From assembly GCA_902615325.1 (NCBI GenBank), contig CACMOJ010000007.1, positions 1 to 64,000 of the forward strand: a stretch of DNA of 64,000 bases. Direction: 5' to 3'. Below are positions 1-64,000 of the stretch, piece after piece (position 1 is the stretch's first letter; each line of letters begins with the position of its first letter). Under the pieces are notes generated by a model, which did no database searches, had not been told where the DNA came from, and saw only the letters and a program-made list of their open reading frames with translations. Source of the DNA: an uncultured SAR116 cluster alpha proteobacterium. GTDB lineage: Bacteria; Pseudomonadota; Alphaproteobacteria; Puniceispirillales; Marisalimonadaceae. Made by a program: the position numbers and the translations under genes.

Positions 1-371
1 AAAAAACTCTATCTTTTATGAAAGCTGAAAAACAAAAAGGGAAACTAATTCACGGATACGCAGCATCTACAAAAGGAAATACTACTTTACAATATTATGG
101 TATAACCCCAAATTTAATTGAGGCTATATCGGACAGAAATCCCGAAAAATGGGGTAAATATACCTCTGGATCAAAAATACCAATAATTTCAGAAAAAGAT
201 TCTAGAAGGAAAAAACCGGATTATTACTTTGTATTAGCATGGCATTTTATAGAAAATTTTATTGATAGAGAGATTGAATTTCTAGAAAATGGTGGAAAAT
301 TTATAATATCAATGCCTACTTTTTGTGTTATTGACAAACACAATTGCAAACAAAAATTTTTTTCAAAATGA
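1..371 (+). CDS. Sugar C-methyltransferase, C-terminal part (cut by left edge)
   Basis: The reading frame is open from the first bases, so the true start lies upstream of the window. The visible ~120 residues match the C-terminal domain of SAM-dependent C-methyltransferases of the NovU/TylC3 type (Methyltransf_14). The marks are a GYAASTKGNTTL segment, then D-R-N-P, then a PDYYFVLAWHFIENFI segment, ending with GGKFIISMP. These enzymes add a methyl group to C-3 or C-5 of a nucleotide-linked 4-keto-6-deoxysugar. The SAM-binding N-terminal domain is not in view. The stop codon overlaps the next start (ATGA), indicating translational coupling to the cupin gene. Family assignment is confident; the sugar substrate is unknown. 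Confidence 0.82.
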   Translation, partial: KTLSFMKAEKQKGKLIHGYAASTKGNTTLQYYGITPNLIEAISDRNPEKWGKYTSGSKIPIISEKDSRRKKPDYYFVLAWHFIENFIDREIEFLENGGKFIISMPTFCVIDKHNCKQKFFSK

Positions 372-808
372 GTGATAAAAAAAATATATATAAAGTATCA
401 CTTTTTAATAATAAGACTTTTAAAAATGTAGATATACGAAGGAAAATAAATGGTGTAGTAGGATATTTTGGTCATTTTTTTGAATTTAAGCAAATTAAAA
501 TAATTGAATTTGACCAAAAAGCTGTCGATGAAAAAAAAGTTATTGGTAATCATTGCCATTATTTTGGATCTAATGCCTGGGAAATGATTATTATTATCAG
601 CGAACAAAGCACGCCTCAAGTAGACTTCCGTTATAGAAATTACTCCGAAAAAAAAGTTAATAAGAAAAAATTAAAAGCTGGTAATGTAGCCGTTATTCCT
701 CCTGGCTGTTCTCTTGCTTTGCTTCCTTTGACATCTAATGTAAAAATAATAGAAATTTCAAGTATGACTTATGATGCTAATAATTACATAGAAGATATAT
801 TATTTTAG
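368..808 (+). CDS. Cupin-fold protein of a sugar biosynthesis operon
   Basis: A 146-residue single-domain protein. I chose the ATG at 368 because it overlaps the upstream TGA; an ATG 24 bases earlier is less likely. A cupin signature is visible: a GNHCHYFG metal-site-like motif followed about 50 residues later by GNVAVIPPGCSLALLP, the usual second cupin strand. The tail (SSMTYDANNYIEDI) resembles the end of sugar 3,4-ketoisomerases of the FdtA/QdtA type, which sit beside DegT aminotransferases as here, but the N-terminal half does not clearly match them. It could be an isomerase, an epimerase or a sugar-binding accessory protein. Its position between the C-methyltransferase and aminotransferase ties it to the same sugar. 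Confidence 0.6.
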   Translation: MSDKKNIYKVSLFNNKTFKNVDIRRKINGVVGYFGHFFEFKQIKIIEFDQKAVDEKKVIGNHCHYFGSNAWEMIIIISEQSTPQVDFRYRNYSEKKVNKKKLKAGNVAVIPPGCSLALLPLTSNVKIIEISSMTYDANNYIEDILF

Positions 809-812
809 ATAA

Positions 813-1967
813 ATGTTGATGAAAAAAATGACTGATTATGATAAATATATACCAGTAGCAAAACCTATTATTTATGAAAAAGTTAGAGAATATGTTTGTA
901 AAGCTATAGATGAAAAAGCTCTTTCAGGTACTTTTGGAAATTACATTGACAAGTTTGAACAAAAATTTTCCGAATTTGTTAAATCCGATTTTGCTATATC
1001 TACAACAAATGGAACAAATGCATTACATACAGCGTTAGTTGCTCTTAATATTGGAAAAGGGGATGAAGTTTTAGTTCAAAGTTTAACAAATATGGCAACA
1101 GCTTTCGCTGTAAGCTATACTGGTGCAAAAGTTATTCCTGTAGATAGTTATCTAAAAACAGGAAATATAAACCCTAAACTAATTGAAAATTTGATAAGTA
1201 AAAAAACTAAAGCCATAATAGTTGTGCATTTGTTTGGTCACCCTGTTGACATGGATATGATCGTATCTGTTGCAAAAAAACATAATCTCTTAATTATCGA
1301 AGATTGTGCTGAAGCACATGGTGCAAAATATAAAGGAAAAAATTTAGGAACTATCGGAGACATAGGATGTTATAGTTTTTACGCCAATAAAATACTATCT
1401 ACTGGAGAAGGTGGAATGGTTGTAACTAATAATGAAAATTTAGCAATGAGATGTAGATCTATTAAAAATCTTCAATATGGTACTGAAAATAGATTTAATC
1501 ATTCAGGTATTGGTTTTAATTATAGAATGTCAAACATAACAGCTGCCATTGGTTGTGCACAACTAGAAAATATTGATTATGTAATTAAAAGAAAAAGGTA
1601 TATCGCAAATATGTACAATATACTTTTGAAAGGCATTAAAAATTTAATTCTTCCAGTAGAAGAAAATTATGCTTTTAACGTATATTGGGTATATCACATA
1701 ATTTGTAAAGATAATTTGACTGGCAAAAGAAATGCATTAATGGAAAAATTAAATTATTATAAAATTCAAACTAGAGAAAGTTTTTGGCCAATAAACAGAC
1801 AGGATGCCTATAAAAATCAATTTATTGGAAAAGATTTTAATTGTCCTGTAGCTAATTTTATTGGAGAAAATGGTTTTTACATTCCATCAGGTCCAGATAT
1901 TAGTGATAAAGAAATTAATAGAACTGTTAAAGCAATAAAACTTTCGATTCAAGATGTTATTACATGA
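813..1967 (+). CDS. DegT/DnrJ/EryC1/StrS sugar aminotransferase
   Basis: A PLP-dependent enzyme that transfers an amino group from glutamate to a ketosugar nucleotide. It has 384 residues, typical of the family. The PLP lysine is Lys193 in the segment YANKILSTGEGG, and the cofactor-contacting EDCAEAHGA motif lies at 163-171. The overall pattern (VAKPIIYEKV start, STTNGTNALHTAL at 63-75) is closest to the perosamine/4-amino-sugar group. ATGs at 813, 819 and 828 are all possible starts. The stop overlaps the acetyltransferase start (ATGA), so amination and N-acylation are probably coupled. The ketosugar substrate is not determinable from sequence. Confidence 0.9.
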   Translation: MLMKKMTDYDKYIPVAKPIIYEKVREYVCKAIDEKALSGTFGNYIDKFEQKFSEFVKSDFAISTTNGTNALHTALVALNIGKGDEVLVQSLTNMATAFAVSYTGAKVIPVDSYLKTGNINPKLIENLISKKTKAIIVVHLFGHPVDMDMIVSVAKKHNLLIIEDCAEAHGAKYKGKNLGTIGDIGCYSFYANKILSTGEGGMVVTNNENLAMRCRSIKNLQYGTENRFNHSGIGFNYRMSNITAAIGCAQLENIDYVIKRKRYIANMYNILLKGIKNLILPVEENYAFNVYWVYHIICKDNLTGKRNALMEKLNYYKIQTRESFWPINRQDAYKNQFIGKDFNCPVANFIGENGFYIPSGPDISDKEINRTVKAIKLSIQDVIT

Positions 1968-2386
1968 AGATAGAAATTAAAAAAATGGCAAAAAAATATA
2001 TGAAGGAGGTAATCGATTTGCTAGATAAAAATCTTTCTGTTTATAGTCCTCCCTTTGAAAAATATGATGAAATTTGGAAGATATTTTCTTCACAATCAAA
2101 TATTTTTGCAGTAGTAGCAATTTTAGAAAATAAAGTTGTCGGTTATGGAGCTCTAATTATTGAAGTTAAGATTAGAGGTGGTAAGGCTGGTCACGTTGAG
2201 GATATAGTAACGCACGAGAATTTTTTAAAAATGGGTGTAGGCAGATCAATTCAAGAAGCTTTGTATATTAAAGCGTTAGAAAAAGGATGCCATAAAATAG
2301 CTCTTCAATGTAAAGAGCATAATGTTTCTTTTTATGAAAAATGTAATTATAGGATAAGCGGTTTGGGAATGCAAAAATTTATATGA
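1964..2386 (+). CDS. GNAT N-acetyltransferase, GNA1-like
   Basis: A 140-residue single-domain GNAT. The order GHVEDIVT (76-83), KMGVGRS acetyl-CoA loop (89-95), KGCHKIALQC (107-116) and HNVSFYEKCNY (119-129) closely follows glucosamine-6-phosphate N-acetyltransferase (GNA1), best known in eukaryotes, whose pattern is GHIEDVVV...GLG...GCYK..LDC...NV.FYEKCG. It is translationally coupled to the upstream aminotransferase, so the expected role here is N-acetylation of the newly formed amino sugar rather than hexosamine synthesis. Which sugar it accepts, and whether at sugar-phosphate or nucleotide-sugar level, is not shown. Confidence 0.75.
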   Translation: MKIEIKKMAKKYMKEVIDLLDKNLSVYSPPFEKYDEIWKIFSSQSNIFAVVAILENKVVGYGALIIEVKIRGGKAGHVEDIVTHENFLKMGVGRSIQEALYIKALEKGCHKIALQCKEHNVSFYEKCNYRISGLGMQKFI

Positions 2387-2408
2387 AATACATCAATAAT
2401 TTAAAAAA

Positions 2409-3425
2409 ATGGCAAATATTAAAAAAACAAAGTTAATTGAAAATTATCTTGCTAAGACGCCTTTACTTAGTCTTTGCATTCCTACTAAAAATAGAAATAA
2501 AGAATTTAAAAATCTCTTAACACAAATAAAGGATCAATTGTCTTTGGATCTTGAGATTGTTGTTCGAGATGATAGCCACGATAATAAATCATTAGAAAAT
2601 TTTAAAAATTATTTAACTTTGAACAAATTTAAATTTCAGTATCAATATTTTCAAGGACAAGCCAATGGATTAGATAGAGCTAATTTATTCCTTTTAGAAA
2701 AAGCGAGAGGAAAATATGTATGGTGGTGTGGTGATGACGATTTAATTATTAATGATGGAATAAAAAGTATTATTTCATTAGTAAAAGAAAAGCCTGATTT
2801 ATCTTTTATTTGGGTAAATTTTGCACAAAACACCCTTAACAATCTAGCATGCGATTGCGAAAGTAGATATTTTGAAAATGTTGAAGATTTATTGTTGACG
2901 CTAGACCATAAAGTCGGTTTATTATCAACACACATTGTTAAAAGAAAAGATGGTTTAAAATTTATTGATGATGGTTATGCACAAGTTAAAGGTTTTTCTT
3001 TTGTCACAACTACAATTGTACTTGCTATTGTGGCAAATAATTATAAATCATACCTTTTAAAAGGACCATACTTAATGAATATACCTTCATCAATTGAAGA
3101 TTTAAAAAAAATGATGTATAAAAATGGGGAGTATCAAAATGGTGCTTTTACTACTTATGGGGTTTACTATAAAGAAGTAATTGATACTCAAAAACACTTA
3201 ATGTCAAGAATAGCATATATTAAAATTTTGAGTTTAATTTTTAATCCAGTTTGGAAAGGTATTTATGTTGCCTGGCTTGGAGGATGGGACAATCCAAATG
3301 GCAAAAGATTAAGAATGTTCCGATTATATTGGTTTTTACCTCAATGTTGGTTTGCATTAATATTGTATGCTATTCCAAAATCAATTAATCAGCAATTTTA
3401 TAAAATATACAAATTATTAAAATAA
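2409..3425 (+). CDS. Family 2 glycosyltransferase
   Basis: A GT-A fold transferase of 338 residues. It opens with LLSLCIPTKNR, has the nucleotide-binding VVRDDSHD segment, and carries an Asp-Asp-Asp metal site at 109-111 in YVWWCGDDD. This WW-x-GDDD form resembles transferases for deoxysugars such as the abequosyltransferase RfbV. The C-terminus is amphipathic with a hydrophobic stretch (QCWFALILYAIP) that may touch the membrane. It follows the amino-sugar genes and precedes the 3,6-dideoxyhexose genes. Donor and acceptor are not predictable. Confidence 0.8.
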   Translation: MANIKKTKLIENYLAKTPLLSLCIPTKNRNKEFKNLLTQIKDQLSLDLEIVVRDDSHDNKSLENFKNYLTLNKFKFQYQYFQGQANGLDRANLFLLEKARGKYVWWCGDDDLIINDGIKSIISLVKEKPDLSFIWVNFAQNTLNNLACDCESRYFENVEDLLLTLDHKVGLLSTHIVKRKDGLKFIDDGYAQVKGFSFVTTTIVLAIVANNYKSYLLKGPYLMNIPSSIEDLKKMMYKNGEYQNGAFTTYGVYYKEVIDTQKHLMSRIAYIKILSLIFNPVWKGIYVAWLGGWDNPNGKRLRMFRLYWFLPQCWFALILYAIPKSINQQFYKIYKLLK

Positions 3426-3522
3426 TTTATAAAAGATCATCTTAAAAAAAGTATATTTTCTAAATCATCTCCTTGAATTATAAAATATAATGTTAACTTT
3501 GTCTTAATATTAAATATATCTT

Positions 3523-3566
3523 TTGACAACGGTTATTAAAAATATTACATAAACTATAATTGTCAA
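3523..3566. promoter_or_regulatory. Spaced inverted repeat in a 163-bp gap, possible promoter or operator
   Basis: TTGACAA (3523-3529) is mirrored by TTGTCAA (3560-3566). A TATAAT-like hexamer at 3555-3560 overlaps the right arm. The TTGACA-to-TATAAT spacing (26) is too long for a standard promoter, so the two may belong to different signals. It sits 22 bp before the metallo-beta-lactamase-fold gene, where a new transcript could begin. In this AT-rich DNA the match could be chance. Confidence 0.25.
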
Positions 3567-3588
3567 CTTTTAGAAATATTTAAAGAAA

Positions 3589-4902
3589 ATGAAAATTCGT
3601 TCACTTAATAATGCTACAACTTTAGTTTCTATTGATAAACACTCAATATTGATTGATCCATGGTTAGTAGGTGATATATATAAAGGATCATGGTCACCAT
3701 ATTCTAAAACAAAAGATCTTAATTTTTTAAATGATGTAAATATTGTATTTATAAGTCACATTCATGAAGACCATTGGGATTTAAAAACACTTGAGCTTCT
3801 CAACAGAAAAACAACTATTTATCTTCCAAAAATGAAAGTAAACAAAGTAATTGAAAGTAAACTTAAATCTATAGGTTTTAAAAATATTGTATTTTTGGAA
3901 TTAAGCAAAAAATATAAGCTTTTTGATTTATTCGAATTTACAGTGGTACCGCCACTTAACGCATTTGGACAAGAAATCGGAAAGTATGATAAAAATTATG
4001 AAATTGACGCCACTTGCATTGATACTGGACTCTTGATTACTGACACTATAACTTCATCTTCACATCTGTTTTTGTGTGACAACACGCCTTACGATATAAA
4101 TTTATTGAATGATATTGTTGAGAATGATCTTACAACTTTATGGTATCCATACAATTCTTATGCACAGGATTACCCAATTTGTTATGATTTATCTCATAAG
4201 GAAAAACTAAAAATTCATGATGAGATCGAAGTTAAAAGATCTTTAAAAATTAAGGATGCAATTAAGGTTTTAAACCCAAAGTATTATTTTCCACATTCGT
4301 CAGATTTTGTTTTAAATGGGCCTAAAAGAAAATCTTTTTATAATTATATTCAAAAAAAATTTATGGATAGACCTAGTGCTTGTAAATTATATGCATTTGC
4401 AAGAGATGCAAATAATAATTCTATATCTGAATATGTTGGAGCGGGAGATCAAATTATTATCAATTCAAACTGTGAAATTGAAATTACTAGAAACAAATAC
4501 GGTTGGGAAAAAGTAACTCCATCAGATAAATTAGAAAAATTAGAATCTAAAATGACAAATGATATTTGGGATAAGCTTCATTCTGCATTTGATTCTATGA
4601 ATGATAGGTTAAAAAGTTTCAACATTAGTATTAAAGATGCAAGTCAATGGATTTTAAATCTACAGACTCCGTCAAAAACTATATCTTACTCATTTTCAAA
4701 AATGAAAATTATTCAAAATGATATGATTACTTCAAAAGATAAACAACTAACTATTATTTTAAGTGACCAACAATTAGCTGCTCTGTTAAATAGAGAATTG
4801 CATTGGAATAATGCTATGATAGGATGTCATCTCAATTATAAAAGAATACCAAATGAATATTGTAAAGATGTGTACAAGTCATTAAATTTTCTGCATTTAT
4901 GA
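3589..4902 (+). CDS. Metallo-beta-lactamase-fold protein of the CMAH / UDP-MurNAc hydroxylase type
   Basis: A 437-residue protein. N-terminal LIDPWLVG is followed by the metal motif H57-x-H59-x-D61-H62 in SHIHEDHWD. Downstream the protein is long for a simple MBL enzyme. The end (ELHWNNAMIGCHLNYKRIP, then NFL) resembles the C-terminal region of CMP-N-acetylneuraminate hydroxylase (CMAH) and related sugar hydroxylases. Those enzymes normally carry a Rieske 2Fe-2S domain, but no C-x-H...C-x-x-H Rieske motif is visible here. It may therefore need a separate partner, or have a hydrolytic role. It stands alone between gaps of 163 and 283 bp, apart from the operons on both sides. Confidence 0.65.
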   Translation: MKIRSLNNATTLVSIDKHSILIDPWLVGDIYKGSWSPYSKTKDLNFLNDVNIVFISHIHEDHWDLKTLELLNRKTTIYLPKMKVNKVIESKLKSIGFKNIVFLELSKKYKLFDLFEFTVVPPLNAFGQEIGKYDKNYEIDATCIDTGLLITDTITSSSHLFLCDNTPYDINLLNDIVENDLTTLWYPYNSYAQDYPICYDLSHKEKLKIHDEIEVKRSLKIKDAIKVLNPKYYFPHSSDFVLNGPKRKSFYNYIQKKFMDRPSACKLYAFARDANNNSISEYVGAGDQIIINSNCEIEITRNKYGWEKVTPSDKLEKLESKMTNDIWDKLHSAFDSMNDRLKSFNISIKDASQWILNLQTPSKTISYSFSKMKIIQNDMITSKDKQLTIILSDQQLAALLNRELHWNNAMIGCHLNYKRIPNEYCKDVYKSLNFLHL

Positions 4903-5185
4903 TTTTATTAAAACTTCTTAGTAATAAATGTTTCCATTTTATAAACTTGCATTTTGATATTAATTTTAAGTATTTTTAAAGTGATATTTGACATTAAAAA
5001 ATATAATCTACTATTTTCAATTTTGATTATTTACTGTTTTTCAAAATGGTTAAAAGATTTCTTGTCTGTTTTAAAATTTATAGTATTTGTAAAATCGATT
5101 ACGATAAATCATCTTAGCAAAATTAAAAAATGAAATTAAAAAAAATAATATCTTGTTATCATAAAATTATATTTAAAGAGTTACC
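4903..5185. other. Longest intergenic gap of the window, 283 bp, no gene seen
   Basis: AT-rich non-coding DNA between the MBL-fold gene and the GDP-sugar genes. No tRNA-like fold, no strong hairpin followed by a T-run and no convincing promoter pair were found. A TTGACA at 4988 is only 8 bp from a TATAAT-like hexamer, too close for a standard promoter. An AAAGAG purine stretch precedes the next start at 5186. Confidence 0.5.
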
Positions 5186-6154
5186 ATGAAATCTGCCTTA
5201 ATTATTGGGATTAATGGTCAAGATGGAACTTATTTATCAAAGTTTCTAATTAATAAAAATTATAAAGTTTATGGAATTGTTAATCCTAATTCAAAAAAAA
5301 CCTTTAACATAATTATGTCTAAGTTTGTTCAAAAGAAACAAGTTAAAGTTTACAATCAAAATATATTAGACTTTTTGACCATGAAAACTCTCTTAAAACA
5401 ACTTAAGCCGGACGAAATTTATTATTTGGCTTCAACGCACGAATTATCACTAGAACAAATTAATTATAATTCCGTTTTTTCAGTAAATGTTTGGGGCTTC
5501 ACAAATTTATTAGAGATAATAAAAATTGATTTACCGTTTACTAGAATTTTTTACGCAAGTTCAAGTAATATATTTTCACATTCTAAACATAGTCCTCAAA
5601 ATGAAATGACTGAAAAAAAACCCTCATCTCTATATGGAGTTGCTAAAGTGACGGCTATGCATCTTTGCAATCTATACAAAAAAAAATATAACCTATTTAT
5701 TACTTCGGGAATATTATATAATCACGAGTCATTTCTAAGAAACAAAGAATTTCTGCCAAAAAAAATCGTCAATGCAGCAATAGATATAAAAAATAACAAA
5801 CAAAAATATTTATATCTTGGAAACTTAGATGATCAAAGAGATTGGGGTTCAGCTGAGGAATATGTAGAGGCAATGTGGTTAATTAATAATGCTCATGAAC
5901 CAGATGAATTTATTGTTGGCTCTGGGAAGTTACACAATGTACAAGAATTAGTTGAAATGGCATTTAATTATCTTGATTTAAATTGGGAAAAGTTTGTGAT
6001 TATTGATGATTCTCTTAAGAGAGAAAAAGAACAAACAATACTTTTGGCAAATATAAATAAAATTAAAAAAAAGCTTAATTGGTCTCCCCAAAAAAAATTA
6101 AACGATGTTTTAATTCAGATGATAGATGACCATTTCGAATATTCAAAAATTTAG
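5186..6154 (+). CDS. GDP-mannose 4,6-dehydratase-like SDR with altered active site
   Basis: An extended short-chain dehydrogenase of 322 residues, shorter than classic Gmd (~370). GMD-specific marks are GINGQDGTYL (8-17), YNHES at 178-182, LYLGN and QRDWGSAEEYV. Tyr150-x-x-x-Lys154 is present. Aligning without gaps to E. coli Gmd as I recall it, catalytic Thr132 becomes Ser126 and catalytic Glu134 becomes Asn128. The Glu is the acid/base of the dehydration, so the enzyme may do something other than classic GDP-mannose 4,6-dehydration, for example reduction or epimerisation. It leads a set with an Fcl-like enzyme and a ColD-type dehydratase. Confidence 0.8.
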   Translation: MKSALIIGINGQDGTYLSKFLINKNYKVYGIVNPNSKKTFNIIMSKFVQKKQVKVYNQNILDFLTMKTLLKQLKPDEIYYLASTHELSLEQINYNSVFSVNVWGFTNLLEIIKIDLPFTRIFYASSSNIFSHSKHSPQNEMTEKKPSSLYGVAKVTAMHLCNLYKKKYNLFITSGILYNHESFLRNKEFLPKKIVNAAIDIKNNKQKYLYLGNLDDQRDWGSAEEYVEAMWLINNAHEPDEFIVGSGKLHNVQELVEMAFNYLDLNWEKFVIIDDSLKREKEQTILLANINKIKKKLNWSPQKKLNDVLIQMIDDHFEYSKI

Positions 6155-6164
6155 AAGGTTAAAA

Positions 6165-7106
6165 ATGATTTCAAATTTTAAAAAAAATAAATTTTTGATT
6201 ACTGGTGGGAATGGTTTTTTAGGTAAACATGTTATTAAATACTTCATTTCAAAAAAGATCCCGTTAGAAAATATTAAGGTTCCTTCAACGTCTACATATG
6301 ATTTAAGAATACAATCAGATGTAAAAAAATTATTAAAAAAAGGTCAAATAGTTATTCATTTAGCTTCAAATGTAGGTGGTTTAGGTAAAGGTTTAAAAAA
6401 GGATGCTGATTATTATTATGATAACGCCATTATGGGATTAAATTTAATCAAAATTGGCAAAGATGTTGGAATAAAAAAATTTGTTGGAGTGGGATCTATT
6501 CTACAATATTCGTCTGAAGCAAAATTGCCATTACAAGAGAATGAAATATTGCAGGGCAATCCTTCAGGAATAACAGCACCATATGGTTTAGGAAAAAATG
6601 TCATTTTGCATAGCTCAATTTTTTTTAAAAGGCAATATAATTTAGACTGTATTAACTTGATATTACCTAACCTTTACGGACCTGGGGATGATTTTAATCC
6701 TATTTCATCACATGTAGTTGCTTCTTTGATACATAAAATTTACACAGCAAAAACTAATAAAATGAAATCTATTAATGTTTGGGGAAATGGAATGGTTTCT
6801 AGAGAATTTCTTTTTGTTAAAGATGCTGCTGAAGCAATCTATTTAGCATCAAAAAATTCCACAAAATCATTTGTATTAAACATTGGCTCAGGAAAACCAA
6901 CCACTATTAAAGGTCTTGCTTATGAAATTTGTAAGCTTATGAAGTATTCAGGAAACATAAATTGGGAAAGTACTAAAGAAACTGGAGTATTAGCAAATTT
7001 TTTAGAAACTTCTTTATCAAAAAGCGAGTTAAAGTTTTCTTGTAAAACCAAACTGACAGATGGATTGAAAAAAACAATAAATTGGTATATGAAAATTGTG
7101 AAATAA
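6165..7106 (+). CDS. GDP-L-fucose/colitose synthase-like epimerase-reductase
   Basis: An SDR of 313 residues. I chose ATG 6165 because AGAAGG lies just upstream; an earlier in-frame ATG at 6126 would overlap the previous gene. Fcl marks: LITGGNGFLG at the nucleotide site, ASNVGGLGKG, NLYGP-G-DDF and SSHVVASLI. Ser111, Tyr140, Lys144 and His183 align with E. coli Fcl Ser107, Tyr136, Lys140 and His179 at identical spacing. The catalytic base Cys109 is replaced by Leu113. ColC-type enzymes (GDP-L-colitose synthase) belong to this family and act after ColD, whose homologue follows directly. Stereochemistry of the product is uncertain because of the Cys change. Confidence 0.8.
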   Translation: MISNFKKNKFLITGGNGFLGKHVIKYFISKKIPLENIKVPSTSTYDLRIQSDVKKLLKKGQIVIHLASNVGGLGKGLKKDADYYYDNAIMGLNLIKIGKDVGIKKFVGVGSILQYSSEAKLPLQENEILQGNPSGITAPYGLGKNVILHSSIFFKRQYNLDCINLILPNLYGPGDDFNPISSHVVASLIHKIYTAKTNKMKSINVWGNGMVSREFLFVKDAAEAIYLASKNSTKSFVLNIGSGKPTTIKGLAYEICKLMKYSGNINWESTKETGVLANFLETSLSKSELKFSCKTKLTDGLKKTINWYMKIVK

Positions 7107-7166
7107 CTAATTCTATTTTCATATTATATATGTATTATTAAACAATAAAATATAAGGTCTTTTGAA

Positions 7167-8339
7167 TTGATTAATTTAATTAAATCAACTTTTTATAAAG
7201 AGCAACAAACTAAAAAAGAGATTTGTGATTTTATTACCAAATCTTCTATTTTGAGTATGTCGCTAGAATGTAAAAAATTTGAAAATAATTTTTCTAAAAA
7301 GCAAAATAGAAGATTTGGAACTATGGTAAACAGTGGGAGTAGTGCGAATCTTTTATTAATACAGTCCCTTCTAAATTTAGGTCGGATTAATAGAGGTGAT
7401 ATGATTGCAGTTTCTGCTTTAACCTGGCCGACCAACGTAATGCCTTTAATTCAATTAGGTTTAAAACCGATTTTAGTTGATTGTGAAATTGAAACATTAA
7501 ATGTTTCTCTTAACAATTTTAAAAAAACTTTTCAAAAACACTCTAAATTGGTAGCTTTCTTGATTACAAACGCATTAGGTCATTGTGACAATATTAAAGA
7601 AATCTCAGACTACTGTAAAGACAACAACATTATTTTGTTAGAAGATAATTGTGAATCACTCGGCTCTAAAACAAATTCTAAATTATTAGGAAATTTTGGT
7701 CTTGCATCCACTTTTTCTTTTTTTGTTGGTCATCATCTTTCAACTATCGAGGGAGGAATGATATGTACGGATGATGAAGATCTTAAAAATTCATTAGTCA
7801 TGTCTAGAGCACATGGTTGGGATAGACATTTAAATAAAAAAGCACAAAAAGATTTAAGAACTCTTCATGATGTAAATGATTTCTATTCAAAATACACTTT
7901 TTATGACCTTTCTTATAATATAAGACCTAATGAGATAAATGGATTTTTAGGTAATTTACAACTAAAATATTTAGACGAAATTGTAGATAAAAGATTCAAT
8001 AATTTTTTAGAGATTCATAGATCAATTGATAGAAATGATGATTTAATAAAATTAAATTTTGAACATATGGATATAGTTTCAAGCTTCGCAATCCCGATAA
8101 TAGCAAAATCCAAGCACTTACAAAATATGTACATAAATAAATTCGTTGATTCAAATGTTGAGGTTCGCCCCATGATTGCTGGAAATATGAGTCTCCAACC
8201 TTTTTTCAAAAAATACGTTTCTTTAGATTTTAAACTTGAGAACACAAATTTTTTACACGAAAATTCATTTTATATTGGTAATAATCCAGAATTAACCGAA
8301 TGTGATTTAAAAGTAATTAAATCAGTTATTGATAAATAG
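7167..8339 (+). CDS. colD: ColD-type GDP-4-keto-6-deoxymannose 3-dehydratase
   Basis: DegT-fold enzyme of 390 residues (E. coli ColD is 388). The aminotransferase PLP-lysine position is His189 in FVGHHLSTIEGG, the hallmark of ColD, which removes the C-3 hydroxyl instead of transaminating. LEDNCES (158-164), SRAHGWDR and YNIRPNEI also match ColD. The cysteine cluster of the iron-sulfur homologue RfbH/E1 is absent, which favours ColD over RfbH. The start is TTG at 7167 with AAGG upstream; the next ATG (codon 31) is too far inside. Together with the two preceding GDP-sugar enzymes and manC this supports a GDP-3,6-dideoxyhexose pathway. Confidence 0.87.
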   Translation: MINLIKSTFYKEQQTKKEICDFITKSSILSMSLECKKFENNFSKKQNRRFGTMVNSGSSANLLLIQSLLNLGRINRGDMIAVSALTWPTNVMPLIQLGLKPILVDCEIETLNVSLNNFKKTFQKHSKLVAFLITNALGHCDNIKEISDYCKDNNIILLEDNCESLGSKTNSKLLGNFGLASTFSFFVGHHLSTIEGGMICTDDEDLKNSLVMSRAHGWDRHLNKKAQKDLRTLHDVNDFYSKYTFYDLSYNIRPNEINGFLGNLQLKYLDEIVDKRFNNFLEIHRSIDRNDDLIKLNFEHMDIVSSFAIPIIAKSKHLQNMYINKFVDSNVEVRPMIAGNMSLQPFFKKYVSLDFKLENTNFLHENSFYIGNNPELTECDLKVIKSVIDK

Positions 8340-8349
8340 AATTTAATGA

Positions 8350-9255
8350 ATGTATAAACTTACAATAGCACATGGTACTTATGAAAATTCTGAAAAATTT
8401 AAAGCAACTTTGGAGTCTATTTTACCTCAATTAAAATTATTTTCAAATGTTCAACTTTTGATACTTGATGATTCAGTAACAAATAAAACTGAAAACATCA
8501 TTAAAAAAAACAATCTAAAAAATATAAAATATGTGCGAGGCAGAAAAAGAAGTATTGATTATGCTTTTATTTGGTTGATGGCAAATTCAAACTCAGAATA
8601 TGTATGGTGGTTCGGTGATGATGTTATGGAAAATAATTCAATTGGTTATGTACTAAAGGAGTTAGAAAAAAATCCTGACTTTATTTTTATTAATTCAATA
8701 GCGGATAAAAAAACACTAGATTATGGAAAAAACTTTAGAATGTCTGGACCTGAAGTTATTGAAAAAATTGGTGATTTGTTATTATTCTTATCATCTTTGT
8801 TATGGAGGAAAGAAATAATCTATCCTTATTTATATAAATATGAGCATAAATTTTATACAGCAATTGGCTTCGCATATCCACAAATGGAGGTGTTTTCAAA
8901 GAAAGGTTTTTTTTTATATATAGATAAACCCTTATTTAAAAGCGAGGTAAATAGAAGTTTTGATCAACTATTTTATGACCCTTTTAAAGTTTTTGGAATA
9001 TATTATTTTGAATTGCTAGATACATTTGGCCAAAATTTATATTTAAAAAACTCTATAAAAAAAGAGAAAAAAAGAAGAGGATATCAGATACTAAAGGGAG
9101 TATTATACTACAAAATAAAAGGGTTGAATTATGGGCTCGGGAAAACAACTTTTACTGATCTTTTTAGAACTTATTGGAATTGGTACATTTTTTGGATATC
9201 TATACCTGCAATAATAATAATTTATTTATACTTTTTCTTGATAAAAAAAGCTTAG
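8350..9255 (+). CDS. Family 2 glycosyltransferase with C-terminal membrane anchor
   Basis: A 301-residue GT-A enzyme that starts TIAHGTYENSEKF, with LLILDDSVTN at 36-45 and an Asp-Asp metal site at 90-91 in YVWWFGDD. It shares the WW-x-GDD form with the transferase at 2409, and the two are probably distant paralogues. The C-terminal 25 residues (WYIFWISIPAIIIIYLYFF) form one membrane helix followed by lysines, which would hold the protein on the inner membrane. It lies 10 bp after the ColD-type gene, so transfer of the dideoxyhexose is a reasonable guess. Confidence 0.8.
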   Translation: MYKLTIAHGTYENSEKFKATLESILPQLKLFSNVQLLILDDSVTNKTENIIKKNNLKNIKYVRGRKRSIDYAFIWLMANSNSEYVWWFGDDVMENNSIGYVLKELEKNPDFIFINSIADKKTLDYGKNFRMSGPEVIEKIGDLLLFLSSLLWRKEIIYPYLYKYEHKFYTAIGFAYPQMEVFSKKGFFLYIDKPLFKSEVNRSFDQLFYDPFKVFGIYYFELLDTFGQNLYLKNSIKKEKKRRGYQILKGVLYYKIKGLNYGLGKTTFTDLFRTYWNWYIFWISIPAIIIIYLYFFLIKKA

Positions 9256-9343
9256 TTAGTTAATCAAATTTATCATTAACTGCATTTATTTATTCTGTTT
9301 TATAGACTATAAAAAAATTATCAGATATAAGTGTTAGTTGAAT

Positions 9344-11053
9344 ATGCCTGTATATTTTAGAAATCTACATTCTATACCAGTGATAAGCTCAGTGTTATTT
9401 TTTGTATTTTCGATAACGTTTCATTCATTAAATGTAAAAGGTATGTATGAAACTTTACCTTCAATATTAAACTTTTTTTTAATTTTTTTTTACTTTTTAT
9501 ATTTTTGTTTTAAGGATAATATTTTCAAAATTTATCCTTGGTTTTTAATTGTTTCAGCATCATTTATCAGTGTAGGAACATTCGCTAGCTATTTAAGATA
9601 TGCTGAAGATATTGGATGGGCCCATGATAATCTGACAAGTTCATCAAAAATGGTAACTATTTCATTTGCAAATAGTTTTAACTCTTTATCTTTATTGATA
9701 ATATCAGTAATTTGTTATTTTTCGATAAGCAAAATTAAATTTGAAAAAGTAAACATAGATAAGCTTCTTGATCATTTAATTTTTTATAAGACTTTTCTTT
9801 TTTCTCTATTGTTTGGAATATTTTTTCTTAATTTTTATATTTACATGTTCAATGAACCCACAAATTATGTATTAAGTATTTTATCTAAAATAAATATTGT
9901 AAAGTTAGGTATATTTCTTCTTGTCAGTCTAATTTTTAAAAGATTAGATTTTTTTAATAAAATTTTACTCATTACTTTTGTGATAATAGAATTTTTATTC
10001 TTATTAACTTTTTTTTCAAAATTTTTAATTATACAAAATTTTTTAATTCTATTTATTGGATTATGGTTTAATTCTAAAAATAAATTATTTACAGGAATTT
10101 CATTTTCTCTAATTTTAATTACTATTTTTTATTTATTAAGCATAATTATTAATATTAGTAGAGGTCATGATTATTACTATGAAAATAGGTCTGATCTTAA
10201 ATCTAAATTTATAATAGTTAAGGACTCTTTAAATTTAAGTTTATTTGGGACAGATTTCAATAATCAGTTAAAAGACAGATTTAAAAAAAATGCCTCCACT
10301 GGTTTTAGTAATCCAAAGCTTTATCGAGATAATTTTCAAAATGATATTGCTAATATTTATTTAAAATTAAAAGATAAAAGATATTCAGATCAATATGAAG
10401 AATTAACTAACAAGTTAAAAGAAAATATAAAAGATAAATATGGAAAGGAGTTTATAGCTTCTCAAGTTAACAATTATTTTGGATCAATGGTGAACAAACA
10501 ACGTTCAACTAAAGAAAGAATAGTCAACTTTATTAATAGATTAGACGTTCTTTCTACACAAAGATTTATAATTAAACAAAAAATAAAAGGTCATAGTTCA
10601 GATTCTTTTAAAAATATACTCTACTTATTTGTTCCCAGAATTATTTGGAGTGAAAAACCTGTTATCACAAATAACGGCATAATTTTACATAATCTTCTTT
10701 ATAATGAGTCTAGAGACCGAAATCATCATGCTTTTCAAAATAGTTCATTAGGTCCGAGTGTTCATATTGAGGCTTTCTGGAATTTTGGTTATTTTGGTTT
10801 AATAGTATGTAGTATCTTGCTGGGTGTTTTTTTGTCGATTTGTAGTAATTTTTATTTGTTTTTAAATAATAAAACAAATTTGCTAATTTATTTTATAGTT
10901 TTTCCATCATTAATAAAAATAATTTTATTTTACGAAAGCTGGGTCATTTCATTTTTAGGTGAGTTTATAATATTAATTTCAATATCTCTACTGTGTGCGT
11001 TGGTTATTTTTATTTATAAAAAAATCAATTCTTTAAGTATGAATTTAAAATGA
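9344..11053 (+). CDS. Wzy-type polysaccharide repeat-unit polymerase
   Basis: A polytopic membrane protein of about 569 residues. There are roughly ten hydrophobic helices. A large hydrophilic loop of about 150 residues follows the seventh or so and contains LFVPRIIWSEKP and then NSSLGPSVHIEAFWNFGYFG. The PRI-W-x-KP and E-x-x-x-NFG-x-x-G pattern is typical of the oligosaccharide repeat-unit polymerase family (Wzy), which joins undecaprenyl-linked repeat units in the periplasm. I prefer ATG 9344 to a TTG two codons earlier; neither has a clear ribosome site. Its stop overlaps the next start (ATGA). This is the only Wzy candidate in the window. Confidence 0.75.
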   Translation: MPVYFRNLHSIPVISSVLFFVFSITFHSLNVKGMYETLPSILNFFLIFFYFLYFCFKDNIFKIYPWFLIVSASFISVGTFASYLRYAEDIGWAHDNLTSSSKMVTISFANSFNSLSLLIISVICYFSISKIKFEKVNIDKLLDHLIFYKTFLFSLLFGIFFLNFYIYMFNEPTNYVLSILSKINIVKLGIFLLVSLIFKRLDFFNKILLITFVIIEFLFLLTFFSKFLIIQNFLILFIGLWFNSKNKLFTGISFSLILITIFYLLSIIINISRGHDYYYENRSDLKSKFIIVKDSLNLSLFGTDFNNQLKDRFKKNASTGFSNPKLYRDNFQNDIANIYLKLKDKRYSDQYEELTNKLKENIKDKYGKEFIASQVNNYFGSMVNKQRSTKERIVNFINRLDVLSTQRFIIKQKIKGHSSDSFKNILYLFVPRIIWSEKPVITNNGIILHNLLYNESRDRNHHAFQNSSLGPSVHIEAFWNFGYFGLIVCSILLGVFLSICSNFYLFLNNKTNLLIYFIVFPSLIKIILFYESWVISFLGEFIILISISLLCALVIFIYKKINSLSMNLK

Positions 11054-12102
11054 AAATTTTATTATTGTGTAGTGATTTAAAACTCATTGGTGGTATAGAA
11101 AAATACAATCGAGATTTAATAAGCTCACTAGAAAAATGCGGAACATCAATAAAAATTGTTCAAAGATATCAAGGAGGACTTTTTCAAAAAATTATATTTA
11201 CAATAAAAACAATTTTATTATCTATTTTTTTTAAACCAGAGTATATAATCTGTTGCCACGTTAATTTTTCACCAATATTAATTTTTTTAAATAACTTTAA
11301 AAAAATTAAATTCTCTATATCTATTTACGGCATTGAGGCTATTGAAAAATTTTCTAATTTAAAAATGAAAGCTCTTCATGAAGCAGATAAAATTTTGACA
11401 ATATCAAATTACACTAAAAACTTAATTAAAAAACAAAACATAAAATTTGAAAAAAAAATTTTAATAATTAAAAGCTGTGTTAATGAAAATCTTTTCATAA
11501 AAAATAATACACATTCTTTGAAAAAAAAATATAACTTAAGCAACAAAAAAATTCTTATAACCTTATCAAGAATGTCAAGTACAGAAGAAAAAGGGCACAA
11601 CAGAGTCTTAGAATCTCTAATAATTTTAGAAAAAAAATTTCCAAATTTTATTTATATGATAGTTGGAGGAGGGCATGATAGGAGAATTGATGAGATATTG
11701 AATGAAAATGAGAATTTAAGAAAAAAAGTTATTTTTACTGGGCCAATAGATGATGATGAAAAATTTAACTATTTATCATTAGGAGATATTTTTATTCTAC
11801 CTTCAAAAAATGAGGGATTTGCAATTGTTTTTTTGGAAGCCTTAATGGCAGGATTGATTGTAATAGCTCCAGACAAATACGGATGTCCAGAAGGTCTGCT
11901 TAATGGTCAGTTAGGTATTTTAGTAGATGTTGAACGAAAGGATTTGATTGCTAAAAAAATTGAATCCATTTTCCTAAATAAAATTTCAAAAAATTTGCAA
12001 AATAAAAAATTTATAAGGTCTAAGGCTATAAATATTTATGGAATAAAAAGATGGGATAAAGAAGTTAAAGAATTTTATAATTTAATATCTAAAAGTCTCT
12101 AG
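11050..12102 (+). CDS. GT4-type glycosyltransferase
   Basis: A GT-B retaining transferase of 350 residues. The N-terminus has LIGGIEKYNRDL, the donor-site Rossmann half begins near LITLSRMSSTEEKGHNRVLE, and the conserved LPSKNEGFAIVFLEALMAG carries the E-x7-E motif of family 4. The short hydrophobic patch near residues 50-75 is likely a membrane-contacting surface. It is coupled by an ATGA overlap to the Wzy-type polymerase. Donor sugar unknown. Confidence 0.85.
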   Translation: MKILLLCSDLKLIGGIEKYNRDLISSLEKCGTSIKIVQRYQGGLFQKIIFTIKTILLSIFFKPEYIICCHVNFSPILIFLNNFKKIKFSISIYGIEAIEKFSNLKMKALHEADKILTISNYTKNLIKKQNIKFEKKILIIKSCVNENLFIKNNTHSLKKKYNLSNKKILITLSRMSSTEEKGHNRVLESLIILEKKFPNFIYMIVGGGHDRRIDEILNENENLRKKVIFTGPIDDDEKFNYLSLGDIFILPSKNEGFAIVFLEALMAGLIVIAPDKYGCPEGLLNGQLGILVDVERKDLIAKKIESIFLNKISKNLQNKKFIRSKAINIYGIKRWDKEVKEFYNLISKSL

Positions 12103-12174
12103 TATATATTTCAAAATGTTGTATCTTTAAAAAATGTTTAACTTGTCTAAGATTTAAATAGCAGAAAATTATAA

Positions 12175-13200
12175 ATGAAAAACATTTTATTCGTCGGAGA
12201 CTTAAATAAATATGGAAGGTCTTTTAGAAGATTTAAAATTCTTCAAAATCTTAATTTTAATATTTTTAGTTTCTCTCATTCTTTATTATCTCATGATAAT
12301 AAAATAAAAAAACCCTCATTTCTATATAGAGTATTAAATAAAATTATGTTTCCGAATGATTTGACTAAAGTTAATAAAAATATATTGAGGTTTTTGAATA
12401 GTAAAAATATTGATATAGTATGGATAGAAAATGGCATAACAATATATCCAACAACACTAAAAAAAATTAAAATAAATTATCCTAAAATAAAAATTCTGTC
12501 CATATCAGAAGATGATATGTGTAAAAGACATAATCAGTCATGGTGGTATTTACTAGGTTTAAGATACTACGATTACGTGTTTACTACAAAAAAACACAAT
12601 ATAGAGTGTTTAACAAATATGGGTGCAAAAAATGTGACTCTTTTTTTTGATAGTTTTGATAACTCTCTTCATAAAATTTATAATTACAAAAATTCAATTG
12701 ATTACAAATATTCAGTTTCTCACATTGGAGCTTACGAAAAAGAAAGAAGTGATTATATCTATTTTCTTGCAACTAATGGAATAACAGTAAATGTATGGGG
12801 AAATGATTGGGACAAATGTAAATATAGTCATCCTAATTTTAAGGTTAACAATAAATTCCTTTATGGGAGTACGTATTCTAAAACAATTTATAAAAGTAAA
12901 ATAAATTTAAATTTTTTAAGAAAAATTAACCAGGATGTTATTACTAGTAGATCCTTAGAAATACCAGCGTCAGGTGGTTTTATGCTTTCAGAAAGAACTT
13001 TAGAGCAAATCTCAATATTTAAAGAAGGCTTTGAGGCTGAATACTTTTCTTCAAAAAATGAACTTTTAAATAAAATTAAATTTTATCTCATTAATGAGAA
13101 AAAAAGAATAAAGATTTGTAAGAGTGGCTATAAAAAGTGTATTCACAGTAATTATACTATGAAAAATCAAATCGAAAATGTTTTAAGTTTAATTAATTAA
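12175..13200 (+). CDS. CgeB-like GT-B glycosyltransferase
   Basis: A 341-residue protein. Its C-terminal domain has SRSLEIPASGGFMLSERT followed by an F-x-E-G-x-E-A-x-Y-F stretch and NELLNKIKFYL, the usual end of spore-coat CgeB-type transferases (Glyco_trans_1_2 family). The N-terminal half is the acceptor domain (ILFVGDLNKYGRSFRRFKIL, with SISEDDM in the middle). CgeB-type enzymes are common in surface-polysaccharide clusters but few have assigned donors. It lies 72 bp after the GT4 gene and 11 bp before the amidotransferase. Confidence 0.75.
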   Translation: MKNILFVGDLNKYGRSFRRFKILQNLNFNIFSFSHSLLSHDNKIKKPSFLYRVLNKIMFPNDLTKVNKNILRFLNSKNIDIVWIENGITIYPTTLKKIKINYPKIKILSISEDDMCKRHNQSWWYLLGLRYYDYVFTTKKHNIECLTNMGAKNVTLFFDSFDNSLHKIYNYKNSIDYKYSVSHIGAYEKERSDYIYFLATNGITVNVWGNDWDKCKYSHPNFKVNNKFLYGSTYSKTIYKSKINLNFLRKINQDVITSRSLEIPASGGFMLSERTLEQISIFKEGFEAEYFSSKNELLNKIKFYLINEKKRIKICKSGYKKCIHSNYTMKNQIENVLSLIN

Positions 13201-13211
13201 TAAGGAATTAT

Positions 13212-15050
13212 ATGTGTGGAATTTCAGGGGCGTTTCTATATAAAAATAAACAAAAACCATTTATTGCGAAAACCATTGTAAAAACACTATCTGATGGAAT
13301 GAAAAGAAGAGGGCCTGATAATCAAAACATATGGATTTCTGAAGATAATTCAGTTGCATTAGGTCATAACAGGCTATCTATAATAGATTTGAACAAAAGA
13401 TCTAACCAACCAATGGTTTCAGAATATAAAGATTATATAATAACCTTTAATGGAGAGATATATAACTTCAATGAGTTAAAAAAATATTTACATGAACATA
13501 AAATTAAATTTAAAACAAAAAGTGATACTGAAGTAATTTTAAAACTTTATCAATTAGAAGGCGTTGATATGCTAAAAAGGTTAAGAGGCATGTTTGCTTT
13601 TGCAATTTGGGATAAAAAAAAAGAAATACTTTTTTTAGCTAGAGATCCTTATGGTATCAAACCATTATATATTTCTGAAAATGAGCAGGGATTCGTTTTC
13701 AGCTCTCAAGTAAAACCAATTCTAAAATCTGGATTTGTATCTAAAGATATCGATTATGATGGGCTATTAAGTTTTTTTCTATTTGGCAATGTAATGGAGC
13801 CAAATACGTGTTTTAAGAATATTATTAATCTTAAGAGTGGCAATTATTGTATCATTTCGAAAAAAAAAGGAATTAAATTTTTTGAATATTCAAATATAAT
13901 AAATTATTTTTCAGATTTTCAAAATAGTACTAATATAAGCAAAACTATTGTTAATGACTTACGAACTAGTGTAACTGATACTATTAATAAACATACAACA
14001 TCTGATGTTCCTATTGCTGTTATGCTGTCAGGTGGTATTGATTCTTCAAGTTTAATATCACATTTAGTTGACTTAAAAAAAGAATTTACAGCTATAACAA
14101 TAGTGTTTGATGAATATTCAAACTCAAATATAGATGAGTTGCCTTTTGCTAAAGAAATTTTAAAAGGGAAAAATATAAATCATTACGTTAGAAAAATTTC
14201 TAAAAAAGAGTTTTTAAATGATATTGACGACATTATAGAAGCCATGGATCAGCCAAGCATTGATGGTATAAATACTTGGTATGCGTGCAAAGCCGCATCT
14301 GAAAAAAATATTAAAGTTCTTTTATCGGGTGTTGGGGGAGATGAGTTATTTTTTGGTTATCCAAGTTTTAAACAAATACCTAGACTTCTAACATTTACAA
14401 ATCTAGTAAAAAAAATACCTTTTGGAGACTTTTTTCTTAAATGTTTTGGAAGGGTACTTTACATGAAAACAAAGAATGAAAAATGGAAATATTTTGATAC
14501 ATTTTGCTCTAATATTTATAGTTCTTTTTGGCTTAAGAGAGGAATATTCACGCCTGCTGAAATATGTAATAACTTTCATTCTTTTAAAAATTTTAAAAAA
14601 ACAGATGATGTTTTAATCATCACTAATCTTATTAATAAGAAAATTGGGCAAGTGTCAAAAAATAAAGTTCTAGCTGTTGCTCAGCTAGAAAATTTTTTTT
14701 ATTTAAGAAACCAATTATTAAGAGATTGTGATTGGGCTAGTATGTATCATAGTGTAGAATTAAGAACTCCATTTGTAGACTTTTTTTTACTAAATGATTT
14801 AAAGTATTATATAAGTTACCTTTCTAATTTTTCTGATAAAACCCCTTTAGCAGAAAGCTCAATAACTAAAATACCTAAATCAATTTTGAAAAGGAAAAAA
14901 ACAGGTTTTAATATACCAGTTACAAAATGGATTGATGAAAGCTTAAATGGCAATGAACTTCACAAAGGGAGAAAATCAAATTATTATAATTTAGTAAATT
15001 ACATAACTAAAAATATTTACAAAAACTCAAATATATCCTTAATTCAATGA
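13212..15050 (+). CDS. asnB: Glutamine-dependent asparagine synthase-family amidotransferase
   Basis: A two-domain protein of 612 residues. The mature nucleophile Cys2 (MCGISGAF) and RRGPDNQ mark the class II glutaminase domain, and AVMLSGGIDSSSL marks the ATP-pyrophosphatase (synthetase) domain. The start is fixed by the Cys2 requirement and has AAGGA upstream. True asparagine synthesis is possible. In O-antigen and capsule loci, however, homologues such as WbpS-like proteins convert the carboxyl group of a uronic-acid sugar to an amide, and the location between glycosyltransferases favours that. The stop overlaps the next start (ATGA). Confidence 0.85.
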   Translation: MCGISGAFLYKNKQKPFIAKTIVKTLSDGMKRRGPDNQNIWISEDNSVALGHNRLSIIDLNKRSNQPMVSEYKDYIITFNGEIYNFNELKKYLHEHKIKFKTKSDTEVILKLYQLEGVDMLKRLRGMFAFAIWDKKKEILFLARDPYGIKPLYISENEQGFVFSSQVKPILKSGFVSKDIDYDGLLSFFLFGNVMEPNTCFKNIINLKSGNYCIISKKKGIKFFEYSNIINYFSDFQNSTNISKTIVNDLRTSVTDTINKHTTSDVPIAVMLSGGIDSSSLISHLVDLKKEFTAITIVFDEYSNSNIDELPFAKEILKGKNINHYVRKISKKEFLNDIDDIIEAMDQPSIDGINTWYACKAASEKNIKVLLSGVGGDELFFGYPSFKQIPRLLTFTNLVKKIPFGDFFLKCFGRVLYMKTKNEKWKYFDTFCSNIYSSFWLKRGIFTPAEICNNFHSFKNFKKTDDVLIITNLINKKIGQVSKNKVLAVAQLENFFYLRNQLLRDCDWASMYHSVELRTPFVDFFLLNDLKYYISYLSNFSDKTPLAESSITKIPKSILKRKKTGFNIPVTKWIDESLNGNELHKGRKSNYYNLVNYITKNIYKNSNISLIQ

Positions 15051-16192
15051 AAAAAAAAATTTTTATTAGTTCTGAATTTTTTCCACCTGCATATAAAGCA
15101 GGTGGACCAATAAAAAGTGTAAACAATTTAGCAAATGCTCTCAAAATTAAGTATGATATTTTTATAATTACATCTGCAAGAGATTTAAATGCTAAATCAT
15201 TAATGGATCTCGAAAAAATTAATATTTGGGTAAAAAAAAATGGAATTAATTTAATCTATGTTGATTCAACAAAAAACATAATCGTCAATATTGCGAGATT
15301 TTTTTTTAATAATAAAATCCATTTTTGTTATATTTCAAGTTTTTTTAATCCTAAATTTTCTTTAATACCTATTATATTTTCCTTTCTATTTAATAATAGA
15401 ATTATGATTGCGCCCAAAGGCGAACTTTTTGATGAAGCGTTATCAAACAAGAAATTAAAAAAATCATTTTATATTTTTTTTATTAAAATTTTCAATTTTT
15501 TTTTAAATATAAATTGGCACGCAACTTCAGTTTCAGAAAAATCTCAAATAAAAAAAATTTTTAACCATAAAAACGATTATGTGACTATATGCTCTAATAT
15601 AGTCGAAATTAACAACAAAACACATTTCTATAATAAAATTAAGAAAAAGAATGCACTTAGAATCATAATTCCTTGCAGAATTACACCTATTAAAAATATT
15701 TATAGAACAATTTTAAGTCTAAAAAAGTTAGAAGGAAATATAGATGTTCATATCTTTGGCGTAATTGACGACCTAAAATATTGGAAAAAATGTGAAAATG
15801 AAATTTTAAAATTATCAAGAAACATAAGAGTTAAGTATAAAGGATCAGTAACTTCTGAAGAATTATTTAGAATTTATCCAAAATATAATATTTTTTTAAT
15901 GCCAAGTATGAGTGAAAATTTTGGATATTCAATTTTTGAAGCTTTAAGTTTTGGGTTACCAGTCATAATAGGAAAAAATAATCCATGGACAAACTTAGAA
16001 AGATTGAAGATAGGATTCAATGTTGACCCTTATAATATTAGCGATATTTCAAAAAAAATCCAAAGCTATGTCAATATGATTGAAGAAGATTTCAAAATAA
16101 TTAGAAAGAATTGTAAGTTATTCACAGAAAATTTTTCAAAAAAAGAAAATAAAAATATTAAAAAAATTTTGTTAAATTTATTTGAATTGTAA
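15047..16192 (+). CDS. GT4-type glycosyltransferase
   Basis: A GT-B transferase of 381 residues. It begins ISSEFFPPAYKAGGPIKSVNNLA, a well-known family 4 N-terminus, and has APKGELFDEALSNKKLKK in the middle. RITPIKNIYRTI begins the donor domain and MPSMSENFGYSIFEALSFGLP supplies the E-x7-E motif. It ends a plus-strand run of five genes (from 11050) and faces a minus-strand block across a 48-bp gap. Confidence 0.85.
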   Translation: MKKKIFISSEFFPPAYKAGGPIKSVNNLANALKIKYDIFIITSARDLNAKSLMDLEKINIWVKKNGINLIYVDSTKNIIVNIARFFFNNKIHFCYISSFFNPKFSLIPIIFSFLFNNRIMIAPKGELFDEALSNKKLKKSFYIFFIKIFNFFLNINWHATSVSEKSQIKKIFNHKNDYVTICSNIVEINNKTHFYNKIKKKNALRIIIPCRITPIKNIYRTILSLKKLEGNIDVHIFGVIDDLKYWKKCENEILKLSRNIRVKYKGSVTSEELFRIYPKYNIFLMPSMSENFGYSIFEALSFGLPVIIGKNNPWTNLERLKIGFNVDPYNISDISKKIQSYVNMIEEDFKIIRKNCKLFTENFSKKENKNIKKILLNLFEL

Positions 16193-16240
16193 ATATAAAG
16201 TTAATTTGATGTAAAGGTTAATATCAAAATTTATTTTTAC

Positions 16241-16828
16241 TTAACTCCATAATTCTGGGAATTTGGTACAAACAGCATCTATGACAAATTTGTTTTGTTT
16301 TGTATTCATTAAAATTGTTTTAATTTCATTTTTGTCAAATCTACCTTGAAGTTCAGGAGAAACTAAACATATCTTGAATTTTTTACTTTTTAGTAATTCA
16401 TAATTTTTTTTACTTAATAAAAATTTATTAAAGCAATCAATCCAAACCCATTTGCATATTAAATTTACATTCAAACATGTATTTATGTCTTCATATTCTG
16501 AAAACCTAATGGCAGAACGTTTTTCACAATGGCTACTATATTTTATAATGAAAGGGAAGCTCTGATCTAAAAAAAAATAATCGTTTATGTTATAATCTTT
16601 CATATAATCAATCAAATATCTTTCTAAACCTTCCTCTTTAACGTTCAATATTAACAGATTATGCTTGTAATGTTTTATCCAATCTTTAAAAAGAATACCT
16701 TTTAAAAAAGGATCATGGCTTATTATTAGTCTTGAACCTTGACTTCTGATGTCAACTTCAACTCCAAAATTAATATTTAATTTTTTTAATTCGTCAATAG
16801 AGTTTACCCGATGTTTGATCTTAATCAT
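16241..16828 (-). CDS. GDPD-like (glycerophosphodiester phosphodiesterase fold) protein
   Basis: A compact TIM-barrel protein of 195 residues. The catalytic layout of the GDPD/PI-PLC superfamily is visible: KHR near residues 5-7, GVEVDIRS with the metal-binding Glu and Asp, and ISHDPF with the second His. Later segments LILNVKEEG, FFLDQSFPFI and KICLVSPELQGR are those of a GDPD subfamily seen in LPS and capsule loci. Length is shorter than housekeeping GDPDs (~250). It overlaps the preceding GT2 gene by 8 bp, so the pair is co-translated. It might hydrolyse a phosphodiester of a sugar or polyol intermediate; the substrate is unknown. Confidence 0.7.
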   Translation of the reverse strand: MIKIKHRVNSIDELKKLNINFGVEVDIRSQGSRLIISHDPFLKGILFKDWIKHYKHNLLILNVKEEGLERYLIDYMKDYNINDYFFLDQSFPFIIKYSSHCEKRSAIRFSEYEDINTCLNVNLICKWVWIDCFNKFLLSKKNYELLKSKKFKICLVSPELQGRFDKNEIKTILMNTKQNKFVIDAVCTKFPELWS

Positions 16829-17522
16829 TAGTAAATCTCAAATTAAAACTGAATTTCAAAGTTCTGATGATAAATTTAATTTTATTTTTAATACTTGTAT
16901 TCCATTTGGAATGACCATATTTCCTTTCTTTGAAGTATACGTTAAATCTTTTGATATTTAATTTTTGTTTTTTTGCTTGAACATAAACATATAAATCTAG
17001 CGAAAAATCATTAGGTGGATTTTTCCATGAATTATAAAAAGATTTTGAGAATAAATTAGGTTGAGCATTAATCTCATTGAAAAATTTTTGAAAAAGGATG
17101 CTTTCAAATAAACTCATGCCCAATGAAAAAAAACTATCAAACATGTTTCTTTTAATTCTTTTTCCTTTTATAAAAATATCTTGATTAGAACAATTTTCAA
17201 ACAAATGAAATTTATTAAGCGCATCACAGGGGTTAGTTTGAAGATCAGCATGTGTCCAGCCAATATATTGTCCTTTAGAACTTTTAAGCCCCTCTAGAAT
17301 ACCGTTGCCATATCCAATATTTCTTTTTATGTTTATAAATTTCAAATTAAAATCATTGTTGGGAATTAATTTTTTAAAAATTTTTAGACTATCATCTGTA
17401 GAACCATTATTAACAAAAATTATCTCTGTGTGTTTATTAACATTTTTTTTACACTGATTTACTAATGTTTCTAAACTTTTAGCTTCATTGAAGCATGGAA
17501 TTATGAGTGAATTTCTTATCAT
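16821..17522 (-). CDS. Family 2 glycosyltransferase (polyprenyl-phosphate transferase-like)
   Basis: A 233-residue GT-A enzyme: SLIIPCFNEAKSLETLV, EIIFVNNGSTDDS, NIGYGNGILEGL and the metal-site region IGWTHADLQT. This resembles dolichol-phosphate-mannose-synthase-type enzymes, which make membrane-lipid-linked sugars. No C-terminal transmembrane helices are present, unlike classic GtrB. It is followed with overlap by the GDPD-like gene and preceded by a GtrA gene, consistent with handling a lipid-phosphate sugar. Confidence 0.8.
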   Translation of the reverse strand: MIRNSLIIPCFNEAKSLETLVNQCKKNVNKHTEIIFVNNGSTDDSLKIFKKLIPNNDFNLKFINIKRNIGYGNGILEGLKSSKGQYIGWTHADLQTNPCDALNKFHLFENCSNQDIFIKGKRIKRNMFDSFFSLGMSLFESILFQKFFNEINAQPNLFSKSFYNSWKNPPNDFSLDLYVYVQAKKQKLNIKRFNVYFKERKYGHSKWNTSIKNKIKFIIRTLKFSFNLRFTND

Positions 17523-17682
17523 ATAATATTTATTATTAATAAAGTTATAGTTACATGGAATTAGTGTATTTTATTCGTCTAAATTATATATATGAATGCT
17601 GAAAACACAAATATATTTAGATTTAGAATAGTAAAATTATCATATTTTATTTAGCTTATGTAAGAAGAACTTGAATAACGAA

Positions 17683-18129
17683 TTACTTAGTCTTGGCATT
17701 ATGAATATTATGAATAACTAAAGTCATTAAAACAAAATTAATAGTTGCAGCTATACCTATAGAGATTAAATAACTAATAAGATATCTTAGTTTATAAGGT
17801 TGCAAAATAAATAGAAAACTTTCATTCGTTATTTGTGACAAAATGAAACATAGTATATGAATAAATGCAAATTGATACCAAACTTTAAAGCTTTTTTCTT
17901 TATATTCAAAAGTATAATTTTTATTAATAAAGATTGATGACAAAACTCCAAGAATATATGAAACTGTTAAACTAAAAACAGAACTAAAATTTAAAAAAAC
18001 TAGACTGAAATAGACACAAGCTGTTGATATATTTATTATAATTCCAGCAATGAGATATTTAAAAACTCTAAATTTAATTATCTTTGAAAATAGTTTTTTC
18101 AATATTATTTTTTTCAAATTTGTAAGCAT
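17683..18129 (-). CDS. GtrA-family membrane protein
   Basis: A small integral membrane protein with four helices (near IAGIIINISTACVYFSLVF, FSLTVSYILGVLSSIF, FAFIHILCFILSQ, ISIGIAATINFVLM) and the family mark INKNYTFEY between helices 2 and 3. GtrA proteins are thought to help move undecaprenyl-phosphate sugars across the inner membrane for GT-C transferases. The start is uncertain: the ATG at 18129 overlaps the upstream nucleotidyltransferase gene by 56 bp, another ATG at 18159 by 86 bp, and TTG codons inside would reduce it further. Confidence 0.78.
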   Translation of the reverse strand: MLTNLKKIILKKLFSKIIKFRVFKYLIAGIIINISTACVYFSLVFLNFSSVFSLTVSYILGVLSSIFINKNYTFEYKEKSFKVWYQFAFIHILCFILSQITNESFLFILQPYKLRYLISYLISIGIAATINFVLMTLVIHNIHNAKTK

Positions 18130-19777
18130 TTTTAATAAGTTTTTTTTTGTCACTTGCATGAAGATCTATATTTATGTCATAAGGATGTCTTGCCCATTTG
18201 TGGAAATAAGATTGCCAATAATTAAATGTTTTTAATTCATATGGCGTTCCCCAAGAAAAATATTCATCAACAAAAAAGTTAACACATTTTAAATCAACCT
18301 TTATGGCCTCATCTATCATTGAATCAAGATAATATTCAGATTTAATTTTATTTTTATTTCGAATTAAAAGGTTATAACATTTTTCAAATATTAACATATT
18401 TTTAAATGTAAATATTCCAATTATAATAGAAAAGTCTTCAAATTTTTGCGGAGATTTTTTTACTAAAACTTTACTTATCAGGTTATTTTTGCTTTTAACC
18501 CAGCCATACATTTCAGGTTTTAATTTTGCTTCTTCATAATTTTTACTTGTCCATACTATGATGTCTGCATCATTTTCTTCTAATAAATTTAAATATGAGT
18601 CGTGATTATACAATACACCTGCATCACAAGGTGCAAAAAGAATATGATTATTATTATGTTTTTTACTTTTTTTTAATCTCTTAATAGCTTCGAAAGCAGT
18701 GCTAGCTTGCCCAGACGTAATTTGATTAAGACTTTTAATTATAGGATTATCAACTTTCTTTTCTATTAGTTTTTTCAGTTCATTAAATTTATAAATATTT
18801 TTTCTTAACATGAATATGTTTGTATTTGATTTTGGTAAATAATCTATTGCTTGAACTATCATTGGCTTTCCCGAAACTTTAATTAAGGGTTTAGGCATTT
18901 TGTAATTTTCTTTTACGAATCTCATTCCTTCCCCTGCTAATAGAAAAATATTAACGGAGTTTTTAACTTCTTTCTTTTTTATAAAATTGCCAGCATTTGA
19001 TTTTTCATAAACTTTAATAAAAGATTGTGACCATTTATTATATGTTTCAAAATCCTCAGGAGTTCCCCATTGTGAAAAATGTTGGAGTGGGTAAACTATT
19101 ACGTTTTTGTTATGTTTAAAATAATGTTTGTAAGCTAGCGATACATAAAATTCACCTTTAATTGAAAGATTTTTTTTTAAAACATAGTTGAAAGACAATA
19201 ACATTTCACTTGCATTTTTAAAATAATACGTCCCAGACGAAGCATACTCATTTATTTTATTTTTTGTAAACGGAGACTTTTCTTTTATGTCAATAGCTCT
19301 CAAATTACTCTCTTTTACATATGCATAATTTGTTTGACCAAAAGAATGTGGATGAAAACCTTTATATGCCGGAATAGCTCCGTCTATTTCGTCATTAGAT
19401 AAAATGGTTTTAAAATCGTCCCATTGCCAATAGCAATTAAAATCACAATAGTTTATGATTATTCTTTTGTTTTGCTTAATATATTTTTTAGCTTTAAGAA
19501 TAGCATTAATTGGTCCTCTCTTATGACTTTCAATACCTATGACTTTTCCATCTGGGCAAAATCGTTTTAAAATTTCATAGATCTTAAAATTCTCATTATT
19601 TAGATGATCATTATTGCAGATAAACAAAAAATCTTTCTCACCTGGGAATAAATCAATAATATGCGCTATGATAGGAATTTTATTTGCAAGAAGCATTGGT
19701 TTAGGCTTACTATAACCAACTTTTTTAAACCTATTTCCAAAACCAGACATTGGAATTATAATTTGAAATTTAGACAT
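18074..19777 (-). CDS. Tandem nucleotidyltransferase (two NTP-transferase domains)
   Basis: A 567-residue protein built from two full sugar-phosphate nucleotidyltransferase domains. Domain 1 (about 4-252): SGFGNRF at 11-17, PKPM at 25-28, NYCDF at 109-113, GFHPHSFG and QWGTPEDFETYNKW. Domain 2 (about 275-525): AGEGMRF at 281-287, PKPL at 295-298, APCDAG, GIFTF and SWGTPYELKTFNYW. Both keep the G-x-G-x-R-F and P-K-P signatures, so both may be active, possibly on different sugar or polyol phosphates. ATG 19777 is preferred over a TTG two codons earlier. It is divergent from the GT/kinase fusion gene 63 bp away. Confidence 0.85.
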   Translation of the reverse strand: MSKFQIIIPMSGFGNRFKKVGYSKPKPMLLANKIPIIAHIIDLFPGEKDFLFICNNDHLNNENFKIYEILKRFCPDGKVIGIESHKRGPINAILKAKKYIKQNKRIIINYCDFNCYWQWDDFKTILSNDEIDGAIPAYKGFHPHSFGQTNYAYVKESNLRAIDIKEKSPFTKNKINEYASSGTYYFKNASEMLLSFNYVLKKNLSIKGEFYVSLAYKHYFKHNKNVIVYPLQHFSQWGTPEDFETYNKWSQSFIKVYEKSNAGNFIKKKEVKNSVNIFLLAGEGMRFVKENYKMPKPLIKVSGKPMIVQAIDYLPKSNTNIFMLRKNIYKFNELKKLIEKKVDNPIIKSLNQITSGQASTAFEAIKRLKKSKKHNNNHILFAPCDAGVLYNHDSYLNLLEENDADIIVWTSKNYEEAKLKPEMYGWVKSKNNLISKVLVKKSPQKFEDFSIIIGIFTFKNMLIFEKCYNLLIRNKNKIKSEYYLDSMIDEAIKVDLKCVNFFVDEYFSWGTPYELKTFNYWQSYFHKWARHPYDINIDLHASDKKKLIKNAYKFEKNNIEKTIFKDN

Positions 19778-19840
19778 ATTCAATTTTAGTGTGGTATCTA
19801 TTATTATATTGTAATATACAGTAAAAAAGAAACATAGAAA

Positions 19841-21889
19841 ATGTTAAATCTTATTAACAATTTAAATACAAGTTTTAAATCTAATTACAATCTAATAATT
19901 TTCATTGTATCTTTAATAAAACTTTCTACTGCTGTTTTCTTTTTCTCTCCATTACCGGAGCAACATTATATACTATATCTACAAAAAATAATTAACAACT
20001 ATTCTATTTTTGTAGATCATGATTTTATAATTGAAAATCCAGAACTTCATTTTCCCTATGGGTTAATGATGATAATTATTTTTTATCCATTTTTTATTCT
20101 ATCAAATATTTTTCAAATTTCACCAGATCTCTCTTATTTTGGAACATTATTCTGTGCAGATTTATTAACATTTTTGATTTTAGGAAAAATGGTAAATATT
20201 ACTAAATCTAAACTTATTTTATTATTCTGGATGAATCCTATTATCTTTATTGTAACTTACTATCTTGGATTTAATGACATAATACCAACACTATTTCTTG
20301 TATTAACAATCTATTATTTACAAATTCATAAGTATTTCAGGTCAGCTCTTGCAATTTCAATTGCAGTTAGTTGCAAGTTCAGTATGTTTTTGATAATTCC
20401 AGTTTTAATAATATATTTGTATCAAAATAAATTGGTAAGGCATAATCTTACCCAATTTTCAATATACTCGTTTTTTTTTCTAATTATTTTGAACTTCCCT
20501 CAGTTCTTTAATGAAATATCAATACAAATGTTTTCTAAAAATCCTAATGCTTTAGAATCTATTTTTGTAAAAGGAATTGAATTCGGATCCCATACTTTAC
20601 TAGTTATGCCTATTTTTTATAGCTTTATTCTTATGCTAATTTGGAATATAGGTAGATTAAATTTTACTTTGTTCTTGAATATTTCATTTATTTTATTTCT
20701 TACAATAATATTTTTAATTAATTCATCTCCGGGATGGTATATTTGGGTAGTTCCTCTATTTATATTATTTAGTGCGAATTTTTCTATAAAAGATAACTAT
20801 TTAATTTCTTTATTCGTTATTCTGATTTTTATTGAAATAATGCTCATTGGTCCATTAGGATTTTATAACATTAGTTTTTATTCTGTTAACTTATTTAAAT
20901 TTAACTTTTTAAAACAGTATATTAATATTATTCATTCTGTTTTTTTTGCAGTTGGAATAATTTTAATTTATAGATTATGGAAATTAGGTATTAATGAGAA
21001 CTATTATTTTAAAATTTGGAGAAAGCCTTTTTTAATTGGAGTGTCAGGAAATTCAGGAGTTGGTAAAACAACTTTGACAAAAAATTTAGAAGAAGTACTT
21101 GGTCAAAATTCTGTTACAAATGTTAAAGGAGATGGATATCACGTTTGGGATAGAAATAGATTAATTTGGCAAACTATGACACATTTAAACCCCAGAGCTA
21201 ATCAACTAGATGAATTATATGAAGATGTTAGAAATTTGATTTTTGGAAAAAAAATTAATATTAAAGCTTATGATCATAAAAGTGGAAAAAAGCATTACAT
21301 AAATAATGTTATAGTTAAAAATTTTGTTTTATTGGAAGGATTACACATTTTAATTTTCAAAAAATTAAGAGAAAAATGTGATATAAAAATATTCATGGAT
21401 ATTAGTGAAAAATTAAGAAGAGATTTAAAGATAGATAGAGATACAAAACAAAGGGGCTACAAAAAGTTAGATGTTTTAAATAAAATTAAAAAAAGAAAAG
21501 TAGACGAAATTAAATATATTGAAACTCAAAGGAAATTTTCTGATTTAGTAATTAATGTCAAAGAAACTAAAAATTATTCTTATGTAAAAAACAAGGAAAG
21601 GTTGATTGTAGAAATTATTTCTAAAGATCCAACATATTTTATAAAATTATCTGAAGTTTTAACAAAGATTACTAATATTGGATTCGAAACAAATTTTGGC
21701 ATAGAAAATAAAATGACATTTTATGGACATATTTCAAAAACAGATGTAATTAAAGTTGCCAAAGAAATGATGTCAAATTATCATGATATTTTTATGAAAA
21801 ATGCTAGATGGTCTTGTGGGGCAAAAGGAATTGTACAACTAATTAGTTCTATAGAAGTTTATCAACAAATTATGAAAAGAATGAATTAA
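19841..21889 (+). CDS. Membrane GT-C-like glycosyltransferase fused to uridine-kinase-like domain
   Basis: A 682-residue protein of two unlike parts. Residues 1 to about 385 are a polytopic membrane region with roughly ten helices and, after helix 1, FFSPLPEQHYILYLQK and a FPYGLMM segment. This fits a GT-C type transferase using lipid-phosphate sugars. From about 398 a soluble P-loop kinase follows: GNSGVGKTT at 403-411, GDGYHVWDRN, HLNPRANQLDEL, YDHKSGK and LLEGLHIL, the pattern of uridine kinase/phosphoribulokinase enzymes. About 100 further residues end with NARWSCGAKGIVQLIS. No frameshift or internal start separates the parts. It is followed 1 bp later by a HAD phosphatase gene. Confidence 0.8.
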   Translation: MLNLINNLNTSFKSNYNLIIFIVSLIKLSTAVFFFSPLPEQHYILYLQKIINNYSIFVDHDFIIENPELHFPYGLMMIIIFYPFFILSNIFQISPDLSYFGTLFCADLLTFLILGKMVNITKSKLILLFWMNPIIFIVTYYLGFNDIIPTLFLVLTIYYLQIHKYFRSALAISIAVSCKFSMFLIIPVLIIYLYQNKLVRHNLTQFSIYSFFFLIILNFPQFFNEISIQMFSKNPNALESIFVKGIEFGSHTLLVMPIFYSFILMLIWNIGRLNFTLFLNISFILFLTIIFLINSSPGWYIWVVPLFILFSANFSIKDNYLISLFVILIFIEIMLIGPLGFYNISFYSVNLFKFNFLKQYINIIHSVFFAVGIILIYRLWKLGINENYYFKIWRKPFLIGVSGNSGVGKTTLTKNLEEVLGQNSVTNVKGDGYHVWDRNRLIWQTMTHLNPRANQLDELYEDVRNLIFGKKINIKAYDHKSGKKHYINNVIVKNFVLLEGLHILIFKKLREKCDIKIFMDISEKLRRDLKIDRDTKQRGYKKLDVLNKIKKRKVDEIKYIETQRKFSDLVINVKETKNYSYVKNKERLIVEIISKDPTYFIKLSEVLTKITNIGFETNFGIENKMTFYGHISKTDVIKVAKEMMSNYHDIFMKNARWSCGAKGIVQLISSIEVYQQIMKRMN

Positions 21890-21890
21890 A

Positions 21891-22604
21891 ATGATTTTAA
21901 ATAAGCCAAAAGCTATATTATTTGACTTAGACAATACTTTTTACAGTTATACAAAAAGCCATAATTTTGCTCTAAAAAAAGTTAGTTTAAAACTTAAAAA
22001 TGAATTTGGTATTAGTGAAGCTATTTTCAAAAAACACTATCAAATAGAAAATAAAAAAATAAAACAAATTTTAAAAAATACATCTTCATCTCACAATAAA
22101 TTCTTATACTTTAAAAATATTCTTGAGCGTTTGAATTTTACTCCTTATGTCAGAATGGCGATAGAGTTAAATAATTTATATTGGGAGATTTTTTACAATG
22201 AAATGTATCCTTTTCCATCAGTAAATGAATTTTTAAATGATATTAAGAAAATGGACATCTCAATTGGAGTTATAACTAACTATGATACTACTTATCAGTT
22301 TAAAAAAATTCTTTGTCTTGGTCTTGAAAATGAGATTGATTATTTAGTATCTAGCGAAGAAGTTGGAATTGACAAGCCAAGTGAAAAACCATTTTTAAAA
22401 ATGATGAAGTTACTTTCTTTAAAAAAAAGTGAAAGTTGGATGATTGGAGATTCTGTAAATCATGATCTTGAGCCAGCAAAAAAGATAATGAATTCAGTAA
22501 CTTTTTTATTTAGTAATCATGAGAACTCAAAAAGGAATAATTATGTTGACTTTGTTTTTAGTGATTATGCCTTTTTAAGAAGTAAATTATCCAAATTTAA
22601 TTAA
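21891..22604 (+). CDS. HAD-superfamily phosphatase
   Basis: A 237-residue HAD hydrolase with motif I at 11-17 (FDLDNTF, nucleophile Asp12 and acid Asp14), motif II in VITNYD, the Lys in IDKPSEKPF and motif IV in MIGDSVNHDLEPAK. The helical cap between motifs I and II is of the C1 type used on small phosphorylated sugars. It starts 1 bp after the GT/kinase fusion and ends 6 bp before an aldolase gene, so it should act on a phosphosugar intermediate of the same pathway. Confidence 0.85.
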   Translation: MILNKPKAILFDLDNTFYSYTKSHNFALKKVSLKLKNEFGISEAIFKKHYQIENKKIKQILKNTSSSHNKFLYFKNILERLNFTPYVRMAIELNNLYWEIFYNEMYPFPSVNEFLNDIKKMDISIGVITNYDTTYQFKKILCLGLENEIDYLVSSEEVGIDKPSEKPFLKMMKLLSLKKSESWMIGDSVNHDLEPAKKIMNSVTFLFSNHENSKRNNYVDFVFSDYAFLRSKLSKFN

Positions 22605-22610
22605 ATTAGT

Positions 22611-23642
22611 ATGAAAAATTCATTAATATTACGAAAACTTGCGGAGTATGTAGATAGTAACCCTGACTTAATACAAGCTTCTGGAGGGAATATTTCTTAT
22701 AAATACGATAAAAACATAATGCGAATTAAAGCATCAGGTAAAAGAATTAAAGAAATTAATAAAAGAGATGGGTTTGTTGATGTTTATTACAAACAAATAA
22801 ATAAAAAAATTAATATTAAAAATAATTATTCAAAAATAAATTTGGATGATTTTAAAGTCGAAAAAGTTTCTTCAAGAGTTTCAATTGAAGTTTATTTTCA
22901 TGCAATTCTTGATAAAATAGTTTTACATACACATCCAGTGATGTTGAATACTATTTTATGTTCTTTAAATGCTAAGTCTTTAATTAAATCTATTTTCGGA
23001 TCTAAAAATTTTATAAATTATATTAAACCAGGGTATCAATTAGGCTTAGAAATCCAAAATCGCTATATTAAAAACTCATTAAACAATGATGACAACTCAG
23101 AGTTTTACTTACAAAATCACGGTTTAATACTTTCAGGAAATAATGTAGACGAAATAATAAAAAGAAGTGAAATGATTGAAAAACTATCTCAAAAGTTTTT
23201 AAATTCTCAAAAAACTAAATTTAAAATATTTGACATACCAAGGTTAATCTACTCGAATCTAAATATATTTTTATGTAAAAATGAAGATATTAATAACTTC
23301 ATAAATACTAATTTTAGTCTAATAAAAAAAGCTACCAATCCAGATACAGTCATTTTTTGCGGGCCAGAAATATTTTTTGTAAACCCAAATACATTTATTC
23401 ATGACATAAAGCTTTTTTTTAAAAATTATAAAACAATACCAAAAGTTTATTTGTATAACAAAAAATTTTATATATTAACTGAGAACACAAAAAGTAAAAA
23501 TGCTATTGAAGAGGTATTATTGAGCCATTTAAAAATAACATCAAACATCTTTTTTAAAATTAAATCTTTATCAAAAATTGAATGTCAGGAGTTGCTTTCA
23601 AGAGATGATGAGAAATATCGTTTAAATTTAATTTCTAAATAA
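22611..23642 (+). CDS. Class II aldolase/adducin-family protein with C-terminal extension
   Basis: A 343-residue protein. The first ~200 residues are a class II (zinc) aldolase: QASGGNISYK at 22-31, IKASGKRI, Glu93 in SIEVYFHAIL, zinc ligands His106 and His108 in VLHTHP, and His170 in LQNHGLIL. Family members include fuculose-1-phosphate and rhamnulose-1-phosphate aldolases. The extra ~130 residues have no similarity I recognise and end in a basic region. All visible metal ligands are kept, so aldolase or epimerase activity on a phosphoketose is plausible. It is packed with the HAD and fusion genes. Confidence 0.78.
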   Translation: MKNSLILRKLAEYVDSNPDLIQASGGNISYKYDKNIMRIKASGKRIKEINKRDGFVDVYYKQINKKINIKNNYSKINLDDFKVEKVSSRVSIEVYFHAILDKIVLHTHPVMLNTILCSLNAKSLIKSIFGSKNFINYIKPGYQLGLEIQNRYIKNSLNNDDNSEFYLQNHGLILSGNNVDEIIKRSEMIEKLSQKFLNSQKTKFKIFDIPRLIYSNLNIFLCKNEDINNFINTNFSLIKKATNPDTVIFCGPEIFFVNPNTFIHDIKLFFKNYKTIPKVYLYNKKFYILTENTKSKNAIEEVLLSHLKITSNIFFKIKSLSKIECQELLSRDDEKYRLNLISK

Positions 23643-23644
23643 AA

Positions 23645-25459
23645 GTGAATTTTATATCAAAAAGATTTAAGTTTACAATTAATTACAAAAGGTTAATTTT
23701 ATTTTTTTACTTTATATCATTTGGTTTCTATGGTGTTCTAACACCCAACTATGATCTATTTCAAAAAAATAAATTATATCATGTATGTTTTGAGTTTTTA
23801 ATAATAATAATACCTCTTATTTTTATATTAATTAAAAAAAATGAGGATAAATACAAATTTAGCTTAAAATTTGAAAATCATTATTTATTCTGTATACCAC
23901 TATTACTTATATTTTTTTTTCTCAACTTATATCCATTAGAATATGAACTATATTCAGATGAACAAAGCTATGTGCTAACAAGTCATATTCATTCAATTGA
24001 AATGGCTAAGAAAATAATCAACATTTTTCCTGTAATCAATGAATTTGGAATAATTAAAATTGTAAGAGGTTTTGGTTTTTTAGTGATAATTTTTATAATA
24101 GCTAATTATTTTATTTTTCAAAATTTAAGTTCAAGACTTTTTTTCTTTTATTTCTTTCTATTATTAATGTCTTTTAGACTTGCTATATTAGTTTTTGGTG
24201 GATTTATGACCCCACATCCAATTATTCATAGTCTTCCTTTATTGTTCTCAGGAGTTATATTTGGGTTCTCTCCCATAGTTTTCAAAACGACCATTATGAT
24301 TATTTATTTTTTCTTTTCGATGATTCTAAGTTCTCAAATTTTTAAAAATAATCTTGATAAATTTATTTTTATTGTCCTGTTAATGACCTTTCCCATTTTA
24401 GACAATCTTAAGCATACAGTTGAACCGTCTTTATGGACTTTCGTTATTTTTGCATATGTTGGAAGCGTATTCTTGAAGAAAAATGAAATTAAAGATTTTA
24501 ATTCATTAATTAATTTAGTAGTTGTATTTTGTTTTTTAAGACAACCTTCCTTTTTGATACTAACTTTAATATTTTTCTTTCAAATTCATCATTTATTTAA
24601 AACTAGAACTCCAATTAAATTTACAAAATTATTGCAGTCTTATTTACCATTTATATTGTTTTTACCCTATTTAGTAAACAGCTTAATGCTTGGGACAGGT
24701 TCAAACATCAGTATATTAGAGAATTCACCATACCCAAAAATAGATAATGTTTTTATTTCATTAAGTGATTTATATGACTTTACTTTTTTAAGCATGCCTG
24801 AAGTATATCTTGTGCCATATGTTTTGTTTTTTTTAATTCTATTACGTAACAGTCAAAGCTCTTTTTTATTCTTCTTTATATTTAACATTATATTAGTTTT
24901 TGTGTATTTTTCTATCAATTCGAAGTTATGGTTTTTCGCTAAATATAAAATTGAATATTTTTTACCTTTTATAGTTTATTTTTGCGTGTTGATGAGCAGA
25001 TATAAATCCTCAATAAAGTACATTGCAATGACTTTTATATTAGTTTTAAATTCTTTCTATTTGATTTTCCCTTCATGGAAATTAGGAAATAAAAATTCAA
25101 AACCATATAGATTTGCTGGTATTATGTATAATACTCAACCAATTATTAGGAATATTATAAAGAAAAATACAGTATATCGAACATTTTATGTAGGCTTAAG
25201 TTATAAAGCGTATGAATTTTTTTCCCAAAATATAACCATAAAAGAATATTTAGCTATATCGAAAAGAAATTATGTACATGATAATTTTAAACAGTTAATA
25301 GATTTAGACTTAAAAAAAAATTTATTCGATTACGTTATTGTAGGAGCAATACCAAATCAAAAAAATATTATTAATTATTTAACTCAAAGAGGTTGGAAAA
25401 AAGTTGAAATAAAAACAAATAAAAAGGATAATACTAAGGCTTATCTGTTTAAAAAGTAG
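23645..25459 (+). CDS. Membrane glycosyltransferase of GT-C type (PMT/ArnT-like)
   Basis: A 604-residue polytopic protein with about eleven hydrophobic helices and a soluble tail of ~110 residues. An acidic pair in the first periplasmic loop (LYSDEQSYVLTSHIH) occupies the place of the catalytic Asp of GT-C enzymes, and FGGFMTPHPIIHSLP resembles the second conserved loop. It should transfer a sugar from an undecaprenyl-phosphate carrier to the glycan in the periplasm. The start is GTG at 23645, 2 bp after the aldolase stop. It ends the plus-strand block and faces a minus-strand GT2. Confidence 0.7.
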   Translation: MNFISKRFKFTINYKRLILFFYFISFGFYGVLTPNYDLFQKNKLYHVCFEFLIIIIPLIFILIKKNEDKYKFSLKFENHYLFCIPLLLIFFFLNLYPLEYELYSDEQSYVLTSHIHSIEMAKKIINIFPVINEFGIIKIVRGFGFLVIIFIIANYFIFQNLSSRLFFFYFFLLLMSFRLAILVFGGFMTPHPIIHSLPLLFSGVIFGFSPIVFKTTIMIIYFFFSMILSSQIFKNNLDKFIFIVLLMTFPILDNLKHTVEPSLWTFVIFAYVGSVFLKKNEIKDFNSLINLVVVFCFLRQPSFLILTLIFFFQIHHLFKTRTPIKFTKLLQSYLPFILFLPYLVNSLMLGTGSNISILENSPYPKIDNVFISLSDLYDFTFLSMPEVYLVPYVLFFLILLRNSQSSFLFFFIFNIILVFVYFSINSKLWFFAKYKIEYFLPFIVYFCVLMSRYKSSIKYIAMTFILVLNSFYLIFPSWKLGNKNSKPYRFAGIMYNTQPIIRNIIKKNTVYRTFYVGLSYKAYEFFSQNITIKEYLAISKRNYVHDNFKQLIDLDLKKNLFDYVIVGAIPNQKNIINYLTQRGWKKVEIKTNKKDNTKAYLFKK

Positions 25460-25495
25460 AGTTAACATATAGTTAACATGAAATTATTCATTTAG

Positions 25496-26506
25496 TTATA
25501 ACTGAGGTGTGTAACCATAAATTTTTTTAATTAAAATTATTATGTTGTCACATATTTTCTTATTAAAAATTATTAGAGCAATAACATACAAATAAAATAT
25601 TTTTGATCTGTCTAAATTAATATTTTGAAGTTCAGAAACATATTTTAAAAAATGTATCAATCCTTTATCTCTATGTATTGAGAGTGTTGGGTAAATATAT
25701 TTAGACATATCTAACTGTATTTTCTTTGAAATATCTATATTATATTTCTTATCAATATAAGATGAGATTTTATTAAAGCTTTTCAAAAAATCGATAGAAA
25801 TGTTTAAGGTTGGAGACCGTTTAATAAATTGTTTTTTATTACGATCATACATCTGGTCATCAGCATCATGCTTTTTTTCTTTTGTTTGTTGAGTAAAAGG
25901 AACATCAAGATACGCTGATCTATGATTCAATACTACTTCAGATAGATAGTATATTTGATTTAGTCCAGTATTAAGTTTGTCATCAAATCTGGAAGTTATA
26001 AGAGGTAATATCAAATCTCTCTTTATCATAAAACCAGCAATGTAAACACTTTTTCTAAATAGTTTAATTAACGTTTCAATTGAAGGTTCAAAAAAACATG
26101 TCTTTGGGAAATATCTAAAAGGTTCTTTATAATTATTTTCGTGAATTAGATAATGCGATTTCAAAACATAAGCCAGATCATTGTTTTTTTTTAAAAAAGT
26201 AACAACTTTTTTGAGTGATCCTTTAACAAAGGTATCATCATCTCCCATAAAAATTATCCACTGACCACTACAATTTTTAACTAGATTGTTAAGGTTTTTG
26301 TCATATCCTCTATTTATTTTACTTTTAAGGAGTTTAACTTTATATTTTTTGAAGTTTAAAACTTTCTTTTCAATTTCTTTTATTCTAGGGCTACAATCGT
26401 CACTTATCACAATTTCTAAATCTCTAAAATAGTCAATAGATTTTAATAGTTCATTCAAATGAGAAGGCCTATTGTAGCTTAATATGCATATTGAAATAAA
26501 AGGCAA
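25496..26506 (-). CDS. Family 2 glycosyltransferase
   Basis: A 336-residue GT-A enzyme: FISICILSYNRPSHLNELL, EIVISDDCSP at 31-40 and metal site IIFMGDDDTF with Asp89-91. The start codon is TTG at 26506; a clear AGGAG lies 6 bases upstream, and an ATG start would remove the first strand of the fold. It is transcribed away from the oxygenase gene across a 227-bp region that holds an inverted repeat. Confidence 0.85.
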   Translation of the reverse strand: MPFISICILSYNRPSHLNELLKSIDYFRDLEIVISDDCSPRIKEIEKKVLNFKKYKVKLLKSKINRGYDKNLNNLVKNCSGQWIIFMGDDDTFVKGSLKKVVTFLKKNNDLAYVLKSHYLIHENNYKEPFRYFPKTCFFEPSIETLIKLFRKSVYIAGFMIKRDLILPLITSRFDDKLNTGLNQIYYLSEVVLNHRSAYLDVPFTQQTKEKKHDADDQMYDRNKKQFIKRSPTLNISIDFLKSFNKISSYIDKKYNIDISKKIQLDMSKYIYPTLSIHRDKGLIHFLKYVSELQNINLDRSKIFYLYVIALIIFNKKICDNIIILIKKIYGYTPQL

Positions 26507-26511
26507 AGTTA

Positions 26512-26516
26512 ACTCC
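26512..26516 (-). promoter_or_regulatory. Shine-Dalgarno AGGAG deciding a TTG start
   Basis: On the minus strand the sequence reads TATAGGAGTTAACTTTGCCT. AGGAG is spaced 6 bases from the TTG that begins the glycosyltransferase. This is one of the strongest ribosome sites in the window and supports the non-ATG start. Confidence 0.7.
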
Positions 26517-26567
26517 TATATGTTTTGAAATGACAAATACTAGACATTTGTAATATAAAAAACTTAA

Positions 26568-26587
26568 GATTAACACAATTGTTAATC
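26568..26587. repeat. Inverted repeat, possible operator
   Basis: GATTAACA at 26568-26575 and TGTTAATC at 26580-26587 form a perfect 8-bp inverted repeat around a 4-base centre, 146 bp before the oxygenase start and 62 bp before the divergent glycosyltransferase. There is no T-run after it on either strand, so a terminator is unlikely. A regulator site shared by the two divergent genes is possible. Confidence 0.3.
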
Positions 26588-26733
26588 AAGACCAAAACAA
26601 TTACATGATGACAAACATTAAGTAAATACAATATTTAATATCAACTTAATCAATTTAATTAAATATCTTTATCATCAAGATTGTAAAAATAGATAAAAAG
26701 TTTATAATTCAATTTTATGAACGAGGAAGTTAA

Positions 26734-27513
26734 ATGATTAATTTTAAATCTTTGAAAATCTTGTCTAAAGGTTGGAGAGATGTTATGCCATTTCCTCATA
26801 TTGTTATCGATAACTTTTTTGAAAATGATATCGCTTTAGCTCTTGAAAGTGAATTTCCAGAGTTTGAAGACTCTGTATGGCATGAATATGGAAATGCTAT
26901 AGAAGAAAAAAAAGTTTGTAACAATTGGAATGTTTTTCCAACTTTAACGTATAAGATATTTGATTTTTTAAATTCTGATAGTTTCGTAAAGATTTTATCT
27001 AGTTATCTTTTTTTAGATGAAATTTTGTTTTCTGATCCTGGTTTAAATGGTGGTGGTTGGCATATTCATAAGCAAGGAGGAAAACTAAACACTCACTTAG
27101 ATTACTCATTACATCCTAAATTATCCCTGCAAAGAAAATTAAATATAATAATTTATTTAAATTCTAATTGGAAAAAAAAATGGGGTGGAAATTTAGGATT
27201 ATGGAACAATGAAAGTTCTATTACACCTGGGAAGTTAATTAAAGAAATCGAACCAATTTTTAACCGTGCTATAATTTTTGATACAACATGCAATAGTTGG
27301 CATGGTTTACCAAAACCATTAAAATGTCCTTCTGGACAATTTAGAAAAAGTTTGGCTGTTTATTATTTATGTAAACCAAATAAAGGTGTGAATAAACGTG
27401 GTAAAGCATTATTCGCACCTACCGAAGAACAAAAAAAAGATAAGTCAGTATTGGAGTTAATAGAAAAAAGATCTGATGTAAAGTTAGCGTCAACTGTCTA
27501 CAAAAAACATTAG
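26734..27513 (+). CDS. 2-oxoglutarate/Fe(II)-dependent oxygenase
   Basis: A 259-residue double-stranded beta-helix dioxygenase of the prolyl-4-hydroxylase-like type. Iron ligands are His121 and Asp123 (NTHLDYSLH) and His190 (SWHGLP), with Arg204 (FRKSLAVYYL) for 2-oxoglutarate. A strong GAGGAAG site at 26723-26729 precedes the ATG. Such proteins occur in polysaccharide loci, where they may hydroxylate a sugar, lipid or peptide group. It is monocistronic, with 143 bp before the next gene. The substrate is not indicated. Confidence 0.85.
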   Translation: MINFKSLKILSKGWRDVMPFPHIVIDNFFENDIALALESEFPEFEDSVWHEYGNAIEEKKVCNNWNVFPTLTYKIFDFLNSDSFVKILSSYLFLDEILFSDPGLNGGGWHIHKQGGKLNTHLDYSLHPKLSLQRKLNIIIYLNSNWKKKWGGNLGLWNNESSITPGKLIKEIEPIFNRAIIFDTTCNSWHGLPKPLKCPSGQFRKSLAVYYLCKPNKGVNKRGKALFAPTEEQKKDKSVLELIEKRSDVKLASTVYKKH

Positions 27514-27656
27514 TAAATTTAACTGAAAGAATTTTTAAATTATAAATATATATTAAAAAAATGAAATAATTATGAATTTTATTATAGTTTATACAAATGA
27601 AACTAGTTTATAATTATTCTAAAGATTTATTAGAAAATTTAATTTTATAAAACATT

Positions 27657-28691
27657 ATGAAAAACATTCATATTTTTAGAGATAAGGTTCTTTTGATCAC
27701 AGGTGGAACGGGTTCATTTGGAAACGCAATGGTTCGAAAACTGATTAACTCAGAAATTAAGGAAATTAGAATTCTTAGTAGAGATGAACAAAAGCAAGAT
27801 CAAATGAGAAAATTTTATAGTAATAGCAAATTAAAATTTTATTTAGGTGATGTAAGAGACATAACAAGTTGTATGAATGCAATTAATGGCACTCACTACA
27901 TATTTCACGCAGCAGCGTTAAAACAAGTCCCATCGTGCGAATTTTTTCCTTTGGAGGCTGTTAAAACAAATGTTATAGGAACTGAAAATATTTTAGACGC
28001 CTCAATTAAATTACAAGTAGAAAAAGTTATTTGTCTAAGTACTGATAAAGCAGTTTATCCAATAAACGTAATGGGTATGACTAAAAGTTTAATGGAAAAA
28101 GTCATGATAGCCAAATCTAGGTTAGCTAATAAAACAATTATTTGCGCCACAAGATATGGAAATGTAGTAGCGTCTAGAGGATCAGTTATTCCACTATTCA
28201 TAGATCAAATAAAGAATAATTTACCACTTACTATAACAAATCAAAAAATGACTAGATTTATGATGTCATTAGATGATGCAATAGAACTAGTTCTATTCGC
28301 TTTTAAACATGGTAATACGGGTGATATTTATGTGAAAAAATCATCATCAGCTTCATTAGATATGGTAGTACAAGTTTTAAAAGACATAATGAATAAGGCT
28401 AATTTAAAAGAGAAAATAATTGGAACAAGGCATGGTGAAAAACAATATGAAGTTTTAATGAGTAAAGAAGAAATGCAAAAGTCTGAGGATCTTGGTGATT
28501 TTTTCAAGATTGCAACAGATAATAGAAGTTTAGATTATGATTTATATTTTGAAAAAGGTCAAAATATCCAAGAAAATCTTGACGAATATAACTCAAACAA
28601 TGCTTATAATTTAGACTTTTCAGAATTAAGAGATTATTTACTAAAAAATGAAGATTTAAAAAAACTAATAGAAAACGATTTTGCAAATTGA
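27657..28691 (+). CDS. wbjB: UDP-GlcNAc 4,6-dehydratase/5-epimerase (UDP-L-FucNAc pathway, step 1)
   Basis: A 344-residue SDR of the FlaA1/WbjB/CapE group: LLITGGTGSFGNAM nucleotide site, SRDEQKQDQMRK, AAALKQVPSCE and the modified catalytic segment STDKAVYPINVMGMTK, in which Asp, Lys and Met replace the usual Tyr-based triad. WbjB/CapE converts UDP-GlcNAc to a 4-keto-6-deoxy intermediate with 5-inversion. The next two genes match steps 2 and 3, making the assignment firm. Its TGA overlaps the next TTG start. Confidence 0.9.
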   Translation: MKNIHIFRDKVLLITGGTGSFGNAMVRKLINSEIKEIRILSRDEQKQDQMRKFYSNSKLKFYLGDVRDITSCMNAINGTHYIFHAAALKQVPSCEFFPLEAVKTNVIGTENILDASIKLQVEKVICLSTDKAVYPINVMGMTKSLMEKVMIAKSRLANKTIICATRYGNVVASRGSVIPLFIDQIKNNLPLTITNQKMTRFMMSLDDAIELVLFAFKHGNTGDIYVKKSSSASLDMVVQVLKDIMNKANLKEKIIGTRHGEKQYEVLMSKEEMQKSEDLGDFFKIATDNRSLDYDLYFEKGQNIQENLDEYNSNNAYNLDFSELRDYLLKNEDLKKLIENDFAN

Positions 28692-29800
28692 AAAATATTC
28701 TAATTACAGGTTCCAATGGTTTTATCGGGAAAAATCTTTGCTCACATTTAGAATATATAAACGGAATTAATATTATTAAATGTACAAGAGAAAATTATCA
28801 AAAAGTACTTTCAAAAAGTTTAAAAGACATTGATTTTGTTTTTCACCTCGCTGGAACAAATAGGTCAGAAGATCAAGATGATTTTTTAAGAAATAATGTT
28901 TACAACACTCAATTTTTAATTGAGAGTCTTCAGAATGCTAAAAATCAAGCACCAATAATTTATACTTCAAGTATTCAAGTAGGGAATAATTCAATTTATG
29001 CCCATTCAAAACAAAAGGCTGAAAATATTTTAATAAACCATGGCATAAAAAACTCATCAAAAATTTCGATTTTTAAATTGCCTAATGTTTTTGGAAAATG
29101 GTCAAAACCAGATTATAATTCATTTATAGCTACAACAATAAACAATGTAACAAATGATATAAAAACCAATATTTGGAATGGAGATAAACTTATAACATTA
29201 TTATATATTGATGACCTTATAGAAATTTTTAAGAAGTGCATATTTAATTATAGCGAACTCCCAACTTATTTTGAAAACTTTTCTGTCCAAAAAGAAAATC
29301 CTAATAATATTCACAAAAAAATTGATAGTTTTTATAAAAATAGAGAAAAAGAAAATTTTAATATTAATTTAAATTCTTTTGAGAAAAAACTATACTCAAC
29401 TTTTCTTTCATTCTTAGATATAAAAAAATCTATATTTCCAATAAAAAGTAACATTGATGAAAGAGGGGATTTTATTGAATTTATGAAATCGCCATTTATT
29501 GGACAAATATCTGGATTTTATTCCAATGAAAATGTTGTCCGAGGAAAACATTTTCATCACACAAAAATTGAGAGATTTTTGATATTATCAGGAAAAGCAA
29601 AATTTAAATTTGAGCATTTTATCTCTAGGGCAAAATATGAAAAAGTTTTAACATATAATAAACCTTGCATTGTTGAAACATTTCCAGGATGGATACATTC
29701 TATACAAAATGTTGGAGATAATTTATTATCAGGAATAATTTGGGCTAATGATATATTTGATAAGTCTAAACCTGACACATATTATAAGGGAGACATCTAA
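28688..29800 (+). CDS. wbjC: Bifunctional epimerase/reductase with cupin domain (UDP-L-FucNAc pathway, step 2)
   Basis: A 370-residue protein of the WbjC/CapF type. Residues 1 to ~245 are a reductase-type SDR (ILITGSNGFIGKNLC, Tyr-x-x-x-Lys in YAHSKQKAE). Residues ~250-370 are a cupin with RGKHFHHTKIERFLIL and FPGWIHSIQNVG, which does the C-3 epimerisation in CapF. The start is TTG at 28688, overlapping the wbjB-type stop as TTGA; no nearby ATG would keep the Rossmann motif. Confidence 0.9.
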   Translation: MKNILITGSNGFIGKNLCSHLEYINGINIIKCTRENYQKVLSKSLKDIDFVFHLAGTNRSEDQDDFLRNNVYNTQFLIESLQNAKNQAPIIYTSSIQVGNNSIYAHSKQKAENILINHGIKNSSKISIFKLPNVFGKWSKPDYNSFIATTINNVTNDIKTNIWNGDKLITLLYIDDLIEIFKKCIFNYSELPTYFENFSVQKENPNNIHKKIDSFYKNREKENFNINLNSFEKKLYSTFLSFLDIKKSIFPIKSNIDERGDFIEFMKSPFIGQISGFYSNENVVRGKHFHHTKIERFLILSGKAKFKFEHFISRAKYEKVLTYNKPCIVETFPGWIHSIQNVGDNLLSGIIWANDIFDKSKPDTYYKGDI

Positions 29801-30928
29801 ATGTCCTTTAAAATAGCTACAATTCTTGGAACTAGACCTGAAATTATTCGACTGTCTAGAATAATTAAATTATTTGACCAGGTTTCAGATCATACTCTCA
29901 TACATACGGGTCAAAATTTTTCAAATGAATTAAATAATATATTTTTTAAGGATTTAGATATCAAGCAACCTGATTACTATCTAAATTGCTCAGGTTCTAA
30001 TAGTATATATACTATTTCAAAAGTTTTAAAAGAAACATATAGGATCTTAAAAAGAATACAGCCTCACGCTGTATTTATTTTAGGGGATACAAATAGTGCT
30101 TTGTCGGCATATTCTGCTAAAAGATTAAAAATACCAGTTTTTCATTATGAAGCTGGAAATAGATGTTTTGATGATAGGGTTCCTGAGGAAATAAATCGAA
30201 GAGTAGTCGATCACATCTCCGATATTAATTTAACATATAGTTCTATATCAAAGCAATACCTCATAAGAGAAGGTTGCAAACCAGAAAGAGTAATCAAGGT
30301 TGGAAGTCCTTTAAATGAAGTTTATAACCATTATAAATTAAACATTCAAAAATCTAATATTCTTGAAAAATTAAAGCTTAAAAATAATAATTATTTTCTT
30401 ATAAGTTGCCATAGAGAAGAAAATTTAGATTCTAAAATAAAGTTTCAACAATTTCAAAACTCAATACATAAACTTCATAGTTTTTATAAGAAAACTATTG
30501 TCATTACTACTCATCCAAGAACAAAAATTAAATTTAAAAATAATTTCGATTCATTTGATAAAAATATAAAGTTTTGTAACCCATTTTCTTTCACAGAGTA
30601 TTGTAAATTACAATTAAATGCATACACTGTTATTTCTGATAGTGGTTCAATTGCTGAGGAATCTTCGATACTAGGCATTAATTCAATTCATATACGAGAC
30701 TCTCATGAAAGACCAGAAGCAATGGAAAAATCTCCAATAGTTCTTTCTTCTATGAATTTTGAAGATATTAAAGACAGAATCACTTTGTTAAAAAACAGAA
30801 ATATTGTTAAATTGAAAAAATACAACAAAATTTCTGATTACAGTGAAGAATATGTATCTGACAAAATATTAAAAATAATTTTTTCTTATACTGATTATGT
30901 AAATCGAGAGATTTGGAAAAAATTCTAA
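29801..30928 (+). CDS. wbjD: UDP-N-acetylglucosamine 2-epimerase-type enzyme (UDP-L-FucNAc pathway, step 3)
   Basis: A 375-residue GT-B-like epimerase: ATILGTRPEIIRLSRII, HTGQNFSNELNNIFF, GDTNSALSAYSAKR, HYEAGNRCFDDRVPEEINRR and SDSGSIAEESSILG. In this operon it corresponds to WbjD/CapG, which inverts C-2 to give UDP-N-acetyl-L-fucosamine. It abuts the wbjC-type gene with no gap and its TAA overlaps the next ATG (TAATG). Confidence 0.9.
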   Translation: MSFKIATILGTRPEIIRLSRIIKLFDQVSDHTLIHTGQNFSNELNNIFFKDLDIKQPDYYLNCSGSNSIYTISKVLKETYRILKRIQPHAVFILGDTNSALSAYSAKRLKIPVFHYEAGNRCFDDRVPEEINRRVVDHISDINLTYSSISKQYLIREGCKPERVIKVGSPLNEVYNHYKLNIQKSNILEKLKLKNNNYFLISCHREENLDSKIKFQQFQNSIHKLHSFYKKTIVITTHPRTKIKFKNNFDSFDKNIKFCNPFSFTEYCKLQLNAYTVISDSGSIAEESSILGINSIHIRDSHERPEAMEKSPIVLSSMNFEDIKDRITLLKNRNIVKLKKYNKISDYSEEYVSDKILKIIFSYTDYVNREIWKKF

Positions 30929-32121
30929 TGGATATTTTAATTGTAAGTCAGTATTTTTGGCCAGAAAACTTTAGAATTAATGATTTAGTCTTTGAATTCC
31001 AAAAACGAAACCATAACATTACAGTTTTAACTGGAATTCCATCTTATCCTAACAGAAATAAATTTGAAAAGATGGAAGTTTATAATAAATTTAGTAATGT
31101 TGATTTGATAAGGATTCCACTCTTTAATAGAGGGCGTAATAATTTTACTTTAATGATTAACTATATATCTTTTTTTTTATCAGGTTTAAGTTTTGGAATT
31201 TATAAATTAAAAAATAAAAATTTTGATGTGGTTTTTGTTTTTCAACCATCACCAATTTTTCCTGTATTGTTAGGTGTTATTATTGGAAAAATTAAAAAAT
31301 GCAGGGTATGCACATGGGTACTCGATTTATGGCCAGAAACACTTGATTCAATGGGGTTTTTGAAAAATAAAATTATAAAAAACATTAGCTTTTTTTTATC
31401 AAACTTTATTTATGGAAAAGTAGAGCTTCTTTTAACTCAGTCTTCTTCAATGAGAGATTATATGAGAAATAGATTACCAAAAAATAATATTCAACTTTTG
31501 TCTAATTGGGTTGAGAAAGAATTTTCTAATCTTGAAAGTCCTCAAATAAGAAAAGAAGTGAAAAAAATTTTTTTTACAGGAAACATTGGAGAATCTCAAG
31601 ATTTTGAGGCAATTATTAAATGTTTTAAAATATTGAAAAGTGAAGACATAATTTTAGAAGTTTTAGGTGATGGAAAAAACAAATCTAAAATAGTTAATTT
31701 AGTTAAAACAAATAATCTTCATCATAAAATATTTTTTAAAAATCCTGTATCACTTAGTAAGCTTCCTCAAGTTCTCAAAGAAGCTGACGCTTTACTATTT
31801 GCATTAAAAAAAAATAAGATATTTGAAATAACAATACCTGGCAAATTTCAAAGTTATTTAGCTTTTGGGCTTCCTATTTTAGGTATGATTAATGGTGAAA
31901 GCTCAAGAATAATTGAGGAACATAAAATCGGATACAGCGTTAATGCTGGAGATTATAAAAGTTTAGCTAAAAAAATAAAATACCTTATTAATTCTTCAGT
32001 TGAAGTAAGAAAAAAAATGTCACAAAATGCACAACATTTAGCAAAAACTGCCTTTGATAGAAATAAAGTTTTTGACTATCTTGAAATAGAATTGAAAAAA
32101 ATGAAAAAAGAATGTGCATAA
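30928..32121 (+). CDS. wbuB: GT4 glycosyltransferase, WbuB-like (probable L-FucNAc transferase)
   Basis: A GT-B enzyme of 398 residues starting MDILIVSQYFWPENFRIND; I prefer this ATG, overlapping the previous stop, to one 15 bases earlier. VLTGIPSYPN, WVLDLWPETLDSMG and FFTGNIGESQDFE are typical of the WbuB/CapM-like group that follows fnl/wbj genes and adds FucNAc residues. The C-terminal motif is degenerate but recognisable (EITIPGKFQSYLAFGLPIL). The donor assignment rests on context. Confidence 0.82.
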   Translation: MDILIVSQYFWPENFRINDLVFEFQKRNHNITVLTGIPSYPNRNKFEKMEVYNKFSNVDLIRIPLFNRGRNNFTLMINYISFFLSGLSFGIYKLKNKNFDVVFVFQPSPIFPVLLGVIIGKIKKCRVCTWVLDLWPETLDSMGFLKNKIIKNISFFLSNFIYGKVELLLTQSSSMRDYMRNRLPKNNIQLLSNWVEKEFSNLESPQIRKEVKKIFFTGNIGESQDFEAIIKCFKILKSEDIILEVLGDGKNKSKIVNLVKTNNLHHKIFFKNPVSLSKLPQVLKEADALLFALKKNKIFEITIPGKFQSYLAFGLPILGMINGESSRIIEEHKIGYSVNAGDYKSLAKKIKYLINSSVEVRKKMSQNAQHLAKTAFDRNKVFDYLEIELKKMKKECA

Positions 32122-32708
32122 TAAAAGGAAATAAAATAAATCTTTTGGTAAAGAGAGTATTTGATTTTTTCTTGTCCTTCTTATTACTTTTAATTTTAAC
32201 CCCTTTCATAATTATAATTGGAATTTTAATTAAAATTGATTCAAAAGGACCAATATTTTTTTGGTCAAAAAGATATGGAAAGAATAAAATTTTTTTTTAT
32301 ATGCCAAAGTTTAGATCCATGGCATATAATACACCTTTAGTCGATACTAAAAATTTACAAAATTCTGAAGATTTTGTAACAAAACTTGGTAAATTTTTAA
32401 GAACTACAAGTATTGACGAAATCCCTCAACTTTATTCGGTTTTAAAAGGTGATATGTCACTAGTTGGTCCTCGTCCAGCTCTTTTTACTCAAAATGATTT
32501 AATTCAAATGCGGGACAAATTTAGTATAAATTTCCTTAAACCAGGAATAACTGGGTTGGCTCAAATAAATGGAAGAGATAATATAACTTTAAATAAAAAA
32601 GTTAAATTTGATAAAGAGTATTTAAATAATAGAAATTTCTGTTTAGATTTAAAAATACTATTTATTACAATTTATGGATTAAAATGGTTAAAAGATATTT
32701 CACATTAA
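32112..32708 (+). CDS. Undecaprenyl-phosphate sugar phosphotransferase (PglC-type initiating enzyme)
   Basis: A small monotopic phosphoglycosyltransferase of 198 residues. An N-terminal re-entrant helix (VFDFFLSFLLLLILTPFIIIIGILI) is followed by FYMPKFRSM, TSIDEIPQLYSVLKGDMSLVGPRP with the catalytic Asp-Glu, and PGITGLAQINGRD. It lacks the N-terminal four-helix domain of WcaJ/WbaP. This enzyme places the first sugar-1-phosphate on the lipid carrier and so defines the reducing-end sugar of the repeat unit. It overlaps both neighbours. Confidence 0.92.
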   Translation: MCIIKGNKINLLVKRVFDFFLSFLLLLILTPFIIIIGILIKIDSKGPIFFWSKRYGKNKIFFYMPKFRSMAYNTPLVDTKNLQNSEDFVTKLGKFLRTTSIDEIPQLYSVLKGDMSLVGPRPALFTQNDLIQMRDKFSINFLKPGITGLAQINGRDNITLNKKVKFDKEYLNNRNFCLDLKILFITIYGLKWLKDISH

Positions 32709-34561
32709 ATAATATTTTAGCTGAAGTATTAGAAAGAATTTTGAATTTTAATAGAAAAATTAAATATCTCATAGCACTTACAGTTGATTGTTTAATTCTT
32801 TATATTACTTTATTTTTAGCTTTCTACTTGAGATTTGGTGATTTAAATTTTTCATTAAAATTAAATGATTATATATTACTTATTTCATTTATTACTTTCT
32901 TATCTTTATGGGTTTCATTAAAAATCTATAAACACATCTTAAGATTATCAGGTTCTGCAACTTATACTACATTTTTGAAATTCATATTTTTCTACACAGT
33001 CATTTTTGTGACTTTGATCTTTACCTTGCGGTTTGATGGCGTGCCAAGAACGGTTAGTTTAATTCAACCATTTTTATTATATTTTGGATTAATTGGATGG
33101 AGATACTTATTTAAAAAATTTTTAGATTTAATTTTTGTTGATAAAAGACAAATTTATGTATCAAATGTTATAGTTTATTCTAAAATTGAACATGCTGATC
33201 AAGCAATTAAAGCTATAGAAACAAATAATAATTTTAAAGTAATAAACATTGTAAATGATCTAAAATCAAATGATGGTCAGTACATAAATAATATAAAAAT
33301 AGTGAATACAGAAAAAATTAAAAAAAATATAAAAAATAAGAATATTGAATTAATTTTTTTTATCGAGCAAGGTATAAATAAATCCAAAAAAAACAAAATT
33401 TTAAAACTGCTAAATTCTTTTGATATTCCTATAAAAGTCATTCCCGAATTAAATAAATATATAACTAAATTTTTGGATCAAAATGAACCAAATGAAAATT
33501 TTATTGAAAATCTTTTAGAGAGAGACACTGTTTTTAATTTTAAAAAAAATATTAAAAATTCAATTAAAGACGTCATCCTGATTACAGGTGCAGGAGGATC
33601 AATTGGTCAGGAATTGGTTGTACAACTATTATATAAAAAAGTTAAAAAACTTATTTTGTTTGATCAAAATGAATATGGACTCTATAAAACCTTGGAGAGA
33701 ATTGAAAATTTAAAAAAAAAGAATAGAAATTTCAATACGTCAGTCAATATTGTGTTAGGCTCAATTACAAGTATCTCTTTAGTTGAAAAAACTATTACAA
33801 AATTTAAACCTACACTTGTTTATCATACAGCAGCTTATAAACATGTTCCAATTGTTGAATTTAATCCTCTTGAAAGCTATTTCAATAATGTAGTCGGAAC
33901 AAAAACATTAATAGATTGTTGTTACAAACTAAATATTAAAAAGTTTGTTTTGATAAGTTCAGATAAAGCAGTTAGACCTTCAAACTATATGGGGAAAACT
34001 AAAAGAATTTCAGAACTTATAGTTCAAGCCTATTCAAGAAGACACAAAGATTTAAATTATATAATAGTTCGTTTTGGAAATGTATTAAATTCGTCTGGCT
34101 CTGTTATACCAAAATTTAGATCTCAAATAAGAGATGGTGGTCCGGTTACTGTTACACATCCACAGGTGACACGTTATTTTATGACCATTAGTGAAGCAGT
34201 TGACTTAGTTATCGCGGCTTCAATTATAGGTAAGGGTACTGAAGTGTTTATATTGGATATGGGAAGGCCTGTAAGGATTTTTGAACTAGCAAAAAAAATT
34301 ATTAAAATGGAAACAAATTTTTTTAAAAAGCCAGTTGAGATTAAATTTACAGGATTAAGGCCAGGTGAAAAAATGTTCGAAGAATTATCAATTTCTGGTA
34401 TTGAGATTAAAACAAAAATTCCCAAACTTTTAAAAGTAGAAGAGCCATTTGTAAAATATGAAAAACTAATGTTACATCTTAATAGAATTGAAGTATATTT
34501 AAAAACTGACAATATTAGAAATTTTAAAATTGAAATAAATAATTTGCTTGAAGAATGTTGA
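32684..34561 (+). CDS. Membrane UDP-sugar 4,6-dehydratase (PglF/CapD/WbpM type)
   Basis: A 625-residue protein: four N-terminal membrane helices (starting YLIALTVDCLILYITLFLAFYLRFG), a degenerate nucleotide-binding domain, then the catalytic SDR domain with LITGAGGSIGQELV, FDQNEYGLYKTLE, YHTAAYKHVPIVE and SSDKAVRPSNYMGKTK carrying the Asp-Lys-Met type active site. It makes UDP-2-acetamido-4-keto-6-deoxyglucose, the precursor of QuiNAc, FucNAc or bacillosamine. With the WbpV-like reductase at 36305 and the PglC-type enzyme, it probably supplies the initiating sugar. It overlaps the preceding gene by 25 bp. Confidence 0.9.
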   Translation: MVKRYFTLNNILAEVLERILNFNRKIKYLIALTVDCLILYITLFLAFYLRFGDLNFSLKLNDYILLISFITFLSLWVSLKIYKHILRLSGSATYTTFLKFIFFYTVIFVTLIFTLRFDGVPRTVSLIQPFLLYFGLIGWRYLFKKFLDLIFVDKRQIYVSNVIVYSKIEHADQAIKAIETNNNFKVINIVNDLKSNDGQYINNIKIVNTEKIKKNIKNKNIELIFFIEQGINKSKKNKILKLLNSFDIPIKVIPELNKYITKFLDQNEPNENFIENLLERDTVFNFKKNIKNSIKDVILITGAGGSIGQELVVQLLYKKVKKLILFDQNEYGLYKTLERIENLKKKNRNFNTSVNIVLGSITSISLVEKTITKFKPTLVYHTAAYKHVPIVEFNPLESYFNNVVGTKTLIDCCYKLNIKKFVLISSDKAVRPSNYMGKTKRISELIVQAYSRRHKDLNYIIVRFGNVLNSSGSVIPKFRSQIRDGGPVTVTHPQVTRYFMTISEAVDLVIAASIIGKGTEVFILDMGRPVRIFELAKKIIKMETNFFKKPVEIKFTGLRPGEKMFEELSISGIEIKTKIPKLLKVEEPFVKYEKLMLHLNRIEVYLKTDNIRNFKIEINNLLEEC

Positions 34562-36315
34562 TACTTTTTTTTGAGATTTTATTGTTTTCAATTTTAACTC
34601 TTTACTTCTTTTTTATAAATCAAATTTTTTATTTAGCCTCCATTTTTTTTTTAATTTGCATTTATTTTTATAAATATCAAATAAAGTTTGACAATATAAA
34701 AATAAAATTAAGTTTTGATTTTCTTTACATAATCTTTCCTTTGGTATTTTTGTTTTTAATATTCTACATAACACCTTCAGACTACATTTACACATCTCAA
34801 GATGCATTTGCATGGTGGGGACCTAGTATAAGATGGATAATAGAAAATGAAAAAATTTGGGATGAATTTTCACCATTAACCCAAAAATATAATGTTCCTG
34901 GTCCTCAATTATACCAATTTATTTTTCTGAAGTTATTCGGGTTTTCAGAATTAAACACCTTGCTAGCAGTAAATTTTTTAACTTTTTATATTTTTTCTCT
35001 TTGTTTATATATATTAAAAATTAAATCTTTTGAATATTTGTTTATATATCCCTTAATTTTATCTATTCTACCTTTGTTTGGTTATCATTATGCTGACATT
35101 ATGATAGATGGGCTATTTAGTGCATTTATTACCTTGTATATAATTATTTTTTTTAAATTAATAAATTGCAATAAATATTTTAATATTTTTTGTTTAGTTT
35201 CATGCGTACTAGTTTTAGTTAAGACAATTGGAATAATTATAGCTATTATATTTTCTTTAAGTTTCATTATAAAAAGATGCATTGATTTACAGAGAAAAGA
35301 AATATCTCTTTTTAGATTGATATTATCTATTCTTCCGATAATTTTTTCATTATTTATATATTTATCATGGAATAATTACTTGTTAGATATTAATGCTAAT
35401 AGAACTTCTTCTATTAGTTTTAGTCATATATTAACTGACAATTCTATTACAAAATTTTTAAATGTAATCACTGGTTTTAAAAATTGGCTTACCAATAGCA
35501 ATTTTTTATTGATTAAAGTTCATGAATTTTCTTTCATTTCGACACATATCATTTTCAATGTCTTAACTTTATTTATCTTTTTTCAATTTTATACTTATAA
35601 TTATATCGTAAAATCAATTATTTTTATTAATGGTTTTATAATATTATTTCTATTTATTTTTCTTATTTTATATCAATTATACTTTGTTAATTATGAAGCA
35701 GCTAACGTCGCTTCTTTAAGTAGATATATTGGTGTTTTTTATATTCCTTGGGCATTGGGATTAATTATTTTATATTACAATTTTTTCTTTAAAAAAATTA
35801 TAAAATATAAGTTTATAGGTTTTACAACTTTAATTTTATCTGTATTCATTATATACAATTCTCAAAATTATTTTTTAGGTTTAGGTTTAGATAAACAAAG
35901 GATTAGCAACTTTATAAGTTTAAAAAAAAAATTAACTATTAATAACATACCAAAAAATGAAAAAGTTTTTATAATATCTCCAGATACTTTTGGACGAGTA
36001 ACCAATGCCTTTGAGTATATATTAGGTGAACATGGTTCACGTCAAAAATGTTGGTCATTTAAAAATGAAATAAAAGAAAACGATTATTGGGATTGTTCAG
36101 AACGAATTTATTTTAATTTAGATCTATTTGAGTTGCATTTATCAAAAAGTAATACATATATATTTAATTTCATGGATGGTTATAAATATTTATACATTGA
36201 TAAAATTAACACAGATTTTGTTAGATTGTATGGATCTTTATTCACGCGTTTAGAAAAAAATACATTATATGAAATAGACTTTTTCAAAAAAAAATTTATA
36301 CCAATTAATTTTTAA
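34555..36315 (+). CDS. Large membrane protein, GT-C glycosyltransferase-like
   Basis: A 586-residue protein with about eleven hydrophobic helices and a soluble tail of ~130 residues. The first long periplasmic loop reads YTSQDAFAWWGPSIRWI with an Asp in the GT-C position, then NVPGPQLYQFIFLK. ASLSRYIGVFYIPWALG later resembles the last conserved loop. It overlaps the upstream dehydratase gene by 7 bp and is similar in layout to the protein at 37250. Function as a periplasmic glycosyltransferase or polymerase is inferred from topology only. Confidence 0.6.
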   Translation: MLILFFEILLFSILTLYFFFINQIFYLASIFFLICIYFYKYQIKFDNIKIKLSFDFLYIIFPLVFLFLIFYITPSDYIYTSQDAFAWWGPSIRWIIENEKIWDEFSPLTQKYNVPGPQLYQFIFLKLFGFSELNTLLAVNFLTFYIFSLCLYILKIKSFEYLFIYPLILSILPLFGYHYADIMIDGLFSAFITLYIIIFFKLINCNKYFNIFCLVSCVLVLVKTIGIIIAIIFSLSFIIKRCIDLQRKEISLFRLILSILPIIFSLFIYLSWNNYLLDINANRTSSISFSHILTDNSITKFLNVITGFKNWLTNSNFLLIKVHEFSFISTHIIFNVLTLFIFFQFYTYNYIVKSIIFINGFIILFLFIFLILYQLYFVNYEAANVASLSRYIGVFYIPWALGLIILYYNFFFKKIIKYKFIGFTTLILSVFIIYNSQNYFLGLGLDKQRISNFISLKKKLTINNIPKNEKVFIISPDTFGRVTNAFEYILGEHGSRQKCWSFKNEIKENDYWDCSERIYFNLDLFELHLSKSNTYIFNFMDGYKYLYIDKINTDFVRLYGSLFTRLEKNTLYEIDFFKKKFIPINF

Positions 36316-37225
36316 AGCTGTAGTTTTTTAACATTTCTTTGGTTGATTTTAATTTAACTTTTGAAATAGCATTCTTGTTAACTGTTTTTATTATAAAATT
36401 AGATGTTAAAGGGTTTAAAATTTTTTTTAAAATTGGTATTTTTTTAAAATAAAAAAGTGAAGAATTACTTAACTGAATATTTATAGATGTACTTTTAGTT
36501 AATTTTGAAAATATGGAAATTAACTTATTGATGGATAATGTTTGTGGGTCACTAACGTTAAATATTTCAAATTTTTTATGATTAAATAAATTATATTCAA
36601 TAAAACTTAATAAATTTTCAATACTTAAAAAACTTCTTAATATTTCTGTTTTTGAAGTTATAATTGGTATTTTGTACTTGATTGCAACCAAAAGAACTTT
36701 AAAGTTTCCTTTAAAATTTTTTCCATAAATCATTGGTGGACGAATTATTGATAGGTTAACTTTTGAATTTTTTAAAACGTTAATAATTTCATTTTCACAT
36801 TTTACTTTTGATTTTGAATAGTCACCCTCTGGGTTAATTTTAGAATTTTCATTGAAAACTCCATTTTCACCATAAACTTTAGACGTGCTTATATGTATCA
36901 TTAATTTTATATTAGCTGATTTGGCTAATATTGATAAATCACGCGAAAATTTTACATTATCTAAATAAAGGTTTCTTTTATTCTTTTCTAAAAATTCAAG
37001 TCTAACATGTGCTTTGCCCGCTGCATTTATAATATATTTAATATTATTGTTTTTGAGGATGGATGGATTATCTTGTAATTCTTTCAATGTAAAAATGTTA
37101 TCATTGTGTTTTATTTTCTTTCTTACTAAACCAAATATTTTGAATTCTTCTCTTTTAGATAAGTGCTCATACAAAAAACTTCCAACAAAACCATTCATAC
37201 CTGTTATTAAAATAGACAAACTCAT
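36305..37225 (-). CDS. WbpV-like NAD-dependent epimerase/4-reductase
   Basis: A 306-residue SDR: SILITGMNGFVGSFLYEHL, INAAGKAHVRLE, HISTSKVYGE, Tyr-Ser-Lys-Ser-Lys catalytic segment in GDYSKSKVKCE, and IIRPPMIYGKNFKGN. The AAGKAHVR variant and overall layout match WbpV/WreQ-type reductases, which convert the 4-keto product of a WbpM/PglF-type dehydratase to UDP-D-QuiNAc or UDP-D-FucNAc. It is on the opposite strand, its 3' end overlaps the upstream membrane gene by 11 bp, and its start lies 24 bp from the divergent gene at 37250. Confidence 0.8.
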   Translation of the reverse strand: MSLSILITGMNGFVGSFLYEHLSKREEFKIFGLVRKKIKHNDNIFTLKELQDNPSILKNNNIKYIINAAGKAHVRLEFLEKNKRNLYLDNVKFSRDLSILAKSANIKLMIHISTSKVYGENGVFNENSKINPEGDYSKSKVKCENEIINVLKNSKVNLSIIRPPMIYGKNFKGNFKVLLVAIKYKIPIITSKTEILRSFLSIENLLSFIEYNLFNHKKFEIFNVSDPQTLSINKLISIFSKLTKSTSINIQLSNSSLFYFKKIPILKKILNPLTSNFIIKTVNKNAISKVKLKSTKEMLKNYSFKN

Positions 37226-37249
37226 AATCTATAGTTATCTTAAAATAAA

Positions 37250-39031
37250 ATGATTGTCATTGAATATATTAAGCCATTTATATCGTTAGCCTTACTAGTT
37301 TCAATACATTTATATTTAGGTAATGTAATTTTACAGAGATCATCATCTTTGGTAATAAATTTTTTTGCTGGATATAGCTGTTTATATTTAGGATTTATCA
37401 CTTATGCTTACTTGTCTAATAAAGTCTTATTTATATTTTTTATTTTAACAATTCTATCTATATTGACATATTTTTATTTTAAAAAAAAAGATAAAAATTT
37501 TTTTATAAACATTAAATCCTTGATATTATGTCAAATTTTAATTTTTCCATTATATGTTTATTCTTTTAGTTTACCTCAATTGAATTGGGACGATTATGCA
37601 ACATGGTTGCCTAATACATTTTTTATTTATGAAAATTTAGCCTTTCCAAATAGCGAGAATTTAAATTCATGGTCTGCTCATCCTTCTTATCCATATGGCT
37701 TTCCAATAATTCTATCAATCATAAATATGATTAATTTAAATTTCACCGAAAATTTAGGTCCATTTTTAAACATTTTTATTTTTTCCACTTTTTTATTAAT
37801 CTTAAAAAGAGAAGATAACTCTCATACCATGCCCATTTTTTTCAGTTTGATAAAGTTATTGCCATTACTTATTCTTTCTATTTTAATTATCAATTCAAAA
37901 GGAGTTTTTTCAGCTGGTCCAGATCTTCTTTTATGTATTTTGAGTTTATTATATATAAAAAATTCATATATGGGTGAGAAATCAATTAAAGGTTCTTTAC
38001 AATCAAAAAATTCCTACAATCATTTATTTGAACAAATGTTAATCTCAATTGCTATAGTGGCTACAAAACAAGTTGGAATTTATATTTTGATTATTTTGAA
38101 TTCTGGGATTATTTTCACTAATTGTATTTTTTTTATAAACAAGAAAATTAATTATTATTATTTTATTCATGTTTTGAAATGCATATCAATAATAACAATA
38201 TTTGCTTACCTGATAAATTATTTCTGGGAAATTTATGTCGAAAAAGAAAATTTAAGAAAATCTTTTCAGTTTAGTTTTGAAAATTTGAGATTTAGTGATT
38301 TTTCATTTGTGATAGAATCTATAATGAAAAATATCTTAGAAAAACCATATTTTCTTATTTTGATGTTCTTAAATTTAATAATTTTGAAAAAGAATTTTAA
38401 TAAAGACGCAGATTCATCATATTACTGTGTTGTAAGTCTTGTCTGTAATTTATTAATGATTATTTTTTTAATCATAGCTTATATTTCAGTGTTTGGAGAA
38501 TTTGAAGGTAGAAGAGCAGCTTCATTTGAAAGATATATTGCTCCAATGGGATTTATATCGTTAATTCCTTTGTCAATCTTAATTCAAAGAAATATAACTT
38601 CAGCATTAAAAAATAAAATTTTAATTATTTCTTCTTTTCTTTTTTATTTGATTTTATTAATTTCTTCGAAAGATAGAATTATTAGAAATCATGATATAGA
38701 TTACGCATTTATTGAAAATTATATTGTTAAAAATTCAACTAATTATAAAAAAGTAAATATAATTGATTTTTATTCTTATGGTTTTATTGGTCATTTATTA
38801 AAATTTAGAACGAATAAAATTGTTGATGTAAAAGGTTATGATCCCTTGAATACAAAAATTAATGAAGAATTTTTAACAAAATTAAAAAATATTAATCATC
38901 TTAATTTATTAATTTCAAAGAGTAATGAAAATAAATTTATAAAGCTTGTACAATCAGAGAAATTTAGTACTAAAATGATAATGAAATCAAAGGATAAGAA
39001 TTTTAAAATATTAGAACTTAAATATGAGTAA
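37250..39031 (+). CDS. Large membrane protein, GT-C glycosyltransferase-like
   Basis: A 593-residue polytopic protein with a soluble tail of ~100 residues. The first periplasmic loop is LPQLNWDDYATWLPNTFFIYENLAF (acidic Asp-Asp at the GT-C site), followed by a HPSYPYGFPII segment. ASFERYIAPMGFISLIPL matches the SLSRYIGVFYIPWALG position of the neighbour at 34555, supporting paralogy. The gene overlaps the downstream GT2 by 8 bp, which suggests that the GT2 makes the lipid-phosphate sugar donor it uses. Confidence 0.6.
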   Translation: MIVIEYIKPFISLALLVSIHLYLGNVILQRSSSLVINFFAGYSCLYLGFITYAYLSNKVLFIFFILTILSILTYFYFKKKDKNFFINIKSLILCQILIFPLYVYSFSLPQLNWDDYATWLPNTFFIYENLAFPNSENLNSWSAHPSYPYGFPIILSIINMINLNFTENLGPFLNIFIFSTFLLILKREDNSHTMPIFFSLIKLLPLLILSILIINSKGVFSAGPDLLLCILSLLYIKNSYMGEKSIKGSLQSKNSYNHLFEQMLISIAIVATKQVGIYILIILNSGIIFTNCIFFINKKINYYYFIHVLKCISIITIFAYLINYFWEIYVEKENLRKSFQFSFENLRFSDFSFVIESIMKNILEKPYFLILMFLNLIILKKNFNKDADSSYYCVVSLVCNLLMIIFLIIAYISVFGEFEGRRAASFERYIAPMGFISLIPLSILIQRNITSALKNKILIISSFLFYLILLISSKDRIIRNHDIDYAFIENYIVKNSTNYKKVNIIDFYSYGFIGHLLKFRTNKIVDVKGYDPLNTKINEEFLTKLKNINHLNLLISKSNENKFIKLVQSEKFSTKMIMKSKDKNFKILELKYE

Positions 39032-39962
39032 TATTAAAAAAAATAAAAATATTAGTATTGCAGCTTTAATTCCATGCCTTAACGAAGAAAAAACCATTGG
39101 ATCTACAATAAAAAATATTAAAAAGTTTTGTCCAAACATTAATGTTTACGTTTGCGATAATGGTTCAAGTGACAAAACATTTGAGATTGCAAAAGGTTTA
39201 GGTGCTCATGTTATAAAGGAACCAAGAAAAGGAAAAGGGTTTGCGATGGATCGACTTTTTCAACATGTTAATGCTGATTATTATTTTATGGTTGATGGTG
39301 ATAACACCTACGATATATCTGAGATCAAAAAACATATTAATCTAATGTTGATCGAGGAAGTTGATATGCTCATTGGAGTGAGAAATGATCTTGAAAACAA
39401 TACTTTTCCTAGAGGACATAAATTTGGGAATAAATTATTTAATAAAGCGATAGAAATTTGTTTTGGAAAAGGAATTACTGATGTTTTGTCTGGATACAGG
39501 ATATTATCAAAAAAATATGTGAAGTCTTTTCCAAATTTGTCTAGAAAGTTTGATATCGAAGTAGAGATGTCGGTTCATGCATTAGAGTTAAATGTAAAGA
39601 TACTTGAACAAAATATTAAATATTTTAAAAGACCTGAGGGTTCATTAAGTAAATTAAATACTTATTCAGATGGATTTAAAATTTTATCTAGAATAATAAT
39701 AATGTTAATTGATAGTCGACCTATATATTTATTTTCAATCATAAGTTTAATTTTGTTTGTCCTATCAATTTCACTATTATTACCTGTTATAAATTATTGG
39801 TTAGAATTTGGAAATGTGCCACGTATCCCTACTTTTATATTAGGAACATTTTTACTTATTATAGGATTTACAATATTTTTGACAGGATTAATTTTAGATA
39901 GTATTTCTAGACATAGAATTGAGGAAAAGAAGGTCAAATTTAAATTATTCAATTATAATTAA
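39024..39962 (+). CDS. Membrane-anchored GT2, polyprenyl-phosphate glycosyltransferase-like
   Basis: A 312-residue protein. The GT-A domain has AALIPCLNEEKTIGSTIKN, VYVCDNGSSDKT, GKGFAMDRLF and the metal site MVDGDNTYD, then DVLSGYRILSKKYVKSFP. Two C-terminal membrane helices (YLFSIISLILFVLSISLLL, FILGTFLLIIGFTIFLTGLIL) give the GtrB/DPM-synthase layout. It should transfer a sugar to undecaprenyl phosphate. It is translationally coupled to the GT-C-like gene at 37250 and converges on the NlpC/P60 gene with a 4-bp overlap. Confidence 0.88.
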   Translation: MSNIKKNKNISIAALIPCLNEEKTIGSTIKNIKKFCPNINVYVCDNGSSDKTFEIAKGLGAHVIKEPRKGKGFAMDRLFQHVNADYYFMVDGDNTYDISEIKKHINLMLIEEVDMLIGVRNDLENNTFPRGHKFGNKLFNKAIEICFGKGITDVLSGYRILSKKYVKSFPNLSRKFDIEVEMSVHALELNVKILEQNIKYFKRPEGSLSKLNTYSDGFKILSRIIIMLIDSRPIYLFSIISLILFVLSISLLLPVINYWLEFGNVPRIPTFILGTFLLIIGFTIFLTGLILDSISRHRIEEKKVKFKLFNYN

Positions 39963-40357
39963 AATTCTATTCTAATAATAGTACCTTTGCCAAGCCTTTT
40001 CATTACATTTTTAATAGACTCCTGTTCTACTTTCATATGATATCCATTTGAGTGCAAAAAATTATTTTCATCCACAATTATCCCAATGTGGCCACTCCAA
40101 TAAATTAGATTTCCAGGGATAAAGTTTTTTTTAAGATATGGTAGTTTTTGAGAAATTTCAAACTGATCATTACTATTTCTCGGGATTGATATATTTTGGC
40201 AAGCATAACTTAATTGTATCAAAGCAGAACAATCTAACCCAGCTGGAGTTTTGCCACCCCACAGATATGGCGCTCCCAGCAATGATTTTGCTGTAGATAT
40301 CCAGTTAGCAGTTTTACTTTTGTCAATTAGATTCTTGGAGAATACATATCCAAACAT
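39959..40357 (-). CDS. NlpC/P60 catalytic domain (downstream fragment of the split gene)
   Basis: If translation restarts at ATG 40357 it gives 132 residues holding the full catalytic domain: YLWGGKTPAGLDCSAL with Cys43, SGHIGII with His90 and FLHSNGYHM with His102. This cysteine-peptidase family cuts peptides of peptidoglycan. Neither a signal peptide nor a strong ribosome site is visible before this ATG, so expression on its own is doubtful. It ends convergent with the GT2 gene, overlapping by 4 bp. Confidence 0.6.
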   Translation of the reverse strand: MFGYVFSKNLIDKSKTANWISTAKSLLGAPYLWGGKTPAGLDCSALIQLSYACQNISIPRNSNDQFEISQKLPYLKKNFIPGNLIYWSGHIGIIVDENNFLHSNGYHMKVEQESIKNVMKRLGKGTIIRIEF

Positions 40358-40405
40358 TTTTATTGAATTTTTAAAAAATATTATTTTTGACCAGTTGTTT
40401 TTTTT

Positions 40406-40717
40406 TTAAACAACTCTAACACATGAGTTTAAATATAATGTCATAATTTTTTTTGATTTAGGGTCTGGATTTTCATAAATAAAGGCCAATTTTTTTGAAC
40501 TTTTATAATTTGTCTTACAATGATCACCAAGACAGTCAGATAAGATCCATCCGTAATAATCGTCGTTTTCTAAATACCCGTAAGACCATTTTTTTTCGTA
40601 ATGTTTAACAACAAAAGTTTCTCCAAATATAGCTTCAGTTTCTATTGTAGTTGTAGATTTATTTTTATATAAAAAACAAGAAGGTTTAATTACGTTTTTA
40701 CTAAGTGGTGAAACCAT
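40406..40717 (-). CDS. SH3-like domain (upstream fragment of the split NlpC/P60 gene)
   Basis: 103 residues that read as the N-terminal bacterial SH3 region of NlpC/P60 enzymes: TIETEAIFGETFVVKHYEKKWSYGY then DDYYGWILSDCLGD, followed by the beginning of a second SH3 repeat (LAFIYENPDPKSKKIMTLYL) cut off by the TAA. Its start overlaps the amidase gene by 17 bp, so it is translationally coupled to it. The SH3 part usually recognises the cell wall for the catalytic domain that lies beyond the stop. Confidence 0.55.
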   Translation of the reverse strand: MVSPLSKNVIKPSCFLYKNKSTTTIETEAIFGETFVVKHYEKKWSYGYLENDDYYGWILSDCLGDHCKTNYKSSKKLAFIYENPDPKSKKIMTLYLNSCVRVV

Positions 40718-41111
40718 TTATCTCACACCAATCTTTAACATTAAAATTAGGACAAGTTTTATTTGATTTTGTAATTTGATTATGCCCAACTATTTTAGCT
40801 TTTGGATATTTTTCCTTCCAATCTTGAATAACTAATTTTAAAGAAGAAAATTGATTTTTAGTAAATTTAGTTCTTCCAATTAAACAAACACCTAAACTTT
40901 TATCATTAAATCCTTTTGCATGAGCTCCAATCCAGTATTCTGGTCTTCCATTTTCAATTAATCCCGACCTACATATAACTTTATGGTAACCAATACCGTC
41001 CCAACCAAATTTTAAATGTAAATCGTGAATGTTCTTAGCATTGTAGTTTTTATTATCTTCACTGTCAGAGCAATGAATTACTAAAAAAGCTATCCTATCA
41101 CTTAATAACAA
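40701..41111 (-). CDS. N-acetylmuramoyl-L-alanine amidase, T7-lysozyme-like
   Basis: A 136-residue Amidase_2/PGRP-fold enzyme. Zinc ligands correspond to His13 (FLVIHCS), His110 (IVGHNQIT) and Cys120 (KTCPNF); Tyr42 (GIGYHKVI) and Lys118 match the catalytic Tyr and Lys of T7 lysozyme. GAHAKGFNDKSLGVCLIG is the usual middle motif. It cuts between muramic acid and L-alanine in peptidoglycan. No signal peptide is visible, so export is unexplained. It sits 3 bp after manC and overlaps the SH3/NlpC gene, pairing two cell-wall hydrolases. Confidence 0.88.
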   Translation of the reverse strand: MLLSDRIAFLVIHCSDSEDNKNYNAKNIHDLHLKFGWDGIGYHKVICRSGLIENGRPEYWIGAHAKGFNDKSLGVCLIGRTKFTKNQFSSLKLVIQDWKEKYPKAKIVGHNQITKSNKTCPNFNVKDWCEINGFTT

Positions 41112-41114
41112 AAC

Positions 41115-42503
41115 TTATCTTCCATATTGGTCTTTAATTCTAATTATATCATCTTCTCCAAAATAAGTACCCATTTGTATTTCAATAATAATTAATTTTG
41201 ATTTTGTCTCATTGATAATTCGGTGAACAGATTTTTGAGGTATGTCAATTGAGTTTCCTTTTTTTAATGTATATACTTTGTCGTTTAATATAACTTTTGC
41301 TGTACCCTTAATTATAAGCCAATGCTCACTTCTAAAATTATGATATTGTAAGGATAAACTTTTTTTAGGATCAACAGTAAGTTGTTTAATTTTACAATCA
41401 TTAGTTTCAAATAGATTTTCGAATTTGCCCCAGGGTCGTATTTCAAAGTTATTTTCAAAAGCCTCAAAAATTTTATTTTTAGATAACTGTTCTACTACAT
41501 TTTTTACCTTTTCAGATTTATTTTTTTTTGCTATCAATAATGCATCATTGGTATCTACAATAATCGAATTATTTATGCCAACTGTTGCAATGACTTTTTT
41601 ATTTGTTTTAATAAAATTATTATTTGATTCAATTTGAACAATATTTTTGTTTGAACTTACATTCTTTTTATATTTTATAAGACTGTCCCAATTACCTAAA
41701 TCATCCCAATCAAATTCACATTTAGCACAATAAACATTATCCGCTTTCTCAATTACAGAAAAATCAATTGAGACAGATGGAATTTTTTTAAAGTCATCTA
41801 ATTTAAAAAAAACATTATTATTTTCAATTTTTTTATTTTTAATAGCAACATCACATTTATTTGCAATATCAGGGGCCAAATTTTTAATAGAATTAATAAT
41901 CATTTTTGTATTTCCCATAAAAATTCCAGCATTCCATAAATAATTATTTTTTACATAGTGTTTAGCAACATCGATTTTTGGTTTTTCAGTGAATTTTAAC
42001 ACTTTTTTTAAAATATCTTGTTTATCAGTATTATCGTTTATTTTAATATATCCATAACCAGTATGCGGTTCATTTGGTTTAATTCCAAAAATTACCCATT
42101 GATTATCTGATTTGTATTTCAAAACATTTTCTATTGTACTTCTGAAAAATTTATCATTTTTAATTAAGTGATCTGAGGGTAAAAATAGTAATTCATCTTT
42201 ATGATTTGAAAGTACAGCACTTATGTATATTGCAGCTGTTGTATTTCTTCCAATTGGTTCAAAAATGGAAGTTCCTCTTATTGAGCATTTTTCTAAAGCT
42301 TTAGAAATGTGAAATCTATATTCCTCATTACTAATAATTACAGGAGATTCTATGTTTTTAATTAAGCTAATTCTTTTTAAGGTGAGGTCCAGTAAATTAT
42401 CTTTATTAAAAAAATTTATAAATTGTTTTGGTAATTTTTTTCTACTTTCTGGCCATAGTCTAGTACCAGTTCCTCCACACAAGATTATAGGTTTTATACT
42501 CAT
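41115..42503 (-). CDS. manC: Mannose-1-phosphate guanylyltransferase / mannose-6-phosphate isomerase
   Basis: A 462-residue bifunctional enzyme of the ManC/AlgA type. The nucleotidyltransferase domain begins with PIILCGGTGTRLWPESRKKLPKQF, with SSDHLI-type FLPSDHLI and FTEKP motifs. The C-terminal cupin isomerase has RPWGKFENLF, SLQYHNFRSEHWLIIKGTAKV and SIDIPQKSVHRIIN. It makes GDP-mannose, the precursor required by the GDP-sugar enzymes at 5186-8339. The start overlaps the end of pyrC by 4 bp (ATGA). Confidence 0.95.
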   Translation of the reverse strand: MSIKPIILCGGTGTRLWPESRKKLPKQFINFFNKDNLLDLTLKRISLIKNIESPVIISNEEYRFHISKALEKCSIRGTSIFEPIGRNTTAAIYISAVLSNHKDELLFLPSDHLIKNDKFFRSTIENVLKYKSDNQWVIFGIKPNEPHTGYGYIKINDNTDKQDILKKVLKFTEKPKIDVAKHYVKNNYLWNAGIFMGNTKMIINSIKNLAPDIANKCDVAIKNKKIENNNVFFKLDDFKKIPSVSIDFSVIEKADNVYCAKCEFDWDDLGNWDSLIKYKKNVSSNKNIVQIESNNNFIKTNKKVIATVGINNSIIVDTNDALLIAKKNKSEKVKNVVEQLSKNKIFEAFENNFEIRPWGKFENLFETNDCKIKQLTVDPKKSLSLQYHNFRSEHWLIIKGTAKVILNDKVYTLKKGNSIDIPQKSVHRIINETKSKLIIIEIQMGTYFGEDDIIRIKDQYGR

Positions 42504-43552
42504 GGAATTATCTCACTTTTAATATCCCAATATATAGGAAAGGGTGGACTGAAAATTCTAATTTTGTGATCATCATTTTCAAGATAATTTTTAAATTTTA
42601 ATGGTCTAGGCGATTTATTTAAAATTATTTTTTCTTTATTTTCAGGTAAAGAATAGTGAATAGGACCATTTTTTGATAAAAAATTTTCTAAATTATCTAA
42701 TTTATTTTCATTATCAAAAATTTGAGTGATCATTTGAATGGAATTTATAGTATTAAATATTCCTGCACAACCGCATTCACTCTCTTTATCATCGATATTG
42801 TGTGGAGCTGAATCTGTGCCTAAAAAAAAGTTTTGACTGCCGCACGTTGCAGCCTCAACTAATGCTTTTCTATCATCTTCTTTTTTTAATATTGGCAAAC
42901 AATAATAATGTGGTTTAATTTTATGTTCAAGCATGTCAGTTCTGTTTAAAATTAAATGGTGAGGTGTAATAGAAGCTTTGATGTTCGATTTTGATCTTTC
43001 AACAAAATCAACTGCAAATTTAGTAGTGATATGTTCTAAGGTAATTTTTAAATCTGGAAATTCTTTTATGATAGAGAAAAGTATATTTTCTATAAATATT
43101 CTTTCTCTATCAAAAATATCTATTTTTTTGTCATTCACCTCTCCATGAACCAATAAAGGAATATTTTCTTCTGACATTTTTTTTAAAATAGGGTAAATAT
43201 TTTTAAAATTTTTTACTCCTTTTGCAGAATTCGTAGTCGCACCAGATGGATAAAGTTTCACTGCAAAAACTAAATTATTCTTTGAGGCTTTTATTAATTC
43301 ATCAACATCTAAACTTTCCGTTAAATAAAAAGTCATCAATGGTTCAAATTTTTTATTTAATGAGTGATTTAAAATTTCTTTTTTATACTTTTTAATTTGT
43401 GTAATAGATGTTATTGGAGTTGAAAGATTTGGCATTACGATCGTACGATTATAAAGTTTTGATGTTTCTCGAACTAACAATTTTATTAGTTTTCCCTCTC
43501 TAAAATGTACATGCCAATCATCAGGCTTCACTATTTCTAACATCATTGTCAT
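42500..43552 (-). CDS. pyrC: Dihydroorotase (homodimeric class)
   Basis: A 350-residue amidohydrolase of pyrimidine synthesis: metal motif DDWHVHFREG near the N-terminus, the carbamylated-lysine segment VKLYPSGATTNS, ITLEHITT with the next His, and GTDSAPH with the final catalytic Asp. It matches E. coli PyrC-type enzymes in length. It begins a minus-strand run that continues to manC and the two wall hydrolases, with a divergent start 67 bp from the flavin reductase gene. Confidence 0.95.
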   Translation of the reverse strand: MTMMLEIVKPDDWHVHFREGKLIKLLVRETSKLYNRTIVMPNLSTPITSITQIKKYKKEILNHSLNKKFEPLMTFYLTESLDVDELIKASKNNLVFAVKLYPSGATTNSAKGVKNFKNIYPILKKMSEENIPLLVHGEVNDKKIDIFDRERIFIENILFSIIKEFPDLKITLEHITTKFAVDFVERSKSNIKASITPHHLILNRTDMLEHKIKPHYYCLPILKKEDDRKALVEAATCGSQNFFLGTDSAPHNIDDKESECGCAGIFNTINSIQMITQIFDNENKLDNLENFLSKNGPIHYSLPENKEKIILNKSPRPLKFKNYLENDDHKIRIFSPPFPIYWDIKSEIIP

Positions 43553-43619
43553 AATTTAAATTTGATTTTAATAGGTTGTATAGTAATCTATTATTAGTAA
43601 TTATTAAATAAATTTACAA

Positions 43620-44219
43620 ATGAAAATATCAATAATCTCTACTAGTCATCAAAAAGAATCTCAATCGAAGAGAATTTCATTAATATTGAAAAACTTTGTT
43701 AAAGAAATTGACAACAAATTAAAAATTTTAAACGTGGATGCTTATGAGCTAAATATTCCTTTATGGACATCTAATAAAAAAAATAATTTAAAATTTTGGG
43801 AAAAAGATTCTAAATATATCTCAGAAGAATTAAATGCCTCTGATGGGTTTATCTTTGTGGTTCCAGAATATGGAGGGATGGCTACACCGAATGCTAAAAA
43901 TTTTTTTTTAATTTTTAATAATGGAGAGCTATTTCACAAACCCGGTCTTATTGTATCAATTAGCAGCGGTAATGGAGGTGCTTATCCAATTTCAGAGCTA
44001 AGATCAAGTTCTTATAAAAATAGCCATATTTTGTGGATACCTGAAAACGTGATTATTAGAAATGTTAAGCAGTTTTCTCCTGGAAATCATGGAGAATTAA
44101 TACCAGATTGGCTTGATGATAGAATAAAATATTCATGCAATTTGTTGATTAAATATGCTGAGTATTTAAAGCCAATTCAAAAAATAATTAATAAAAAGGA
44201 TTTTGGAAATGGAATGTAA
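43620..44219 (+). CDS. NAD(P)H-dependent FMN reductase family protein
   Basis: A flavodoxin-fold protein of 199 residues. [18 protein letters not shown] is the phosphate-binding start and [18 protein letters not shown] the isoalloxazine loop (YGG where most members have YNG/YNH). Quinone or azo reductases and flavin reductases share this fold. Its last bases overlap the next gene, a pterin carbinolamine dehydratase, so both may serve redox-cofactor chemistry, but the link is not established. Confidence 0.8.
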
Positions 44220-44496
44220 ATTGTCATTAGATGATGTATTATCACAATTAAACTCTTGGGAATTAACGAAAGACGGAAGAGATGCAGTGGTAAAAGAATT
44301 TAAATTTACTGATTTTAAAAGTGCTTTTTCCTTTATGACTTCTATTGCTTTAAAATCAGAAGAAGTAGGGCATCATCCTGAGTGGTTTAACGTTTACAAT
44401 AAAGTTAAAATCACTTTGACAACTCATGATGTCAACGGATTAAGCGAAAAAGATATAATATTAGGTAAGTTTATAGATAATCAATATGAAAAATGA
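44209..44496 (+). CDS. phhB: Pterin-4a-carbinolamine dehydratase
   Basis: A 95-residue PCD/DCoH protein: [27 protein letters not shown] contains the active His-His-Pro-Glu-Trp, followed by [19 protein letters not shown] chose ATG 44209 with AAAAGGA 8 bases upstream, rather than an in-frame TTG two codons before. It recycles the oxidised pterin of aromatic hydroxylases. No such hydroxylase is in the window. It overlaps the preceding and following genes by about 11 bp each. Confidence 0.9.
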
Positions 44497-46426
44497 GTTA
44501 CTTTGGAAACCAACTCAAAAAAGAGTTAAAAACACTTCCTTATTTAAATTTATTGAACATGTAAATACAAAACGTAAAGAAAAAATTGATAGTTTTGAAT
44601 CTTTACATAAATGGTCTGTTGAAAATAGAAATTATTTTTGGGATGAAGTTTGGAATTTTTATAATGTCATTGGCGAAAAAGGCGATCATCCATATGTAGA
44701 GCCTGAAAATAGTTTGCCAGGCACAAAATTTTTTCCAAATGGCATGTTAAATTATGCAGAAAATATGTTAAAGAAAAGTGATAATGATATAGCAATCACT
44801 TTTTGGTCAGAAGATAAAATAAAGAAAAAATTAAGTTGGTATGAACTCAAAAATCAAGTTGCTGCGGTGGCTAATTATTTTAAGAAAAAGGGTATTAATA
44901 AGGGTGACAGAGTTGCAGCTTATTTACCTAACGTACCTGAAACAATTATAGTTATGTTAGCGAGTTCTTCAATAGGCGCTATATTTTCATCAGCTTCTCC
45001 AGATTTCGGTGTAGAAGGAGTTTTAGACAGATTCGGTCAAATTGAGCCTAAAATATTAATAACTACAGATGGTTATAATTTTAATGGTGAAGAAATTAAT
45101 ATTACTGAAAAAGTTAAAAAAGTTGTTAATTCATTAAGAAGTGTAAAAGACGTAGTTTTAGTTCCTCTATTAAATTCTTCTGAGTTTTTTTCTTCCAATA
45201 AATCTATAATTTATAAAGATGTATTAGAAAATTATAAATCAAAAACATTAGGTTTTGTAAAATTAAAATTGGATCATCCTTTATATATTATGTTTTCTAG
45301 TGGAACAACTGGCAAACCCAAGTGTATTGTTCATTCAGCTGGTGGTGTTTTACTAAAACATTTAGTTGAGGTAGGCCTTCATTCAAATGCTAAGGAAAAA
45401 AAGAAATTTTTTTATTTTACAACTTGTGGTTGGATGATGTGGAACTGGTTGGTATCTTCTTTAATGTTAAATTCCACAATTTGTTTATATGATGGTTCGC
45501 CTTTTTATCCTACTTCAGATATTTTATGGACTTACGCTCAGGAAGAGGAGTTTAATTTTTTTGGTACATCTGCAAAATATATTGATGCATTATCAAAATT
45601 TAAAAATAATATTTCTGAAAAATTTGAATTAGAAAATTTAGAGACTATAGGATCTACCGGATCTCCTTTAGTTCATGAATCTTTTGACTACGTTTATAAT
45701 AATATAAAAAAAGATATACATTTGGCTAGCTTGTCCGGAGGAACAGATATTGTAGGTTGTTTTGTTGGAGGAAATCCAATTTCACCAGTTTACCGAGGGG
45801 AAATACAAGGCCCTATTTTAGGAATGGACGTTCATGTTTTTGATGATGATGGAAATTCTATTAATAATAAACAAGGTGAACTTGTATGTATCAAAAGTTT
45901 TCCAACAATGCCTATTAAATTCTGGAGAGATAATGGTGAGAAATATCATAATGCATATTTTGATAAATATAAAAATGTTTGGTATCATGGTGATTACATT
46001 TTAAAAACTGAAAACAATGGATTTATAATTTTTGGCAGATCAGATGCAACTCTTAATCCTGGAGGCGTAAGAATAGGTACTGCAGAGATATATAGACAAG
46101 TTGAAAAAATTGATGAAGTCATCGAAAGTTTAGTGATTGGTCAAAATTGGAAAAACGACACAAGATTAATTTTATTTGTTGTTTTAAAAGAAAAAACTCA
46201 ACTTACAGCAGAATTAATTAAAATAATTAAAAATCAATTAAGAACGGGCGCTTCACCTAGGCATGTCCCATCTATTGTTATTCAAACTCCTGAAATTCCA
46301 AAAACAAAATCTGGCAAAATTGTTGAGTTGGCTGTTAGAGATTTAGTTAACGGCAATGAAATTAAAAATGCTTCAGCGTTGGCAAATCCAGAAAGTTTAG
46401 ATTTTTTCAGAAATTTGAAAATTTAA
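44486..46426 (+). CDS. aacS: Acetoacetyl-CoA synthetase
   Basis: A 646-residue adenylate-forming enzyme. The N-terminal cap ([32 protein letters not shown]) is specific to acetoacetate-CoA ligases. P-loop [20 protein letters not shown], motif [21 protein letters not shown] and the hinge [24 protein letters not shown] are complete, and the catalytic Lys is near the end in [11 protein letters not shown]. It activates acetoacetate for lipid or storage-polymer use, or for ketone-body use. It converges on an MFS gene with no gap. Confidence 0.93.
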
Positions 46427-47647
46427 TTAAGTTTTTACCATATTTGCGACTGGATTGTAATTAAAGGATTTTTCTTTGATAAATATATGAAATAAAAAAG
46501 CAGCAATTCCAAGCATAACGCTTATCCACCAAGCATTATCATAGCTTCCATAAATATCAAATATTTTACCACCAGACCAAGCGCCAAACAAACCTCCTAT
46601 TTGGTGGGATATAAAAACAATTCCTCCAAGAGTAGCTAAATATTTAGGACCCATAAATGTAAAAACGACTCCATTTGTTAGCGGGACTGTTGCCAGCCAT
46701 AATAGGCCTATGGATGCTCCAAATAGTAGCGCTACTATAGGAGATGGAGGTAGTATAACGAATAAAGTAATAACTATTGATCTACCTAAATAAATGTATG
46801 CTAATGAATTTTTCTTTAAAACTCGATCACCAAGCCAACCAAAAAATAAAGTACCTACAATATTAAATAAACCTATAATAGCAAGTGACCACCCCGCTAC
46901 GTCAATCGAAAGACCCTTAGAAATTAAATCATTTGGAAGATGAAGGCCAATAAAAGTTACATGAAAACCACATGTAAAAAAACCTAAAATAAGTAAAGCA
47001 TAGTTTTTATTGGAAAAAGAGAATTTTATAACATCTTTAAAGTCAAATGATTGATCTTGAGATTTTTCATTTTTAATAGTCTTGTCTGATTTTAATAAAG
47101 GTATTAGAACAATTAATGAAGCCGTAATTAAAGAGAGAAAAACAATTGTAGTTTGCCATCCATAAGTTTTGATTGAAAATAAGGTAGGTGCTATAAATAT
47201 AAATTGACCAAAAGAGGCAGAAGCCGCGGCAATTCCCATTGCCATTGATTTTTTTTCAGGTGGTGCTGTTTTACCTATAATTGCAACTATTGTTGACATT
47301 CCACCTGCCCCAAGACCTATACCAGTCATAAAGCCAAAATTGAAAATGATAAAATCACTCGATGGGTTACTTAAAATATAAACACCTAAAGCATAGCAAA
47401 TTATACCAAAAGCTAGGGCTTTTTGAGGGCCAAATCTATCAATTATCATTCCAAGCAAGAAGGCACTTAGACCCCAAATTATTGCTTGAATACTCATCCC
47501 TAGAGAAAATGGTTCAGCTCCAGATTTATTATATAGGCTAATTGGTTCTAAAAATAATCCAAAACAATTTCTAACTCCCATTATTACACAAACTATAATT
47601 GAACATGTAATTAATATTAACTTCCAATTTATTTCATTTTGTTTCAT
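46427..47647 (-). CDS. MFS transporter, monocarboxylate/OFA type
   Basis: A transporter of 406 residues with twelve predicted helices. The A-like loop LLGMIIDRFGPQKALAFG follows helix 2, and GWLGDRVLKKN the corresponding loop in the second half. The N-terminal segment MGVRNCFGLFLEPI is typical of oxalate/formate and monocarboxylate MFS members. ATG 47647 is preferred; a GTG three codons earlier overlaps queF. A substrate such as a small organic acid is plausible beside acetoacetyl-CoA synthetase but not shown. Confidence 0.85.
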   Translation of the reverse strand: MKQNEINWKLILITCSIIVCVIMGVRNCFGLFLEPISLYNKSGAEPFSLGMSIQAIIWGLSAFLLGMIIDRFGPQKALAFGIICYALGVYILSNPSSDFIIFNFGFMTGIGLGAGGMSTIVAIIGKTAPPEKKSMAMGIAAASASFGQFIFIAPTLFSIKTYGWQTTIVFLSLITASLIVLIPLLKSDKTIKNEKSQDQSFDFKDVIKFSFSNKNYALLILGFFTCGFHVTFIGLHLPNDLISKGLSIDVAGWSLAIIGLFNIVGTLFFGWLGDRVLKKNSLAYIYLGRSIVITLFVILPPSPIVALLFGASIGLLWLATVPLTNGVVFTFMGPKYLATLGGIVFISHQIGGLFGAWSGGKIFDIYGSYDNAWWISVMLGIAAFLFHIFIKEKSFNYNPVANMVKT

Positions 47648-47648
47648 T

Positions 47649-48110
47649 TTAATCACGACCTCTATAGGGACTAAAATTTAATTCTGGTACTAAACAGCCT
47701 TTTGGTATATTATTTGTTTGCCAAAAAATATCAATTGGTATCCCGCCTCTTGGATACCATATTCCTGCTATTCTTAACCAATTTGGTTTCAGTAAGCTTT
47801 TTAGATCTTTAGCAATTGAAATAGTGCAGTCTTCATGAAAAGCACCATGATTTCTATATCCAGTCAAGTATAACTTTAATGATTTACTCTCCACAATGAA
47901 TTTATTTGGAACATAGTCAATTATTAGTTTTGCAAAATCAGGCTGAGAAGTCACGGGGCAAATTGATGTGAATTCTGGACACGTGAAACGAATGCAATAT
48001 TTTGTATCTAAATGAGGGTTGGGATGTTTATCTAAAACGGAATGATCAGGATTTGATAAAAGATTATTTTGTTTCCCCAAATATTTAAATTTTTCTTTTT
48101 TATATTTCAT
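47649..48110 (-). CDS. queF: NADPH-dependent 7-cyano-7-deazaguanine reductase (type I)
   Basis: A 153-residue T-fold protein. The catalytic Cys is in [15 protein letters not shown], and the QueF motif is [22 protein letters not shown]. It reduces preQ0 to preQ1 in queuosine tRNA modification. Length and the presence of one T-fold domain identify the short type I form. It stands between the pyrF-type gene and an MFS gene on the same strand. Confidence 0.95.
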
Positions 48111-48112
48111 AT

Positions 48113-49039
48113 TTATAAATGTAAGTTAGAGATATTTTCTTCTAAATTTTTATATATTTCTTTTTTCCAAGATTTAATATCATTACAATTATTTGCTGAA
48201 ATTGGAAAGCATAAATCTCTTGAAGAATTAATTATACCTGAATTAAATTTGTTTTTATATTTTTTATCAGGAAGGAGTCCATGTAAAGCATCTTCTATAG
48301 AGCCTCCTTGTTTTCCAAACCCAGGTATTAAAAAGGGAGCATAAGGAAGTTTTTTTCTAATATGTTCTAGTTCTTTTGGATAGGTTGCTCCAGTAACTAT
48401 TCCAATAGAAGATAAATTATGCTTTCCAATATTTTTACTAATTTTTGGATTTAACTTATCTATAAGAATTTCATATAATTTTTTGTTTTCTGTAGTTGTT
48501 TGTTCTTGTAAGTCTTTTGCTCCGGGATTACTTGTGTGTACTAAAATAAATAAACCAAATTTTGGAATATATCGTTCAAAAGCATTTAAGGTTTCAATTC
48601 CGAGCCAAGGATTTATTGTTATGGCATCACATGGATATGGAGATGATTTAGAAAAAAATGCATTTGCATATGCATTATTTGTGGAACCAATATCACCTCT
48701 TTTACAGTCAATAATACAAATGATATATTTTTCTTTTATTAAATGACATAACTTTGAAAGTAATTTAAAACCCTCTGGGCCAAGTTGCTCAAAAAAAGCA
48801 ATTTGTAATTTTATTGCAGGTACTAAATCAGCAATAGTTTCGATTAGCTTTATACAGAAACTTTCTACTATTTTAATATTGTTTTTAGAGTAAATTTCAT
48901 TAGTCAATTTAATTTTCTTTTGAAATACTTTAGGTATTAAATCTAAATGAGGATCTATCCCTAAACATAAAAAATTTTCTTTTTTCCTTATAGTTTCAAA
49001 CAACCTATCGCCAAAATGTTTTTTGTTTATACCAGGCAA
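48113..49039 (-). CDS. pyrF: Orotidine 5'-phosphate decarboxylase, PyrF type 2
   Basis: A 308-residue TIM-barrel enzyme: [28 protein letters not shown], the catalytic [22 protein letters not shown] and [11 protein letters not shown]. The longer second form of OMP decarboxylase shows this spacing. The start is most likely TTG at 49039, 9 bp after the DUF1244 stop; no ATG lies before the barrel. It completes UMP synthesis with pyrC 5 kb away. Confidence 0.92.
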
Positions 49040-49048
49040 TCTATTTAT

Positions 49049-49348
49049 TTACTTTTCGTTAAATTCATCAATTTGATCTTGAGAAGCTTCTTTCTGAAAC
49101 CTATCTTTCCAATTTTTATAGGACATACCATAAACCTTTTCTCTTGAAGTCTCGTAATCAATTTCAAGACCTTCATCTTTGGCCGCTTCAGAATACCACT
49201 TTGAGAGACAGTTTCTACAAAATCCAGAGAGATTCATTAAGTCTATATTTTGTACATCTGTTCTCTTTTGCAAATGGAAGATTAATTTTTCAAAAACTTT
49301 TGATTGTATATTTGTTAGTTTTAGATCTGAAGTAGTTTTGTCTTTCAT
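49049..49348 (-). CDS. DUF1244 family protein
   Basis: A small protein of 99 residues with the family signature LMNLSGFCRNCLSKWYSEAA followed by SREKVYGMSYKNWKDRFQKEAS. The Cys-x-x-Cys pair suggests metal or redox involvement, but no function is known to me. It is common and conserved in alphaproteobacteria and here precedes pyrF on the same strand and is divergent from mntR. Confidence 0.9.
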   Translation of the reverse strand: MKDKTTSDLKLTNIQSKVFEKLIFHLQKRTDVQNIDLMNLSGFCRNCLSKWYSEAAKDEGLEIDYETSREKVYGMSYKNWKDRFQKEASQDQIDEFNEK

Positions 49349-49363
49349 AACTTTCCTATTATT

Positions 49364-49393
49364 TTGACTTAATATATTGTAATATCATAATAT
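49364..49393 (+). promoter_or_regulatory. Candidate promoter before mntR
   Basis: TTGACT (49364-49369) and TAATAT (49388-49393) are spaced 18 bp, with the mntR start 30 bp further on. The -10 matches four of six consensus bases. The 74-bp divergent gap is the only place for promoters of both mntR and the DUF1244 gene. The match is weak given the AT content. Confidence 0.3.
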
Positions 49394-49422
49394 CAATTTA
49401 TACACCAACATTAAAAACTATT

Positions 49423-49845
49423 ATGAAATTTAAAAATTCAACAAGTTCTGATCGTTTTTTTCAAATTCGTAATGCAAGAAATACTGAAATTGCTGAGGAT
49501 TACACAGAAATGATTGCAGAGCTAATCAATGAAAATGGAGAAGCAAGAGTAGTTGATCTGGCAAAAAATTTCGGTGTAACAAGTCCAACAGTTAATAGTG
49601 TTATTAGAAGATTAGTAAGAGATGGCTATGTTGAAAGTAAGCCTTATAGGTCAATTTTTCTTACAGAAAAAGGTAAAGCACTCGCAAAATATTGTAAAAA
49701 AAGACATGATATTGTATACAACTTTCTTATCTCTATCGGTGTTGACATTGAAACCGCCAAAATGGATGCCGAAGGTATTGAGCATCATGTAAGCGCAGAA
49801 ACTTTAAATATTTTTGAAAATTATAGTAAATTAAATAAAGATTAA
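49423..49845 (+). CDS. mntR: MntR-type manganese-responsive regulator (DtxR family)
   Basis: A 140-residue protein: N-terminal RFFQIRNARNTEIAEDYTEMIAEL, a winged helix with ARVVDLAKNFGVTSPTVNSVIRRLVRDGYVES and PYRSIFLTEKG, and a C-terminal metal-binding domain with KRHDIVYNFL and DAEGIEHHVSAETL. This is the alphaproteobacterial MntR type, lacking the SH3 domain of DtxR. It normally represses manganese uptake genes, which are not within the window. It abuts the convergent ArnT-like gene with no spacing. Confidence 0.92.
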   Translation: MKFKNSTSSDRFFQIRNARNTEIAEDYTEMIAELINENGEARVVDLAKNFGVTSPTVNSVIRRLVRDGYVESKPYRSIFLTEKGKALAKYCKKRHDIVYNFLISIGVDIETAKMDAEGIEHHVSAETLNIFENYSKLNKD

Positions 49846-51324
49846 TTACTTTATTCTTGCTCTCATGATATAATGAATTCTTACAGAATTTTCTGTTTCT
49901 TTGAAAATTGTTTTTCCTATAGTTTCAAATTTATCAAAATATTTTATATATTGTCTATCTATACCATCTAAATTACTAATTATCAGGACAACGTCATTTT
50001 TTTTTAGTGAATGATCTTTAAAGTTATAATTATATTCGTAATGATTTATTGGTTTTTTTCTTGAAGTAAAATAGTATCTTTTAATTTCTTTGTTTTCAGA
50101 AAGTTTAAGTTGATAAGAAAATTTTGTTATATCATTTCTTCTAGAGAATATTAGAGCACTTGGTTTTTCAGAATTTAAATATGATTTAATTGTTTTACTT
50201 TGCTCAGAATAGCCTTTTAACTTTCTCAATGGATCACTTTTCAAATCAATAGGGTTTAAGTTTCCAGTAAAATAAATTTTTATTAAAAGGACAAATATTC
50301 CAATGTTTATAAGTAAATTTAATTTAATTCCTGTCAAAATTATTTTATCTTTTTGGTTATAAATAAAACTCCCAATTAAAATTATTATCCCTGGAAATGC
50401 TGTTGCAGCCCAGTTAGCGTTAGACGTTTTAAGAAAAGATTGCATTATAATTAAAATTAAAATGGGTAATGAAAAACAAATTAATAAAAATTCATTTTTA
50501 TTATAAGATTTAATTTTTGTAATTTTTAATAGATAGGCAATTACAATAAACGGGCCACATATTATTAATTGTGAACCCATAAATTTCATTGGTTCTAAAT
50601 AATTTAAAGAGACTGTATCTAAATTAGCATTGTATGCTGTGTGACTAAAAGTAGAGAGATCATTCATATAATTCCAATAGAGATTTGGAGCGCATGCAAG
50701 TAAAAAAACACAAATTGTTAGAATAAATTTAAATACATTCTTTTTAAATCTTTGGTTCAAAATTGTTAAACAAATTAAAATTACAATAAAATATAAAGCG
50801 GCATATTTTGTTAAGAAAGCTAACCCAATCGATATTCCAAGTAAAATTGGCCAAATAATTTTATTACTTTCTAGTGTTTTAATAAGAGTATATAAACTAA
50901 TACACCAAAATAGTAATAAAGGTGTATCAGTTGATATTATAAGACTTCCAAAACTAGTTAAAGGCAATGTTGCCCATATCAATGTAACAAAGTTTGCGAC
51001 TTTAATATTATAAACACTCTTGGAAATAAGCCATATCACAACTGATACTAAAAGATGAATAATAGGGGATGAAAGTCTTATAGACCACTCTGCAATTCCA
51101 AAAAAATAAGTGGTGCAAGCTATTAACCAAGCTATAAAAGGTGGTTTAGAAAAATATCCAAGATCTAGGTTATTTGACCAATCCCAATATTGTGCTTCAT
51201 CAACTGAAAGACTTAGTGGAGAATTTAAAAGAGATATAACTTTGATTATAAATAAAGCTAATAAAAACAAAAAAGTTTTTTGAACACTTAATTCAAAAAT
51301 ATTTTTTTTTCTAAAATAAATCAA
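49846..51324 (-). CDS. ArnT/PMT-like membrane glycosyltransferase
   Basis: A 492-residue GT-C enzyme. The classic first-loop motif LSVDEAQYWDWS (catalytic Asp-Glu), followed by LGYFSKPPFIAWLIA, and LISTDTPLLLFWCISLY are those of family 39/83 transferases using polyprenyl-phosphate donors. About ten helices and a soluble C-terminal domain. It is outside the main polysaccharide block, so it may modify lipid A, a glycan or protein; the donor is unknown. Confidence 0.88.
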   Translation of the reverse strand: MIYFRKKNIFELSVQKTFLFLLALFIIKVISLLNSPLSLSVDEAQYWDWSNNLDLGYFSKPPFIAWLIACTTYFFGIAEWSIRLSSPIIHLLVSVVIWLISKSVYNIKVANFVTLIWATLPLTSFGSLIISTDTPLLLFWCISLYTLIKTLESNKIIWPILLGISIGLAFLTKYAALYFIVILICLTILNQRFKKNVFKFILTICVFLLACAPNLYWNYMNDLSTFSHTAYNANLDTVSLNYLEPMKFMGSQLIICGPFIVIAYLLKITKIKSYNKNEFLLICFSLPILILIIMQSFLKTSNANWAATAFPGIIILIGSFIYNQKDKIILTGIKLNLLINIGIFVLLIKIYFTGNLNPIDLKSDPLRKLKGYSEQSKTIKSYLNSEKPSALIFSRRNDITKFSYQLKLSENKEIKRYYFTSRKKPINHYEYNYNFKDHSLKKNDVVLIISNLDGIDRQYIKYFDKFETIGKTIFKETENSVRIHYIMRARIK

Positions 51325-51415
51325 AATTTTTCAACATCTTTAATTAATATGAAGTTATTGATTTTTAAATTAACGTAATTACTTCATTATAGTATCAACA
51401 ACTAAAGGTCTGATT

Positions 51416-51820
51416 TTGAGTGAAGTAGATGAAATAATCAAGGATTTTGAATTTTTAAACTCCTGGGAAGATAAATATCAAATGATAATTGACATGGGTA
51501 AATCTCTTCCAGAACTAGATGATATGTATATGAATGACAATTATAGATTAAAGGGATGTCAATCTACAGTCTATTTTGTTTCTAAGTTAAATAAAGATAA
51601 AACTCTTTCATTTAAAGCAAATAGCGATGCTTTTATTGTTAAAGGTTTAATAGCATTAATATTAAAAGTTTTTAATAATAAAAGTCCATCAGATATATTG
51701 ACTACAGATCTTGATTTTTTAAAAACAATTGGTTTAGATCAACACTTATCTGTAACTAGAAAAAATGGACTATCTTCAATGATAGATAGAATAAAATTAG
51801 AAGCAAAAAAAAATATGTAA
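51416..51820 (+). CDS. sufE: SufE-family Fe-S assembly protein
   Basis: A 134-residue sulfur-acceptor protein. The persulfide Cys is in NYRLKGCQSTVYF, and the start EIIKDFEFLNSWEDKYQMIIDMGK and LIALILKVFNNKSP are standard. SufE takes sulfur from SufS. The start is TTG with AAAGG 8 bases upstream; the first internal ATG would remove helix 1. No other suf gene is nearby. Confidence 0.93.
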   Translation: MSEVDEIIKDFEFLNSWEDKYQMIIDMGKSLPELDDMYMNDNYRLKGCQSTVYFVSKLNKDKTLSFKANSDAFIVKGLIALILKVFNNKSPSDILTTDLDFLKTIGLDQHLSVTRKNGLSSMIDRIKLEAKKNM

Positions 51821-51833
51821 TTGAGGCACCAAT

Positions 51834-52634
51834 TTGTTAGGAAAAATCCTAAATATTACAAGTTTACAAAACCCTATTATTAAAGATCTAACTAAAATCA
51901 TACTTGGTAATAATAAAAAAGGAATAAAATCATTTATTTGTGAAGGTAATTTTTTTTTAAAATCGGCATTTGAAAATAAATGGGAAATACAAACATTAGT
52001 AATAAATTCTACTACTAGTTATAGTACAGAAATAACTAAAATTATTAACGATTGTATACTGAAAAATGTTAAAGTTATTAGTGTAGACAAGAAAATACTA
52101 TCAAAAATATCTAATAATAATAACGCACAAAATATTATATTTAAGGTAAAAAAAAAGAAATTTTTATTTAGTGATTTAAATATTAATGATGTTCATGTTG
52201 CTATTGACGGTATTACAGATCCTGGGAATTTGGGAACAATATTAAGAACAATAAACGCTTTTGGAATTAATAATCTTATCTTAGTAGGTGATACAGTTAA
52301 TCAATTTAAAAAGGAAGCTGTTAGATCTAGTATGGCATCATTATTTAATCTTAAAATAATTAATACGAATTTTATTAATTTTAAAAATTGGGTTAATAAG
52401 AATTCGATCAAATTATATGGAACTGATCTCAGAAGTGAAAACAATTATTTAAATGAGAATTGGATATTTCCTTTATGTTTAGTTTTAGGTAATGAAAAAA
52501 ATGGAATAAGTGAAGAAATAAAAAGACTTTGTGATAAGCTTATTTTTATTAAAACCAAAAATGATGAAAGTTTAAATCTATCAGTCGCTAATGGAATAAT
52601 TTTGAGTGAAATATTTAGGAAATATCCTAAATGA
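51834..52634 (+). CDS. TrmH/SpoU-family RNA 2'-O-methyltransferase
   Basis: A 266-residue enzyme with an N-terminal substrate-binding domain (ITSLQNPIIKDLTK) and a knotted SPOUT domain: AIDGITDPGNLGTILRTINAFGI, LVLGNEKNGISEEI and ESLNLSVANGIILSEIFR. It methylates ribose in rRNA or tRNA (RlmB/TrmH type). The start is TTG at 51834, 13 bp after sufE; there is no good ATG alternative. The exact target nucleotide cannot be told from sequence. Confidence 0.92.
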   Translation: MLGKILNITSLQNPIIKDLTKIILGNNKKGIKSFICEGNFFLKSAFENKWEIQTLVINSTTSYSTEITKIINDCILKNVKVISVDKKILSKISNNNNAQNIIFKVKKKKFLFSDLNINDVHVAIDGITDPGNLGTILRTINAFGINNLILVGDTVNQFKKEAVRSSMASLFNLKIINTNFINFKNWVNKNSIKLYGTDLRSENNYLNENWIFPLCLVLGNEKNGISEEIKRLCDKLIFIKTKNDESLNLSVANGIILSEIFRKYPK

Positions 52635-52638
52635 TTTG

Positions 52639-54042
52639 TTAGAGTTTTTTAAATATTTGCTTTCCTAACTCAACACCATATTGATCAAAAGGATTTATGT
52701 CAGAAAAAGAAGCTTCAAAAAGTGTTTTATATTCGTAAATGCAAAGTAATTGTCCAAGTGTATATTCGTTTAATGTATTAAACATAAAAAGGTCAACAGG
52801 TTTATTTCCTTTAACATGTTGGTGAACATTTTCAATAGATTTATCAGATCCATTTTTAAAGGCAAAGTACTGGGATATAGCAAAATTTTGTAAATCTCTT
52901 GAATTATTTTTATCATAATCATCAAAAATACAAAATTCTGAATTTAAGTTATGAGAAAAACAAATTAAATCTGCAGTAAAAGATAAAGTTGACTGGTGTA
53001 AGGCTTGAAAAAAACTGTGCTGTGCATCTGTACCAACTTCACCAAAAATAAATGAACAAGGTGAATTTGAAATATTTTCATTAAAAGAATTGACAGATTT
53101 TCCATTACTTTCCATAACAAGTTGCTGCAAATAAGAGGGTAATAAGGAAAGTTGGTCTGAATATGGAATTACAATATGATTGTTAACAGAATGGTATTTA
53201 CGAAAATAAAAGCTTTTAAGAGCTAAAATATATGGTAAGGATTTTTCAAAATTATTAACTATAAGGTCATCAATACTTTTACCCCCATTAAGAAAATTGG
53301 TAAAAAATTCTTTTCCAAATATAATTGTATTAACTAAGTTTGAAGAAGACCATATAGAAAAACGACCGCCAATTGATTTGTCTAATTTAATAATATTTGA
53401 TGAAGATAAACCATATTTAATTGCCTTTTCAGGAAAAGAGGTAATAAAAAATAAATTCTTATAAAATAATTCTTCAGATCTAGACTTTAAAAACCAAGCC
53501 CTTATTTTTTTTAAATTTTGTTGAGTTTCATAAGTACTAAAAGACTTCGAAACACAAATAACAAGCGTGTTAGTGGGGTTTAATTTCAAAATCTTTTTAT
53601 TTAAAGATAAAGGGTCTAAATTAGAGATAAAATGAACATTAGGGCCATTTGACAAATGTGAAAAAGAATTATAAATCAATTTAGGACCAAGGTTAGATCC
53701 ACCAGAGCCAAGATGAATTATGTCAGTTATATTTGAATATTTAGTGGAATTTATATAATCAGCAGTTTTAAACATGTTGTCTAAATCACTAAAAATATTT
53801 ACATATTTAGATGACTTATCTTTGTCACAATAAAATCTTGGGACAAAGTGAAGTGCTGATTTGTTTTCAGTAAAATTTATTTTAGAGTTGTTAAATAAAG
53901 AAGTAACAAATGTGTTAGCTTTAGAAAAAAGAGATAATCTCTCATCATTATTAAGATTTTCATTAGATAAAAGTGAAAAAGAATAAAAATTTAATCTATC
54001 TAAGGATTGTACTAAATCAGGTTTTAGTTTTAAATTATTCAT
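52639..54042 (-). CDS. pgi: Glucose-6-phosphate isomerase
   Basis: A 467-residue isomerase, shorter than the ~550 of E. coli. HLGSGGSNLGPKL, SKSFSTYETQQNLK, GGRFSIWSSSNLVNT with the active Arg, ESNGKSV with the catalytic Glu, and FQALHQSTL with the catalytic His are all present. It interconverts glucose-6-phosphate and fructose-6-phosphate, supplying manC and hexosamine routes. Its ATG lies only 3 bp from the divergent ATG of the next gene. Confidence 0.94.
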   Translation of the reverse strand: MNNLKLKPDLVQSLDRLNFYSFSLLSNENLNNDERLSLFSKANTFVTSLFNNSKINFTENKSALHFVPRFYCDKDKSSKYVNIFSDLDNMFKTADYINSTKYSNITDIIHLGSGGSNLGPKLIYNSFSHLSNGPNVHFISNLDPLSLNKKILKLNPTNTLVICVSKSFSTYETQQNLKKIRAWFLKSRSEELFYKNLFFITSFPEKAIKYGLSSSNIIKLDKSIGGRFSIWSSSNLVNTIIFGKEFFTNFLNGGKSIDDLIVNNFEKSLPYILALKSFYFRKYHSVNNHIVIPYSDQLSLLPSYLQQLVMESNGKSVNSFNENISNSPCSFIFGEVGTDAQHSFFQALHQSTLSFTADLICFSHNLNSEFCIFDDYDKNNSRDLQNFAISQYFAFKNGSDKSIENVHQHVKGNKPVDLFMFNTLNEYTLGQLLCIYEYKTLFEASFSDINPFDQYGVELGKQIFKKL

Positions 54043-54045
54043 AAA

Positions 54046-54849
54046 ATGTTTGATGTATCTATTATAATACCAGTTTATAAGGCGAAATATACAATTAAAA
54101 AAACATTAGAATCAATAAATAATCAAAAGTTCAAAAATAAGATACCAAAAATAGAATTAATTTTATCAATTGATGATAATAAAAATTATGAAAAATTCAG
54201 AAATATATTAAACAATGAAATAATAAATACTAAAATTGTAAGTACACATAGAATTGGAAGCGGTCCAGGGAATGCAAGAAATATAGGATTTAAAAAATCA
54301 ATTGGAAAGTATGTATGTTTTTTAGATTCTGATGACGAATTTTCAGAAAATTATGTATGTGAAATGTTACAGGAAATAAAAAGAGAAAAGTTGGTAATAG
54401 CGGTAACAAAAATTTTCAATAAAGATAAATTAATAAAGGAATATACAAGTAAAAGGAAATATATGGATATTAAAGAACTAATCAAATATCCATGTAGTTT
54501 TCATCCTTTTATGCAGAGGAGTAAATTTAAGGAATATAAACACTTTCCAAGTCAAGACATATATAATCTAACAGAACATTTATCAGAAAAAAAAATTAAA
54601 ATTATTAAAAATGCTTTTTACAGATTAAATTTAAGAAAAAATAGTCTGACTATGAAACAAGGATTTGAACATAAAATTAAACTTGCATATAAAAAATATT
54701 TAATAAAAGGGATAAAAGAAAGAAACAACAAAATATCAAGGCATTTTGCAGAAAGACTAATATTAAATAAAAATTTTGAGGTATGGAAAAAATTAAATAA
54801 CAGTAAAAAAAGTTATTATGAATATTTAGGAGATGTTTATGGAGAATGA
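54046..54849 (+). CDS. Family 2 glycosyltransferase
   Basis: A 267-residue GT-A enzyme: VSIIIPVYKAKYTIKKTLESI, LILSIDDNKN, GSGPGNARNIGFKKS and metal site YVCFLDSDDEFSE. No membrane helices. It is isolated from the main polysaccharide block, lying between pgi and a haloacid dehalogenase gene. The following gene begins within its last bases, so the two are co-translated. Confidence 0.85.
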   Translation: MFDVSIIIPVYKAKYTIKKTLESINNQKFKNKIPKIELILSIDDNKNYEKFRNILNNEIINTKIVSTHRIGSGPGNARNIGFKKSIGKYVCFLDSDDEFSENYVCEMLQEIKREKLVIAVTKIFNKDKLIKEYTSKRKYMDIKELIKYPCSFHPFMQRSKFKEYKHFPSQDIYNLTEHLSEKKIKIIKNAFYRLNLRKNSLTMKQGFEHKIKLAYKKYLIKGIKERNNKISRHFAERLILNKNFEVWKKLNNSKKSYYEYLGDVYGE

Positions 54850-55504
54850 AAAGATTTATATATTTGATGCTTATGGAACATTATTTGATGTAGATCATGC
54901 ATGTAAAGAAATGGCAATCCAATTAGGTGATAACTGGAATAAACTATCAAGTATATGGCGACAAAAACAGTTAGAATATAGTTGGTTACATAACTCAATG
55001 AATCAATATGTTTCATTCTGGAATATCACAAAAGATAGTCTTGAATATGCCATGAATTCATTGTCAATCAACTCAGTCAAAATAAAAAATGAATTACTTG
55101 ATCTCTATTTTAAAATAGGTGCTTTTGAAGAAGTTGAAGAAGTTTTAAAAAAGATAAAAAAAAATAAAATAAAAACAGCAATATTATCTAATGGAAGTTA
55201 TGATATGTTAAATTCAGCAGTTAAAAATTCAAAGTTTGATGAATTAATTAGCGAAATCATATCTGTAGATGAATGTAAAAAATTTAAGCCTCATAAAGAT
55301 GTTTATCAGTTAGTGATAGATAAGTTCAATATAAATAAAAAAAATTGTATTTTTTTTTCTAGCAATTGTTGGGATATTCATGGAGCATCAAATTTTGGTT
55401 TTCAAACTGTGTGGGTAAATAGAAAAAATAACATTGATGAATTTTTACCAGGAAAAGTAGATTATCAAGTTCAAAGTTTAGAGAATTATATTACTAAAGA
55501 GTAG
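54839..55504 (+). CDS. Haloacid dehalogenase, type II (L-2-haloacid dehalogenase-like)
   Basis: A HAD enzyme of 221 residues: nucleophile segment IYIFDAYGTLFDV, LSNGSYDMLNSAV, KKFKPHKDVYQLV with the Lys, and FFSSNCWDIHGASNFGFQTVWVNR, all characteristic of L-2-haloacid dehalogenases. ATG 54839 was chosen since AGGAG at 54828-54832 is 6 bases upstream; an ATG at 54833 is too near. It may dehalogenate or be a phosphatase with the same framework. Confidence 0.88.
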   Translation: MENEKIYIFDAYGTLFDVDHACKEMAIQLGDNWNKLSSIWRQKQLEYSWLHNSMNQYVSFWNITKDSLEYAMNSLSINSVKIKNELLDLYFKIGAFEEVEEVLKKIKKNKIKTAILSNGSYDMLNSAVKNSKFDELISEIISVDECKKFKPHKDVYQLVIDKFNINKKNCIFFSSNCWDIHGASNFGFQTVWVNRKNNIDEFLPGKVDYQVQSLENYITKE

Positions 55505-56222
55505 AATTCATACCACCATCTATTGTAATTATAGAACCAGTCATATAACTATTATATGGATCTACTAGCATTTTTAAAGAAGGTAATAATTCATCACAAG
55601 ATGCAAATCTATCTAAAGGTATTTTAGATTTCAATTTAGAAGATTTTTCACTTTCCAAAAAAGATCTGTTTAAATCAGTAATTATATATCCAGGGCAAAT
55701 TGCATTTACGAGAATGTTATATTTGGCTAATTCAATCGATTGAGATTTAGTCATCTGAATTAAAGCGGCTTTTGACATTGAATAAGCGCCAACAAACTTT
55801 AAGGGATTTAAACCAAGAATAGAGGAAATATTAATTATACGACCAATTTTATTTAGAATCATTTTCGGTATAATTGTATTACTAATATTTAGCGCAGAAA
55901 TTAGATTAATATTCATAATTTGATTAATCTCATCTAGTGATGCTTCATGGAGAAGATTAGATTGAGCAATGCCTGCATTATTGATTAAGCAATATAAATT
56001 TATATGAGATAACTTTTCCTTAACAAGATTAAAATCGGTAATATCAATTGTTAAAATATCATGATTTAAATTTTGGTTTGGTAGAGAATTAAATGTTTTA
56101 ATTAATTGATCTTTGTTTCTTGCAATGCCAATGATCCTATAACCTTCACTTGCAAGAAAGTTAGAAAAAGAAGCTCCAATACCTTTAGATGCACCTGTAA
56201 TTAAAATTGTTTTAATATCCAT
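55494..56222 (-). CDS. Short-chain dehydrogenase/reductase
   Basis: A classical SDR of 242 residues: LITGASKGIGASFSNFL nucleotide site, LINNAGIAQ, ISSILGLNPLKFVGAYSMSKAALIQM with Ser-Tyr-x-x-x-Lys, and ITIDGGMNSTL at the end. Resembles 3-oxoacyl reductases and gluconate 5-dehydrogenases. Its 3' end overlaps the convergent dehalogenase gene by 11 bp. Substrate unknown. Confidence 0.9.
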   Translation of the reverse strand: MDIKTILITGASKGIGASFSNFLASEGYRIIGIARNKDQLIKTFNSLPNQNLNHDILTIDITDFNLVKEKLSHINLYCLINNAGIAQSNLLHEASLDEINQIMNINLISALNISNTIIPKMILNKIGRIINISSILGLNPLKFVGAYSMSKAALIQMTKSQSIELAKYNILVNAICPGYIITDLNRSFLESEKSSKLKSKIPLDRFASCDELLPSLKMLVDPYNSYMTGSIITIDGGMNSTL

Positions 56223-56237
56223 AATTTAAATATATAT

Positions 56238-57272
56238 ATGAAATTAATGATAAAAAATAATAATAATTTAAAAATATGGTTAGAAGAAAAATTACCTCGT
56301 CTAGGTAATTTAAATAAAATAGAAAAATTTGATGTAGGCCAATCAAATCCAACTTATTTATTACATTGTGATAATAAAAAAATAGTGCTTAGATCAAAGC
56401 CTATGGGTAATTTATTGAGAGGAGCTCATAGAATAGATAGAGAATATAGAGTAATGAGTGCTCTTAGAGAAACTAAAATACCGGTTCCAAATATGATTAT
56501 TTATTGTGAAGAGAACAAGATTATTGGCTCAGAGTTTTTTTTGATGGATTTTATTGATGGTATAAAAGAAAAAAAACCAATCTTAGAAAATTATAGTAAA
56601 GATGAGAAAAAAAAAATTTACAAGAAAAAATCAGAAATACTAGTAAATTTAGCTAAGTTAGACCTGAAAAAATATAATTTAGAGGATTATGGTAAAAAAT
56701 CAGATTATTTATTTCGACAAATTGATCTATGGATAAAACAATATAGAGCATCTGAAACACAAAAAATAGAAGCTATGGAATTTTTAATTGAGAATTTAGG
56801 ATCAAATATTCCAGATATATATGAGAAATTTAATCCTGTTTTAACCCATGGCGATTTTAGAATAGATAATATGATTTTTTCAAAGAATTTAGATATAGCA
56901 TCTTTATTAGATTGGGAATTATCAACATTGGCACCACCTTTTATAGATTTGTCATATTGGTGCTTAATGCTTAGATTTGAAACAGATTGGCTAATTCCAG
57001 GTTTAGGTCAAATTAGAGATAATAGTATTACAGAAGGAATACCAAAGGAAAAAGAGTTGTTACAACTTTATGCTGATGCATTAGGATATGATATTGGGAA
57101 GAGCTGGAATTTTCTTTTAGCCTTTAACTGCTTTAGATTTGCTGGAATTTTACAAGGTGTATTTAAAAGATCTAAAGACGGCAACAATGCAGGAAAAGAT
57201 GCCAACCAAGTTGGATTATTAACAGAGCCTGTATCAAAAATGGGTGAACAATTTTTAAAATTATATATTTAA
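56238..57272 (+). CDS. APH-fold phosphotransferase (ACAD10/11-type kinase domain)
   Basis: A 344-residue kinase-like protein: VGQSNPTYLLHCDNKKIVLRSKP binds nucleotide, LTHGDFRIDNMIF holds the catalytic Asp, and LLDWELSTLAPPFIDLSYW the Mg-binding Asp. The form is that of stand-alone bacterial homologues of the N-terminal domain of ACAD10/ACAD11, some of which phosphorylate hydroxyacyl-CoAs so that the phosphate can be eliminated. The nearby acyl-CoA genes fit this. It overlaps the convergent MFS gene by 12 bp. Confidence 0.85.
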   Translation: MKLMIKNNNNLKIWLEEKLPRLGNLNKIEKFDVGQSNPTYLLHCDNKKIVLRSKPMGNLLRGAHRIDREYRVMSALRETKIPVPNMIIYCEENKIIGSEFFLMDFIDGIKEKKPILENYSKDEKKKIYKKKSEILVNLAKLDLKKYNLEDYGKKSDYLFRQIDLWIKQYRASETQKIEAMEFLIENLGSNIPDIYEKFNPVLTHGDFRIDNMIFSKNLDIASLLDWELSTLAPPFIDLSYWCLMLRFETDWLIPGLGQIRDNSITEGIPKEKELLQLYADALGYDIGKSWNFLLAFNCFRFAGILQGVFKRSKDGNNAGKDANQVGLLTEPVSKMGEQFLKLYI

Positions 57273-58418
57273 AAACCTCTTAGGGTTTATCATTAGAAAA
57301 GATCCAAAAATTAGAACAATCCCAGAAAGTATCATTGAAAAAAAGAATGAATTATAATAATCAGTTAAAAGTCCACTAAGATAAGGTCCTATCATTTGTC
57401 CAATACTGAAAGAGAATGTCAATATTGCAGTCGAAACTATAAATGATCCAGAGAACCTTTTCTGACCCTCTAAAAGACACATTGAAGTTATAGGTACAAA
57501 TGATAAACCAAATAATATACAGGAAATAAAAATTCCAAATTCATTATTAATTAATACAGAAAATAAAACTCCTAATCCCAATATTAAATTCGCTAAAAAA
57601 AGTCCAATATCATTTCCAATTTTATTACCAAACCAATTCCAAAAAAATACCGAAGGTATTCCTGTAACTCCTACTACAAACCATACGTAGGGCTCAGTTT
57701 TTTCTAACCCTGGTGTCAATCTTGACATTGTTGATATAAAGGTACCAAATGCAACATACCCAAACCCATATAATCCATAACTAATAGTAATTAAAGAAAA
57801 TCCTAAACTTGTTTTATTTTTGGATTTTAAATTATATTTAACTTCTGCTTTTTGAATTGGTGTAAATTTAATAATTTGAAATGACAGAATTATAGCTAAA
57901 ATACCAATTGAAAACCACAGTTCATCCCATGTAAAATTTAAAAAACCTAGATAAGATACGACAATAGCTGACAGTGCCATGCCCAGTCCAACTCCAGAAA
58001 AATGAGCAGTTCCTAAAAATATTTTACCTTTTTTTTGAACATGTGAAACTATTAGAGATGTTCCTAATATTAATACAAACGCGCTAAAAATTCCATGTAT
58101 GAAACGTATGAGTATAAATACTTCAAAAGTATTTGTTAGGCCCATAGCAAAAAGAGATATAATAGAGATAAAGATTGAGTAAATAAATATTGATCGGATA
58201 TTGTTTGGAAATTGCGGGAAAATAGGAATTAACGAACCCAATAGATAACCTAAATAATTTGAAGAAGCTATTAAGCCTGCTTCTGTTGTGGTTAAATTTA
58301 ATTCAGAAATCATATAAGGTAAAATAGGAGTATAAGAAAACCTCCCTATTCCAACAGCAATAGTAAGTGCTGCAATACCAGTAAGAATTAAAATAGCAAC
58401 ATTATTTGTCTTATTCAT
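57261..58418 (-). CDS. MFS transporter, YbfB/YjiJ family
   Basis: A 385-residue carrier with twelve helices. The N-terminal mark ALTIAVGIGRFSYTPILPYMI, then TEAGLIASSNYLGYLLG and GAHFSG-like GTAHFSGVGLGMAL are those of the YbfB/YjiJ family (MFS_1-like). Substrate unknown. The start is 56 bp from the divergent crotonase-family gene. Confidence 0.88.
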   Translation of the reverse strand: MNKTNNVAILILTGIAALTIAVGIGRFSYTPILPYMISELNLTTTEAGLIASSNYLGYLLGSLIPIFPQFPNNIRSIFIYSIFISIISLFAMGLTNTFEVFILIRFIHGIFSAFVLILGTSLIVSHVQKKGKIFLGTAHFSGVGLGMALSAIVVSYLGFLNFTWDELWFSIGILAIILSFQIIKFTPIQKAEVKYNLKSKNKTSLGFSLITISYGLYGFGYVAFGTFISTMSRLTPGLEKTEPYVWFVVGVTGIPSVFFWNWFGNKIGNDIGLFLANLILGLGVLFSVLINNEFGIFISCILFGLSFVPITSMCLLEGQKRFSGSFIVSTAILTFSFSIGQMIGPYLSGLLTDYYNSFFFSMILSGIVLIFGSFLMINPKRFLNI

Positions 58419-58474
58419 TAATTTAGATTATCTTAAATGTATAAATAAGCATCTAACAATTTTATTTTTTTAAT

Positions 58475-59251
58475 ATGGAATTTATAGAAACAAAAAAAAT
58501 TACAAATAATATTGCTAAAATAACGCTGACTAATGGTAAAAAATACAACCCATTATCTCTAAATGTGTTAAGACATCTAAATAGTGAATTTAATGATTTG
58601 TCAAATGATTCAAATGTGAAAGCAATCATAATCTCATCAAATGGTCCTGGTTTTTCAGCAGGGCATGATTTACAAGAGCTTAAACAAAATAAAAATAATA
58701 AAGAATTTTTTACCGAACTTTTTAATGAGTGTTCAGATCTAATGTTAAAAATAATGAAATCACCTCAACCGGTAATAGCTCAAATACCTGGGGTCGCAGC
58801 TGCGGCAGGATGTCAACTAGTTGCAACATGTGATCTTGCTATAGCGTCTAATGAAGCAGTTTTTATAACTCCTGGCGTAAATATAGGTTTATTTTGTTCT
58901 ACACCAATGGTTGCGGTTTCTAGATCTCTAGGTCGAAAAAAAACAATGGAAATGTTGTTAACTGGTGAAAGTATGAATGCTGAGGATGCTGTTAGTTTTG
59001 GGTTAATTAATAAAAAAGTTCCTTTAAACGAATTAGAGACAACAGTATTAAACTTTGCAAAATTAATTGCATCTAAACCAACTTCAACTGTTAGAATTGG
59101 GAAAGAAGCATTTTATAAACAAGCCGAATTGCCAATAGAAAAAGCTTATAAATATACATCTGAAGTTATGGCTCAAAATATGTTAAAAAAAGATGCTAAG
59201 GAGGGCATAGAAGCGTTTCTAGAAAAAAGAGAACCCAAATGGGAAAATTAG
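58475..59251 (+). CDS. Crotonase-family protein, ECHDC3-like
   Basis: A 258-residue enoyl-CoA hydratase/isomerase fold. SNGPGFSAGHDLQEL and QIPGVAAAAGCQLVATCDLAIAS build the oxyanion hole. GVNIGLFCSTPMVAVSRSLGRKKTMEMLLTGE matches ECHDC3. The two catalytic glutamates of true enoyl-CoA hydratase are replaced (Gln in the AGCQLVA position; none in the GLFCSTP segment), so normal hydratase activity is unlikely. It overlaps the convergent MetY fusion by 4 bp. Confidence 0.85.
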   Translation: MEFIETKKITNNIAKITLTNGKKYNPLSLNVLRHLNSEFNDLSNDSNVKAIIISSNGPGFSAGHDLQELKQNKNNKEFFTELFNECSDLMLKIMKSPQPVIAQIPGVAAAAGCQLVATCDLAIASNEAVFITPGVNIGLFCSTPMVAVSRSLGRKKTMEMLLTGESMNAEDAVSFGLINKKVPLNELETTVLNFAKLIASKPTSTVRIGKEAFYKQAELPIEKAYKYTSEVMAQNMLKKDAKEGIEAFLEKREPKWEN

Positions 59252-61035
59252 AGATTATCCAAAGATACTTTTAAATCATTGATAATATCATCACTGTTTT
59301 CTAATCCAATTGACAATCTAATGATGTTATCCCCCGCACCAGATATTTCCCTTTCTTGAGGGTTCAATTGTCTGTGCGTTGTTGAAGCGGGGTGTATTAT
59401 TAAAGATTTTGTATCACCAACATTTGCTAAATGTGAAAATAAATTACAGTTTTCAACAATTTTTTTAGCTGCATCAAACCCAGCTTTAACTGAGAATGTA
59501 AAGACTGACCCAAAACCAAACTTAAAATACTTTTTTGCTAATTGATATGATTTATTTTTTTTAAAGCCACTCCAAGATACAGAATCTACTTTATCATGAT
59601 TTATTAAGAAATTTGCAACTTCATCCGCGTTTGACATATGTTTTTGCATTCTTAAGTTTAATGTTTCAATTCCTGTTAGAGTTAAATAAGCATTAAATGG
59701 TGACATAGTAGTACCTAAGTCTCTTAAAGCACTAGCATGGCAAAAATTGATATATGCTAAGTTGCCAAATGTTTCAAAAAATTTAATTCCATGATATGAG
59801 GTATCAGGTGCAGTTAATTTTTCAAATTCTCTACCATTAGCCCAGTCAAATTTACCGGTATCTACTACACAACCTCCCATAGCATTTCCATGACCAGATA
59901 AAAATTTAGTTGTAGAATATATAATTATGTCAGCACCATAATTTGCTGGCTGACAGATAGCTTGTGTAGCCATTGTATTATCTATTATTAGAGGTATTCC
60001 CTCATTATGGGCCAATTCTGATAATTTCTTTATATCCGAAACAACTCCCTCTGGGTTAGATAAACTTTCTGCAAATAGTGCTCTAACATTCTTTGCTTTG
60101 ATGGCTTGTTTTATCTCATCATAATTTGTTATATCAACAAGATCGGTTTCCCATCCAAATGATTTAAAACTTTTAGTGAATTGTGTTATTGAACCACCAT
60201 AAAGTTTTGAACTAGCAACTATTTTTTTGCCTGGACTTAGTAAAGGATATAAAGCAATAAGTTGAGCTGCATGGCCAGATGAAACACAGCAAGATCCAAC
60301 AGCATTATCTAATGCTGCAATTTTTTGCTCTAAAGCTGCAGTTGTTGGATTAGATAAACGTCCATAAATATTACCATTTTCCTGCAAATTGTATAAAGAT
60401 GCTGCATGTTCACTGTCATCGAAGGCAAAGGCTGTTGATTGATAAATTGGAAAACTTCTTGCACCTGTAATTGGATCTGGTGACGTTCCAGCGTGTATAC
60501 TCAAAGTTTCTATATTATTTGATTTAAAAAAATTTCCTGAATTGTCATTATTGTTTGTTAATCTATTTTTTTTGGATGAAATTAATTTAGAATAAAATCC
60601 TCCACTTCCTAACTCACCAAAAATTCTAGAATGTTCAATTTTAGGGCATCTATTATAAATACAATCTAAATTATTTTTTAAAACTAAGTCATTAGCTTCT
60701 GAATTAAAAATACCAATTTGCATCCAAAAAACTTTTGCTTTTATCTTAATTGCTTCTTTAGCTAAATCTAAACATTCATTACTTTTTCGAAAAACATCAA
60801 CCATATCAATATTAATAGGGATGTCTTTTAATGATGCATAACATAATTCATTATGAATTTTTTTTCCAGCTTCCTTAGGATTTACAGGTATTATTTTATA
60901 ACCTTTCCTTAGTAAATATTTCATTACAAAATTAGATGGTCTTTTCCAATTATTACTGGCTCCAACTACTGCAATCGTTTTTACTGAGGATAAAATATTC
61001 GCAATTTTTAGATCACTAAATTTATCATCATTCAT
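59248..61035 (-). CDS. metY: CoA-binding domain fused to O-acetylhomoserine sulfhydrylase
   Basis: A 595-residue fusion. Residues 1 to ~145 are a CoA_binding_2 domain (VVGASNNWKRPSNFVMKYL at 23-41, IIPVNPKEAGKKI, NRCPKIEH). A low-complexity Asn-rich linker follows (160-173). Residues ~174-595 are a full-length PLP enzyme: ETLSIHAGTSPDPITGAR, GRLSNPTTAALE, SGHAAQLIALYPL and the PLP Lys in YSTTKFLSGHGNAMGG. This makes homocysteine from O-acetylhomoserine and sulfide. The CoA-binding half could sense acetyl-CoA or CoA status; that is inference. Confidence 0.92.
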   Translation of the reverse strand: MNDDKFSDLKIANILSSVKTIAVVGASNNWKRPSNFVMKYLLRKGYKIIPVNPKEAGKKIHNELCYASLKDIPINIDMVDVFRKSNECLDLAKEAIKIKAKVFWMQIGIFNSEANDLVLKNNLDCIYNRCPKIEHSRIFGELGSGGFYSKLISSKKNRLTNNNDNSGNFFKSNNIETLSIHAGTSPDPITGARSFPIYQSTAFAFDDSEHAASLYNLQENGNIYGRLSNPTTAALEQKIAALDNAVGSCCVSSGHAAQLIALYPLLSPGKKIVASSKLYGGSITQFTKSFKSFGWETDLVDITNYDEIKQAIKAKNVRALFAESLSNPEGVVSDIKKLSELAHNEGIPLIIDNTMATQAICQPANYGADIIIYSTTKFLSGHGNAMGGCVVDTGKFDWANGREFEKLTAPDTSYHGIKFFETFGNLAYINFCHASALRDLGTTMSPFNAYLTLTGIETLNLRMQKHMSNADEVANFLINHDKVDSVSWSGFKKNKSYQLAKKYFKFGFGSVFTFSVKAGFDAAKKIVENCNLFSHLANVGDTKSLIIHPASTTHRQLNPQEREISGAGDNIIRLSIGLENSDDIINDLKVSLDNL

Positions 61036-61105
61036 ATTTTCCTCTTATTTAATTTAATAAAAATTTTTTGTTCAAAATTTTAATATCTAATTTATACTCA
61101 ATACA

Positions 61106-62704
61106 ATGGATAAACAAGTTTTTGATATAATTATAGTAGGTGCTGGGACTGCAGGTTGTTTGTTAGCCAATAGGTTATCTGCTAACAAAAACTTAAATAT
61201 AGCTCTTATTGAAGCAGGTGGGAGTGATAATTATCATTGGATTCATATTCCAGTTGGATATCTATATTGTATGGGCAATAAAAGAACTGATTGGTTATAT
61301 AAAACTTCTTCTCAACCAGGTTTAAATGGTAGACACCTTAACTACCCAAGAGGAAAAGTGATGGGTGGTTGTTCATCTATTAATGGCATGATATACATGC
61401 GAGGTCAATCCAAAGACTACGATTATTGGAGACAACTAGGCAATATTGGTTGGAGTTGGGACGATGTTCTACCATATTTTGTAAAAACTGAAGATAATTT
61501 TTCTGGAACAGATGAGTATCACGGTCAAGGAGGAGAATGGCGTGTTGATGAACAAAGATTACATTGGGATGTATTAGATGATTTCCAAAATGCTACTGTA
61601 GAAGCAGGTATTCCAAAAATAAAAGATTTTAATAATGGTAATAATTTTGGTGTTTCTTACTTTAAAGTTAATCAAAAAAATGGGTTTAGATTAAATACAG
61701 TCAAAGCCTTCTTAAAACCAATTCAACAAAGAAAAAATTTAAAGATATTTAAAAATTGTGAAGTTGAAAGTTTAATTATTAAGAACAAGATTGTTACAGG
61801 TTTAAAAATTAAAACAAATGGAAATGAGCTTCAAGTCTCATGTAACAAAGAAGTTATATTATCTGCTGGATCAGTTGGGTCACCAAAAATCCTTGAACTT
61901 TCTGGGATTGGAAATCCTAAACTTTTGTTAAAATTAGGCATTAAACCTATAATCGATTCAAAAAATGTTGGAGAAAATTTACAAGACCATTTGCAACTTA
62001 GAGTAATATATAAACTACAAAACGCAAAAACATTAAATCAAGAAATAAATTCAGTTTTTGGCAAAATGAAAATTGGAATGGAATATCTTTTTAAAAGAAA
62101 AGGTCCCATGTCAATGGCTCCAAGTCAATTAGGTGTTTTTGCAATGTCAGATTCTTCATATGAAATGCCTAATGTCCAGTTTCATGTTCAACCTCTTTCT
62201 TTAGATAAATTTGGAGATCCACTTCATAATTTTCCTGGCCTAACAGCAAGCGTTTGTAATTTAAATCCTTTAAGTAGAGGTTCAATTCACATTAAATCGA
62301 AAGATTTAAAAGTGCAGCCAGAAATTAATCCTAACTATTTATCACATGCAACTGATAAAAAAGTTGCAGCTGATTCTATTAAACTAGCAAGAAAAATTAT
62401 TTCACAACCATCAATGAAAAAATATAACCCAGAGGAGTACGCGCCTGGTATAAATTATCAAACTGATAAAGAATTAGAGAGAGTAGCAGGTGATATCGGA
62501 ACAACAATTTTTCATCCAGTTGGAACTTGTGCGATGGGGGTAAGAGATGATTCTGTAACTAAGCCAAATCTAAAAGTAAATGGTATAGAAAAATTAAGGG
62601 TGGTTGATGCATCAATAATGCCTTCAATAACCTCTGGCAATACAAATTCTCCAACTTTAATGATTGCTGAAAAAGCTTCCGAATTAATTTTGAATGAGGT
62701 ATAA
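61106..62704 (+). CDS. GMC-family flavin oxidoreductase (choline dehydrogenase-like)
   Basis: A 532-residue FAD enzyme: IIIVGAGTAGCLLANRLS at the N-terminus, PRGKVMGGCSSINGMIYMRG, GSVGSPKILELSGIG and the C-terminal HPVGTCAMG...LRVVDASIMPSITSGNTNSPTLMIAEKA with the active His and Asn. Members oxidise alcohols such as choline, glucose or polyethylene glycol ends. It starts 70 bp from the divergent MetY gene and leads a run of acyl-CoA catabolism genes. Confidence 0.92.
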   Translation: MDKQVFDIIIVGAGTAGCLLANRLSANKNLNIALIEAGGSDNYHWIHIPVGYLYCMGNKRTDWLYKTSSQPGLNGRHLNYPRGKVMGGCSSINGMIYMRGQSKDYDYWRQLGNIGWSWDDVLPYFVKTEDNFSGTDEYHGQGGEWRVDEQRLHWDVLDDFQNATVEAGIPKIKDFNNGNNFGVSYFKVNQKNGFRLNTVKAFLKPIQQRKNLKIFKNCEVESLIIKNKIVTGLKIKTNGNELQVSCNKEVILSAGSVGSPKILELSGIGNPKLLLKLGIKPIIDSKNVGENLQDHLQLRVIYKLQNAKTLNQEINSVFGKMKIGMEYLFKRKGPMSMAPSQLGVFAMSDSSYEMPNVQFHVQPLSLDKFGDPLHNFPGLTASVCNLNPLSRGSIHIKSKDLKVQPEINPNYLSHATDKKVAADSIKLARKIISQPSMKKYNPEEYAPGINYQTDKELERVAGDIGTTIFHPVGTCAMGVRDDSVTKPNLKVNGIEKLRVVDASIMPSITSGNTNSPTLMIAEKASELILNEV

Positions 62705-62723
62705 ATTACTCATGAGATGATTT

Positions 62724-63866
62724 ATGGAATTTAATTTATCTGAAGATTATAAAAATATACAGGAGATGGCAGCTTCATTTTCTGAAACCGAATTGATGCC
62801 TTTTGCATCTGAATGGGATCAAAAAGAGATTTTTCCAACTGATGTTTTAAAAAAATCAGCTGATCTAGGTTTGGCAGGTATTTACGTGAGTGAAAAGTTT
62901 GGAGGGTCAGGCTTAGATAGATTGTCAGCTGCTTTAGTTTTTGAACAACTTTCAAGAGGATGTGTTTCAACAGCTGCATATTTATCAATTCATAATATGG
63001 TTGCTTGGATGATTGATAGCGAAGGATCAAATGAATTAAAAGAAAAATTTATTCCACAATTATGCTCCATGAATTTATTTTCAAGTTACTGTTTAACTGA
63101 ATCAAGCTCAGGTTCAGATGCATCAGCATTAAAAACTACTGCTAAGCGAAAAAGTAATAGTCATTATGTTCTCAATGGATCAAAAAGTTTTATTTCCGGT
63201 GGGCCAACAAGTGATGTTTATGCTGTAATGTGCAGAACTGGTGAAGATGGTCCGAAAGGTATTTCATGTATATTAATTGAAAAAGATACTCCTGGCTTGT
63301 CATTTGGTAAAAATGAAAAGAAATTAGGCTGGAATAGTCAACATACTTCGACAGTTAATTTTGATAATTGTGAAGTGCCAATTGAAAATTTAGTAGGAAA
63401 TGAAGGTGACGGATTTAAGTTAGCAATGAAAGGTCTGGATGGTGGTAGAGTTAACATTGCAGCTTGTTCTATTGGAGGTGCAACTTTTGCGCTTGAGAAT
63501 ACAATTCAATATACATCAGAGAGGAAGCAGTTTGGTAAAAAAATAAATGAGTTTCAGGTAAGTCAATTTAAATTAGCTGATATGTCTACTGATTTAGAGG
63601 CTTCTAGATTAATGGTTTATAAAGCTGCAACAAGTATAGATAATAAAGACAGTGATGCTACAAAATACTGTGCAATGGCCAAGAGATTTGCAACAGATGC
63701 TTGTTTTGATATTTGTAATCAAGCTTTGCAACTTCACGGTGGTTATGGATATTTAAAAGATTTTCCTCTAGAGAGAGTGCTGAGGGATTTGCGAGTTCAT
63801 CAAATTTTAGAAGGAACAAATGAAATAATGAGATTAATAATCTCAAGAAAAATTTTGGATTTTTGA
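62724..63866 (+). CDS. Acyl-CoA dehydrogenase, isobutyryl-CoA dehydrogenase-like
   Basis: A 380-residue flavoprotein: LTESSSGSDASALKTTAKR, FISGGPTSDVYAVM, GLDGGRVNIAACSIGGA and the end LHGGYGYLKDFPLERVLRDLRVHQILEGTNEIMR with the catalytic Glu in EGTNE. The YGYLKD-x-P and RVHQILEGTNE form is closest to isobutyryl-CoA dehydrogenase (ACAD8) of valine breakdown. It follows the GMC gene by 19 bp and precedes a crotonase-family gene by 9 bp, consistent with a branched-chain acid operon. Confidence 0.9.
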   Translation: MEFNLSEDYKNIQEMAASFSETELMPFASEWDQKEIFPTDVLKKSADLGLAGIYVSEKFGGSGLDRLSAALVFEQLSRGCVSTAAYLSIHNMVAWMIDSEGSNELKEKFIPQLCSMNLFSSYCLTESSSGSDASALKTTAKRKSNSHYVLNGSKSFISGGPTSDVYAVMCRTGEDGPKGISCILIEKDTPGLSFGKNEKKLGWNSQHTSTVNFDNCEVPIENLVGNEGDGFKLAMKGLDGGRVNIAACSIGGATFALENTIQYTSERKQFGKKINEFQVSQFKLADMSTDLEASRLMVYKAATSIDNKDSDATKYCAMAKRFATDACFDICNQALQLHGGYGYLKDFPLERVLRDLRVHQILEGTNEIMRLIISRKILDF

Positions 63867-63875
63867 AGGAATAAT

Positions 63876-64000
63876 ATGAATGAAGAAATAATTTTAAAAT
63901 CTAATAATGGGGTAGGCATTATTACTTTAAACAGACCAGAAAGGCTAAACGCTTTAACGTATAATATTGTTCAAAAAATGAATGACTTTTTAGACAAATG
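63876..64000 (+). CDS. Crotonase-family gene, N-terminal part (cut by right edge), possible 3-hydroxyisobutyryl-CoA hydrolase
   Basis: Starts at ATG 63876 with AAGGA 5 bases upstream and remains open to the window end. The 41 visible residues include GVGIITLNRPERLNAL, the first strand of the enoyl-CoA hydratase fold. The NRP-x-x-LNAL pattern and the position after an isobutyryl-CoA-dehydrogenase-like gene suggest 3-hydroxyisobutyryl-CoA hydrolase or enoyl-CoA hydratase of valine degradation. Too short to decide. Confidence 0.75.
   Translation, partial: MNEEIILKSNNGVGIITLNRPERLNALTYNIVQKMNDFLDK

Follow-up and report, generated by a model that had tools for sequence, protein, structure and literature searches.

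The window (the whole stretch of DNA analysed, 64,000 nt) contains an eight-gene module at positions 16241–25459, broader than first noted. We consider it likely, with a probability of about 0.6, that this module is a self-contained gtr-type cassette for surface-glycan modification that makes its own unusual activated sugar; that the sugar is a pentulose, of the ribulose or xylulose type, is a tentative proposal.

Layout and conservation of the module

The module is organized as follows.

16241–16828, minus strand: small cytosolic glycerophosphodiesterase/PI-PLC-like TIM barrel, 195 aa (predicted fold; PGAP calls of relatives)
16821–17522, minus strand: GT2, polyprenyl-phosphate-glycosyltransferase-like, 233 aa (PF00535, Glycos_transf_2, 2.7e-21)
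17683–18159, minus strand: GtrA-family membrane protein (PF04138, GtrA_DPMS_TM, 1.5e-9)
18074–19777, minus strand: tandem nucleotidyltransferase (PF00483, NTP_transferase, and PF12804, NTP_transf_3)
19778–19840, no strand: 63-bp divergent intergenic region separating two operons (gene coordinates)
19841–20995, plus strand: GT-C domain of the fusion protein, ~aa 1–385 (predicted fold)
21020–21886, plus strand: phosphoribulokinase-like domain of the fusion protein, aa 394–682 (PRK profile and fold)
21891–22604, plus strand: HAD phosphatase (HAD_2; the RuBP 5-phosphatase model is nearest, below cut-off)
22611–23642, plus strand: class II (Zn) aldolase-family protein (PF00596, Aldolase_II, 4.5e-11, above cut-off)
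23645–25459, plus strand: variable polytopic membrane protein, candidate acceptor-specific periplasmic transferase (hydropathy; counterparts elsewhere)

Every gene named in an earlier note on this DNA was found in its place, but the set described there was too short, as it overlooked the phosphodiesterase-fold gene and the last membrane protein gene. The divergence of the two-domain nucleotidyltransferase gene from the fusion gene (whole gene 19841–21889, plus strand) agrees with the coordinates, as does the tight packing described for the plus-strand genes: the gaps are 1 bp between the fusion and HAD genes and 6 bp between the HAD and aldolase genes. The GtrA and GT2 genes lie downstream of the nucleotidyltransferase gene, as had been claimed, and the start of the GtrA gene overlaps it. 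The nucleotidyltransferase gene starts with ATG at 19777; the listed ORF, with a TTG start, begins at 19783.

Relatives were searched for with an alignment of the phosphodiesterase-fold protein as the query. The 329 matching stretches come from over 300 of the bacterial and archaeal species genomes sampled, with Prochlorococcus, Pseudomonas, Lysobacter, Yersinia and Erwinia among them. The fusion protein used as a single-sequence query gave no match among the genome contigs.

Co-occurrence was counted in the 53 loci with adequate flanks. The activation genes accompany the cassette in 51–53 of them (PRK fusion and HAD in all 53, tandem nucleotidyltransferase and aldolase in 51 each); GT2 is present in 48 and GtrA in 40. 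In four loci, of the Roseomonas/Belnapia type, neither GT2 nor GtrA adjoins the remaining five genes, which counts against the reading proposed here. Gene order is mostly one and the same across these loci, and the seven-gene set retains its order in Proteobacteria, Prochlorococcus (cyanobacteria), Acidobacteria, Geobacter and others. An unbiased sample of 398 Pseudomonadota genomes agrees: the phosphodiesterase gene was present in all five fusion-bearing genomes (P ~7e-11). Thus, the gene-neighbourhood check proposed in the earlier note came out in favour of conserved co-occurrence.

Escherichia coli plasmids carry the entire cassette beside IS26, and in other genomes it sits between unrelated housekeeping genes; such carriage and insertion argue that the cassette works as a unit. 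Among 5,426 complete E. coli genomes, the Yersinia proxima DNA had matches on the two plasmids only, so no E. coli O-antigen cluster could be tied to it at the DNA level.

Two variants differ in gene content. One genome (G164) has the same nucleotidyltransferase–GT2–phosphodiesterase set, with the other module genes replaced. Its locus encodes a HAD phosphatase and a non-homologous protein combining a P-loop region of the PRK/uridine kinase superfamily (a weak match), an FBP-aldolase-type region and a ribulose-phosphate 3-epimerase domain; judged by these domain matches, the kinase–aldolase–epimerase substitute points to pentulose phosphates. A distant sister cluster has two single nucleotidyltransferases along with a GDPD-like protein and a HAD. 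Searches of E. coli with the DNA of the sister cluster and of phages with its phosphodiesterase gave no match.

Protein families and catalytic residues

The kinase domain of the fusion protein scored 187 bits with the PRK profile and 94 bits with that of uridine kinase. Its predicted fold aligned with PRK structures at Z of 23–28.8 over 268–283 residues, and by this model the domain is a complete phosphoribulokinase fold, C-terminal part included. The earlier description as a membrane GT fused to a kinase holds, while its uridine-kinase-like label is rejected. The catalytic dyad established for Chlamydomonas PRK, Asp57/His105 (PMC9978339), has its equivalents in D431 (35/36) and H479 (33/36).

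No sequence family was reached by the GT-C domain in a Pfam search. Its predicted fold resembles Dol-P/Und-P-sugar-dependent transferases such as lipid-phosphate-mannosyl/glucosyltransferases, with Z of 26.2 for GPI mannosyltransferase I, 25.2 for ALG3, 24.9 for ALG6, 20.0 for ArnT and 19.3 for PimE.

The GxGxR, K and D motifs are intact in both nucleotidyltransferase domains: G14, G16, R18, K28, D114 and K169 in domain 1 and G284, G286, R288, K298, D387 and K442 in domain 2 are invariant (34/34). In the HAD protein, D12, D14, T129, K162 and D187 are invariant (33/33), as are the Zn-binding histidines and catalytic Glu of the aldolase (E93, H106, H108 and H170; 33/33). The aldolase-family protein also extends further at its C terminus, as RhaD-type aldolase/dehydrogenases do.

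Each of three proteins falls below the cut-off of its nearest known family. The HAD scored 158.7 bits with its nearest curated model, haloarchaeal ribulose-1,5-bisphosphate 5-phosphatase (NF053830, cut-off 330), the aldolase 18.1 bits with the Ru1P aldolase model (cut-off 300) and the kinase domain 195 bits with the NCBIfam PRK model (cut-off 236). Close matches to separate known pathways, which the earlier note had named as grounds for abandoning its proposal, were therefore not found for these three. The same scores, below the cut-offs of named pentose-bisphosphate enzymes, count against the pathway proposed below.

The phosphodiesterase-fold protein is encoded by the most conserved gene (~50% identity) and has no apparent signal peptide. 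It matched nothing in Pfam or NCBIfam at E 0.01; PGAP labels its relatives as PI-PLC/GDPD family. Its structural model (pLDDT 95) has a predicted GDPD TIM-barrel fold, with Foldseek TM of 0.66–0.75 to GDPD structures and E down to 3.9e-6. Residues H6, R7, E24, D26, H38, N62 and K64 are invariant (42/42).

The GT2 protein has weak similarity to the PgfS and ArnC models, below their cut-offs. A simple count from hydropathy gives the last membrane protein ~10 hydrophobic segments. An extra multi-TM ORF, divergent in sequence, adjoins the module in 43/53 loci; the counterparts match GT87 (one case), weakly PMT_2, or the AZOBR_p60025 surface-glycopolymer family, for which a full-text search of the open-access literature returned no paper.

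Proposed pathway and alternatives

The earlier proposal, in which a non-standard residue is activated and then attached in the periplasm, is consistent with the family assignments and predicted folds. In the pathway that we propose, the PRK-like domain would phosphorylate a sugar phosphate a second time (its substrate being most likely a pentulose 5-phosphate), and the HAD would remove the original phosphate and leave the new one. The resulting ketose 1-phosphate may be made, cleaved or epimerised by the aldolase-family protein. The tandem nucleotidyltransferase and the phosphodiesterase-fold protein would yield a nucleotide-activated residue, which GT2 would load on undecaprenyl phosphate and GtrA would flip. 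Finally, the residue would be transferred to a surface polysaccharide in the periplasm by the fusion's GT-C domain together with the variable membrane protein encoded last; the kinase–GT-C fusion would couple precursor supply to membrane use. Two points speak against this pathway: kinases of the PRK type act on primary hydroxyls and would yield no anomeric phosphate directly, and simple heptose-like logic does not account for two nucleotidyltransferase domains and a phosphodiesterase.

A specific version of this pathway, which we regard as quite doubtful, is a phosphate relay that activates the ketose at the anomeric C2. After the kinase and HAD had produced pentulose 1-phosphate, the first nucleotidyltransferase domain would form NDP-1-pentulose; the phosphodiesterase-fold protein would expel NMP, forming and opening a 1,2-cyclic phosphate to give pentulose 2-phosphate; and the second domain would produce NDP-2-pentulose, whose residue GT2 would put on undecaprenyl phosphate for ribulo- or xylulofuranosyl side branches. 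The relay would explain the joint conservation of two nucleotidyltransferase domains with a phosphodiesterase and a phosphatase, even in the distant sister cluster. It could also account for the rare xylulose residues that occur in bacterial glycans (PMC8707391), for which we found no description of an activation route. A link to xylulose of Yersinia enterocolitica O:10 was considered and is unsupported, as the published O-antigen cluster lists no such gene set (PMC11380512). Other strains known for ketose-containing glycans are Campylobacter jejuni RM1221, E. coli O95 and Devosia submarina; ketofuranosides are labile to acid.

The best of the alternatives, still an unlikely one, is a heptose-like route acting on an aldose. 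The ADP- and GDP-heptose pathways use a kinase, a HAD and a nucleotidyltransferase, and the enzyme classes here match. The kinase would form a sugar 1,n-bisphosphate, the HAD would leave the anomeric 1-phosphate and the nucleotidyltransferase would make an NDP-sugar, with no ketose or cyclic phosphate; the aldolase would supply the unusual aldose or ketose skeleton. Model similarity places both nucleotidyltransferase domains in the sugar-1-phosphate type, and GT2 loading of Und-P normally requires an anomerically activated sugar. However, the targets of PRK-superfamily kinases are primary rather than anomeric hydroxyls; the module has no GHMP-type kinase, and the aldolase and invariant phosphodiesterase are left unexplained. 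A simple route of this kind leaves the two nucleotidyltransferase domains, as well as the phosphodiesterase, unexplained.

We give little credence to a polyol or glycerol-phosphate route, in which the phosphodiesterase would free glycerol phosphate or a similar compound from phospholipid and the nucleotidyltransferases would make CDP-polyols for a phosphodiester-linked substituent. The GDPD fold with its catalytic residues kept and the composition of the sister cluster suit this route, but the module contains no reductase or CDP-polyol phosphotransferase, and the GT2, GtrA and GT-C folds suit sugar-lipid chemistry rather than phosphopolyol transfer. It is very unlikely that the kinase, HAD and aldolase form a separate catabolic pentose-bisphosphate route merely adjoining a glycosylation operon: the reaction sequence is indeed known as haloarchaeal catabolism (PMC9700705), but nearly every module locus encodes the kinase as a GT-C fusion, and the genes remain linked in different phyla as well as on plasmids.

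The proposed cassette probably adds a sugar to a surface polysaccharide, the layer that phages, plants and immune systems encounter. Working out its chemistry would add a new nucleotide sugar and assign a role to the GT-fused PRK domain; it might also reveal how rare ketose residues of bacterial glycans are activated.

Comparison with known systems

The earlier note recognised no described pathway, and our full-text search of the open-access literature found none with this gene set; partial likenesses are several. Known gtr O-antigen cassettes of serotype-converting phages (gtrA–gtrB–gtrX) are transferable units; in the gtr type, a lipid-phosphate sugar produced in the cytosol is moved by GtrA and used by periplasmic GT-C transferases. 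The module likewise encodes a GtrA-family protein, and its GT2 and variable polytopic membrane protein are candidates for the GtrB-like polyprenyl-phosphate glycosyltransferase and the acceptor-specific transferase. Such cassettes use host UDP-glucose and have no activation genes of their own, whereas the module has extra genes that would make its own activated residue and a GT-C fused to a PRK domain.

Phosphoribulokinases, Calvin cycle and archaeal, share the full fold and Asp/His dyad with the kinase domain described here. The latter differs in being fused to GT-C and in scoring below the NCBIfam cut-off, and in most of its relatives the acid of Walker B is found in Walker A instead. Heptose activation pathways have the same kinase–phosphatase–nucleotidyltransferase logic via a bisphosphate, with a GmhB-type HAD; they use a sugar 1-kinase, whereas the module has a PRK-type kinase plus an aldolase and a phosphodiesterase.

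The non-carboxylating pentose bisphosphate pathway of haloarchaea (PMC9700705) proceeds through the PRK product and the RuBP-phosphatase and Ru1P-aldolase reactions. The module likewise has a HAD nearest to RuBP 5-phosphatase with a class II aldolase-family partner, both below cut-offs, and its PRK-like kinase would supply the bisphosphate; the context there is nucleoside breakdown, here a surface glycan. Finally, CDP-6-D-fructose cytidylyltransferase of the CDP-glucitol pathway in Campylobacter capsules is a precedent for a nucleotidyltransferase activating a non-anomeric ketose phosphate for a surface glycan (PMC10918830); the module differs in its gene set, in its tandem nucleotidyltransferase and in having no SDR reductase.

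Gene content and arrangement of the module

The earlier note had described this block as a candidate sugar or polyol activation and transfer module. All the genes that it named were found where it placed them and fall into the expected families, with matches to two nucleotidyltransferase domains, a PRK-family kinase domain, HAD, class II aldolase, GtrA and GT2. The module is, however, wider than proposed: a 195-aa protein without a Pfam match and a 604-aa membrane protein also belong to it.

16241-16828, minus strand: 195-aa GDPD-fold protein (called the phosphodiesterase below)
16821-17522, minus strand: GT2
17683-18159, minus strand: GtrA
18074-19777, minus strand: tandem nucleotidyltransferase (NTase)
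19841-21889, plus strand: fusion of a GT-C domain and a PRK-like kinase domain
21891-22604, plus strand: HAD
22611-23642, plus strand: class II aldolase-family protein
23645-25459, plus strand: 604-aa polytopic membrane protein

The divergent gap of 63 bp holds if the NTase starts at the ATG at 19777. Gaps between the plus-strand genes measure 1, 6 and 2 bp, and the minus-strand GT2 gene overlaps the adjoining gene for the 195-aa protein. Inspection of ORFs around the module revealed glycosyltransferases and nucleotide-sugar enzymes. The genome (1.78 Mb, 63 contigs) has its nearest relative in genome_contigs in a SAR116-cluster alphaproteobacterial MAG (71% identity in the 195-aa protein).

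Co-occurrence, mobility and variants

A tblastn search with the fusion protein detected full-length relatives on plasmids of E. coli, Azospirillum brasilense and Hirschia baltica. The entire gene set is clustered on the first two; in H. baltica it is spread over ~15 kb with other genes interspersed. Counterparts of the 195-aa protein in all three are annotated as PI-PLC/GDPD family. An alignment of this protein against genome_contigs gave 329 relatives, of which 80 loci were retained and their ORFs scanned with profiles of all eight proteins. Among the 53 loci with ≥7 kb upstream and ≥6.5 kb downstream, the fusion and HAD were present in 53, nucleotidyltransferase and aldolase in 51, GT2 in 48 and GtrA in 40. 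The order NTase-GtrA-GT2-GDPD-GTC/kinase-HAD-aldolase is common to 27 loci; the aldolase comes first in seven. Since these loci were selected by phosphodiesterase similarity and include near-duplicates (L031, L039), we made an independent genome test. Of 398 Pseudomonadota genomes, five had a full-length fusion and six a strong phosphodiesterase match, all five being shared (P about 7e-11); prevalence is therefore about 1.5%. The gene-neighbourhood check proposed earlier found the genes together in the loci, and the genome sample confirmed co-occurrence for fusion and phosphodiesterase.

Roseomonas/Belnapia-type modules (L026, L033, L089, L092, also L065) keep the core five genes and lack adjacent GT2 and GtrA; at least L026, L033 and L089 carry two extra ORFs (about 375-390 and 440-516 aa) after HAD, with no Pfam match in L033.

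The cassette occurs in 2 of 5,426 complete E. coli genomes, both times on a plasmid. These complete eight-gene copies (L015:6022-14984 and L023:3774-12736), from human stool and frog-farm sediment, lie near IS26; one plasmid is typed IncR. In L023 the cassette is bracketed by IS26 and adjoins an AIDA-repeat adhesin pseudogene. Elsewhere the neighbours are histidine-utilisation, mutS, phosphoethanolamine-transferase or gnd/ABC-2 genes. The cassette behaves as a stand-alone unit.

In the variant module at L127:1474-12515 (genome G164), tandem nucleotidyltransferase, GT2 and phosphodiesterase adjoin a non-homologous protein of 1293 aa. At its N-terminus this protein has a P-loop region that weakly resembles the PRK/uridine kinase superfamily; it also contains an FBP-aldolase-type region (32.4 bits against a cut-off of 25.5) and, at 89.7 bits, a ribulose-phosphate 3-epimerase domain. 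A HAD-IIA phosphatase is nearby. Here unrelated proteins stand in for the same kinase, aldolase and phosphatase classes, and the presence of the epimerase domain points to pentulose 5-phosphates. The opposite strand encodes a protein in which an EcKL/APH kinase is joined to a domain of the inositol-monophosphatase family.

A distant sister cluster (L018, L019, L020/L149, L140-L142, L144) combines a GDPD-like protein (60-94 bits) and a different HAD (beta-phosphoglucomutase type) with, usually, two single nucleotidyltransferases and often a small cupin. Some of its loci have WavE and ABC-transporter genes. Two nucleotidyltransferase activities, phosphodiesterase and phosphatase therefore look like a functional core. 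Locus L143 (3965-9084) may represent a transitional form linking module and sister cluster: tandem nucleotidyltransferase, aldolase and GT2 match strongly there, the GDPD-like protein matches only weakly, and no fusion was detected in the vicinity.

Folds and catalytic residues

What the analysis establishes is the set of parts, how conserved they are, their predicted folds and the integrity of their active sites. The 195-aa protein is predicted to form a small GDPD-type TIM barrel (pLDDT 94.9), and the residues expected for GDPD catalysis are invariant in 42 of 42 sequences. The fusion (pLDDT 86.4) begins with a GT-C domain whose nearest structural matches are GPI mannosyltransferase I, ALG3, ALG6, ArnT and PimE, and continues into a complete PRK fold. 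The PRK catalytic dyad (PMC9978339) is retained in 33-35 of 36 fusion sequences. The window kinase (P-loop to EGLH, 21047-21340) has GKT and EGLH, like true PRKs; about 72 other fusions (L024-L103) have GKD with S/T/N-GLH instead, as if the acidic metal ligand had shifted from Walker B to Walker A. Catalytic residues of HAD, aldolase and both nucleotidyltransferase domains are intact in every sequence examined.

Proposed chemistry and known systems

The PRK-like kinase and HAD would convert a pentulose 5-phosphate via the bisphosphate to the 1-phosphate, a ketose phosphate that the aldolase-family protein may make, cleave or epimerise. Nucleotidyltransferase and phosphodiesterase would produce the activated residue, GT2 and GtrA would put it on lipid phosphate and across the membrane, and GT-C proteins would consume it. 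Speculatively, a cyclic-phosphate relay (pentulose 1-phosphate to NDP-1-pentulose, cyclic phosphate, pentulose 2-phosphate and NDP-2-pentulose) would account for the presence of two nucleotidyltransferase domains together with a phosphodiesterase, which is otherwise hard to understand.

No described pathway with this gene set was found in the open-access literature. The variable last membrane protein matches AZOBR_p60025, an NCBIfam model whose name refers to the formation of cell-surface glycopolymers, above cut-off in the Azospirillum module and below it in the Yersinia module; these matches support a surface-polysaccharide setting and are uninformative on the sugar. Xylulose is a rare but genuine glycan constituent (PMC8707391), and CDP-6-D-fructose offers a known case of a ketose activated with a nucleotide through a phosphate that is not anomeric (PMC10918830). 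The top curated model for HAD is the haloarchaeal ribulose-1,5-bisphosphate 5-phosphatase, with a score far under cut-off; the haloarchaeal pathway (PMC9700705) parallels the HAD and aldolase steps suggested here.
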